35,626 nucleotides of DNA, from NCBI GenBank assembly GCA_903830425.1, contig CAIKTR010000194.1, forward strand, positions 1 through 35,626, read 5' to 3'. The position numbers were made by a program, and so were the translations under genes. Positions 1 to 35,626 of the stretch are shown here, piece by piece. Under the pieces are notes generated by a model. It did no database searches. It saw nothing but the letters and a program-made list of their open reading frames with translations, and was not told where the DNA came from. Each line of letters begins with the position of its first letter. Position 1 is the first letter of the stretch. Source of the DNA: an uncultured Opitutia bacterium. GTDB taxonomy: Bacteria; Verrucomicrobiota; Verrucomicrobiia; Opitutales; Opitutaceae.

Positions 1-1420
1 CCGCCGCGGCGGGGGCGGCCGCCGGGCGGGCGGCCCGCCGCCGGAGCCAGCCGGCGCGCAGTCGCACCGCCACCAGCCCCAGCAGCGCCAGCAGCAGGAC
101 GGTCCCCGCGACGGGATGCCGGTAGTCCACCCAGCCGGGCCGGGCCGCGCGCTGGCGTTCACCCTCGGCCGCCGCCTCCAGGCGCTCGCCAAACTGCCGC
201 GGGGTGATTTCCCCGCGCATCAGCCGCATCCGCGCGTCGGTCAGCGCCTGCCGGATCGCCGGCGGCTGGGAGAGATCTGCCGCGGTGTTGATCGCGGCGG
301 TGCTCGCCTCGATGAGCGCGGCGGTGGCGCGCATTTTTTCCGAGAAGGCGGCGCGCGGGACGCCCCGCACGGCCACCGGCGAGTCAACGGTGCGGACCCA
401 GGCCTCCGCGCGCTGCCGGGAGGTGAGGAAGCGCAGAAAGTCCACCGTGGCGCGCTCGCGCCCCCGGTCGCCGGTGGCGAAGACGAAGAAATAGTCGGTG
501 CCCACCTGCAGCAGGGTCGGATCGCCCGGGCCGTCGGCGTAGACCGGCAGCCGCATGGCCCCGAGTTCGAAGCCCGCGGGAAACTTGCCCTTCATTTCGC
601 TCACCATCCACGAGCCCGAGAGGTTCATCGCCGCCCGGCCCTCGAGGAGTTCCCGCTGGGCCGCGGTGTGGGTCATCCCCTGCCAGCCCGGTGAAAAATA
701 GCCGCCCGCCCGCTGCCAGGTGGTCACCGCGCGGAGAAACCGCGGATCGAGGTAAACCCCGGGAGTCGAGTTGCGGTAGGCCGGCCAGGCGTCCGCCCCC
801 GCGAGGTTGCACCACGCCGCGCGCAGCAGGCAGTCCGTGTAGCGCAGGTAGACTCCCGGCACGGAGAGGGGCGACCGGCCGAGCCGGCGGATGTTTTCCG
901 CCAGCGCGAAAAACTCGTCCCAGGTGACCGCCGGCCGGAGGTGGTGCTCGCGAAAGAACTTTTGGTCGTAGAACAACGTCCAGCAGGAATAGCTGAACGG
1001 CACGCCGTAGGTTCCGCCCGGCCCCTGCCAGGCCTCGAGCGCCCCGGGCAGAAAGGAGGCTCCCCAGGGCCTATCCCCCTCCCAGTTTTGCTCGCCGGAA
1101 AAATAGGGCGCCAGATTCAGCAGCTTTCCGGCCCGGATGAGCTGCGGCCACTGGATGTCCGCCACCGAGGCCGCGTCCGGCAGGTTGCCATCGATCAGCC
1201 GGATGCGGAGCTGGTCGGCAATGCGCGGATCGCCGTAGATCCGGATCCGGATGTCCGGGCGTTGCTGCTCGAACTGGCGAGCGGTCTCCTCGTAGAACGC
1301 CGTGCCGTAGCCGCCGGCAAAGACCGGGATGTCGAGGGTGGTGACCGCGGCGAGCCGGGAAACCGTTCCCCAGCAGAGCCAGGCGGCCAGCACCTGGCGG
1401 GTCAGGAACTTCCTGGTCAT
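1..1420 (-). CDS. Extracellular solute-binding protein with C-terminal membrane anchor (partial, runs off left edge)
   Basis: This open frame starts at ATG 1420-1418 and is still open at the window edge (473 codons visible). It begins with a basic, hydrophobic signal-peptide-like segment (MTRKFLTRQVLAAWLCWG). The body then resembles family 1 (sugar-type) ABC solute-binding proteins: 'FEQQRPDIRIRIYGD', 'YGVPFSYSCWTLFYDQ', 'NLSGSWMVSEMKGKFP' and 'FLRFLTSRQRAEAW'. Such proteins capture a sugar or oligosaccharide in the periplasm for an ABC importer. It is unusual in continuing past the binding domain into a hydrophobic stretch at about residues 437-453 ('GTVLLLALLGLVAV') followed by an Arg-rich tail. 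That suggests a C-terminal anchor or a fusion to a permease beyond the edge. Its ATG overlaps the ilvA stop by 4 nt and GGAG lies just upstream, so translation is probably coupled to ilvA. The family call is good; the substrate is unknown. Confidence 0.8.
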   Translation of the reverse strand, partial: MTRKFLTRQVLAAWLCWGTVSRLAAVTTLDIPVFAGGYGTAFYEETARQFEQQRPDIRIRIYGDPRIADQLRIRLIDGNLPDAASVADIQWPQLIRAGKLLNLAPYFSGEQNWEGDRPWGASFLPGALEAWQGPGGTYGVPFSYSCWTLFYDQKFFREHHLRPAVTWDEFFALAENIRRLGRSPLSVPGVYLRYTDCLLRAAWCNLAGADAWPAYRNSTPGVYLDPRFLRAVTTWQRAGGYFSPGWQGMTHTAAQRELLEGRAAMNLSGSWMVSEMKGKFPAGFELGAMRLPVYADGPGDPTLLQVGTDYFFVFATGDRGRERATVDFLRFLTSRQRAEAWVRTVDSPVAVRGVPRAAFSEKMRATAALIEASTAAINTAADLSQPPAIRQALTDARMRLMRGEITPRQFGERLEAAAEGERQRAARPGWVDYRHPVAGTVLLLALLGLVAVRLRAGWLRRRAARPAAAPAAA

Positions 1421-2631
1421 TGCTCCACGACGAGCGGAAAGCCGTGCCGTTTCAAGGCGCGCCGCAGGGCCGTGACATGGGGGTGGTCCCGCGTCTCGAC
1501 GGTGCAGACGACGTGCACGGCGGAGACGTCGGGTCCGCTGAAGGCGCGGTCGTGGGCGATGTCCTTGATGCTGGCGCCGGCGGCGGCGATCGCCCGGCAC
1601 AGGACCGCGAGCCCGCCCGGCCGGTCGCTGATCTTCGCGGTGAAGCGCGTCAGGCGGCCGTCCCGCACCAGGCCTTGCTCAATCACGCGGCTGAGAATGG
1701 CCGGATCGATGTTTCCGCCGCCGACCACGAGGACAACCCTCTTGCCTTTCAGCTTGGGCAGCCGGCCGGACAGCAGGGCGGCCAGCGGCGTGGCGGCGGC
1801 GCCTTCGACGACGGTTTTTTCCAGCTCCACCATGCGGAGAATCGCGAGCGAGATCCAATCCTCGCTCACGCTCACCACCTGATCCACCTGCCGCCGGGCG
1901 AGCGCAAAGGCGTTGGCCCCGACGGTCAGCGTGGCGAGTCCGTCCGCCAGCGTGGGCCGGCGCGGGACGGAAACGGGGTGGCCGGCGCGGAGGGCGGCGG
2001 CGAAGTTGCCGGTGGCCGCGCTCTCGACGCCGATCACCTGCACCCGGGGTTTCAGGCTTTTGACGGCGAGCGCCAAGCCCGCGATCAAGCCGCCTCCGCC
2101 CACCGGGCAAACAATGGCGTCAACGTCAGGCACCTGCTGGAGAATCTCCAGTCCCATGGTGCCCTGCCCCGCAATGATGGCCGGGGCGTCGAAGCCGTGG
2201 ATGTAGGTGAATCCCTGGCTGGCCACGAGGGCGTCGGCCTCCGCGCGGGCCTCGGCAAAATCCTGCCCGCGGATGAGCACCGTGGCCCCGAGGCGCTGGC
2301 AGGTGGTGATCTTGATGAGCGGGGCGTAGTCAGGCATGACCACGGTGACCGGGATGCCGAGCAGACGCCCGTGATAAGCCAGTCCCAGCGCGTGGTTGCC
2401 GGCGCTGGCCGCGATGACCCCCTTCTTTTTCGCCGCGGGCGTGAGCTGGAGCAGCGCGTTGCGGGCGCCACGCTCCTTGAATGAGCCGGTGCGCTGGCAA
2501 TTATCGAGTTTGCAGGAGATGCGCGCGCCCGTGATCTCGGACAGGGGAATGGATACCGGACAGGGCGAGACAATCAATCCGCCGGCGATGCGCCGCTGGG
2601 CAGCTCGAATGTCCTTCAAGGTAACAGGCAT
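1417..2631 (-). CDS. ilvA: Threonine ammonia-lyase with C-terminal ACT domain
   Basis: This 404-residue PLP enzyme belongs to the threonine/serine dehydratase (fold type II) family. It deaminates L-threonine to 2-oxobutanoate, the first step of isoleucine synthesis or a catabolic step. The PLP lysine lies in 'TGSFKERGARNAL' near residue 52. The glycine-rich phosphate loop is 'CPVGGGGLIAG', and 'VVLVVGGGNID' lies near the end of the catalytic domain. From about residue 325 a single ACT domain follows ('RFTAKISDRPGGLAVLCRAI'), the layout of the roughly 400-residue form rather than the longer E. coli biosynthetic IlvA with two ACT-like domains. The ACT domain implies allosteric control by an amino acid. 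The start is the ATG at 2631-2629. The stop overlaps the next gene's ATG, so it is probably the first gene of a two-gene unit. Confidence 0.93.
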   Translation of the reverse strand: MPVTLKDIRAAQRRIAGGLIVSPCPVSIPLSEITGARISCKLDNCQRTGSFKERGARNALLQLTPAAKKKGVIAASAGNHALGLAYHGRLLGIPVTVVMPDYAPLIKITTCQRLGATVLIRGQDFAEARAEADALVASQGFTYIHGFDAPAIIAGQGTMGLEILQQVPDVDAIVCPVGGGGLIAGLALAVKSLKPRVQVIGVESAATGNFAAALRAGHPVSVPRRPTLADGLATLTVGANAFALARRQVDQVVSVSEDWISLAILRMVELEKTVVEGAAATPLAALLSGRLPKLKGKRVVLVVGGGNIDPAILSRVIEQGLVRDGRLTRFTAKISDRPGGLAVLCRAIAAAGASIKDIAHDRAFSGPDVSAVHVVCTVETRDHPHVTALRRALKRHGFPLVVEQ

Positions 2632-2954
2632 CCTGACGGTCTAGTCCGGGCAAAGTCGGGTGGGAACCAGAAAGATCGCGGAGATTTTTTTCCTAGGGCA
2701 CCAACCCCACCCGATAGGTGTCTCCCGCCCCATCCAGATTAACGCTTCGAGCACGCCCAATCGGCTCTTTATCCTTCTCTCCCCCGGGAGCCTCCTTGAC
2801 TAATCGCCTGCCCCTTAATCATGGAATATCATTGCTGTCATGAAGATCGGTTGGAGACCTGATTTTATTGGCTCCCTAATCCAATAATAATCCCCAAGAA
2901 CATCCCTCGGCGTGACATCGGGCCCCAAGGCTGGTTAGGTGTGATTCGTCCTCC
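2632..2954. other. Intergenic region between divergent ilvA and the RelE-like gene
   Basis: This 323-bp gap is less GC-rich than its surroundings and should hold divergent promoters. A TTGACT at 2796-2801 resembles a plus-strand -35 box, but no convincing -10 box lies at 16-18 bp. A short inverted repeat, TTATTGG (2865-2871) with CCAATAA (2881-2887), has a 9-nt loop. The only plus-strand reading frames seen are about 14-15 codons long (from ATG 2821 and 2840), with no sign of being genes. No antitoxin-sized gene was seen before the RelE-like gene. Confidence 0.5.
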
Positions 2955-3308
2955 ATGTACCAAGTCACTTTTTCTGAACAGAGCATGCATGAGCTCAACC
3001 AGCTGGACAAGCTGGCCCAGCTCGACCTGATCGAGCCAATCAGCTCCCTGAAACCGGCGGATCTGGCTAATCCCCGCGAACCGCTCGGCCGTTTTCACCG
3101 CGGCAAGCGCGAGTATTACCGTCTGCGTTCGGGCGACTACCGCTTGTACTTCGAAATCAAGACCGAGTCCCTCCACACCCACTACATCCTTCATCGGAAC
3201 TCGCTCGAAGACTTTCTTTTACGCAATAAGTTGCCTGTGTCTGAGCAGCAGTTGGTTGAACAGAACTCAAAGTTTTGGAAATATCTGGAGAGCCTTACGA
3301 AAAAATGA
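2955..3308 (+). CDS. RelE/ParE-superfamily protein without a visible antitoxin
   Basis: This 117-residue protein has the central signature of the RelE/ParE fold, 'YRLRSGDYRLYFEI' at residues 55-68. Before it lies an N-terminal helix region with a Leu/Asp pattern, and after it comes 'YILHRNSLEDFLLR', where family members have the last strand and a conserved basic residue. Family members are usually mRNA interferases or gyrase poisons paired with a small antitoxin. No antitoxin gene is visible upstream (323-bp gap) or downstream. Its TGA overlaps the ATG of pssA (ATGA, 3305-3308), so the two are probably translated together. It extends about 25 residues past the usual RelE end, with a Lys-rich tail. 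Fold assignment is fairly sure. Toxicity is not shown, and it could be a domesticated regulator. Confidence 0.75.
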   Translation: MYQVTFSEQSMHELNQLDKLAQLDLIEPISSLKPADLANPREPLGRFHRGKREYYRLRSGDYRLYFEIKTESLHTHYILHRNSLEDFLLRNKLPVSEQQLVEQNSKFWKYLESLTKK

Positions 3309-4189
3309 AATTTCTCCGCCCTGATCCCGAAGATCTCGCTGCGCGCGAGGATCCTTACAACGTCACCCAGGCCAGCCGGATCTATTTTCTGCCCAACCTG
3401 ATGACGGCTGGAAACCTGTTCTGTGGTTTTGTCGCGGTCATTCATTGCATCCAGGCGCGCTTGGCGGAGACGGTTTCCACCGGCGAGTATCTGAACCAGT
3501 CCTCCTCCGGGCATTATACCCAGGCGGTGTGGTTTATCTTCGGCGCGGCGGCCTTTGATACCCTGGATGGGCGGCTGGCCCGCATGGGTGGGCGAGAATC
3601 CCTGTTTGGCGCGGAGTTCGACTCCTTGGCGGACATCATTTCGTTCGGCATCGCACCCGCGCTGATGGTTTTTTTCCTGATCCTTTCGCCCACCCAGGGT
3701 TATGAGCTTTTCCGCAACATTGGCTGGTTTATTGGCTTTATTTATCTGCTGTGCGCGGCGGTCCGGCTGGCCCGGTTCAATGTCATCACCAATCCCCTGC
3801 TTCACGGTGAAAAGAAGGATACCAACAAGGACTTTGTCGGCCTGCCTGTACCTGCGGCGGCGGCCACCGTCGCCTCGCTGGTTTTATTCCTGATTCACCT
3901 GGCGGCCATGGATAAATCCCTGCGGCTTTGGGCCCTGGCCCTGCCTCCCTTGATGCTCCTGATTGCGGTCCTGATGGTCAGTACCGTCCGCTATCCAAGC
4001 GGCAAGGGGGTGGATCTGCAGACCCGGACCCGTCTCCAGCCGTTTGTGCTGTTCCTGGTCTTTGTCGGCCTGGTGGTCGTCTTCAAGGAAGTCGCCCTGC
4101 TCTGCTCCTGCCTTGGTTATATCTTCTTTGGCCTGATTCGCCACTGGCGCCGGCCGGCCCGCCCGCGGATCCAAGCTAATCCGGTTTGA
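3305..4189 (+). CDS. pssA: CDP-diacylglycerol--serine O-phosphatidyltransferase
   Basis: This integral membrane enzyme of 294 residues transfers phosphatidyl from CDP-diacylglycerol to L-serine, the first committed step to phosphatidylethanolamine. The CDP-alcohol phosphatidyltransferase motif is complete: D88-G89-x2-A92-R93-x8-G102-x3-D106-x3-D110, within 'DGRLARMGGRESLFGAEFDS'. It is flanked by hydrophobic helices ('LPNLMTAGNLFCGFVAVIHC' at residues 29-48, then several after residue 115). The NLMTAGNLFCGF segment is typical of the type II PssA subfamily. The start is ATG 3305 because it overlaps the previous stop by 4 nt and the motif spacing fits the family; an in-frame upstream codon at 3275 lies inside the RelE-like gene. 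A related PgsA-type transferase is the main alternative, but the N-terminal features favour PssA. Confidence 0.92.
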   Translation: MKFLRPDPEDLAAREDPYNVTQASRIYFLPNLMTAGNLFCGFVAVIHCIQARLAETVSTGEYLNQSSSGHYTQAVWFIFGAAAFDTLDGRLARMGGRESLFGAEFDSLADIISFGIAPALMVFFLILSPTQGYELFRNIGWFIGFIYLLCAAVRLARFNVITNPLLHGEKKDTNKDFVGLPVPAAAATVASLVLFLIHLAAMDKSLRLWALALPPLMLLIAVLMVSTVRYPSGKGVDLQTRTRLQPFVLFLVFVGLVVVFKEVALLCSCLGYIFFGLIRHWRRPARPRIQANPV

Positions 4190-4343
4190 GAATCCCTTGT
4201 GAGCAACCTGCCGATGTCTTGCCAGTAACCTCAGCCCTGCGAATAACCCCATGGTTGCCCGCCCTCAGGCCAGAGTTCTTCACCGGCAAAATCCGGCCTG
4301 TTTTCACTCGGTAAAAGGCGAGTTGTTCGCGTTGCTCACCGCC

Positions 4344-4349
4344 TATAAT
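4344..4349 (+). promoter_or_regulatory. Candidate -10 box upstream of dnaN
   Basis: A perfect TATAAT lies in an AT-rich stretch (about 4340-4400) that stands out from the GC-rich surroundings, about 80 bp before the dnaN start. A possible -35, TTGTTC at 4323-4328, leaves a short 15-bp spacer, so the assignment is tentative. Confidence 0.35.
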
Positions 4350-4430
4350 AATACTGCTTTAATTACTTATTGATCCCTTATCTTAATACACTTTGTTAGT
4401 TTCTCCCAGCCGGACATTCACCTCGCCATC

Positions 4431-5555
4431 ATGAAATTCAAAATCAACCGCGATCACTTCGCCAATGGCCTTGCCCAAGTGCTCAACGTCGTCGGCTCCA
4501 AGGCCACGATGCCGATCCTGAGCAACGTGCTGATCGAAGCGGAGAAGGACCAGATTTCCCTGACCACCACCAATCTCGATCTCGCCATCCGCTGCAAGAT
4601 CAAGGCCGAGGTCAAGGAAACCGGATCCGTCACCCTGCCGGTCAAGCGCCTCGCCACCATCGTCCGGGAATTGCCCAACGTTGACGTGGCCTTCGACGCC
4701 ACGCCGAACCACCAGGTCAAGCTGACCTCCGGCGGCTCCATTTTCCGCATCATGGGCATTGGCAAGGAGGAGTTTCCTCCGCTGCCCGAGTTCGGCGACG
4801 AGAAGGCCTACACCCTCGAGCAGGGCGAGCTCACCGCGATGCTCAAGAGCGTCGCCTACGCCCAGTCAAGCGACGAGACCCGCTACATCCTCAACGGCGT
4901 CTATTTCAACTTCAAGGACGACAAGCTCTCGCTGGTGGCCACGGACGGACGGCGCCTCGCGCTGGTCTCGAAGGAAATTGACGTGCCGGCAGCTTCCGCC
5001 GGAGCCATCATCCTCCCCGCCAAGACGGTGGGAGAGCTGACCCGGCTGCTGGACAAGGGCGAGAAGGTGAAGATCAACTTCAATGAGCGCCGCGCCGCCT
5101 TCCAGATTGCCACGGACAAGGACACCAGCGGCCTGATCGACCACGTTTATCTCTACTCGAAGGTCGTGGAGGGAAACTACCCGAACTACAACCAGGTCAT
5201 CCCCAAGGAGACCCACCAGCGCATCAAGCTCGAGCGCGAGCTGTTCCTCCACTGTGTGCACCGCGCCGCGCTGGTCTGCTCGGAGAAGTCCAACTCGGTG
5301 AAGATCAAGCTGTCGAGCAACCTCTTGGAAATCACCGCCCAGAGTCCCGACTTCGGCGAGGCCCACGAGTCGATGGCGATCGGCTACAGCGGGCCGGAGC
5401 TGCAGGTCGCCTTCAACCCGACGTTTGTCATGGATCCGCTGCGGGCGCTGACGAAGGACGAGATTTTCTTTGAGCTGAAGGACGAGGTGAGTCCCGGGGT
5501 CTTCAAGACGCTCGACAGCTTCATGTGCGTGATCATGCCGGTGCGGCTCAGCTGA
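4431..5555 (+). CDS. dnaN: DNA polymerase III subunit beta (sliding clamp)
   Basis: This 374-residue protein forms the dimeric ring that tethers DNA polymerase III to its template. It shows clear landmarks: N-terminal '[20 protein letters not shown]', '[13 protein letters not shown]', '[13 protein letters not shown]', '[16 protein letters not shown]', and the C-terminal 'CVIMPVRLS', equivalent to the MPMRL tail of the E. coli clamp that helps form the partner-binding pocket. Length matches the family (about 366-380). It stands alone here: upstream is pssA and downstream an unknown membrane protein, with no dnaA, recF or gyrB nearby. The 241-bp upstream gap contains a TATAAT and no DnaA box that I could recognise. 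Confidence 0.97.
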
Positions 5556-5589
5556 TTTTCCTCTTGGTTATTTCGGGGGCGGAGCGGTT

Positions 5590-5606
5590 CATCCCGTAAG
5601 GGGATG
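5590..5606 (+). terminator. Weak hairpin after dnaN
   Basis: CATCCC (5590-5595) and GGGATG (5601-5606) can form a 6-bp stem with a 5-nt loop about 35 bp after the dnaN stop. No T-tract follows, so this is at best a weak terminator or pause site. Confidence 0.25.
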
Positions 5607-5659
5607 CGGCGCGCCGACCCCGGCGACCAACGGAAAACAAGCCCCCGCCCGCTTCCCTC

Positions 5660-6538
5660 GTGGAAATTCCCTATCTCATCCTTGGCGCGATCCTGGTTTC
5701 CCTGGTGCTGGCCCAGGTGAACCAGCGGGTGGCCTCCCCGCTGCTGTCGATCGCGGACCGCTGGCTGCGCTGGCTGGTGTTTGCCTTTGGCGCGGCGCAG
5801 GTCTGCCAGGATTTCGAGTTCATCGACCGGCCCTACTGGGCCCTGGCGATCGTCTTTTTCCTCCTCTGGTTCCTGGGTGAGACCCTGCTCAACTGGCTCA
5901 GCATCCACGCGCTGAGCATCAGCCCCCTCCCGCTGTTCCCGCGGTACATCGCGAACCAGGTCGGCGATGAGTGGCCCACCCAGCGCCGGGCCCTGCAGTT
6001 GCGCGACTGGCTCCGGGCGCAGGGGTTCAAGCAGGCCCAGGCGATGAAGGCCGAGATTGGCGGCGGAATTTATCTGCGGCTCTCCATCTACCAGAGCCTC
6101 GATGGCACCCTCCGCATCCAAGTGACCTTCATCCCGCAGTCCAACGGCGCCGTGACCGTCTGCCTGGCGGCCACCTCCCTCACCGCCGAGGGCCGGCGGT
6201 ACGTGACCGACAACCTGTACGTGCCCTTCGCCGGTTTCTATCCCGAGCACTGGATGGTCGAGCGCCAGCCCCTGTGCCGCTCGGTGGCGCGCCTGCTGGT
6301 GCGGCATCGCGCCCGGCTGGCGGCCGCCGGCGAGGTCGCCGTGCCCTTCACCGTCGATCCCGTCACGGACCTCAATGCCACCCAGGGCGAACTCGACCGC
6401 CTCAACATCGAGCTGGGCTTCCTCCATTCGCACCAGGACCGGGAGAACCTCGGCAAGATCACGCAGGAGGGGCGTTACCGCGTGTGGAAGGAGATCTGGA
6501 CGCTGAACTACCTCGGGCGCGCCGCGCGCTACGAGTGA
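5660..6538 (+). CDS. Hypothetical membrane-anchored protein
   Basis: I do not recognise this 292-residue protein. It starts at GTG 5660. Two or three hydrophobic helices occupy the N-terminal 85 residues: 'LILGAILVSLVLAQV' near the start, 'WLRWLVFAFGAAQV', and 'WALAIVFFLLWFLGETLLNW'. The remaining 200 residues look soluble and cytoplasmic. They contain 'LQLRDWLRAQGFKQAQAMKA', which suggests a small alpha/beta domain, then a beta-rich middle and a C-terminal helical segment ('GELDRLNIELGFLHSHQDRE') ending in 'ALRVWKEIWTLNYL'-like sequence. It lies 104 bp after dnaN on the same strand, so it may be read through from it. No strong Shine-Dalgarno precedes the GTG. It is probably a lineage-specific conserved gene. 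Confidence 0.7.
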   Translation: MEIPYLILGAILVSLVLAQVNQRVASPLLSIADRWLRWLVFAFGAAQVCQDFEFIDRPYWALAIVFFLLWFLGETLLNWLSIHALSISPLPLFPRYIANQVGDEWPTQRRALQLRDWLRAQGFKQAQAMKAEIGGGIYLRLSIYQSLDGTLRIQVTFIPQSNGAVTVCLAATSLTAEGRRYVTDNLYVPFAGFYPEHWMVERQPLCRSVARLLVRHRARLAAAGEVAVPFTVDPVTDLNATQGELDRLNIELGFLHSHQDRENLGKITQEGRYRVWKEIWTLNYLGRAARYE

Positions 6539-6600
6539 GCCGGGGGGCGTCACCCGCCCGACAAGAAGCCTCGTCTTTTCTTGCCCGCGCCACACGCTGC

Positions 6601-6613
6601 GGAAAAATTTTCC
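6601..6613 (+). promoter_or_regulatory. Palindromic ribosome-binding region before the OPT gene
   Basis: GGAAAAATTTTCC is a perfect odd-length inverted repeat (6-bp arms around a central A) directly before the ATG at 6614. Its left arm is the only Shine-Dalgarno-like sequence. Pairing of the arms is impossible as a hairpin without a loop, so if it matters it would be as a DNA-binding site. It may be coincidence. Confidence 0.3.
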
Positions 6614-8596
6614 ATGGCCCTACCCCAACTGACCGACGAGCAGATCCGCACCTGGACCCGCAGCCAGAAGGACCGCTGGTGGTTTGAGCAGGTTTATCGC
6701 GGCGACATGCCGCAGCTCACGCTCCGCTCCGCCGTCACCGGCTTTCTCCTCGGCGGCATCCTCGCGGCCACCAACCTCTACATCGGCGGCAAGACGGGCA
6801 TCACCACCGGCGTGGGCCTCACCTCGGTGATCCTGGCCTTCGCGCTCTACCGCGCGCTCGCCCGGAGCGGACTCGCGCAGGACTTCACCATCCTCGAGAA
6901 CAACTGCACCCAGTCGATCGCCACCGCCGCCGGCTACATGACGTCGCCGCTCATCTCCGCGCTGGCGGCCTACATGATGGTGACCGGCACCATCATCCCC
7001 TGGTGGCACATGCTGGCCTGGATGCTCGTGGTCTCCGTGCTCGGCGTGTTTCTCGCCTTTCCGATGAAGCGGCGGTTCATCAACGAGGACCAGCTGCCCT
7101 TTCCCGAGGGCCGGGCCGCCGGCGTGGTGCTCGACGCGCTCTACCACGGCAAGGCGGAGCAGGGGCTGTTCAAGGCCCGGCTGCTGGGCTGGACCGCGGG
7201 GGTGGCCGCGTTCGTCAATTTTATCAGCGGCGACGGCTGGATGCGGCTGGTGCAGTTCACGCTGCTGCGGATGAACTCCTGGCTCGGGATGCGGGAGCCC
7301 TGGACGTGGCCGGAACGGCTCGACAGCTACTACTACAGCCTCGCGACCCGGTTTCACCTCTGGATCCCGGCGATCCTCGGCACCGACATCCGGCAGCTGG
7401 GCCTGCGCCTCACCCTCGACCTCTCCATGGTCGGGGTCGGCGGCCTGATGGGCATCCGGGTGGCGACGAGCTGCCTGCTCGGGGCGTTCATCAACTTTGT
7501 CATCCTCGCCCCCCTCATGATCCGGCACGGCGACATCGTGCCGCGGGTGGCGGCCAACGGCTCGATCCTCGCCATCTCCCGGGCCGAAATCGTCAACCAG
7601 TGGTCGCTGTGGTGGGCGGTGGTGATGATGGTGGTGGGCTCGCTGGTGAGCCTGATCGGCAAGCCCGAGCTCTACCGGGGCCTGTTCAAGCGGAAGGCCC
7701 AGGCCGCCCCCAGCAGCGAGCCGGACCTGCTCAAGTCCATCGAGCTGCCCCTGTGGCTGTCGGCGGTGGCCGTGCCGGTCCTGACGGTGCTCGGCGCCGC
7801 GGTCTCCCACGAGTTCTTCGGCGTGCCGTGGTTCCTCGCCTTCATTTCCTTTCCCCTGATCTTCGTGCTCACGATCATCTGCACGAACTCGATGGCCCTG
7901 ACGTCGTGGACCCCCACCGGCTCGCTGGCCAAGATCACGCAGTTCACCATGGCCGCGTTCGACCGCACCAACCCGGCGAGCAACCTGATCCCGGGCGGCA
8001 TGACCGCGGAGATTTCCAGCAACGCCGCCAACCTGCTGTCCGACATCAAGCCCGGCTACATGCTCGGGGCCAAGCCCCGGCAGCAGGCCATCGGCCACGT
8101 CATCGGCATCTTTGCCGGCGGACTGGCGGCCGTCCCCCTGTTTTACCTGCTGTTCCTCCCGCCGGCCAAGGACGGCACCCGCTCGGTCGCGACCCTCGTC
8201 TCGGACCAGTTCGCCATGCCCGCCGCCGTCCAATGGCGGGGCGTGTCGGACCTCATCGCCCACGGGCTGAAATCGCTGCCGGCCTCCGCGGTGGCCTCGA
8301 TGCTGATCGCGGCGGTTTGCGCCGCCGCGATTGAGATTGCGCGGATCGCGACCAAGGGGCGGTTCCCGCTGAGTGCGGTGTCCATCGGCCTCGGGGTGGT
8401 GCTGCCGCCCGAATATGTGATCACCATGTGGCTCGGGGCGGTGCTCTTCTGGTGGAAGGGCCGCCATCATCCGGTCCCCGGCACCCCCGGCCATGACTTC
8501 TGGGTGGAAGGCTGCGAGCCGATTTGCGCGGGCCTCATCTCCGGCTGGGCGCTCACCGGCATTGCGAACTCCGTGATCAACGTCCTGCTTTATTAG
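6614..8596 (+). CDS. OPT-family oligopeptide/metal-chelate transporter
   Basis: This roughly 660-residue polytopic membrane protein belongs to the oligopeptide transporter (OPT) family, proton-coupled importers of peptides or metal chelates. It begins with a short soluble segment ('LTDEQIRTWTRSQKDRWW') and then many hydrophobic helices. Family features include 'VTGFLLGGILAATNLYIGGK', 'TILENNCTQSIATAAGYMTS', 'GRAAGVVLDALYHG', 'IPGGMTAEISSNAANLLSDI' and 'LGAVLFWWKGRHH'. The 'NNCTQSIATAAGYM' block is a strong hallmark of the prokaryotic OPT subgroup. The start is ATG 6614, preceded by GGAAAA; an in-frame TTG at 6581 is less likely. moeA begins 26 bp downstream on the same strand. Substrate cannot be told from sequence. 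Confidence 0.92.
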   Translation: MALPQLTDEQIRTWTRSQKDRWWFEQVYRGDMPQLTLRSAVTGFLLGGILAATNLYIGGKTGITTGVGLTSVILAFALYRALARSGLAQDFTILENNCTQSIATAAGYMTSPLISALAAYMMVTGTIIPWWHMLAWMLVVSVLGVFLAFPMKRRFINEDQLPFPEGRAAGVVLDALYHGKAEQGLFKARLLGWTAGVAAFVNFISGDGWMRLVQFTLLRMNSWLGMREPWTWPERLDSYYYSLATRFHLWIPAILGTDIRQLGLRLTLDLSMVGVGGLMGIRVATSCLLGAFINFVILAPLMIRHGDIVPRVAANGSILAISRAEIVNQWSLWWAVVMMVVGSLVSLIGKPELYRGLFKRKAQAAPSSEPDLLKSIELPLWLSAVAVPVLTVLGAAVSHEFFGVPWFLAFISFPLIFVLTIICTNSMALTSWTPTGSLAKITQFTMAAFDRTNPASNLIPGGMTAEISSNAANLLSDIKPGYMLGAKPRQQAIGHVIGIFAGGLAAVPLFYLLFLPPAKDGTRSVATLVSDQFAMPAAVQWRGVSDLIAHGLKSLPASAVASMLIAAVCAAAIEIARIATKGRFPLSAVSIGLGVVLPPEYVITMWLGAVLFWWKGRHHPVPGTPGHDFWVEGCEPICAGLISGWALTGIANSVINVLLY

Positions 8597-8622
8597 CGCG
8601 CGCCCCCCGGCCCGCGACTGCC

Positions 8623-9831
8623 ATGATCACCCCCGCCGAGGCGGAACAGTTGCTGCGGGATAACCTGCGCCCCTGGGACAGCGAGGAGTGTCCGCTGGCC
8701 GAGGCCCAGGGCCGCGTCCTGCGCGCCGAGCTGCGCGGGGATCGGGATTGGCCGCCCTTCGACCGGGTGACGAGGGACGGCTATGCGCTGCGGGCCGCCG
8801 CGCTGGCCGCCGGGACCCGGGAATTCCGGATTGAAGCCCGCCAGGCCGCGGGCATGCGGCCGTTCCAACTCGGGGCCGCCCCGGACGCCTGCATCGAGGT
8901 GGCGGCCGGCGCAGTGCTGCCGGCGGGGGCGGACGGGGTCATCCCCCGCGAGGACACGACCACCGAGGGCAACCGCATGCAGGTGCTCGCGGCGGTGGCC
9001 GCCCTGACGCCCGGACAGGCGGTGCGCCGGCGCGGCAGTGATTTTCGCCAAGGCGCGGTGCTCGTGCCGGCGGGCACGCGCGTCACGGGCCGGGAAATTG
9101 CCGTGGCCGCATCCGTCGGGGCCGCCGCGCTGGTGGTGGCCCGGCAGCCGAAGATCGCCGTGGTGGCCACGGGAGACGAGCTGGTGGAGGTGGGAGACGC
9201 CGTGGCCCCCCACCAAATCCGCCGCAGCAACGACCACGCGCTGCGGGCCGCCCTCCTGCTGGCGGGTTACCCCCGGGTGGAGCGGTTTCATCTCCACGAC
9301 ATGCGCCATGAGATCGAACACATGCTCTGGCACATCATCGCGGAGTTCGACGTGGTCCTAATCACCGGCGGCGTCTCCAAGGGAAAATTCGACTTCCTGC
9401 CGGCGGAACTGGACGCCCAAGGAGTCCGGAAGGTTTTTCAGGGCGTCGCGCAGCAGCCGGGCCCGTCGGTTTGGTTTGGCGTCAATCCGGCGGGCAAGCC
9501 GGTTTTCGCCCTGCCGGGCAATCCCGTGGCCGCCTATCTCTGCTTTCATCGGTACGTGCTGCCCGCGCTGGCGCACGCCAGCGGTCTCCCGCCCCCCGCG
9601 CCCCAGACCGCCGTGCTCACCGCCCCGGTGACCTTCCCGCCCAAGCGGGCCTACCTGCTGCCGGTGAAGCTGACCAGCGGAGCGGACGGCAAACGGGGCG
9701 CCACCCCCGATCCCGGCGGCCCCTCCGGCGATTTTTCCGGGCTGGCCGGAACCGATGGGTTTGTGGAACTGCCGGCGCAGCCGACGGAGTTTCCGGCGGG
9801 CTATGTCGCCCGCTTCTGGCCGTGGAGTTGA
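8623..9831 (+). CDS. moeA: Molybdopterin molybdenumtransferase
   Basis: This 402-residue MoeA-family enzyme inserts molybdate into adenylylated molybdopterin, the last step in making molybdenum cofactor. Visible landmarks are an N-terminal 'ITPAEAEQLLRDNL', 'WPPFDRVTRDGYALRA' (family form DxSxxDGYA), 'VATGDELVEVGD', 'QIRRSNDHALRAALLLAG', the substrate loop 'LITGGVSKGKFDFLPAEL' and 'FALPGNPVAAYLCFHRYVLP'. The C-terminal domain follows and length is normal. The start is ATG 8623; in-frame sequence upstream lies inside the OPT gene. It sits 26 bp after the OPT gene, with no other moa/mob gene nearby. Some bacteria use MoeA paralogues for tungsten, which cannot be separated here. Confidence 0.94.
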   Translation: MITPAEAEQLLRDNLRPWDSEECPLAEAQGRVLRAELRGDRDWPPFDRVTRDGYALRAAALAAGTREFRIEARQAAGMRPFQLGAAPDACIEVAAGAVLPAGADGVIPREDTTTEGNRMQVLAAVAALTPGQAVRRRGSDFRQGAVLVPAGTRVTGREIAVAASVGAAALVVARQPKIAVVATGDELVEVGDAVAPHQIRRSNDHALRAALLLAGYPRVERFHLHDMRHEIEHMLWHIIAEFDVVLITGGVSKGKFDFLPAELDAQGVRKVFQGVAQQPGPSVWFGVNPAGKPVFALPGNPVAAYLCFHRYVLPALAHASGLPPPAPQTAVLTAPVTFPPKRAYLLPVKLTSGADGKRGATPDPGGPSGDFSGLAGTDGFVELPAQPTEFPAGYVARFWPWS

Positions 9832-9883
9832 TCCCGGCAGGATTTCGTCTGGTCTCGGGCCGGGCCGGGGTTAAATTGCCCCC

Positions 9884-10195
9884 ATGATCTTTTTCGCCGC
9901 CGCTTCGACCGTGGACAAACTGAAGCAAATCCCGCCCCAGTTCTGGTGGAAGGTGGGCCTCGTGGTGCTGGGCCTCGTGGTGATCGTGCTCATCCTGCAA
10001 AAACTGGCGGGGGCGAACAAGGTCCTGATGGCCGTCATCGCGTTTGTCGTGATCATGATCGTCGGGGTCAATTGGATCTACGAGCGCAACGAGCCGGCGT
10101 TTCTCACTCCGGTGGTGGACAAGATTGCGCCGTTTCTCCCCAGCAAGGGCAGCTACGGGGCGAAGCAGCAGGCTTCGCCCATGCCGAAACGCTGA
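9884..10195 (+). CDS. Small two-helix membrane protein
   Basis: This 103-residue protein is unknown to me. It has a short amphipathic start ('DKLKQIPPQFWWK'), two strongly hydrophobic helices ('VGLVVLGLVVIVLILQKLAG' and 'VLMAVIAFVVIMIVGVNWIY') and a Lys-rich tail ('KGSYGAKQQASPMPKR'). The layout suggests an inner-membrane hairpin. It starts at ATG 9884, 52 bp after moeA on the same strand, and ends 2 bp before the end of the convergent gmk. The GGGG at 9867-9870 could pair with the CCCC just before the ATG. Confidence 0.65.
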   Translation: MIFFAAASTVDKLKQIPPQFWWKVGLVVLGLVVIVLILQKLAGANKVLMAVIAFVVIMIVGVNWIYERNEPAFLTPVVDKIAPFLPSKGSYGAKQQASPMPKR

Positions 10196-10196
10196 C

Positions 10197-10805
10197 CTAG
10201 GCAGAGGGGTCCGCGGCCCGCACCCGGGCCTGGCGGAGGATCTCCAGCAGGGCCGCGAAATCCTCGTCGCGGGTCCGGCTCTCGATCAGGAAATCAAACT
10301 TGGCCGCCTCGTGCAGCTCGCGCTCGGCGGTTTTCATGCGGCCGGCGATTTCCGCCTCGTCATCCTGCGCGCGGCTGCGCATCCGGGCGATGAGCCGCTC
10401 GTGGTCCACCACGATGAACACGGTCGTCATGCGCCGGCCAAGCAGCGGCTGCGAGGCCGCCGCGCGGCGGAAACTTTCCACCCCCTGCACGTCCACGCTG
10501 ATGACAAGGCTCTGGCCCTGCGCCATGGGCTCAAGGACGCTCGAGGCCAGCGTGCCGTAGCGCTTTTCGCCGTGCACCCAGGCCCATTCCAGAAAGGCGT
10601 GCTCGGCCAGCTTGGCGTCAAACTGCGCCGGAGTGAGAAAATGATAGTGCACCCCGTTGACCTCCCCGGGACGCGGCTTGCGGGTCGTGGTCGTGATCAC
10701 GCGCGAGAAACCCGGCACCTCCGTCACCAGCCGGTCGCACAGGGTGCTTTTGCCGGAGCCGGCGGGGCCGGCGAGCACGAGGAGAACAGGGTGTTCGTTG
10801 CTCAC
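10197..10805 (-). CDS. gmk: Guanylate kinase
   Basis: This 202-residue kinase phosphorylates GMP to GDP with ATP. The P-loop is 'GPAGSGKST' at residues 13-21. It is followed by the family pattern 'VITTTTRKPRPGEVNGVHYH' (GMP binding), 'FDAKLAEHAFLEWAWVHGEK', 'YGTLASSV' and 'LVISVDVQG'. 'RMRSRAQDDEAEIAGRM' matches the lid/R-rich segment near the C-terminus. Length is normal (about 200). It starts at ATG 10805, 8 bp after the stop of the multi-helix membrane protein gene, so the two are almost certainly cotranscribed. Confidence 0.95.
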   Translation of the reverse strand: MSNEHPVLLVLAGPAGSGKSTLCDRLVTEVPGFSRVITTTTRKPRPGEVNGVHYHFLTPAQFDAKLAEHAFLEWAWVHGEKRYGTLASSVLEPMAQGQSLVISVDVQGVESFRRAAASQPLLGRRMTTVFIVVDHERLIARMRSRAQDDEAEIAGRMKTAERELHEAAKFDFLIESRTRDEDFAALLEILRQARVRAADPSA

Positions 10806-10813
10806 GGGGCGGG

Positions 10814-11353
10814 TCAGTAGGTGAAGGCCGCGCCCGCCAGCAGCAGGCCGTAGCCGAGCAGCGCCGCCCCCAGGGTGCGGGCGCGGCGGGGCCGGAGGAA
10901 CAGCCAGGAGAAAAAGTCCCGCAGGCGGTAGGGTTGCACGCCCAGCCAGATGGCGGCGGCGATCAGGAGAAAGAGCGGAACAACCAGCAGCAGGCGCTGC
11001 GGGTGCTCATATTCCATGTAGGCGGCGGCGCGCAGCGGCCAGGCGACGAGCAGCAGCAGCACGCACAGGCCGCGCACCGCCAGAAAATCCGGCACGCACT
11101 TGAAGGCCAGCGCCGCCACGACGCCGAAGGCGGCCGTCAGAAGCGCCGGGTGGTCGAAGTTGTCCGCGGGCGAGGAGTGCCAGGTGATCCACAGGAACCA
11201 GAGGGACGCGCCGCCAAACAGGAACAGGGCGGCGGTGGGCGAGCGCGGCAGGGCTTTCAGCGAGGAAATCACCAGCGACTGGTTCGACGCGAGCAAACCC
11301 CCGAGTGCGGCGAGAAAGAGTCCGGACAGGAGGGTGGCGAGAAACAGCGACAT
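10814..11353 (-). CDS. Hypothetical polytopic membrane protein
   Basis: I do not recognise this 179-residue protein. It has five or six hydrophobic segments: 'LATLLSGLFLAALGGLLA', 'AALFLFGGASLWFLWITW', 'LLTAAFGVVAALAFKCV', 'LCVLLLLVAWPLRAAAYMEY', 'LLLVVPLFLLIAAAIWLG' and 'LGAALLGYGLLLAGAAF'. A basic loop, 'LFLRPRRARTLG', lies before the last helix, so that side is probably cytoplasmic. It lies between miaB (98 bp upstream) and gmk (8 bp downstream) on the minus strand, suggesting a miaB - membrane protein - gmk unit. Function is not evident. Confidence 0.7.
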   Translation of the reverse strand: MSLFLATLLSGLFLAALGGLLASNQSLVISSLKALPRSPTAALFLFGGASLWFLWITWHSSPADNFDHPALLTAAFGVVAALAFKCVPDFLAVRGLCVLLLLVAWPLRAAAYMEYEHPQRLLLVVPLFLLIAAAIWLGVQPYRLRDFFSWLFLRPRRARTLGAALLGYGLLLAGAAFTY

Positions 11354-11451
11354 GAGGGGAGTGACGGCGGTGGCGCGGTTTGTGACGAGAATAATTTAGG
11401 CCGGGAATGGCAAGTGCCGCCGCCGGCCGGCAAGACCCGGTGCGCCGTGGC

Positions 11452-12840
11452 TCAAGCTGGTTCCAACCGAGGAGGGGCTTGTTCGCCCAGGCCGGCGAGC
11501 ACCAGCTCGCCATACAGGGTGCTCACGCTCGCCCGGGTGATTTTCAGCGGCACGAGCGAGCCCACCAGCCGGGCGTCCGCCTCGAAGACCGCCACGCGGT
11601 TGCCGCGCGTGCGGCCGGTGAAGCGCCGCCCCGTCCGGTCGGGCCCTTCCACCAGAACTTCCTCCACGGTGCCCACCAGCAGGGCGTTGCGCCGCTCGGA
11701 GTTGCGGACCAGCACCTCCAGCAGGATCCGGTTGCGCTCCTCCTTCTGTTCCTCGGAAACCTGGCCGGCCAGGGTCGCCGCCGGGGTGCCGGTCCGGATC
11801 GAGTACTTGAAGACATAGGCCATGTCGTAGTTGCAGGCCTCGAACAGCTCGCGCGTCTCGGCGAAATCCTCGTCGGTTTCGCCGGGAAAACCCACGATCA
11901 CATCGGTCGAGAAATACATGTCCGGCCGCACCGCGCGCAGGGCGTCCACAATCTCGCGGTAACGCTCCCGCGTGTAGGGCCGGTTCATGGCGCGGAGGAT
12001 GCGGTTGCTCCCCGACTGCAGCGGCAGGTGGACGTACCCGCACAGTTTGGGCAGCCGGCCGTATGCCTCGACCAGGTCCTGCTTGAACCCCCGGGGATGG
12101 GGCGAGGTGAAGCGGATGCGCGCGATGCCCTCCAGGGCGTGAACCCGCTCGAGCAGTTGCACGAACGGCGTCACCCCGCCCGTGTGGGCGTAGTCGCGGC
12201 GGCCGTAGCTCGTGACGATCTGGCCCAGGAGCGTGACTTCCCGCACGCCCCGGTCGGCCAGCTTCTGGCATTCGGCCACAATCTCGTCCATCGGCCGCGA
12301 GCGTTCGTCCCCGCGGGTCTTCGGCACGATGCAGAACGCACAGTCCATGTTGCAGCCCTGCTGGATCGAGACAAAGGCGCTGACCTGGCGATCCGCCAGC
12401 TCGTGGTCGCGAATCGTATTCTGCGAGCCGGCCTCCTCCGCGATGTCGATGATGGTCTCGCCCAGCGGCACCCCGGCGTCCCGCGCCGCCCGCAGATTGT
12501 CGAGGTAGTCCGGGATTTGGTGAAACTTCTGGGTGCCGACGATCAGGTCCACATCGGGCAACTGGTCGAGCAGGGCGCTCCCGCGGTTCTGGGCCATGCA
12601 GCCGAGGATCCCCAGAACGAAGTCCGGGTTCTTCTTTCTGCGCGCCAGCACATTGCCCGCCTTGCCGATGGCCTTTTGCTCGGCGGCGTCGCGGACGGAA
12701 CAGGTGTTGAGCAGGAGGATGTCGCACTCGTCCTCGCTCCCGACGATGCGATAGCCGCGGGCGCGCAGCAGGGCCGCCACCGCTTCGCTGTCGCGCTCAT
12801 TCATCTGGCACCCGTAGGTCTTGAGGTGGACGCGGTTCAC
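11452..12840 (-). CDS. miaB: tRNA-2-methylthio-N6-dimethylallyladenosine synthase
   Basis: This 462-residue radical-SAM methylthiotransferase adds a methylthio group to i6A37 of tRNA. The N-terminal domain carries the three cysteines of the auxiliary 4Fe-4S cluster: C11 in 'KTYGCQMNERDSE', C47 in 'LLNTCSVRD' and C81 in 'GILGCMAQNRG'. The radical-SAM cluster motif is C163-x3-C167-x2-C170 ('GCNMDCAFCIVPKTRG'). A C-terminal TRAM domain follows ('VEEVLVEGPDRTGRRFTGRT'). I chose GTG 12840 because it places 'NRVHLKTYGCQMNE' at the usual N-terminus. Longer in-frame starts would run into the divergent transglycosylase gene. No good Shine-Dalgarno precedes it. Confidence 0.95.
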   Translation of the reverse strand: MNRVHLKTYGCQMNERDSEAVAALLRARGYRIVGSEDECDILLLNTCSVRDAAEQKAIGKAGNVLARRKKNPDFVLGILGCMAQNRGSALLDQLPDVDLIVGTQKFHQIPDYLDNLRAARDAGVPLGETIIDIAEEAGSQNTIRDHELADRQVSAFVSIQQGCNMDCAFCIVPKTRGDERSRPMDEIVAECQKLADRGVREVTLLGQIVTSYGRRDYAHTGGVTPFVQLLERVHALEGIARIRFTSPHPRGFKQDLVEAYGRLPKLCGYVHLPLQSGSNRILRAMNRPYTRERYREIVDALRAVRPDMYFSTDVIVGFPGETDEDFAETRELFEACNYDMAYVFKYSIRTGTPAATLAGQVSEEQKEERNRILLEVLVRNSERRNALLVGTVEEVLVEGPDRTGRRFTGRTRGNRVAVFEADARLVGSLVPLKITRASVSTLYGELVLAGLGEQAPPRLEPA

Positions 12841-12973
12841 GGTGGGAGCGGGCTTGTCTAAGGACCACCCCGGGTGGGTCAAACGGTAAACTCCCTGGGC
12901 CGGGGCCGGTCCGCCGCCCCCGGACTGGCCATCCTGCCGGCAACCTGCTGCGTTGGTTGGGGTCTGCAGCACC

Positions 12974-13930
12974 ATGCGCTTCCGCCTCCTTGCCCTCTTC
13001 ACCTTGGCCGCCGCCCCGGCGCTCCTGGCCGCCCCCCCGCCGGCGCCCTCCGCGGAAACCCCCTCCGCGGATGAACTCTACGAGGAGGGCCGGTCGCTGT
13101 TTGAGGAATACGCGACGCCGGAAATCAAGGAGCAGTTTGAATTTCCGAACCGCGCGAGCTGGGATGCCTTCGCCGGGCGGCTGCAGCAGGCCCTGGACAA
13201 GGACGATCTGGGCGCGCTGGCCGCCTACGAGCCCGAGGCGCGGGCGGCGCTGGCCGCCTTGCGGGTGCTGCCGGGGCACGAGGATTTGGCCCGCTGGCTC
13301 GAGGTCCGGCTCGATTACATCGAGGCGGCCAAGATTGCGGCCAAGTCGCCCGGTCCCGGTTCCCCGGCCCTCCGTCCCGGGACCCCGGCCGCCGGGCGCA
13401 AGCCCGTCGGCATTCCCCACTATGATCTTTGGCTGGCCCGCCTGCGCAGCCGATCCGTCCCCTCGCGGGCGGCCGAGCTGATGCCGATCCTGCGGACGGC
13501 CTTTGCCGCGGAAGGGGTGCCGCCCGAGCTGGCTTGGCTGGCCGAGGCCGAGTCGACCCTCGACCCCGGGGCGCGCAGTCCCTCCGGGGCCCGGGGACTG
13601 TTTCAACTCATGCCGGTGACGGCCCGGGCGCTGGGCCTGAGCACGCTGCTGCCGGATGAGCGGGCCGACGCGACGAAATCGGCCCGGGCCGCCGCCCGCT
13701 ACCTGCGCACCCTGCATGGCCGGTTCGGCGACTGGCCGCTGGCTTTTGCCGCCTACAATGCCGGCGAGGGCCGCGTGCGCCGGTTGCTCGAGGCGCGCCA
13801 GGTCCGGACGTTTGCCGAGGTGGCCGCCGCCCTGCCCTCGGAGACTCGCATGTACGTCCCCAAGGTCTGCGCCACCATCGCCGTGCGCACCGGGATGACC
13901 CCGGATCATATTCCCGCCCCCGGGGCGTGA
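12974..13930 (+). CDS. Secreted lytic transglycosylase
   Basis: This 318-residue protein is exported by a signal peptide at residues 1-20 (MRFRLLALFTLAAAPALLAA) and has a C-terminal SLT (goose-lysozyme-like) domain that cleaves peptidoglycan. The catalytic Glu is E193 in 'AEAESTLDPGARSPSGARG', followed by 'GLFQLMPVTARALGL' and 'AFAAYNAGEGRVRRLLE' (residues 258-274), which are SLT hallmarks. Residues 30-145 form a helical region with a Pro-rich linker and no recognised domain. The start is ATG 12974; an in-frame GTG at 12953 would add seven residues and spoil the signal peptide. It is transcribed divergently from miaB. No LysM repeats are present. Confidence 0.9.
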   Translation: MRFRLLALFTLAAAPALLAAPPPAPSAETPSADELYEEGRSLFEEYATPEIKEQFEFPNRASWDAFAGRLQQALDKDDLGALAAYEPEARAALAALRVLPGHEDLARWLEVRLDYIEAAKIAAKSPGPGSPALRPGTPAAGRKPVGIPHYDLWLARLRSRSVPSRAAELMPILRTAFAAEGVPPELAWLAEAESTLDPGARSPSGARGLFQLMPVTARALGLSTLLPDERADATKSARAAARYLRTLHGRFGDWPLAFAAYNAGEGRVRRLLEARQVRTFAEVAAALPSETRMYVPKVCATIAVRTGMTPDHIPAPGA

Positions 13931-13999
13931 GGCCGGCGGCGACCGGCGTTGGCCGATTTAGCGTCGCCAGCCGCCAGCGGGTCGGTTTTCTCGGGGGGC

Positions 14000-15367
14000 A
14001 TGGGATTTTTCGACCGATTTTCAGCCCAGCCCTCCCGCTCGCCGGCTGCTCCGGCCCCGGCTCCTACGCCGGCTCCGGCTGAACCGGCGGCGTCCACCGG
14101 TGGAGGCGTCCTGCCGCAGCTCATCGCGGCCCGGCAACGGCTTGAGGCGAAGGATCTGCCCGGGGCCCTGACGATTTACGAGCAAGTGCTGGCCGTCGCG
14201 GGGGACCGCGCGGATGTGCTGGTCACCATTTCGGCGGACCTGGGCATCAACGGATTTTTCCGCGAGATCGTGGAACTCGTCGCCCCGCGCTACGACGCCG
14301 AGCGGCACGGTCCGGCCACCGGGCTGAACCTCCTCCAGGCCTACCTCGCGCTCCGCCACACCGACGCCGCCCAGCACGTCCTCGACATCCTGTTTTCCCT
14401 CCAGCGGCCCGAGCTCGAGGAGCGGCTGCAGGGATTTTCCAATGCCCTCGCCGAGCTGATTCACGCCGGGCTGCCCCCGCTCGAGGCGGCCGACGGGGCG
14501 GGCGCGACAGGCGGGACGGGGGCGGCAGCCGAGGCGCCGCAGATCAACTTTGTCAGCATCAGCAAGCCCATCTGGTTTTACGGCCTCGAGCCGCTGGCCG
14601 CGGAGATCCTGCCCGCCAAGGGCGCCGCGCCGCGCCGCGTGGCGTTCACCCAGCTCGCGCTGCTGGGGGTCCAAGACTTGGGCGAGGTGATGAAGCAGCC
14701 GGAGACGGAAGCGGGCCGCCTGACCCGCGCGCTGCCGCTCTGGCTGGCGGAGACGTTTTATTTTTCCCCCCACTACCTGCCGATCGCGGTGATCGGCGTC
14801 ATGAACCAGCGGCACTACGCCCTGCTCGGGGCCGAGTGGGCGACGAGCAACCTGCGCCAGCTGGCCGAGACCACGGAGGGCGGGCTGGACTATATTTTCA
14901 CCGGGGCGCTGCGCCAGACAGCCGCCGACTATGAGCTGGTGCTGCGGGTCTGGGAGGTGAAAAAGCTCCGGGAGCGGAAAACCCTCACGGTCCGCTGGAG
15001 CCCCGCCACGGCGGAGACGGAACTTACCCAGCTCCATGAGCAGATTCGGACCTTCATGGAATGGTCGCCGGAAAAATCCGGCGTTCCCTACGCGCCGCCT
15101 GCCCGGCCCACCGCCTGGCTCGGCCTGCTGGGCTCGTCCCTGTCGCTTTTCCTCGGCGACCGGGGCCTGCTGCCCAAGGAGCAGCTTGTGCTGCCGGCGG
15201 CGGTGATCGATGCCGCCGCCGACCAGGCGATGACGACGGAAGCGGCCTCGCTGGGCTGGCTGACCCTGAGCAGCGCGGCGCGCCGCCATGGTCTGGTCGG
15301 CAGCCTGGCCGCGGTGCAGGTCCGGCCCACGGCGGTGGTCAGCCAGGCGCAGCAGCTCCTCGGGTAG
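14000..15367 (+). CDS. Hypothetical TPR-like protein with Pro/Ala linker
   Basis: This 455-residue protein is not one I can name. It begins with 'MGFFDRF', then a Pro/Ala-rich linker (roughly residues 12-35). A region with a helical tetratricopeptide look follows ('RQRLEAKDLPGALTIYEQVL', then 'LLQAYLALRHTDAAQHVLDI'). After a Gly/Ala-rich spacer ('DGAGATGGTGAAAEAPQ') comes a second domain of about 270 residues with 'ISKPIWFYGLEPLAAEILP', 'FSPHYLPIAVIGVMNQRHYA' and 'LDYIFTGALRQTAADYELVL'. No signal peptide or membrane helix is evident. ATG 14000 is chosen over TTG 13949 because a G-rich run lies just upstream and the MGFFDRF opening is natural. DAHP synthase follows 62 bp downstream. Confidence 0.7.
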   Translation: MGFFDRFSAQPSRSPAAPAPAPTPAPAEPAASTGGGVLPQLIAARQRLEAKDLPGALTIYEQVLAVAGDRADVLVTISADLGINGFFREIVELVAPRYDAERHGPATGLNLLQAYLALRHTDAAQHVLDILFSLQRPELEERLQGFSNALAELIHAGLPPLEAADGAGATGGTGAAAEAPQINFVSISKPIWFYGLEPLAAEILPAKGAAPRRVAFTQLALLGVQDLGEVMKQPETEAGRLTRALPLWLAETFYFSPHYLPIAVIGVMNQRHYALLGAEWATSNLRQLAETTEGGLDYIFTGALRQTAADYELVLRVWEVKKLRERKTLTVRWSPATAETELTQLHEQIRTFMEWSPEKSGVPYAPPARPTAWLGLLGSSLSLFLGDRGLLPKEQLVLPAAVIDAAADQAMTTEAASLGWLTLSSAARRHGLVGSLAAVQVRPTAVVSQAQQLLG

Positions 15368-15429
15368 GTCCGGCGCGCCGCCGGCGGAAAAGATGGCCGC
15401 GGCCCGGCCGGACCGTCAGTTATTTCCCC

Positions 15430-16494
15430 ATGCACCCGCCCACCTCCGACCTGCGCATCCGCGCCACCAAGCCGCTGATCGCCCCGGCGGTGCTGGCGGA
15501 TGAGCTGCCGCTCGATGACGCCCGCGCGGCCCTGGTGGCGCGCACGCGCCGGGAGGTGGCGGACATCCTTACCGGCGCGGATTCGCGGCTGCTGGTGGTG
15601 GTGGGCCCGTGCTCGATCCACGATGCGGCGGCCGCGGTGGAGTACGCGCAGCGCCTGCAGGAGGTCGCGCCGCTCTATGCGCGGGAACTGCTGCTGGTCA
15701 TGCGGGTGTACTTCGAAAAACCGCGGACGGTGCTGGGCTGGAAGGGCCTGATCAACGACCCGTTCCTCGACGGCAGCTTTCAGATCAATGCCGGACTGCG
15801 CCTTGCCCGGAAGCTGCTGATCGATGTCACCGGGCTCGGCGTGCCGGTGGCGACCGAGTTTCTCGACACCACGCTGGGCCAGTACTACGCGGACCTCGTC
15901 TCGTGGGGCGCGATCGGCGCCCGCACGGTGGAAAGCCAGGTGCACCGCGAGCTGGCCTCCGGCCTGTCCATGCCGGTGGGCTTCAAGAACCGCACCGACG
16001 GCGACATCCAGGTGGCGGTCGACGCCATCCGCTCCGCGCGCCAGCCGCACTGGTTTCCCTCGCTCACCCGCGAAGGGGCCCCGGCGGTGATGGGCACTGC
16101 CGGCAATGAGCACGGGCATCTGGTCCTGCGCGGCGGCAGCCAGGGGGCGAATTTTTCCGCGCCGCAGGTCCAGGCCGCCACGGCGCTGCTGAAGAAGAAC
16201 CAGCTGCCACCCTATCTCATGGTGGATTGCAGCCATGCCAACAGCGCCAAGGACCCGGAGAAGCAGGCCGAGGTCGTGGCGGATCTCGCCGCACAGATGG
16301 CCGCGGGGGAAACCGCCCTCGCCGCCGTGATGATCGAAAGCAACCTGCTCGGCGGCACCCAGGACTATCAGGCCCCCCCGCTGGTGTACGGTCGCAGCAT
16401 CACCGACGGCTGCCTCGCCTGGGAGAAAACCCTGCCCCTCTTCGCCCAACTCGCCGCCGCCGTGCAGGCGCGGCGGGCCCGGGTGGGCCGGTAA
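15430..16494 (+). CDS. aroF: 3-deoxy-7-phosphoheptulonate synthase, class I
   Basis: This 354-residue DAHP synthase condenses phosphoenolpyruvate and erythrose 4-phosphate, the entry step of the shikimate pathway. It matches the E. coli AroF/G/H type: 'VVVGPCSIHDAAAAVEYAQR', 'VMRVYFEKPRTVLGWKGLIN', 'ATEFLDTTLGQYYADLVSWG', 'GARTVESQVHRELASGLSMP', 'GFKNRTDGDIQVAVDA', 'VLRGGSQGANFSA' and 'YLMVDCSHANSAKDP'. The metal-site Cys (VGPC) and His (DCSH) are present. The start is ATG 15430. AroF, AroG and AroH differ mainly in feedback inhibitor, so the symbol stands for the family, and the inhibitor cannot be told here. Confidence 0.93.
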   Translation: MHPPTSDLRIRATKPLIAPAVLADELPLDDARAALVARTRREVADILTGADSRLLVVVGPCSIHDAAAAVEYAQRLQEVAPLYARELLLVMRVYFEKPRTVLGWKGLINDPFLDGSFQINAGLRLARKLLIDVTGLGVPVATEFLDTTLGQYYADLVSWGAIGARTVESQVHRELASGLSMPVGFKNRTDGDIQVAVDAIRSARQPHWFPSLTREGAPAVMGTAGNEHGHLVLRGGSQGANFSAPQVQAATALLKKNQLPPYLMVDCSHANSAKDPEKQAEVVADLAAQMAAGETALAAVMIESNLLGGTQDYQAPPLVYGRSITDGCLAWEKTLPLFAQLAAAVQARRARVGR

Positions 16495-16505
16495 GGCCGC
16501 TTCCG

Positions 16506-16536
16506 CCGCTCAGGGCGCTCAGGCCGCTCAGGCCGC

Positions 16537-16541
<5 letters not shown>
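16506..16541. repeat. Four tandem 9-bp repeats at the 3' end of rlmN
   Basis: Four copies of a 9-bp unit lie head to tail: CCGCTCAGG, GCGCTCAGG, CCGCTCAGG and CCGCTCAGG. On the minus strand each copy holds a TGA, and because the unit is a multiple of three they are all in the rlmN frame. The rlmN stop (16539-16537) is in the first copy read, with three more in-frame TGAs behind it. It sits between convergent aroF-type and rlmN genes. Confidence 0.85.
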
Positions 16542-17592
<1,051 letters not shown>

Positions 17593-17658
17593 CCCGCGGA
17601 CATAGGCGTTGTCCGCCCAAAGGACAGTTTTTTCCGGTCGCCGGCCCGGGCGCGGCGC

Positions 17659-18477
17659 CTAGGCCAGCGAGGCGAGCGCGGCGGGAATCGGCACGGTCTG
17701 CCGCTGCCGCTCGAGGAAGAAGCTGACCTCGGTGAAGCCCGCGGCCTGCAGCGTGCGCAGCGCGGTCGCGTAGTCCGCGCCCACCCGGCCGACGGAGTGC
17801 GCATCCGCCCCGATCACGACGGGAATCCCGCGCGCCTGCACCAGCCGCAGCATGGTGGGGCTGGGGTTGAACTCGCGGATGGCCTTCTGGAGCCCGCTGG
17901 TGTTCAGCTCCATCGCCACGCCGGTGGCGGCGATGCGGTCGAGCGCCCGCTCGATGTCGGGCCGGATGCGCGCAAAATCCCATTCGGCCGGCGCCTCGTT
18001 CTTCACCAGGTCGGGATGGGCGAGCGTGTCGAACAGCCCGGTCTCGGCGGACTCCGCCAGGTGCCGGAAGTAGGTCTGCTGGTAGTCCAGCCAGTCGCCG
18101 CGGAAGTAGCGGGCCCGGTATTCCGGAATCTGCATGTGCACCGACCCGAGCACATGGTGCAGCGGATGCCGGGCATGGAGCTGTTCCAGCCAGGACTCGG
18201 TGCCGGGCAGGTAGTCGCTCTCGAGGCCGAGGCGGACGTCCACCCGGCCGGCAAATTGCGCCCGCGCCGCCGCCACCAGTGCAACGTAGTGCTCGTACTG
18301 GTCCGGCGCCATCCGCACCCGGGACGAGAGCCCGTCCGGCAGCGGACAGTGGCAGGTAAAGATGATCCCCTTCAGGCCGCGCGCGGCGGCCGCGGCGGCG
18401 TACGCGACGGGCTCACCGGTGGCGTGCTGGCAGAGCGGCGTGTGGCAGTGGGACTCGTAGAGGAGCGGGACGGGCAC
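17659..18477 (-). CDS. PHP-domain phosphatase, histidinol-phosphatase-like (HisJ/HisK type)
   Basis: This 272-residue protein is a PHP-superfamily metal-dependent phosphoesterase. Its metal-binding residues are visible along the barrel: H10/H12 in 'YESHCHTPLC', the His of 'IIFTCHCPLP', the Glu of 'RLGLESDYLPG', the His of 'VLGSVHMQ', 'DTLAHPDLV' and 'VVIGADAHSVG'. This is the layout of histidinol-phosphate phosphatases (eighth step of histidine synthesis), but no other his gene is nearby, so another phosphoester substrate remains possible. GTG 18477 is chosen since it precedes 'PVPLLYESHCH' and lies 8 bp after the stop of the GH88 gene. It probably forms a unit with GH88 upstream and rlmN downstream. 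Confidence 0.82.
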   Translation of the reverse strand: MPVPLLYESHCHTPLCQHATGEPVAYAAAAAARGLKGIIFTCHCPLPDGLSSRVRMAPDQYEHYVALVAAARAQFAGRVDVRLGLESDYLPGTESWLEQLHARHPLHHVLGSVHMQIPEYRARYFRGDWLDYQQTYFRHLAESAETGLFDTLAHPDLVKNEAPAEWDFARIRPDIERALDRIAATGVAMELNTSGLQKAIREFNPSPTMLRLVQARGIPVVIGADAHSVGRVGADYATALRTLQAAGFTEVSFFLERQRQTVPIPAALASLA

Positions 18478-18485
18478 AGGCGGTC

Positions 18486-19856
18486 TCAGAAGAAGGTGTA
18501 GTACCGCCCGTCGGCCATCCGCGAGATGAGCAGGGCGAGTTCCAGCGCGTGGTAGTCGCCCCACATCGAGGACTCGCCGCACGGGACCTTCCGGCCCTTC
18601 GGGACGTGGTCCCAGCCGTTCGGCCGGTGGTAGACGCTGTGGAGGATGAGGCCCTGGTGCCGCCGGTCGGTCGAGAGGTAGGGCTCGGCGAAGAGCGTGT
18701 CCGCGACGGTGAGCCCGGCCTGCAGGTACTTGCGGCCGGCGGCGGCCGCGCCGTGGGCCGCGAGGTAGTTGCCCAGCCGGATGAGGCCCTGCGCCGCGAT
18801 CGCGGCCGCGGAGCTGTCGACCGGCTCGTGGGCGTTGAACGGATCGGCGGCGCGGCGCTGGTAGTCGCCCAGTGCGGACGTGTGCAGGGCGCCGGTGTCC
18901 CAGTAGGGAATGCCGTCCTTCGCCGTGTAGCCGTCGATGTAGTAGTCGCTCGCCGCCCGGGCGGTCTGGAGAAAAAGATCGGTCACGACCCGCCGGCCGC
19001 CGGCGGCGTCGAGCGCCGCGCCCGGCACCGTGTCGAGGAACTCCAGCTGCTCGGCGTAGCCGGTGATGATCCAGGCGGCGCCGCGGGTCCAGGTGGTGAA
19101 CGGCGAGAAACCCTGCTGGCTGGACGGGCAGCGGTAGTGGCCGTCGTTGCGGTTGAAGATCGACTCATGGACGACGCGGCCGCGGACGTCGTAGGCGTCG
19201 CGCCCGGTGCCGAAGTAGACGTTGAAGCGCGCGGTGGTCTTGGCGTGCTCGATCGCGCGGAGCAGCAGGTTGGTGGGCTTGTCCCCCTCGCCCATCAGCA
19301 CGTGGCCGAGCTGGTCGGCGACGACGAGCGAGCGCATGGAGCGGATGGTGTCGGAGAAGAGCGAGTGCGGGCCGTTGAAGGAATACACGTAGCCCGTGCC
19401 GTAGGCGGTGGTGGACCACCGGGCGGCCTGCACGGCGCCGGAGACCTTGAGCGCGAGCTCGGCGTAGTTGAGCTCCTGCGGGTCGAAGGGAATCTTCCCC
19501 TCGAGCATCAGGCGGCGGAGGTTGCCGTAGGTGGAGATGTTGTTGAAGCCGTGGTCGTGCACCCCGACGTGGGAAACATGCGACGCCATGTGCTTCAGCG
19601 TCTTGGCGCGGCCCAGCCGGAGCGAGGACTCGTCCCCGGTCGCGTCGAAATGGAGGAAGGCCAGGCCGAACTGGAAGCCCTGGGTCCACTCGGTCCAGCC
19701 GCGCGAGGTGTACTGGCCCTGAACGGTGAAGACCGGCGTGCCCTGGGCGGAATCCCAGGACGCGTCGACCGCGCGGATCTTCTGGCCCGCGAGTTCGAAC
19801 ACGCGGGAGACTTTCTTCTGGAGCTTGGCCGGGGTGAGCGTGGCGTTGATTTTCAT
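18486..19856 (-). CDS. Glycoside hydrolase family 88 protein (unsaturated glucuronyl hydrolase-like)
   Basis: This 456-residue protein has the alpha/alpha-barrel pattern of GH88, which removes unsaturated uronic acids from oligosaccharides made by polysaccharide lyases. D101 in 'GVHDHGFNN' and D169 in 'LFSDTIRSMRSLVVAD' match the two catalytic Asp positions of unsaturated glucuronyl hydrolases. Other fits are 'WTRGAAWIITGYAEQ', 'YWDTGALHTSALGDYQRRAA', 'DSSAAAIAAQGLIRLG' and the C-terminal 'GESSMWGDYHALELAL'. There is no signal peptide, so it acts in the cytoplasm. The start is ATG 19856. No lyase, sulfatase or sugar transporter lies nearby in this window, so its oligosaccharide must come from genes elsewhere. 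It is probably cotranscribed with the PHP gene 8 bp downstream. Confidence 0.88.
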   Translation of the reverse strand: MKINATLTPAKLQKKVSRVFELAGQKIRAVDASWDSAQGTPVFTVQGQYTSRGWTEWTQGFQFGLAFLHFDATGDESSLRLGRAKTLKHMASHVSHVGVHDHGFNNISTYGNLRRLMLEGKIPFDPQELNYAELALKVSGAVQAARWSTTAYGTGYVYSFNGPHSLFSDTIRSMRSLVVADQLGHVLMGEGDKPTNLLLRAIEHAKTTARFNVYFGTGRDAYDVRGRVVHESIFNRNDGHYRCPSSQQGFSPFTTWTRGAAWIITGYAEQLEFLDTVPGAALDAAGGRRVVTDLFLQTARAASDYYIDGYTAKDGIPYWDTGALHTSALGDYQRRAADPFNAHEPVDSSAAAIAAQGLIRLGNYLAAHGAAAAGRKYLQAGLTVADTLFAEPYLSTDRRHQGLILHSVYHRPNGWDHVPKGRKVPCGESSMWGDYHALELALLISRMADGRYYTFF

Positions 19857-19982
19857 GGGCTGGAAGCGGCGAAGTTGCCGCCCGGCGCGGGGTGAGGCAA
19901 TGGCGGAGTGCGCGGGGCGGCGGATAACCCGCGGCGCGGTCCCGGGCTTGCGCCGGAGGCGCGGACCGGCGAGAGTCCGGCC

Positions 19983-20564
19983 ATGCCCGTGTTTCTGGCG
20001 AATTTTATCAAGGCCTTCATCCCGCTGTTCGTCGCGATCGACCCGATCGGGCTCGCCGCGGTTTTTCTCGCGATGAGCGTCGGCGTGCCGCTCGCGCGCC
20101 GGAAGACGATTGCCAACCAGGCGGCCTGGACCGGCGGCCTCGTCGCGCTCGGCTTCCTCTTCCTCGGCCAGTCCGTGTTCACGGCGCTGGGCATCACCGT
20201 CAGCGACTTCCAGATCGCGGGCGGGCTCATCCTGTTCATTTTGGCGGCGCGCGACCTGATGCACTCGGCGGCGGAGGAGCCCGTCAAGCTGGCGGATGAC
20301 TTCGGCGTCGTGCCGCTGGGCATGCCGCTCATCGCCGGCCCCGCCTCCATCACCACGCTGCTCCTGCTGGCGCAGACGCTGGGCTGGCTGGTGACCCTGG
20401 CCGCGCTGGTGGCGAACCTGGTGATCGTGGTGCTGGCCTTCGCCTACAGCGAGTGGATCGGCAGCAAGATCAGCGCGACCGGCATGCGGGCGATCTCCAA
20501 GATCGTCTCGCTCCTGCTGGCCGCGATCGCGGTGAACATGATCCGCCACGGCTGGGCGGGCTGA
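19983..20564 (+). CDS. MarC/UPF0056-family membrane protein
   Basis: This 193-residue inner-membrane protein has six hydrophobic helices and the MarC-family signature in 'FIPLFVAIDPIGLAAVFLAM' near the N-terminus (residues 11-30). It also has 'LGMPLIAGPASITTLLLLAQ' (the conserved PLaiPllaGPGai-type loop), and a basic 'RHGWAG' end. The family resembles amino acid exporters (LysE fold), but no clear substrate is known; the link of E. coli MarC to antibiotic resistance was not upheld. The start is ATG 19983. It is transcribed divergently from the GH88 gene (126 bp apart) and converges on the M20 peptidase gene 21 bp away. Confidence 0.88.
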   Translation: MPVFLANFIKAFIPLFVAIDPIGLAAVFLAMSVGVPLARRKTIANQAAWTGGLVALGFLFLGQSVFTALGITVSDFQIAGGLILFILAARDLMHSAAEEPVKLADDFGVVPLGMPLIAGPASITTLLLLAQTLGWLVTLAALVANLVIVVLAFAYSEWIGSKISATGMRAISKIVSLLLAAIAVNMIRHGWAG

Positions 20565-20585
20565 CCGCCGGGGCCGCGCCGCGCC

Positions 20586-21827
20586 CTACCCGGCGAACGT
20601 GGTCAGCAGGTCCGCGTAGATCTTGGCGGCGGCGACCAGGTCCTTGAGGCGGGCGCGCTCGTCGATCGCGTGCTCGTGCTGGCCGCCGGGGCCGTAGCCC
20701 AGGGTCGGAATCTTCCGGTGGTGCGCGAAGAAGTGCATGTCGTTGAACCCGGTGGAGACGTTGAAGGTCGTCGGGGCGCGGCGGATGCGCGTGACGCTCC
20801 GGGCCATGGCGGCGAAGAACGGGTCGGTCGGCGCGTGGAAGCACGGGTGGTTGTCGGAAACCTTGGCCACCGTGATGCGGCAGCCGGGGATCCGGCGGGC
20901 GGCGGCGGCGAGGAACGCGCGCAGCTCGCGCTCGGCGCCGGCCACGGTCTCGATCGCGATGACGCGCCGGTCGACGGAGAAGCGCGCGAGCGCCGGCACG
21001 GTGTTGATCTTGCCGCCCTCGCCGGAGCTGAAGCAGCCGCCGAGGTTGAGCGTCGGGCACATGACCTTGCCCTCCGGCGTGGCGAAGGTGCGGCGGGCCA
21101 GCTGCCGCTGGTAGTCCCCCAGCAGCAGGACGAGCGCGGACATTTTTTCCAGGGCGTTGACCCCCTTCTCCGGCATCGAGCCGTGGGCCGCGCGGCCGTG
21201 GACCGTGACCTCCAGCCAGACGACGCCGTTGTGGCCGCAGCAGACCGAGCCCCCCTCGCCCCCCTCCATGACAATGGCGTAGTCGGGTTTGATCGGGGCG
21301 TGGGCGACCAGCCAGCCGGTGCCGAGAAAGGAGTCGGTTTCCTCGTCGGCGGTGAACGACACCTCGACATTCATCCGGGGGGCGGTGCGGGTGGCGCGCA
21401 GGGCGCGCAGCGCCAGCAGGCAGCTCGCCATCGAGCCCTTCATGTCCGAGGTGCCCCGGCCGTAAATCCAGCCGCCGTCCACCCGGCCGCTGAACGGGCT
21501 GCCATGCCGCCACTGGCCGGAGACCGGCACGACATCGTAGTGGGCGTTGAAGTGGATCGTCTTGCGGGCCCCCGCGACGGCCAGCTTGCCGAGGACGTTG
21601 TAGCGCGGGAAAATCCGCTGGTCGGGCGGCAGATGGCGGCGCAGCTGGGCGGCGGGAATGGCGTAGCGGCGCGTGACCAGGCCGAGGGAGCGGAGCTCGC
21701 GGGTCAGCAGCGTGGTGATGGCCCCGTAGTTCTCGCCGGGCGGATTGACGGTCGGGAGGCGGACGAGGCGCTGCAGCAGGGCGGTCAGGTCAGCGGCATG
21801 GTGGTCGAGGAAGGCGGCGGGCGACAT
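20586..21827 (-). CDS. M20-family metallopeptidase/deacylase (ArgE/DapE-like)
   Basis: This 413-residue M20 enzyme uses two metal ions to hydrolyse an N-acyl amino acid or a small peptide. Metal ligands are visible: H96-x-D98 in 'HFNAHYDVVPVSG', D128 in 'GRGTSDMKGSMAS', E162/E163 in 'SFTADEETDSFLGTG', and 'VMEGGEGGSVCCG'. The lid domain follows ('HGRAAHGSMPEKGVNALEKM'), and a C-terminal His sits in 'FNDMHFFAHHRK'. The ArgE/DapE/ACY1/CPG2 subgroup fits by length. No arginine or lysine biosynthesis gene lies nearby, so the substrate is open. The start is ATG 21827, in-frame behind a longer, less likely frame. The TSUP gene ends 50 bp upstream on the same strand. Confidence 0.86.
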   Translation of the reverse strand: MSPAAFLDHHAADLTALLQRLVRLPTVNPPGENYGAITTLLTRELRSLGLVTRRYAIPAAQLRRHLPPDQRIFPRYNVLGKLAVAGARKTIHFNAHYDVVPVSGQWRHGSPFSGRVDGGWIYGRGTSDMKGSMASCLLALRALRATRTAPRMNVEVSFTADEETDSFLGTGWLVAHAPIKPDYAIVMEGGEGGSVCCGHNGVVWLEVTVHGRAAHGSMPEKGVNALEKMSALVLLLGDYQRQLARRTFATPEGKVMCPTLNLGGCFSSGEGGKINTVPALARFSVDRRVIAIETVAGAERELRAFLAAAARRIPGCRITVAKVSDNHPCFHAPTDPFFAAMARSVTRIRRAPTTFNVSTGFNDMHFFAHHRKIPTLGYGPGGQHEHAIDERARLKDLVAAAKIYADLLTTFAG

Positions 21828-21876
21828 GATGGCCGAGGATACCCCTCCCCGCGCCCCAGCCAAAGCCTAAAGCGGC

Positions 21877-22635
21877 CTACCGGTGATTGAGCCAGAGCAG
21901 GCGGAGCAGGGTGAGGGCGACCACCGTGAGGAAAACCGGCCGGACAAAGGCGGCCCCCCGCTGGAGCACCCGCCGGGCGCCCAGCCGGGCGCCGACGATC
22001 TGGCCGGCGGCCATGGCGAGGCCCGCCCCGAGCTGCACCAGCCCGGCCGAGGCGAAGAGGGCGAGCGAGACCAGGTTGCTGGTCAGGTTCATCACCTTGG
22101 TGTGGGCCGTGGCCCGGGCGTAATTATGCCCCTGCAGCACGATCAGCGAAAGCGCCCAGAACAGGCCGGCGCCGGGGCCGAAAAAACCGTCGTAAAACCC
22201 CAGCCCCAGTCCGAACACCGAATAAAACAGGCCGGACCTCATGCGCGGCGGCTGGTCGGTCGCGCCCACCGCCGGCCGGAGCAGCGTGTAGAGCAGGACG
22301 GCGGCCAGCAGCCACGGGATCAGCCGGCCGAGCTGGTGCGGGTCCAGCCGCTGTACCGTGAGCGTGCCCAGCACCGCGCCGACCAGGGTGGCCGCGATGC
22401 CCAGCCGGCAGGCGCGAAAATCCACCCAGCCGCTCCGGAGATAGTGCCAGGTGGCGACCAGCGTGCCGCCGGTGGATTGGAATTTGCTGGTGCCCAGGGC
22501 GAGGGGCACCGGCAGCCCGAGGGATAGCAGCACGGGCAGCGCAATGAGGCCGCCGCCGCCCGCGATGGCGTCCACCCACCCCGCCATCAGCCCGACGGCG
22601 AACAGCAGCGCATAAATCCACGGGACGAACTCCAT
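21877..22635 (-). CDS. TSUP (TauE/SafE)-family permease
   Basis: This 252-residue membrane protein belongs to the TSUP family (old name DUF81), which moves sulfite, sulfoacetate or other organosulfur anions. Family features are the early 'AGWVDAIAGGGGLIALPVLL' (residues 19-38), 'ALGTSKFQSTGGTLVATWHY', 'GFYDGFFGPGAGLFWAL', and 'TAHTKVMNLTSNLVSLALF'. The two repeated halves each contain the GGGG/PG-type re-entrant motif. Seven or eight helices are predicted by eye. It starts at ATG 22635 and is divergent from the cupin gene (104 bp between starts). No sulfur-oxidation or taurine gene lies next to it. Confidence 0.9.
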   Translation of the reverse strand: MEFVPWIYALLFAVGLMAGWVDAIAGGGGLIALPVLLSLGLPVPLALGTSKFQSTGGTLVATWHYLRSGWVDFRACRLGIAATLVGAVLGTLTVQRLDPHQLGRLIPWLLAAVLLYTLLRPAVGATDQPPRMRSGLFYSVFGLGLGFYDGFFGPGAGLFWALSLIVLQGHNYARATAHTKVMNLTSNLVSLALFASAGLVQLGAGLAMAAGQIVGARLGARRVLQRGAAFVRPVFLTVVALTLLRLLWLNHR

Positions 22636-22739
22636 CCGGACAGAATCAAGGAACCGGCGGGAAACGGAAGCGCGGAAAATGCCGGGGCCCGGGCCGGACC
22701 CGCCCCATTCCGGGCTTTCACCCGGAAGGCGATCCGTGG

Positions 22740-23243
22740 TTGGCTGGGCCGGTGAACCTCGCGGCGAAAAAAATCGTGGCCCGGCTTGGGCTCGAGCCCC
22801 TGCCGCAGGAAGGGGGATTCTTCCGGCAGACCTGGGTGAGCGCGGCCCAAGTGGCGCCCGGCCGCGCAGCCGGCTCGGCGATCTGGTTCCTCCTGACGCC
22901 GGACAGCTTCTCGGCCTGGCACCGGGTGGCGTCCGAGGAATTATGGCATTTTCATGCCGGCGACCCGGTGGAACACCTGCAGCTGGACCCCCGGCTCCGG
23001 ACCGTGGTCCGCACCGTGCTGGGGGCCGGCGTGCTGGCCGGCCAGCGCCCGCAACTGGTGGTGCCCGGCGGGACGTGGCAGGCGGCGCGGCTGCGGACCG
23101 GCGCCCGGCGTCGGGGCTGGGCGCTGCTGGGCTGCACGCTGACCCCTGCCTGGGATGAGAGGGAGTTCCAGCTGGGCCGCCGGGCGGAACTAAGCCGCCG
23201 TTTCCCCGCCGCGCAGGCTTTGATTCAGGCCCTGACCAGATGA
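22740..23243 (+). CDS. DUF985-type cupin (YML079W-like)
   Basis: This 167-residue protein matches the cupin_5/DUF985 family. Its N-terminal segment is 'LGLEPLPQEGGFFRQTWVSA' (typical 'EGG.FRET'), then 'SAIWFLLTPDSFSAWHRVAS' and the cupin core 'ELWHFHAGDPVEHLQLDP'. 'VVPGGTWQAARL' and 'WALLGCTLTPAWDEREFQLG' complete the second cupin half. The His pair in 'WHFHAG' is where metal would bind. Members have unclear sugar- or ligand-binding functions. The start may be TTG 22740, with GGAAGG (22724-22729) 10 bp upstream, or GTG 22752 for a start at 'NLAAKKIVARL'; both are plausible. Confidence 0.85.
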   Translation: MAGPVNLAAKKIVARLGLEPLPQEGGFFRQTWVSAAQVAPGRAAGSAIWFLLTPDSFSAWHRVASEELWHFHAGDPVEHLQLDPRLRTVVRTVLGAGVLAGQRPQLVVPGGTWQAARLRTGARRRGWALLGCTLTPAWDEREFQLGRRAELSRRFPAAQALIQALTR

Positions 23244-23286
23244 TTTTTGACAGGGCCGTTTCCCCGCCTCACTATCCGGACCTCGC

Positions 23287-23925
23287 ATGCCGCTCGCCGA
23301 CCTGAGAAAAGACTACAATCTGGCTGGGCTGGCGGAAAAAGACCTCGCCCGCGATCCGTTCCGGCAGTTTGAAAAATGGTTCCAGGAGGCGTCGGCCTCC
23401 AAGCTGGTCGAGCCCAACGCCATGGTGCTGGCCACCGCGAGCCGCGACGGCCGGCCGTCGGCGCGCACGGTGCTGCTCAAGGGACTGGATGGCCGCGGGT
23501 TTGTCTTCTACACCAACTACGAGAGCCGCAAGGGCCGGGAGCTCGACGGCAATCCGCGCGCCTCGCTGGTGTTTCCCTGGTTCCCCTTTGAACGGCAGGT
23601 GATCGTCGAGGGCCCGGTGGCGAAAGTCACCCGCGAGGAGGCGGAGGCCTATTTTCACAGCCGGCCGCTCCCCAGCCAGCTCGCGGCCTGGGCCTCGGCG
23701 CAAAGCAGCATGCTCTCCGGGCGCAAGGCGCTCGACGACGCGATGAAGGAGGCGGAGCGGAAATATGCCGGCCAGCTGGTGCCGCTGCCGCCGTACTGGG
23801 GCGGCTTCCGCGTGACCCCCGAGACGGTGGAGTTCTGGCAGGGTCGGCGCAGCCGGCTGCATGACCGCCTGCGCTATCGCCGGGTCGCCGACGGCAGCTG
23901 GGCCATCGAACGCCTCGCGCCGTGA
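23287..23925 (+). CDS. pdxH: Pyridoxamine/pyridoxine 5'-phosphate oxidase
   Basis: This 212-residue FMN enzyme oxidises pyridoxine or pyridoxamine phosphate to pyridoxal phosphate. Visible PdxH features are the N-terminal 'LRKDYNLAGLAEKDLARDP', 'FRQFEKWFQEA', and 'PNAMVLATASRDGRPSARTV'. The FMN site is 'LLKGLDGRGFVFYTNYESRK', and 'SLVFPWFPFERQVIVEG' follows. Later landmarks are 'YFHSRPLPSQLAAWAS', 'PPYWGGFRVTPETVEFWQG' and the end 'LHDRLRYRR'. Length is normal for the family. It starts at ATG 23287, 43 bp after the cupin gene. Its TGA overlaps the GTG of the histidine kinase gene. Confidence 0.96.
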   Translation: MPLADLRKDYNLAGLAEKDLARDPFRQFEKWFQEASASKLVEPNAMVLATASRDGRPSARTVLLKGLDGRGFVFYTNYESRKGRELDGNPRASLVFPWFPFERQVIVEGPVAKVTREEAEAYFHSRPLPSQLAAWASAQSSMLSGRKALDDAMKEAERKYAGQLVPLPPYWGGFRVTPETVEFWQGRRSRLHDRLRYRRVADGSWAIERLAP

Positions 23926-25472
23926 AAACCCGCCGGCGCCCCGCCCGCCCTGCCGCGTCGGAGGACCTGCTGGCCGCCGCGCTCCGGGCGCAGGATGAGG
24001 GCGTGTACATCGCCCGCCTCACCCGGGCGGCGGCCCGGCTCGAGATCGTTTTCGCCAACGAGAATTTTTGCGCGCTGACCGGCTACCCCTTGCACGGCCT
24101 GAACGGGTGCCGGCCCGAGGCCCTGCACGCCGACCCGGCGGAGGCCGCAAAAATCTCCCGCTGGCGGCGGAGCGCCCGGTCCGGCCGGCCGCTGTCCGGC
24201 GAAGGCAACTTGCGGCGCCGGGACGGCACGACCCTGCACGCGGCGTGGACGCTCAGTGTTATTCCCGCCGCGCGCGGCCATCCCGCCCATGTGGTGGCCT
24301 CGTACCGCGACACCACGGAGAAGCGCCAGCTGCAGGAGGCGCTCCTGCATGCGCAGCGGCTCGACGCCGTCGGGCGCCTGGCCGGCGGGGTGGCCCACGA
24401 CTTCAACAACCTGCTCTCCGTCATCAACGGCTACTGCCAGATTCTCGCGGGCCAGGCCGCGGACCAGCCGCGGATCCTGAAGGGCGTGGAGGAAATCCAT
24501 CTGGCCGGCAAGAAGGCCGCGCTGCTCACGCGCCAACTGCTCGCCTTCGGCCGCCGTCAGCCGGTGCGATTCAAGGTCATCAACCTCAACCGGTTCATCC
24601 ACCAGCAGGCCGGGATTCTCCGCCGCCTGCTGGGCGAGGCCGGCCGGCTCGAACTCGACCTGGACCCGGGCATCGGCCAGGTCCGGGCCGACCCGGCGCA
24701 GATCGAGCAGGTGATGATCAACCTCACGCTCAACGCCCGCGATGCGCTGCGACGGAACGGGATCGTGGTCATCGGCACCGCCCGCCGCCAGGTCAAATCC
24801 GGTCTCAACCGCCGGTTCACGGATGCCCGGCCGGGCGCATACGTCTGCCTGAGCGTCCAGGACAACGGGACGGGAATGAGCGAGGAGATCCAGAAGCAGC
24901 TCTTTGAGCCGTTCTTCACGACCAAGCCCGAGGGGAAGGGCACCGGGCTGGGCCTGGCGCTCGTCCACGGCGTGGTCCAGCGGAGCGGCGGTTTCATCCA
25001 GGTGAAAAGCGCGCCGGCCAAGGGCTCGACCCTGCAGTTCCTGCTGCCCGAGGTCCAGTTGCCCGAGGACGCGTTGCCGCCGCCCGAGGCCCTTGAGCCG
25101 CTCCCCTCCACGCAGGGTCATGAAACCGTGCTGCTCGTCGAGGAGGATGAGGTGATCCGCAAGATGGTTTCCGGCGTCCTGACCGCCGACGGCTACACGG
25201 TGGTCGCCGTGAAGACGCCGGCGACCGCGCGGCGCGCGGTGCGCCAGGGCTCCCGCCCGGTCCAGTTGCTCATCACGAGCCTGACCCGCCCGGGCGACCG
25301 CCTCGCCCCCGCCCTGCACGCCGCCGTGCCCGGACTGCGGGTGCTGTCCACGGCCACGCCCCGTCACCCGGTCTCCCTGGCGGGGCTGCCGCGCAGCCGG
25401 TGGGCGCATCTCCCGAAACCCTACGCGCTCAACACCCTCCTGCAGGCGGTGCGTTCCCTGCTGGACGCCTGA
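23922..25472 (+). CDS. Hybrid PAS histidine kinase with degenerate receiver domain
   Basis: This 516-residue soluble hybrid kinase has no membrane helix. Domain order is: PAS at about residues 15-133 ('LEIVFANENFCALTGYPL', ending 'VVASYRDTTEKRQL'), dimerisation/phospho-acceptor domain with H159 in 'LAGGVAHDFNNLLSVINGY', and an HATPase domain with N-box 'QVMINLTLNARDAL' (N267/N271), G1 box 'QDNGTGMSEEI' and 'GKGTGLGLALVHG'. A receiver-like domain follows from about residue 400 ('ETVLLVEEDEVIRKMVSGVL'). The acidic residues (E407-E408-D409) and the distal 'LPKPY' Lys remain, but the phospho-acceptor Asp is S453 ('LLITSLTRPG'). It starts at GTG 23922, overlapping pdxH by 4 nt (GTGA). Confidence 0.9.
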   Translation: MKTRRRPARPAASEDLLAAALRAQDEGVYIARLTRAAARLEIVFANENFCALTGYPLHGLNGCRPEALHADPAEAAKISRWRRSARSGRPLSGEGNLRRRDGTTLHAAWTLSVIPAARGHPAHVVASYRDTTEKRQLQEALLHAQRLDAVGRLAGGVAHDFNNLLSVINGYCQILAGQAADQPRILKGVEEIHLAGKKAALLTRQLLAFGRRQPVRFKVINLNRFIHQQAGILRRLLGEAGRLELDLDPGIGQVRADPAQIEQVMINLTLNARDALRRNGIVVIGTARRQVKSGLNRRFTDARPGAYVCLSVQDNGTGMSEEIQKQLFEPFFTTKPEGKGTGLGLALVHGVVQRSGGFIQVKSAPAKGSTLQFLLPEVQLPEDALPPPEALEPLPSTQGHETVLLVEEDEVIRKMVSGVLTADGYTVVAVKTPATARRAVRQGSRPVQLLITSLTRPGDRLAPALHAAVPGLRVLSTATPRHPVSLAGLPRSRWAHLPKPYALNTLLQAVRSLLDA

Positions 25473-25495
25473 GCGGGGCCGGGATGTGGTGAGGC

Positions 25496-26215
25496 ATGGA
25501 CTTGGAGATCTTACCGGTTCGCCGGGGGGGCGCGGCGGAAAACATGGCGCTCGATTTCCTGCTGCTGCAGCGCTACCCGCGACCGGCGGTGCCGCGCTTC
25601 CGGCACTATGACTGGCGCGGCCCGGCCTTCACCTTTGGCTACGCGCAAAAGATCGCCTGGGTGCGCGGGGCGCTGCCCCCGGGCGAGCCGGTGGACCTGT
25701 GCCGGCGCCCCACCGGCGGAGGAATCGTGGATCACCGCGACGACTGGACCTATTCCCTGGTGATTCCCCGCGGGCATTCCCTGGAGGAGGAGCGGGCGAC
25801 CCAGAGCTACCGGGCGGTGCACGAGTGCCTGGCCGCCGCGCTCCGCGCCCAGGGCGTGCCGGCGGTCACCCAGCAGGCGGAAGCCCCGCCGGCGCCCGGC
25901 GAAGCCGTCGCGGCCAGCGGCGTGTGTTTTCAGCGGGCCGAGCGGTATGACGTGGTTCATGAGCGCAGCGGGGAAAAGATCGCCGGCGGCGCGCAGAAGC
26001 GAAACAAGCGCGGGCTGCTGTTCCAGGGCTCGCTCTGGCGGCCCGCCACCGGTGCCGCCCTCGACTGGGACCGGCTGCACGACGACCTGGCCGCGCACCT
26101 CGCCGCGGCGCTGCAGTGTCCCGCCGTGGCCACCCCCTGGCCCGAGCTGGACTGGGAGGAAGTCAGCGGCCTGACGGAGCAGTATGCGTCGCCGGAGTGG
26201 ATTGAATCCCGCTGA
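25496..26215 (+). CDS. Lipoyl/octanoyl protein transferase, LipM/LplA family
   Basis: This 239-residue protein has the biotin/lipoate-ligase catalytic fold. It contains 'RRPTGGGIVDHRDDWTYSLV' (residues 70-89) and the acyl-binding Lys K161 in 'GEKIAGGAQKRNKRG', which is the KxxGxAqr motif. It also has a Cys, C144, in 'SGVCFQRAERYDVVHE', at the place where LipM/LipL octanoyltransferases have their catalytic Cys and E. coli LplA has none. It therefore more likely moves octanoyl from acyl-carrier protein to lipoyl domains than uses ATP and free lipoate. No separate C-terminal accessory domain is present, as in LipM. It starts at ATG 25496, 23 bp after the kinase gene. No lipA gene is close by. 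Confidence 0.85.
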   Translation: MDLEILPVRRGGAAENMALDFLLLQRYPRPAVPRFRHYDWRGPAFTFGYAQKIAWVRGALPPGEPVDLCRRPTGGGIVDHRDDWTYSLVIPRGHSLEEERATQSYRAVHECLAAALRAQGVPAVTQQAEAPPAPGEAVAASGVCFQRAERYDVVHERSGEKIAGGAQKRNKRGLLFQGSLWRPATGAALDWDRLHDDLAAHLAAALQCPAVATPWPELDWEEVSGLTEQYASPEWIESR

Positions 26216-26234
26216 CTGACCGACCCGCGAAGAG

Positions 26235-26257
26235 GAACCGGCGCCGGGCGCCGGTTC
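26235..26257. terminator. Perfect inverted repeat between convergent genes
   Basis: GAACCGGCGCC (26235-26245), one central G, and GGCGCCGGTTC (26247-26257) form a perfect 23-bp inverted repeat between the convergent acyltransferase and EF-hand genes. The last base pairs fall in the EF-hand stop codon (26258-26256). A hairpin of 9-10 bp is likely, stopping transcription in either direction. No T-tract follows on either strand, so it may be a factor-dependent stop or a palindromic protein site instead. Confidence 0.5.
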
Positions 26258-28451
26258 AGTTCATCGTCTCGCCGGCCGGGGCCTCGGCCTCCGTCCCCGC
26301 GGGGGAGGCGAAGGGCCAGCAGCCGAGGAACCGGGCGAGGCCGAGCAGGGCGAGCAGGCAGAGGACCGCGACCAGCAGCGTGCGGCGCCCGCCCTTTTTC
26401 TCCGCGTAGGGATCCTTGAGTGACCGGCTGGCGCCGGGGGGCAGGGCGGCGCGCTGGGTGAGGGCGGTGCCGAACGGCAGGTTGATCCGGACCCGGCCAT
26501 TGATGGCCCAGCCGTTGGCATCAAGGATGGGTCCGAGGGTCCGCTGGCGCAGCTTGAGCCAGGCGATGACCACGGCGGGCAGCGAGATGAACAGCATGGC
26601 CGCCACGAGCACCAGGGGCAGCTGCCACGGGGCGAGCTTGGCCAGCCCGGTGGCGAGGGTGGCGAGGGCGCCGCCGATGGCGCCGACGGCAACCCCGAGG
26701 GCGGCCACGGTGCCGATGTCGATTTTCTTGGGCGCGGGTTTCGTCCGGTCGGCGTTGGCCGCGGTCTCCGCCGTGGAAGCGAGCCGGCTGCTGGCCTCCG
26801 CATCGGCCGCCGCCGCGCGCTTGGCCACCTGCTCCTCCAGCATCCGCACGAACTTTTTGTAGGGGGACCAGAACGCCTGCCGCAGGCTGATGGGATTATC
26901 GATGATCTTGGTGATCGTCGCGTCCCAGTCGCGCCCCTGGCGGTCGTAGAAGAGGCCGTTGCGGCCGGTGACCAGAAAGTCGCTGTCCCCCTGGGTGACG
27001 CAGGCGGCGATCTTCATCGTCTCGCCGCTGGCGCGGCGGCAGTCGACGTAGGCGATGTAGGCCTTGCTGCTGCTGGCGAGGGCGGCGTGCGCCGCCGGAT
27101 CGTCGACCCGGAGGCAGAGCTCGCAGGAGCGGCTGTCGACGAAGAGCGTGCCCGCCTGGAAGATGGCGCGGTGGTCCCGGGAGTAGAAGTCGGCGAAGTT
27201 GACGAAATTGCAGAGCAGGGCGCGGAGGTCGCGGTGGTAGCGCACGAGCCGGTCCACCGCGCTGAGGGCGCGGAACTCGGGGGCCAGCGCCAGGTCCTGG
27301 GCGAGCAGGTCGGCGAGCGCCGCGCGACCGTGGCCGGCCAGCAGCTCGCGGGCCCGGGCGAGGCCGAGCAGGGCCACGCTCGCCCCGGCCGGGCGTCCCA
27401 GCCAGGCTTCATACGCGGCGAACCGCGCGGTCAGCCCGTGCCACTGCGCCTCGGTGAGGGTGGTCTGGCCCGCGCCCAGCAGGGGCGCGACCACGGCGGC
27501 CTGCAGCGTCGCGAGCGCGCCGGCCCAGGCGGGGTTGACGCCCTCGAGCAAGGGCAGCGGCCGGCCGGCCTCGATGCGGGCCAGCGGGAAGCCGGCGACC
27601 GCCGCGGCGGTGGGCGGCAACTCCTGCGCCGCGATCGCCAGATAGTCGCTTTCCGGCCGGTTGAGCGCGGCGAGGGCGCGCGGGTCGAAGGCCGCGAGGC
27701 GGCCGCGCGCGAAATAGTCGTCAACCTTGGCGCGGACCGCCCGGAGCGCCGCGCAGGCGGCGCCGGTGGCCGCCCCGAGCTCGGCGAGCTCCCGCCCGGC
27801 CCCCTCCTCCACCCAGGCCACATAGGCGGCGAGTTCCTGAAAAAATTCGTCGGCCTTGGCGGCGGTGACGCCGGTCTCGCCGGTCCGGTCGGTGATCCCC
27901 CCGCGGCAGGCGAGGATGTCCCGTATGAGGGCCTGCACCGCGGGATCCGCCGTCGCCTCGACCGGGATGACGCCGTCGCCGTTGAGCGCGGAGGCGGTAA
28001 AAATTTTCGAGAGGTCCGCCGTCGCGGCGGCCGGCAGGTCGGTGGCGCCGGCCTGGCCGAGGCCGGCGAGGATCTGCTGGGCGGCGGCGAGGATGACCCG
28101 GCCCTCCGGGGTCGCGTCGTTGATCGCGGCCAGCGGGAGGGAATCGGCGCCGCGCAGGAGCGAGGCGGGGTCCTTGAGCCGCTCCGCCGTCCACTGCACC
28201 GCGGCAATGAGCTCGGGGGCGCGGATGCGGCCGTCGCCGTCGGCGTCGATCAGTGCGAGGGTCTTTTCATCGAGCTCGAGGCCCTTGACCGGGCAGGACA
28301 GCGCAACCCACAGCTTCGGGTCGAGCTGGCCGAGCGCGCGCAGGTCCGCGGCGGTGGTCAGGGCGACCTGGTCGAGCCCGCCGGTGCGGAAAAAGTTCCA
28401 GGCATGGGGCGGGGCGCCGGCCGGGGTCAGGAGAGGGGGATGGGAACTCAT
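26256..28451 (-). CDS. Large EF-hand-containing membrane protein of unknown function
   Basis: This 731-residue protein has no function I can name. Near the N-terminus a perfect EF-hand calcium loop lies at residues 69-80 (D69-x-D71-x-D73-G-x-I76-x3-E80, 'DADGDGRIRAPE'). A second, degenerate one lies near residue 155 ('ASALNGDGVIPVE'). A long Ala/Leu-rich helical region follows to about residue 520, then 'GTLFVDSRSCELCLRVDD', 'SSSKAYIAYVDCRRASGE', and 'FYDRQGRDWDATITKIIDNP'. Three hydrophobic helices close the chain: 'GVAVGAIGGALATLATGLA', 'QLPLVLVAAMLFISLPAVVI' and 'LLVAVLCLLALLGLARFL'. No signal peptide is seen. The start, ATG 28451, overlaps the stop of the RNA methyltransferase by 4 nt. 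A much longer in-frame reading upstream is a shadow of that gene. Confidence 0.8.
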   Translation of the reverse strand: MSSHPPLLTPAGAPPHAWNFFRTGGLDQVALTTAADLRALGQLDPKLWVALSCPVKGLELDEKTLALIDADGDGRIRAPELIAAVQWTAERLKDPASLLRGADSLPLAAINDATPEGRVILAAAQQILAGLGQAGATDLPAAATADLSKIFTASALNGDGVIPVEATADPAVQALIRDILACRGGITDRTGETGVTAAKADEFFQELAAYVAWVEEGAGRELAELGAATGAACAALRAVRAKVDDYFARGRLAAFDPRALAALNRPESDYLAIAAQELPPTAAAVAGFPLARIEAGRPLPLLEGVNPAWAGALATLQAAVVAPLLGAGQTTLTEAQWHGLTARFAAYEAWLGRPAGASVALLGLARARELLAGHGRAALADLLAQDLALAPEFRALSAVDRLVRYHRDLRALLCNFVNFADFYSRDHRAIFQAGTLFVDSRSCELCLRVDDPAAHAALASSSKAYIAYVDCRRASGETMKIAACVTQGDSDFLVTGRNGLFYDRQGRDWDATITKIIDNPISLRQAFWSPYKKFVRMLEEQVAKRAAAADAEASSRLASTAETAANADRTKPAPKKIDIGTVAALGVAVGAIGGALATLATGLAKLAPWQLPLVLVAAMLFISLPAVVIAWLKLRQRTLGPILDANGWAINGRVRINLPFGTALTQRAALPPGASRSLKDPYAEKKGGRRTLLVAVLCLLALLGLARFLGCWPFASPAGTEAEAPAGETMN

Positions 28452-29737
28452 CCCCGAGGCGGTAGCAGAACCAATTCGTTTGGCAATCCCGCGGCCGGCT
28501 GGGGTCCGCGGACCAGTGTGAGGACACATTCGAGGTGGCGGGTCTGCGGGAACAGGTCGAAGGGCTGGACGGCGGTCAGGGTGTAGCCGGCGGCGAGGAA
28601 CTCCTTCAGGTCGCGCATCTGGGTCGCGGGGTCGCACGAGACATACACGACGGCGCGCGGGCCGAAGGCGAAGAGCTGGGCGAGGAAGACCCCGTCGCAG
28701 CCCTTGCGCGGCGGGTCGATGACCACCGCGGTGTCGGCCGGCGGGAAGGTGAGGCCCTGAAAAATGGCCGCGGCGTCGCCGGCCTGGAAGGTGGCGTTGG
28801 CGCAGCCGTTGGCCGCGGCGTTTTCGCGCGCGAAGGCGACGCTGCTGGCGCTGAGCTCGATCCCGGCCACCTGGGTGAAGGCCGGGGCGGCGGTCAGGGC
28901 GAACAGGCCGCTGCCGCAATAGGCGTCGACGAGGAAGCGGGCGCCGCTGGCGGCCGCCTGCGCCCGGACGTAGTCGGTGAAGGCCGGCAGGATGAAGGGA
29001 TTGTTCTGGAAAAAATCGCGCGCGAGGAACCGCAGCCGCAGGCCCCCGACGACTTCCGTGATGACGGTGTCGTAGCCGGTCGTGACCTCGCCGCCGGCCT
29101 CGCGCAGGAGCAGGGTGGCGCCCCGGGTATAGTCGGCGCGGCGGGCCAGGACGTCGGCGCGCACCGCCGTGAGCCGGGTGTTGATCGCCGGGGTGGCGAT
29201 CGGGCAGTGCGGCACGTCCAGCAGGTCGAAGCGGGTCCCCTGGCGCAGGAAGCCGATGGGCATCGGCAGGCCCTCGCGCGGCGGGTTGAAGTGCGGCGTG
29301 ATTTTCGAGCGGTAGCCCAGCGCGCGGGGCGAGGCGATGACCGGCGCCACGGGAAAGGAGACCCCGGCCAGGTGCTGGAGCAGCTCGCTGACCTGGCGCT
29401 GCTTCCAGGCGAGCTGATCGGCGTAGGCCAGGTGCTGGTACTGGCAGCCGCCGCAGCGGCCGAACAGCGGGCAGGTGGCGGGGACGCGGGACGGCGACGG
29501 GGTGAGCACGGCGACCAGGTCGGCCTCGGAGAAGTTCTTGTGGTTGCGGAAGACGCGCACCCGGACCCGCTCGCCGGGCAGGGCGAACGGCACCATCACC
29601 ACCCACTGGGCCGCGGTCTCGCCCGGCAGGGCGACCCGGCCGAGGCCGGAGCCGAGATTGGTCAGGGTCGCGATCTCGAGCTCCAGCTCGGTATGATAGG
29701 CGAAGGGAACGTCCTTGAATTTCTTGGGCTTGGCCAC
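28448..29737 (-). CDS. rlmD: TrmA/RlmD-family RNA (uracil-C5) methyltransferase
   Basis: This roughly 429-residue enzyme methylates C5 of a uracil in RNA using SAM. It has an N-terminal TRAM-like region. Four cysteines, C89, C95, C98 and C178 ('CPLFGRCGGCQYQH', then 'DVPHCPIA'), match the 4Fe-4S site of RlmD. The SAM loop is 'LVDAYCGSGLFALTA', followed by 'VIDPPRKGCDGVFL', the nucleophile C368 in 'VVYVSCDPATQMRDL' and the general-base region 'RHLECVLTLVRG'. The cysteines point to RlmD (23S U1939) or RlmCD rather than TrmA; the target base is not certain. I chose GTG 29737 ('AKPKKFKDVPF'); GTG 29746 and TTG 29782 are in-frame alternatives. It overlaps the EF-hand gene by 4 nt. Confidence 0.88.
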   Translation of the reverse strand: MAKPKKFKDVPFAYHTELELEIATLTNLGSGLGRVALPGETAAQWVVMVPFALPGERVRVRVFRNHKNFSEADLVAVLTPSPSRVPATCPLFGRCGGCQYQHLAYADQLAWKQRQVSELLQHLAGVSFPVAPVIASPRALGYRSKITPHFNPPREGLPMPIGFLRQGTRFDLLDVPHCPIATPAINTRLTAVRADVLARRADYTRGATLLLREAGGEVTTGYDTVITEVVGGLRLRFLARDFFQNNPFILPAFTDYVRAQAAASGARFLVDAYCGSGLFALTAAPAFTQVAGIELSASSVAFARENAAANGCANATFQAGDAAAIFQGLTFPPADTAVVIDPPRKGCDGVFLAQLFAFGPRAVVYVSCDPATQMRDLKEFLAAGYTLTAVQPFDLFPQTRHLECVLTLVRGPQPAAGLPNELVLLPPRG

Positions 29738-29871
29738 GCAAGGCACGAAACAGCTAGTCCGGCCTGCCGCAACCAAACTCAACCTCCGGCCGCGGCCCGG
29801 TCGGGGGGAACCGGCCCGCCGGGAGATTTTTATTTCGTCTGTTGGGCGAAATTCGTGGTGACTCCCCGCCG

Positions 29872-30669
29872 ATGGACGAACGCATCTCCAGTCTCCAGAA
29901 TCCGCGGGTGAAGCAGCTGGTGAAGCTGCGCGACCGCCGCCCGCGCGACGAGGCCGGGGTGTTCCTGGTCGAGGGCTACCGCGAGATCCGGCGGGCGCTG
30001 GAGCGGGCGGTGCCGCTGGCCGAGCTGTACTACGCGCCGGAGTGGTTCCTGGGGGAGAACGAGCCCGCGCTCCTCGCCCAGGCGCGGGCGGCGGGGGCGC
30101 AGCTGTTCGAGCTGACCAAGGAGACCTTCGCCAAGGTGGCCTACCGCGAGCGGCCGGACGGCCTGCTGGCCGTGGCGCCGCAGTGGCGGCGGCGGCTGGA
30201 GGACCTCACGCTGCCGGCCGCGCCCTGCCTGCTGGTGGTGGAGGCGATCGAGAAGCCGGGCAACCTCGGCACGATCCTGCGCAGCGCGGACGCCGCGGGC
30301 TGCGACGCGGTGATCGTGTGCGACCCGGTCACCGACATCTTCAATCCCAACGTGGTGCGGGCCTCGACCGGGGTGCTGTTCGCGGTGCCCCTGGTGGTGG
30401 CGGAGAGCGCGCAGGTGCTGGCGTGGCTGCGGGCGAAGGGCATCCGGACCGTGGCCACGACCCCGGCGGCGGCCACCCTCTACACGGACGCGGACCTCCG
30501 GGGTCCGCTCGCGATCATCATGGGCAGCGAGCAGTACGGCCTGAGCGAATTTTGGCTGCAGCAGGCGGACCTGCCGGTGCGCATCCCGATGGCCGGGCAG
30601 GCGGATTCGCTCAACGTGGCCATGGCCACGATCATCACGCTCTTCGAGGCGGTGCGGCAGCGGAGCTGA
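29872..30669 (+). CDS. SpoU-family RNA 2'-O-methyltransferase
   Basis: This 265-residue SPOUT-class enzyme transfers methyl to a ribose 2'-OH of rRNA or tRNA. The N-terminal substrate-binding domain carries 'SLQNPRVKQLVKLRDRR' and 'VFLVEGYREIRRALE'. The three SpoU motifs are present: 'EAIEKPGNLGTILRSADAAG', 'LAIIMGSEQYGLSEFW' and 'IPMAGQADSLNVAMATIITL', which together form the trefoil knot. It resembles the TrmH/RlmB/TsnR group; the exact target is not determinable. The start is ATG 29872, within a divergent gap of 134 bp from the RlmD-like gene. It ends 12 bp before the end of the convergent VUT gene. Confidence 0.92.
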   Translation: MDERISSLQNPRVKQLVKLRDRRPRDEAGVFLVEGYREIRRALERAVPLAELYYAPEWFLGENEPALLAQARAAGAQLFELTKETFAKVAYRERPDGLLAVAPQWRRRLEDLTLPAAPCLLVVEAIEKPGNLGTILRSADAAGCDAVIVCDPVTDIFNPNVVRASTGVLFAVPLVVAESAQVLAWLRAKGIRTVATTPAAATLYTDADLRGPLAIIMGSEQYGLSEFWLQQADLPVRIPMAGQADSLNVAMATIITLFEAVRQRS

Positions 30670-30681
30670 GCCCCGGGCGGG

Positions 30682-31197
30682 TCAGGCGCGGGTCAGCCGG
30701 CGCACCAGCGCCCGGTAGGGCGGCAACAGGGCCAGGGCCATCGCCAGCTTCACGCCCAGATCGCCGCCGGCGAGCGGCAGCCAGGGGACCGGGGTGCCGG
30801 CGAAGGCGAGGCTGAAGAAAATGCCGGTGTCGAGGACCGAGGCGGCGCTGGAGCCGAAGAGCGGGGCCCGCCACCAGCTCTGCTGGCGGAGCCGGTTGAA
30901 GACCGCGACATCGAGGAGCTGCGAGACGATGAAGGCGGCGCCGGAGGCGACGGCAATGCGGACCGGCGCGAGGAGGGCGGAGCAGGCCAGGCCCACGGCG
31001 AAGCCGATCCAGGCGACGCGGCGCGCGAGCGGCGGCCCGGCGACGCGGTTGCACACGTCGGTGACGAAGTAGGCGACGGGATAGGAGAACGCGCCCCAGG
31101 TCAGCCAGGCGTTCAGCGGGAACTGCACGAGGAGGTTCGAGAGCAGCACGATCGCCGCCATGGCGAGGGCGGGCAGGAAGATCTGGCGCAGGTTCAT
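30682..31197 (-). CDS. VUT-family queuosine-precursor transporter (YhhQ-like)
   Basis: This 171-residue membrane protein matches the VUT/YhhQ family, importers of the 7-deazaguanine precursors (preQ0/preQ1) of queuosine. Features are 'QFPLNAWLTWGAFSYPVAYF', 'FVTDVCNRVAG', 'SGAAFIVSQLLDVAVFNRLR' and 'SVLDTGIFFSLAF', plus about five or six helices. 'AYFVTDVCNR' and the 'ASFxxSQllDv' region are the family's best-known blocks. It starts at ATG 31197 and overlaps the oleD stop by 4 nt. queC lies about 4 kb away, so precursor synthesis and salvage both seem to be encoded in this region. Confidence 0.88.
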   Translation of the reverse strand: MNLRQIFLPALAMAAIVLLSNLLVQFPLNAWLTWGAFSYPVAYFVTDVCNRVAGPPLARRVAWIGFAVGLACSALLAPVRIAVASGAAFIVSQLLDVAVFNRLRQQSWWRAPLFGSSAASVLDTGIFFSLAFAGTPVPWLPLAGGDLGVKLAMALALLPPYRALVRRLTRA

Positions 31198-32228
31198 AAA
31201 AGGGCGGGTCCCGCGCCCCGCAGGCCGGCCACCAGGTCGGCGGTGCCGGCGGCCATGGTGACCCGCGGCGCGTAGCCGAGGTCGCGCCGCGCGGCGGCGA
31301 GGTTGAACCAGTGGTCCTGGGCCAGCTCGGTGGCGATGAACCGGGTCATCGGCGGCTCGCCGCGCAGGGGCAGCACGCGCCAGGCGGCCTCGCACACCGC
31401 GCCGAGGGCGGCGGCGGATCCCCAGGAGACTTGTTTCGTCACCGGCGGCTCACCCAGCGCGGCGAGCAGGCCGTTGATCCAGTCCCAGAGCCGGACCGGC
31501 TCGCCGTTGGTGATGAAAAAGGCCCGGCCGTCCGCGCGGCGCGGCCCCGCGGGCTGGTCCCACGAACCGGGACCCAGGCGGAGGGCGGCCTCGGCCAGCA
31601 GGTGGGCGTCGACGGCGTTGTCCACGTGGACCAGATCGACCCGGTTGCGGCCGTCGCCGACGATGCGGAGCCGGCCGGCGCGGGCGCGGGCGAGCAGGCG
31701 GGGGACGAGGTGGGGGTCGCCGCGGCCCCAGATGAGGTGCGGCCGCAGCGCGAGGGTGCGGAGGGCCGGGGAGTTCGCGGCGAGGACCTCGCGCTCGGCG
31801 AGGGCCTTGGTGAGCGGATAGGGGCTCGGGCACGCGGTGGTGAGCGGCAGCGACTCGTCGGCGTTGGCCAGGGGGCCGCCGTGGTAGACCACGCTGGGCG
31901 TGCTGGTGTGGATGAGGCGCGCGACGCCATGGAGCCGGCAGCCCTCGAGCAGGGCGCGGGTGCCGAGGACGTTGGTGCGGTAGAAATCCCCGTGGCGGCC
32001 CCAGACCCCGACCTTGGCCGCGGTGTGGTAGACGGTCTCGATGCCGGCGCAGGCGGCGCGCACCGCGGGGGCGTCCTCCAGGGAGGCGCGGATGAAGCGC
32101 ACGCCGCGGGCCGCGAGGTCCGGCGCGGGGGTGCGGCCGAGCACGGCCACGCGCCGGCCGTCGGCCAGCAGGCGCTCGACCAGCCGCCGGCCGAGGAATC
32201 CGGTGCCGCCGGTGACCAGGGTGCTCAT
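31194..32228 (-). CDS. oleD: 2-alkyl-3-oxoalkanoate reductase (OleD-type SDR)
   Basis: This 344-residue extended short-chain dehydrogenase belongs to the 3-beta-hydroxysteroid dehydrogenase group. OleD reduces the 2-alkyl-3-keto acid made by OleA to a 2-alkyl-3-hydroxy acid with NADPH, in long-chain olefin synthesis. The nucleotide-binding motif is 'LVTGGTGFLGRRLVERLL' (residues 4-21). The active site has Ser/Thr in 'LIHTSTPSVVY' and Y137-x3-K141 in 'PYPLTKALAE'. The C-terminal substrate domain includes 'DQPAGPRRADGRAFFITNGE'. The match to OleD comes mainly from being immediately after oleC; other NAD-dependent epimerase-type enzymes share the fold. The start, ATG 32228, overlaps oleC by 4 nt and the VUT gene follows with another 4-nt overlap. 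Confidence 0.88.
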   Translation of the reverse strand: MSTLVTGGTGFLGRRLVERLLADGRRVAVLGRTPAPDLAARGVRFIRASLEDAPAVRAACAGIETVYHTAAKVGVWGRHGDFYRTNVLGTRALLEGCRLHGVARLIHTSTPSVVYHGGPLANADESLPLTTACPSPYPLTKALAEREVLAANSPALRTLALRPHLIWGRGDPHLVPRLLARARAGRLRIVGDGRNRVDLVHVDNAVDAHLLAEAALRLGPGSWDQPAGPRRADGRAFFITNGEPVRLWDWINGLLAALGEPPVTKQVSWGSAAALGAVCEAAWRVLPLRGEPPMTRFIATELAQDHWFNLAAARRDLGYAPRVTMAAGTADLVAGLRGAGPALL

Positions 32229-33871
32229 GGCGCGCCGGCGGTGTCCGTTGCCGGGGCGGAGGCGGCCCAGGCGGCGAGGGTCAGCCGGTGGATCTTGGCG
32301 TTGTGCCGGACATCCACGGGAAACCGGGAATGAAAATAAAAGCGGGAGATCCCCGCGGTGTGGGGATGCGCGCGGGCCAGGGCGCGGAGCTCCGCGGCGA
32401 AGGCGCGGGCGTCGCCGGCCCCGGGCGGCGGCGCCTCGACCACCAGGGCGGGGTCCTGGCGGCCGCGGGGGCCGAGGCCGACGAGGGCGCAGCGGGCCAC
32501 CCGGGGATGCTGCCGGAAGACCTGCTCGCACGGCTCGGTGAAGAGCGGGCCGCCGGCCGTCTCGACCCGCTCGGCCTTGCGCCCGACAAACCAGAGCCGG
32601 CCGGAGTCGTCCAGATAACCACAGTCCCCCAGGCGGTGCCAGATCCCGCCGTCGGCATCTGCGATCTTGGCGGCGGCGGTCGCCGCCGGGAGGTGGTCGT
32701 ACTCCTTGGTGACGACGGGGCCCTGCACGATGATTTCGCCGATCTCGCCCGGAGGCAGCGCGCGGGTTTCCGCGAGGCGGGCGAGGGGCGCGTCGGTGAG
32801 CGGGATGATCCGCACGGTGATCCCGGGGAGCGGACGCCCGACGCAGGCGCCGCGGACGGAGGCGGGGTCGATCTCGCTGCCGGCGACGGAGGCGACGGGC
32901 AGGGCCTCGGTGGCCCCGTACGGGCTGTGCAGGCAGCCGTTGGGCAGCAGGGTGCGGGCGTGGGCCCAGAGGGCGGCCGGCACCGGGGCGCCCGCGCTGA
33001 GCACCCGGCGCAGGCCCGGGAGGGCCAGGCCGTGCGCGCGGCAGTGCTCGCTGACCTTGAGCCAGAGCGTGGGCGAGCCGAAGGACGTGGTGACGTTTTC
33101 CTGGAGGATGGCCTGGACAATTTTCGCGGGATCGGCGGCGGCGGGCCGGCGGGGGTCGACCTCGGGCACGATGGTCGTCAGGCCGAGCGCGGGGTTGAAG
33201 AGCGCGAAGATCGGCAGCAGGGGCAGGTCGACCTCGCCCGGGGTGATGCCGTAGGCCTCGCGGATGAGCCGCACCTGGGCGTCGAACATGCCGTGCTCGT
33301 AGCAGACGCCCTTGGGGGCCCCGGTGGAGCCCGAGGTGAAGAGGATGGCGGCCAGGTCGGTGGCGGCGCTGGGCACGTGGTCGGCCGGGGGGGCGGGGTC
33401 GGCGGCGGCGGCCAGCCGGGCGGTGGGGGAACCGCTGGCCCAGACGCGGATGGACACCGTGGCGAACGGGGAGCGGAACAGGCGGCTCATCACCTGGGCC
33501 AGCGGCAGGCCCAGCAGGACGCGGGGGCGGGAGCGGGCGACGCAGGCGAGGAAGTTTTTCCGTCCCATGCCGGGGTCGATGACGACCGGCACGGCGCCGA
33601 GGCGGAAGAGGGCGAAAACGGCGGCGATCAGCGGCAGGCCCTGGCGCACCATGACGAGGGTGCGGTCGCCGGGCCGGACGCCGGCGGCGGCGAGCTTCCG
33701 CCCCCAGGCGGCGGCCTCGGCGTCGAGCTCGGCGAAGGTGAGGGTGAGGTAGTCGATCCGGCCGGTGCGGGTGCGGCCGCGGGGGAGCTTGAGGGCGGGC
33801 CGGTCCGGCTGGGCGGCGGCCATGAGCGCGAGGTGGCGCGCGATGTTGGCGTTGGCGTCAGGCGTGGACAC
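32225..33871 (-). CDS. oleC: Beta-lactone synthetase (OleC-type AMP-dependent ligase)
   Basis: This 548-residue ANL-superfamily adenylating enzyme most resembles OleC, which converts a 2-alkyl-3-hydroxy acid to a cis-beta-lactone with ATP in long-chain olefin synthesis. The P-loop motif is 'LFTSGSTGAPKGVCYEHGMF' (residues 177-196), the A5-type motif 'YGATEALPV' (318-326), and the hinge block 'GDCGYLDDSGRLWFVGRKAE'. A C-terminal Lys is present at about K526 ('RHNAKIHRL'). The 'SPYGATEALPVASV' block and overall length are typical of OleC, separating it from long-chain acyl-CoA synthetases. GTG 33871 is chosen; it is the only start before 'STPDANANIARHLALM' and no strong Shine-Dalgarno is seen. 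It lies 62 bp after the RNase D-like gene. OleA and OleB partners are not in this window. Confidence 0.86.
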   Translation of the reverse strand: MSTPDANANIARHLALMAAAQPDRPALKLPRGRTRTGRIDYLTLTFAELDAEAAAWGRKLAAAGVRPGDRTLVMVRQGLPLIAAVFALFRLGAVPVVIDPGMGRKNFLACVARSRPRVLLGLPLAQVMSRLFRSPFATVSIRVWASGSPTARLAAAADPAPPADHVPSAATDLAAILFTSGSTGAPKGVCYEHGMFDAQVRLIREAYGITPGEVDLPLLPIFALFNPALGLTTIVPEVDPRRPAAADPAKIVQAILQENVTTSFGSPTLWLKVSEHCRAHGLALPGLRRVLSAGAPVPAALWAHARTLLPNGCLHSPYGATEALPVASVAGSEIDPASVRGACVGRPLPGITVRIIPLTDAPLARLAETRALPPGEIGEIIVQGPVVTKEYDHLPAATAAAKIADADGGIWHRLGDCGYLDDSGRLWFVGRKAERVETAGGPLFTEPCEQVFRQHPRVARCALVGLGPRGRQDPALVVEAPPPGAGDARAFAAELRALARAHPHTAGISRFYFHSRFPVDVRHNAKIHRLTLAAWAASAPATDTAGAP

Positions 33872-33933
33872 GGCGGTGGCGGAAGGCTCGCGCAAAGCGG
33901 GCGCGGCGCAAAGCAAAACCCGGCCGGGCGCCC

Positions 33934-35112
33934 CTAGGCGGACTGCAGCGCCGGCTCGGCGCGGAGCAGCCCCGCCTGCCAGGCCAGCAGGATCTGGTCG
34001 AGCTGGCGCGGATCCCGGGCGATTTGCGCCAGCTGGGCGCGGTTCGCGATGAGCGTGGGCTCCATGCCGAGCCGCTGGGCGATGCGATCGCGGTCGGCCT
34101 TGATCCGATCCTGCAGCTCGACCTCGGACTGCGTGAGCGAAACATGGTTGGGGTCGCGGCCGGGGCGGCGGGGCAGCGTCTTGGGGTCGCGGGCGAGCCC
34201 GGCGCGCACAACCGGGACAAGCGACGGGAAGATCCGATCGTGGCGCCGGCCGAGGTGGATGCGGGTCAGGATGGAGGCCTCGGAGTCGCCCGCCTCGGCG
34301 GCCTCGGCAATCTGAAGCAGCAGCGAGGCGCCGCAGACCTTGAACGGGGGCGTGTCGAGGCGCCGGGCCTGCTCTTCCCGCCAGTGCCAGACCGCATGCA
34401 GGACACTGAGGCCGGGGCCGCGGAGCCGCTCGCTGCGGCCGATGCGCCAGTCGTTCTCGGTGGCGGGGGCGAAGCCGGTGGAACCGGAGGCGATCTGCGC
34501 GCGGCACTGCTGGTCGAGCCAGCCGAGCCGGTCGCGCTTGGTGAGTTCGCGCGTGAGGATGTCGCGCAGGGCGGGGAGATGCCAGACGTCGAGCGCGGCG
34601 TAGTTGAGCAGCTTGGGGGTGATGGGCCGCGCGGACCAGTTGGCCTTCTGGCCGGACTTGTCGACGGCGACGCCGAAATGGTGCTCGAGCAGGGAGGCGA
34701 GCCCGATGCGCTCCCGGCCGAGCAGCTGGGCGGCGAGCATGGTGTCAAAGATGCTTTTCGGCCGGAAGCCGCAGAGGTCGTGGAGCAGGCGCAGGTCGAA
34801 GTCGCTGCCGTGCATCAGCAGGTGCTTGGTGGCGAGCTGGGTGAGCAGGGGCTCGAGCTTCAGCCCCGGGGCGAGGACATCGACGAGGAAGACCTCCCGA
34901 CCGACGAGGAACTGCATCAGGCAGACCCGCGTCTTGTAGTGATACATGTTGTCGGCCTCGGTATCGAGGGAGACCTCGTCGACGCGGTCGAGGGCGGCGA
35001 GCAGGGGCGCGAGGGCCCCGGGTTGGTCGAGGAGCTGGTAGGCGGGCGGGCGGTTGGTCACTTTCACGCCGAGCAAACGGCGAACCGGGAGGGGAAGGAA
35101 GCGGGAAATCAT
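33934..35112 (-). CDS. rnd: RNase D-like 3'-5' exonuclease with HRDC domain
   Basis: This 392-residue DEDDy-type 3'-5' exonuclease trims RNA 3' ends, chiefly tRNA precursors in the RNase D family. Exo I is 'VSLDTEADNMYHYKT' (D50, E52), Exo II 'LLMHGSDFDLRLLHDL' (D106), and Exo III 'LLNYAALDVWHLPAL' (Y171, D175). The C-terminal part from about residue 230 has one or two HRDC-type helical domains: 'SVLHAVWHWREEQARRLDTP', then 'LAQIARDPRQLDQILLAWQA'. ATG 35112 is chosen; ATG 35136 is in frame and would add 'MGEPRPRR', and GGAGAA lies near the start of that extension. It leads the oleC-oleD-VUT unit and is divergent from queC. Confidence 0.9.
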   Translation of the reverse strand: MISRFLPLPVRRLLGVKVTNRPPAYQLLDQPGALAPLLAALDRVDEVSLDTEADNMYHYKTRVCLMQFLVGREVFLVDVLAPGLKLEPLLTQLATKHLLMHGSDFDLRLLHDLCGFRPKSIFDTMLAAQLLGRERIGLASLLEHHFGVAVDKSGQKANWSARPITPKLLNYAALDVWHLPALRDILTRELTKRDRLGWLDQQCRAQIASGSTGFAPATENDWRIGRSERLRGPGLSVLHAVWHWREEQARRLDTPPFKVCGASLLLQIAEAAEAGDSEASILTRIHLGRRHDRIFPSLVPVVRAGLARDPKTLPRRPGRDPNHVSLTQSEVELQDRIKADRDRIAQRLGMEPTLIANRAQLAQIARDPRQLDQILLAWQAGLLRAEPALQSA

Positions 35113-35253
35113 GCGGCGCGGGCGGGGTTCTCCCATGCGGCGAGAAGGGCGGCAATCCACAAAGCAAGGCCCGGGCGGCGCCGGGCGGGGGCGCCGGGGG
35201 CGCGGTTGTTTTCTGTTTGTGACTTTTGGGGCGATGCGGGCCAATGTGGGGGC

Positions 35254-35626
35254 ATGAAGGTCGTGGTGCTCTGCTCGGGTGGCATGGATTCGGTGACAGC
35301 GCTCTACTGGGCGCGGCGGGAGCACGCGGTGGTGGCGGTGGCGAGCTTCAACTACGGGGCCAAGCACCACGCCCGCGAGCTGCCCTGGGCGGCCGCGCAC
35401 GCGGCGCGGCTGGGCCTGCGGCACGAGGTGATCGACCTGGAGTTCATCAACCGGCTGTTTGTCTCGGATCTCCTGCAGAGCGGCGGGGAGATTCCCGAAG
35501 GCCACTACGAGGCGGCGAGCATGCAGCGCACGGTGGTCCCATTTCGCAACGCCATCATGCTGTCGGTCGCGGCCGGGCTGGCGGAGAGCCTGGGGGCGGA
35601 GGGCCTGGTGATCGCGGCGCACGGCG
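35254..35626 (+). CDS. queC: 7-cyano-7-deazaguanine synthase (partial, cut by right edge)
   Basis: Only the first 124 codons are visible. The PP-loop ATPase motif 'LCSGGMDSVTALYWA' lies at residues 6-20. It is followed by 'SFNYGAKHHARELPWAAAHA' and 'RTVVPFRNAIMLSVAAGLAE', both typical of QueC, which converts 7-carboxy-7-deazaguanine to preQ0 with ATP and ammonia. The zinc-binding cysteines are expected beyond the edge. The start is ATG 35254. It is divergent from the RNase D-like gene, with 141 bp between starts. No preQ1 riboswitch was seen there. The remainder of any queuosine operon would be to the right. Confidence 0.94.
   Translation, partial: MKVVVLCSGGMDSVTALYWARREHAVVAVASFNYGAKHHARELPWAAAHAARLGLRHEVIDLEFINRLFVSDLLQSGGEIPEGHYEAASMQRTVVPFRNAIMLSVAAGLAESLGAEGLVIAAHG

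Follow-up and report, generated by a model that had tools for sequence, protein, structure and literature searches.

A Probably Domesticated RelE-Fold Core Protein, Paired with pssA in Opitutales and Found without a Conserved Antitoxin Gene

Introduction

Genes for type II toxins are generally regarded as accessory, mobile, and poison-like. For Escherichia coli RelE, the mutant data described in PMC2807027 report that the R81A/Y87F double substitution almost abolished activity and that Y87F alone caused no significant activity loss; in Mycobacterium tuberculosis RelE1, the catalytic tyrosine is given as Y89. The counts stated in PMC12654330 for marine Verrucomicrobiota MAGs comprise 83 orphan toxins versus 18 orphan antitoxins. 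In the portions of the open-licence literature covered here, no earlier description was found of the long RelE-like family to which the protein of this study belongs.

We analyzed a member of this family encoded in a 35,626-nucleotide stretch of an uncultured Opitutia bacterium (contig CAIKTR010000194.1), hereafter the window, and compared it with relatives across its order, class, and phylum. The protein is probably a domesticated, non-toxic core protein with a RelE fold.

Results

A RelE-Like Gene Overlaps pssA and Has No Adjacent Antitoxin Gene in the Window

The features of the locus are listed in Table 1. An earlier note on this DNA had described a RelE-like open reading frame (ORF) ending in an ATGA overlap with pssA, with no antitoxin gene beside it, and both statements were borne out. 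The upstream neighbor is a divergent ORF (1417-2631, minus strand), and the plus strand of the region between the two genes contained two overlapping ORFs, 47 and 41 codons long, but no antitoxin ORF. The pssA product scored 116.7 bits against the NCBIfam TIGR00473 equivalog cutoff of 107 and thus passes it. When the window's own genome was searched with PF05016 for further ParE/RelE proteins, only the RelE-like gene itself was returned. On the minus strand at about 2815-2850, a short reading, MTAMIFHD followed by a stop, resembles a remnant of the start of the divergent ORF that often overlaps a conserved upstream element in relatives (see below), and this suggests that a gene may have been lost in the window's genome.

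Table 1. Positions of the RelE-like gene, pssA, and associated features in the window
Feature	Positions	Strand	Remarks
RelE-fold protein gene	2955..3308	+	117 aa, ATG to TGA; C-terminal tail conserved in most class members
C-terminal extension, residues 91-117	3225..3305	+	E97, F107, and W108 at ≥95% (173 sequences of the family); modeled with confidence 65-70
R56 to R63	3120..3143	+	Arginines at E. coli RelE K54 and R61 positions; invariant in 173 sequences
R81, D86, F87, R90	3195..3224	+	R81 at the RelE general-acid position; D86 and R90 invariant
ATGA stop/start overlap with pssA	3305..3308	+	Within AAAAAATGA; TGA of the RelE-like gene and ATG of pssA
pssA, CDP-diacylglycerol-serine O-phosphatidyltransferase	3305..4189	+	294 aa, ATG at 3305
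Intergenic region, divergent ORF to RelE-like gene	2632..2954	.	No antitoxin ORF; degenerate Opitutaceae upstream element near 2823

The Protein Is Assigned to the RelE/ParE Superfamily

Pfam ParE_toxin matched the window protein at E = 0.01, which lies under the curated cutoff, and an NCBIfam scan gave no match, while PHROG 1213, "RelE-like toxin," matched it at 2.1e-8. Among 68 family members, phrog_1213 matched 64 and Pfam PF05016 (ParE_toxin) 55 at E ≤ 0.1; NCBIfam and PADLOC scans of the family yielded scattered weak matches only. An AlphaFold model of the window protein had a pLDDT of 86, with 65-70 in the tail, and Foldseek with this model gave RelE chains as the best matches (2khe, 5.7e-5). 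In VIA, Thermus RelE reached Z 10.8 (rmsd 2.5, 83 aligned), E. coli RelE 4fxe Z 8.9, and ParDE chains Z 8-9, so that the RelE and ParE rows lie close in Z. A PDB sequence search ranked RelE chains first, and hhalign of the family against E. coli RelE plus 20 short RelE proteins returned a probability of 98.4. Predicted fold and sequence profile thus both place the protein in the RelE/ParE superfamily.

The RelE-Like Gene Is Carried by Nearly the Entire Class

Among the nearest relatives, 36 of 38 genomes, the window's own included, carried the RelE-like gene, corresponding to 25 of 27 genera, and in the other nearest-relative genomes its product was 45-91% identical to that of the window. Nine same-genus comparisons gave dN/dS of 0.02-0.07, values that are rough because dS exceeded 1. 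The gene is under purifying selection, and these two results indicate that the window ORF is more than a chance reading frame.

In a sample of the class, 184 of 188 genomes carried the gene (165/167 good genomes and 110/110 genera), mostly as one match per genome and mostly over the full profile including the tail. In the five genomes of genus g57, the alignment ended at about position 98-101, indicating a short or diverged tail. In a phylum sample of 288 genomes, in which unlisted rows without a match were counted as out of class on the basis that rows run by kinship, 93 of 94 class genomes matched at E ≤ 8.6e-34, versus 18 of 194 genomes outside the class, where the best match was 8.3e-9 and the frames were 82-142 aa, most under 100. 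We infer that the class carrying the gene is Verrucomicrobiia. Outside it, a 120-aa open frame (G330:C33:29412-29714) matched profile positions 2-101 at E = 1.1e-6 and is possibly a distant long relative. The gene was kept in a putative Akkermansia muciniphila genome (2,664,102 bp) and in two putative Xiphinematobacter endosymbiont genomes (915,884 and 917,278 bp).

Six genomes yielded no long member, four in the class sample (G064, G133, G165, and G175) and two in the order sample (G019 and G029). Re-searching them with a class-wide profile left five empty and returned only a short RelE-like match in G064. Because five of the six were rated at least 85% complete, three of these 96-98%, the gene may truly have been lost in some of them, the alternative being assembly gaps.

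Pairwise identities of the RelE-like protein and of PssA were correlated over 114 linked loci in Opitutales (r = 0.84, 6441 pairs), and none of 500 permutations gave a value as high; the RelE-like protein was the more conserved of the two in 93% of these pairs. The gene looks vertically inherited. A mobile origin was also considered and was rejected, as searches of 72,556 plasmid and 50,697 phage records at E ≤ 1e-3 found no match to the RelE-like gene.

No Conserved Antitoxin Partner Was Found in Relatives

Twenty short RelE loci from 18 genomes of the same phylum, examined under the same candidate rule, served as the antitoxin control. A small adjacent ORF was present at all 20, and 19 of these ORFs fell into two homologous clusters. 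At the loci of the long family, a candidate small ORF was present at 17 of 55 outside Opitutales, with one similar pair among them, and at 35 of 85 within Opitutales, where clusters of 22 and 2 loci were formed. Both clusters proved to be a conserved upstream DNA stretch, AATAGCGTTGC, translated in differing frames, and the 22-locus cluster, which at first resembled an antitoxin, was rejected as one. Hence, no conserved antitoxin partner of the long family was found in the 55 non-Opitutales and 85 Opitutales loci. Six class genomes carried a long family member together with a separate short RelE that had its own partner ORF. PhdYefM antitoxin was absent from seven of eight genomes searched, and a RelB search of eight genomes gave one match, below the cutoff and inside a 1492-aa frame; as none of 14 control genomes gave a match, the RelB result carries no information. 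The conserved antitoxin-like gene just upstream in relatives, which the earlier note had named as a refutation, was not found, which supports its view of a domesticated, antitoxin-less RelE-like protein.

The AATAGCGTTGC stretch lay within 300 nt upstream at 55 of 80 Opitutaceae-type loci (L062-L141) and was found nowhere else in those loci. By eye, it often overlaps apparent signal-peptide codons of a divergent ORF and resembles a -35 region, with a degenerate form near 2823 in the window. The pattern GRAATAGCGTTGC matched 19 times in 17 of 41 family genomes, at 0-2 per genome, versus nine matches for the reversed control pattern, and at least 3 of the 19 matches sat 127-129 nt from the RelE-like gene. 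At this frequency, the element was rejected as a common promoter.

The Arginine Pair Is Invariant and the RelE Tyrosine Is Not Found at Its Expected Positions

Whether RelE catalytic residues are retained, a point raised by the earlier note, received a divided answer. A profile alignment set R56, R63, and position 81 at E. coli RelE K54, R61, and R81, respectively. R56 and R63, as well as D86 and R90, were invariant in all 173 unique sequences. Position 81, in contrast, varied, with Lys in 116, Arg in 41, and other residues in 16; the window protein has Arg. The catalytic tyrosine follows R81 at a distance of six residues in E. coli RelE and R85 at a distance of four in M. tuberculosis RelE1. 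From this spacing, positions 87 and 85 were taken as its counterparts, and none of the 173 sequences had Tyr at either. Position 87 was Phe or Trp in 159 sequences, and it is Phe in the window. The joint alignment set RelE Y87 opposite E97 rather than F87, making the tyrosine counterpart ambiguous; a Tyr occurred somewhere in positions 82-97 in 18 of 173 members, 14 of them at position 89. Two sequences from the genus Akkermansia combined A81 with F87. Judged from these residues, it is plausible that mRNA cleavage has been lost in the family. Nuclease activity of the window protein itself stays conceivable, because it keeps R81 together with F87 and RelE activity was not significantly reduced by Y87F alone.

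The predicted pI was 8.8 for the window protein, with a family median of 7.9 (5.0-9.9) and 13 of 173 members at 9.3 or above, compared with 9.4-10.9 for the 20 short RelE proteins and 9.7 for E. coli RelE. The window protein is thus fairly basic itself. Most members are less so than RelE toxins, and their reduced positive charge speaks against A-site binding of the classical type.

These data bear on an alternative that we regard as unlikely, namely, that the protein is an active RelE-type RNase kept in restraint, with the tail as a built-in antitoxin or with an unlinked antitoxin, and released under stress. The invariant R56 and R63, the Phe or Trp at position 87, the R81 of the window, and the conserved tail are all compatible with such an enzyme, and the alignment with isolated E. 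coli RelE (4fxh) spans positions 1-117 of the model. Counting against it, however, are the lack of any Tyr at positions 85 and 87 in the 173 sequences, the two A81/F87 members, which match the RelE-crippling R81A/Y87F combination as described for E. coli, a basicity below that of RelE toxins, and the seven of eight genomes without PhdYefM.

Linkage to pssA Is a Feature of One Order

In Opitutales, the window's order, 61 loci from 58 genomes were obtained by search, and in 59 of them pssA lay downstream on the same strand, the exceptions being L053 of G158 and L056 of G163; linkage was scored with a PssA profile derived from Opitutales (E ≤ 1e-4). The same arrangement was present in 80 of 80 loci, a set overlapping the 61, that were taken from records named Opitutae, Opitutaceae, Opitutus, Cephaloticoccus, Lacunisphaera, Oleiharenicola, Opitutia, or Verrucomicrobia/Verrucomicrobiia bacterium. 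The pairing is thus conserved in relatives beyond the window's genome, and the other refutation named by the earlier note, its absence elsewhere, did not come about. Over 120 distinct linked loci, the overlap was ATGA in 51 and GTGA in 8 (59 with 4 nt), and the median gap was -1 nt.

In other orders, pssA was beside the RelE-like gene in 0 of 55 loci, 50 of which were flanked by 2 kb or more at each end. The gene pssA itself was detected in 182 of 188 class genomes (TIGR00473, E ≤ 1e-8), and its listed places outside Opitutales do not adjoin the RelE-like gene. All six genomes without a pssA match at this threshold retained the RelE-like gene, and all four without the RelE-like gene retained pssA. 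In the two putative Xiphinematobacter genomes, which have the RelE-like gene, pssA was weak (E = 5e-9) or undetected. Since the pairing is missing from the 55 loci of other orders and either gene occurs without the other, the RelE-like/pssA operon is stably kept within one order and does not represent the conserved function.

Outside Opitutales, 19 close downstream genes were scanned, giving aminotransferase V in five, a VWA domain in three, no match in five, and one each of flavoprotein, LpxI, HAD, AsnC-like, SAM hydroxide adenosyltransferase, and SecDF head. Deducing the function of the RelE-like gene from these neighbors was dropped, as no theme was common to the 19. A class-V aminotransferase gene (L160, L163, L181, L183, and L189) or a VWA gene (L174, L177, and L186) lies closely 3' of the RelE-like gene, and several of these pairs share a 4-nt overlap with it.

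The earlier note had offered as a role for the protein the regulation of pssA mRNA or a tie between phospholipid synthesis and translation. Such a regulator of pssA mRNA or PssA, acting in cis via the overlap, would fit the conserved adjacency and orientation in Opitutales and the short overlaps at about half of the linked loci, but as the job of the family it is not supported: the pairing was seen in none of the 55 loci of other orders, the two genes were never lost together in 188 genomes, the RelE-like gene persists in the putative Xiphinematobacter genomes beside a weak or undetected pssA, and other lineages have different downstream partners. We consider this role quite improbable.

Discussion

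Taken together, the near-universal distribution, the strong purifying selection, and the lack of a conserved antitoxin partner make it fairly likely that the long family represents a vertically inherited core gene of the class, descended from a RelE toxin and now encoding a non-toxic housekeeping protein. On this reading, mRNA cleavage would no longer be the main job of the protein, which might bind RNA or the ribosome through the retained RNA-facing surface of RelE (R56/R58/R63). The conserved tail, which bears a Phe-Trp pair, could fold onto the body or hold a partner, thus taking the place of an antitoxin; this placement of the tail rests on a model confidence of 65-70. In Opitutales, the RelE-like gene would lead a translationally coupled pair in which pssA is its transcript mate and not a general target. 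A more specific version can be put forward only tentatively, in which an ancestral RelE toxin would have become an essential, non-nucleolytic RNA or ribosome component of the whole class, with the tail replacing the antitoxin; as the gene is retained even in a putative 0.9-Mb endosymbiont, its loss may be lethal.

Descent from a ParE-like gyrase binder, now a modulator of DNA topology, is very improbable: the Pfam match is to ParE_toxin, ParDE chains score well in VIA, and RNase residues are absent from ParE proteins as described in PMC11980606, but RelE chains are the top sequence and Foldseek matches, although close in VIA Z, and the RelE arginine pair is invariant.

A slowly evolving RelE-fold gene at the core of a whole class, with Akkermansia among its carriers, would provide a clear example of a domesticated toxin. 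Some of the genes annotated as "toxin" without an antitoxin in these genomes could be accounted for in this way, and the family points to a core function still to be named, testable in lab-grown Verrucomicrobia.

The orphan toxins of marine Verrucomicrobiota can be set beside the family by their description only, as the text of PMC12654330 at hand resolves neither a family nor a core distribution. The PVC signature protein CT421.2, as described in PMC3444138, is likewise small, lineage restricted, conserved, and annotated as hypothetical; it differs, again by that description only, in spanning the PVC phyla and in its length of about 53 to >80 aa. With the ParE gyrase toxins (PF05016), the family shares the Pfam entry that it weakly matches, and those toxins, too, are described as lacking RNase residues; unlike them, it ranks RelE chains first in Foldseek and in the PDB and has no conserved partner gene. 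E. coli K-12 RelE and the short RelE/ParE toxins resemble it in fold, in the YR strand motif, and in the arginines at K54 and R61. The long family differs from the RelE toxins in that it has no antitoxin partner, Tyr is absent from positions 85 and 87, the R81 position is variable, and the protein is less basic, and, whereas those toxins are patchy in distribution, it is near-universal in its class and carries a C-terminal tail.
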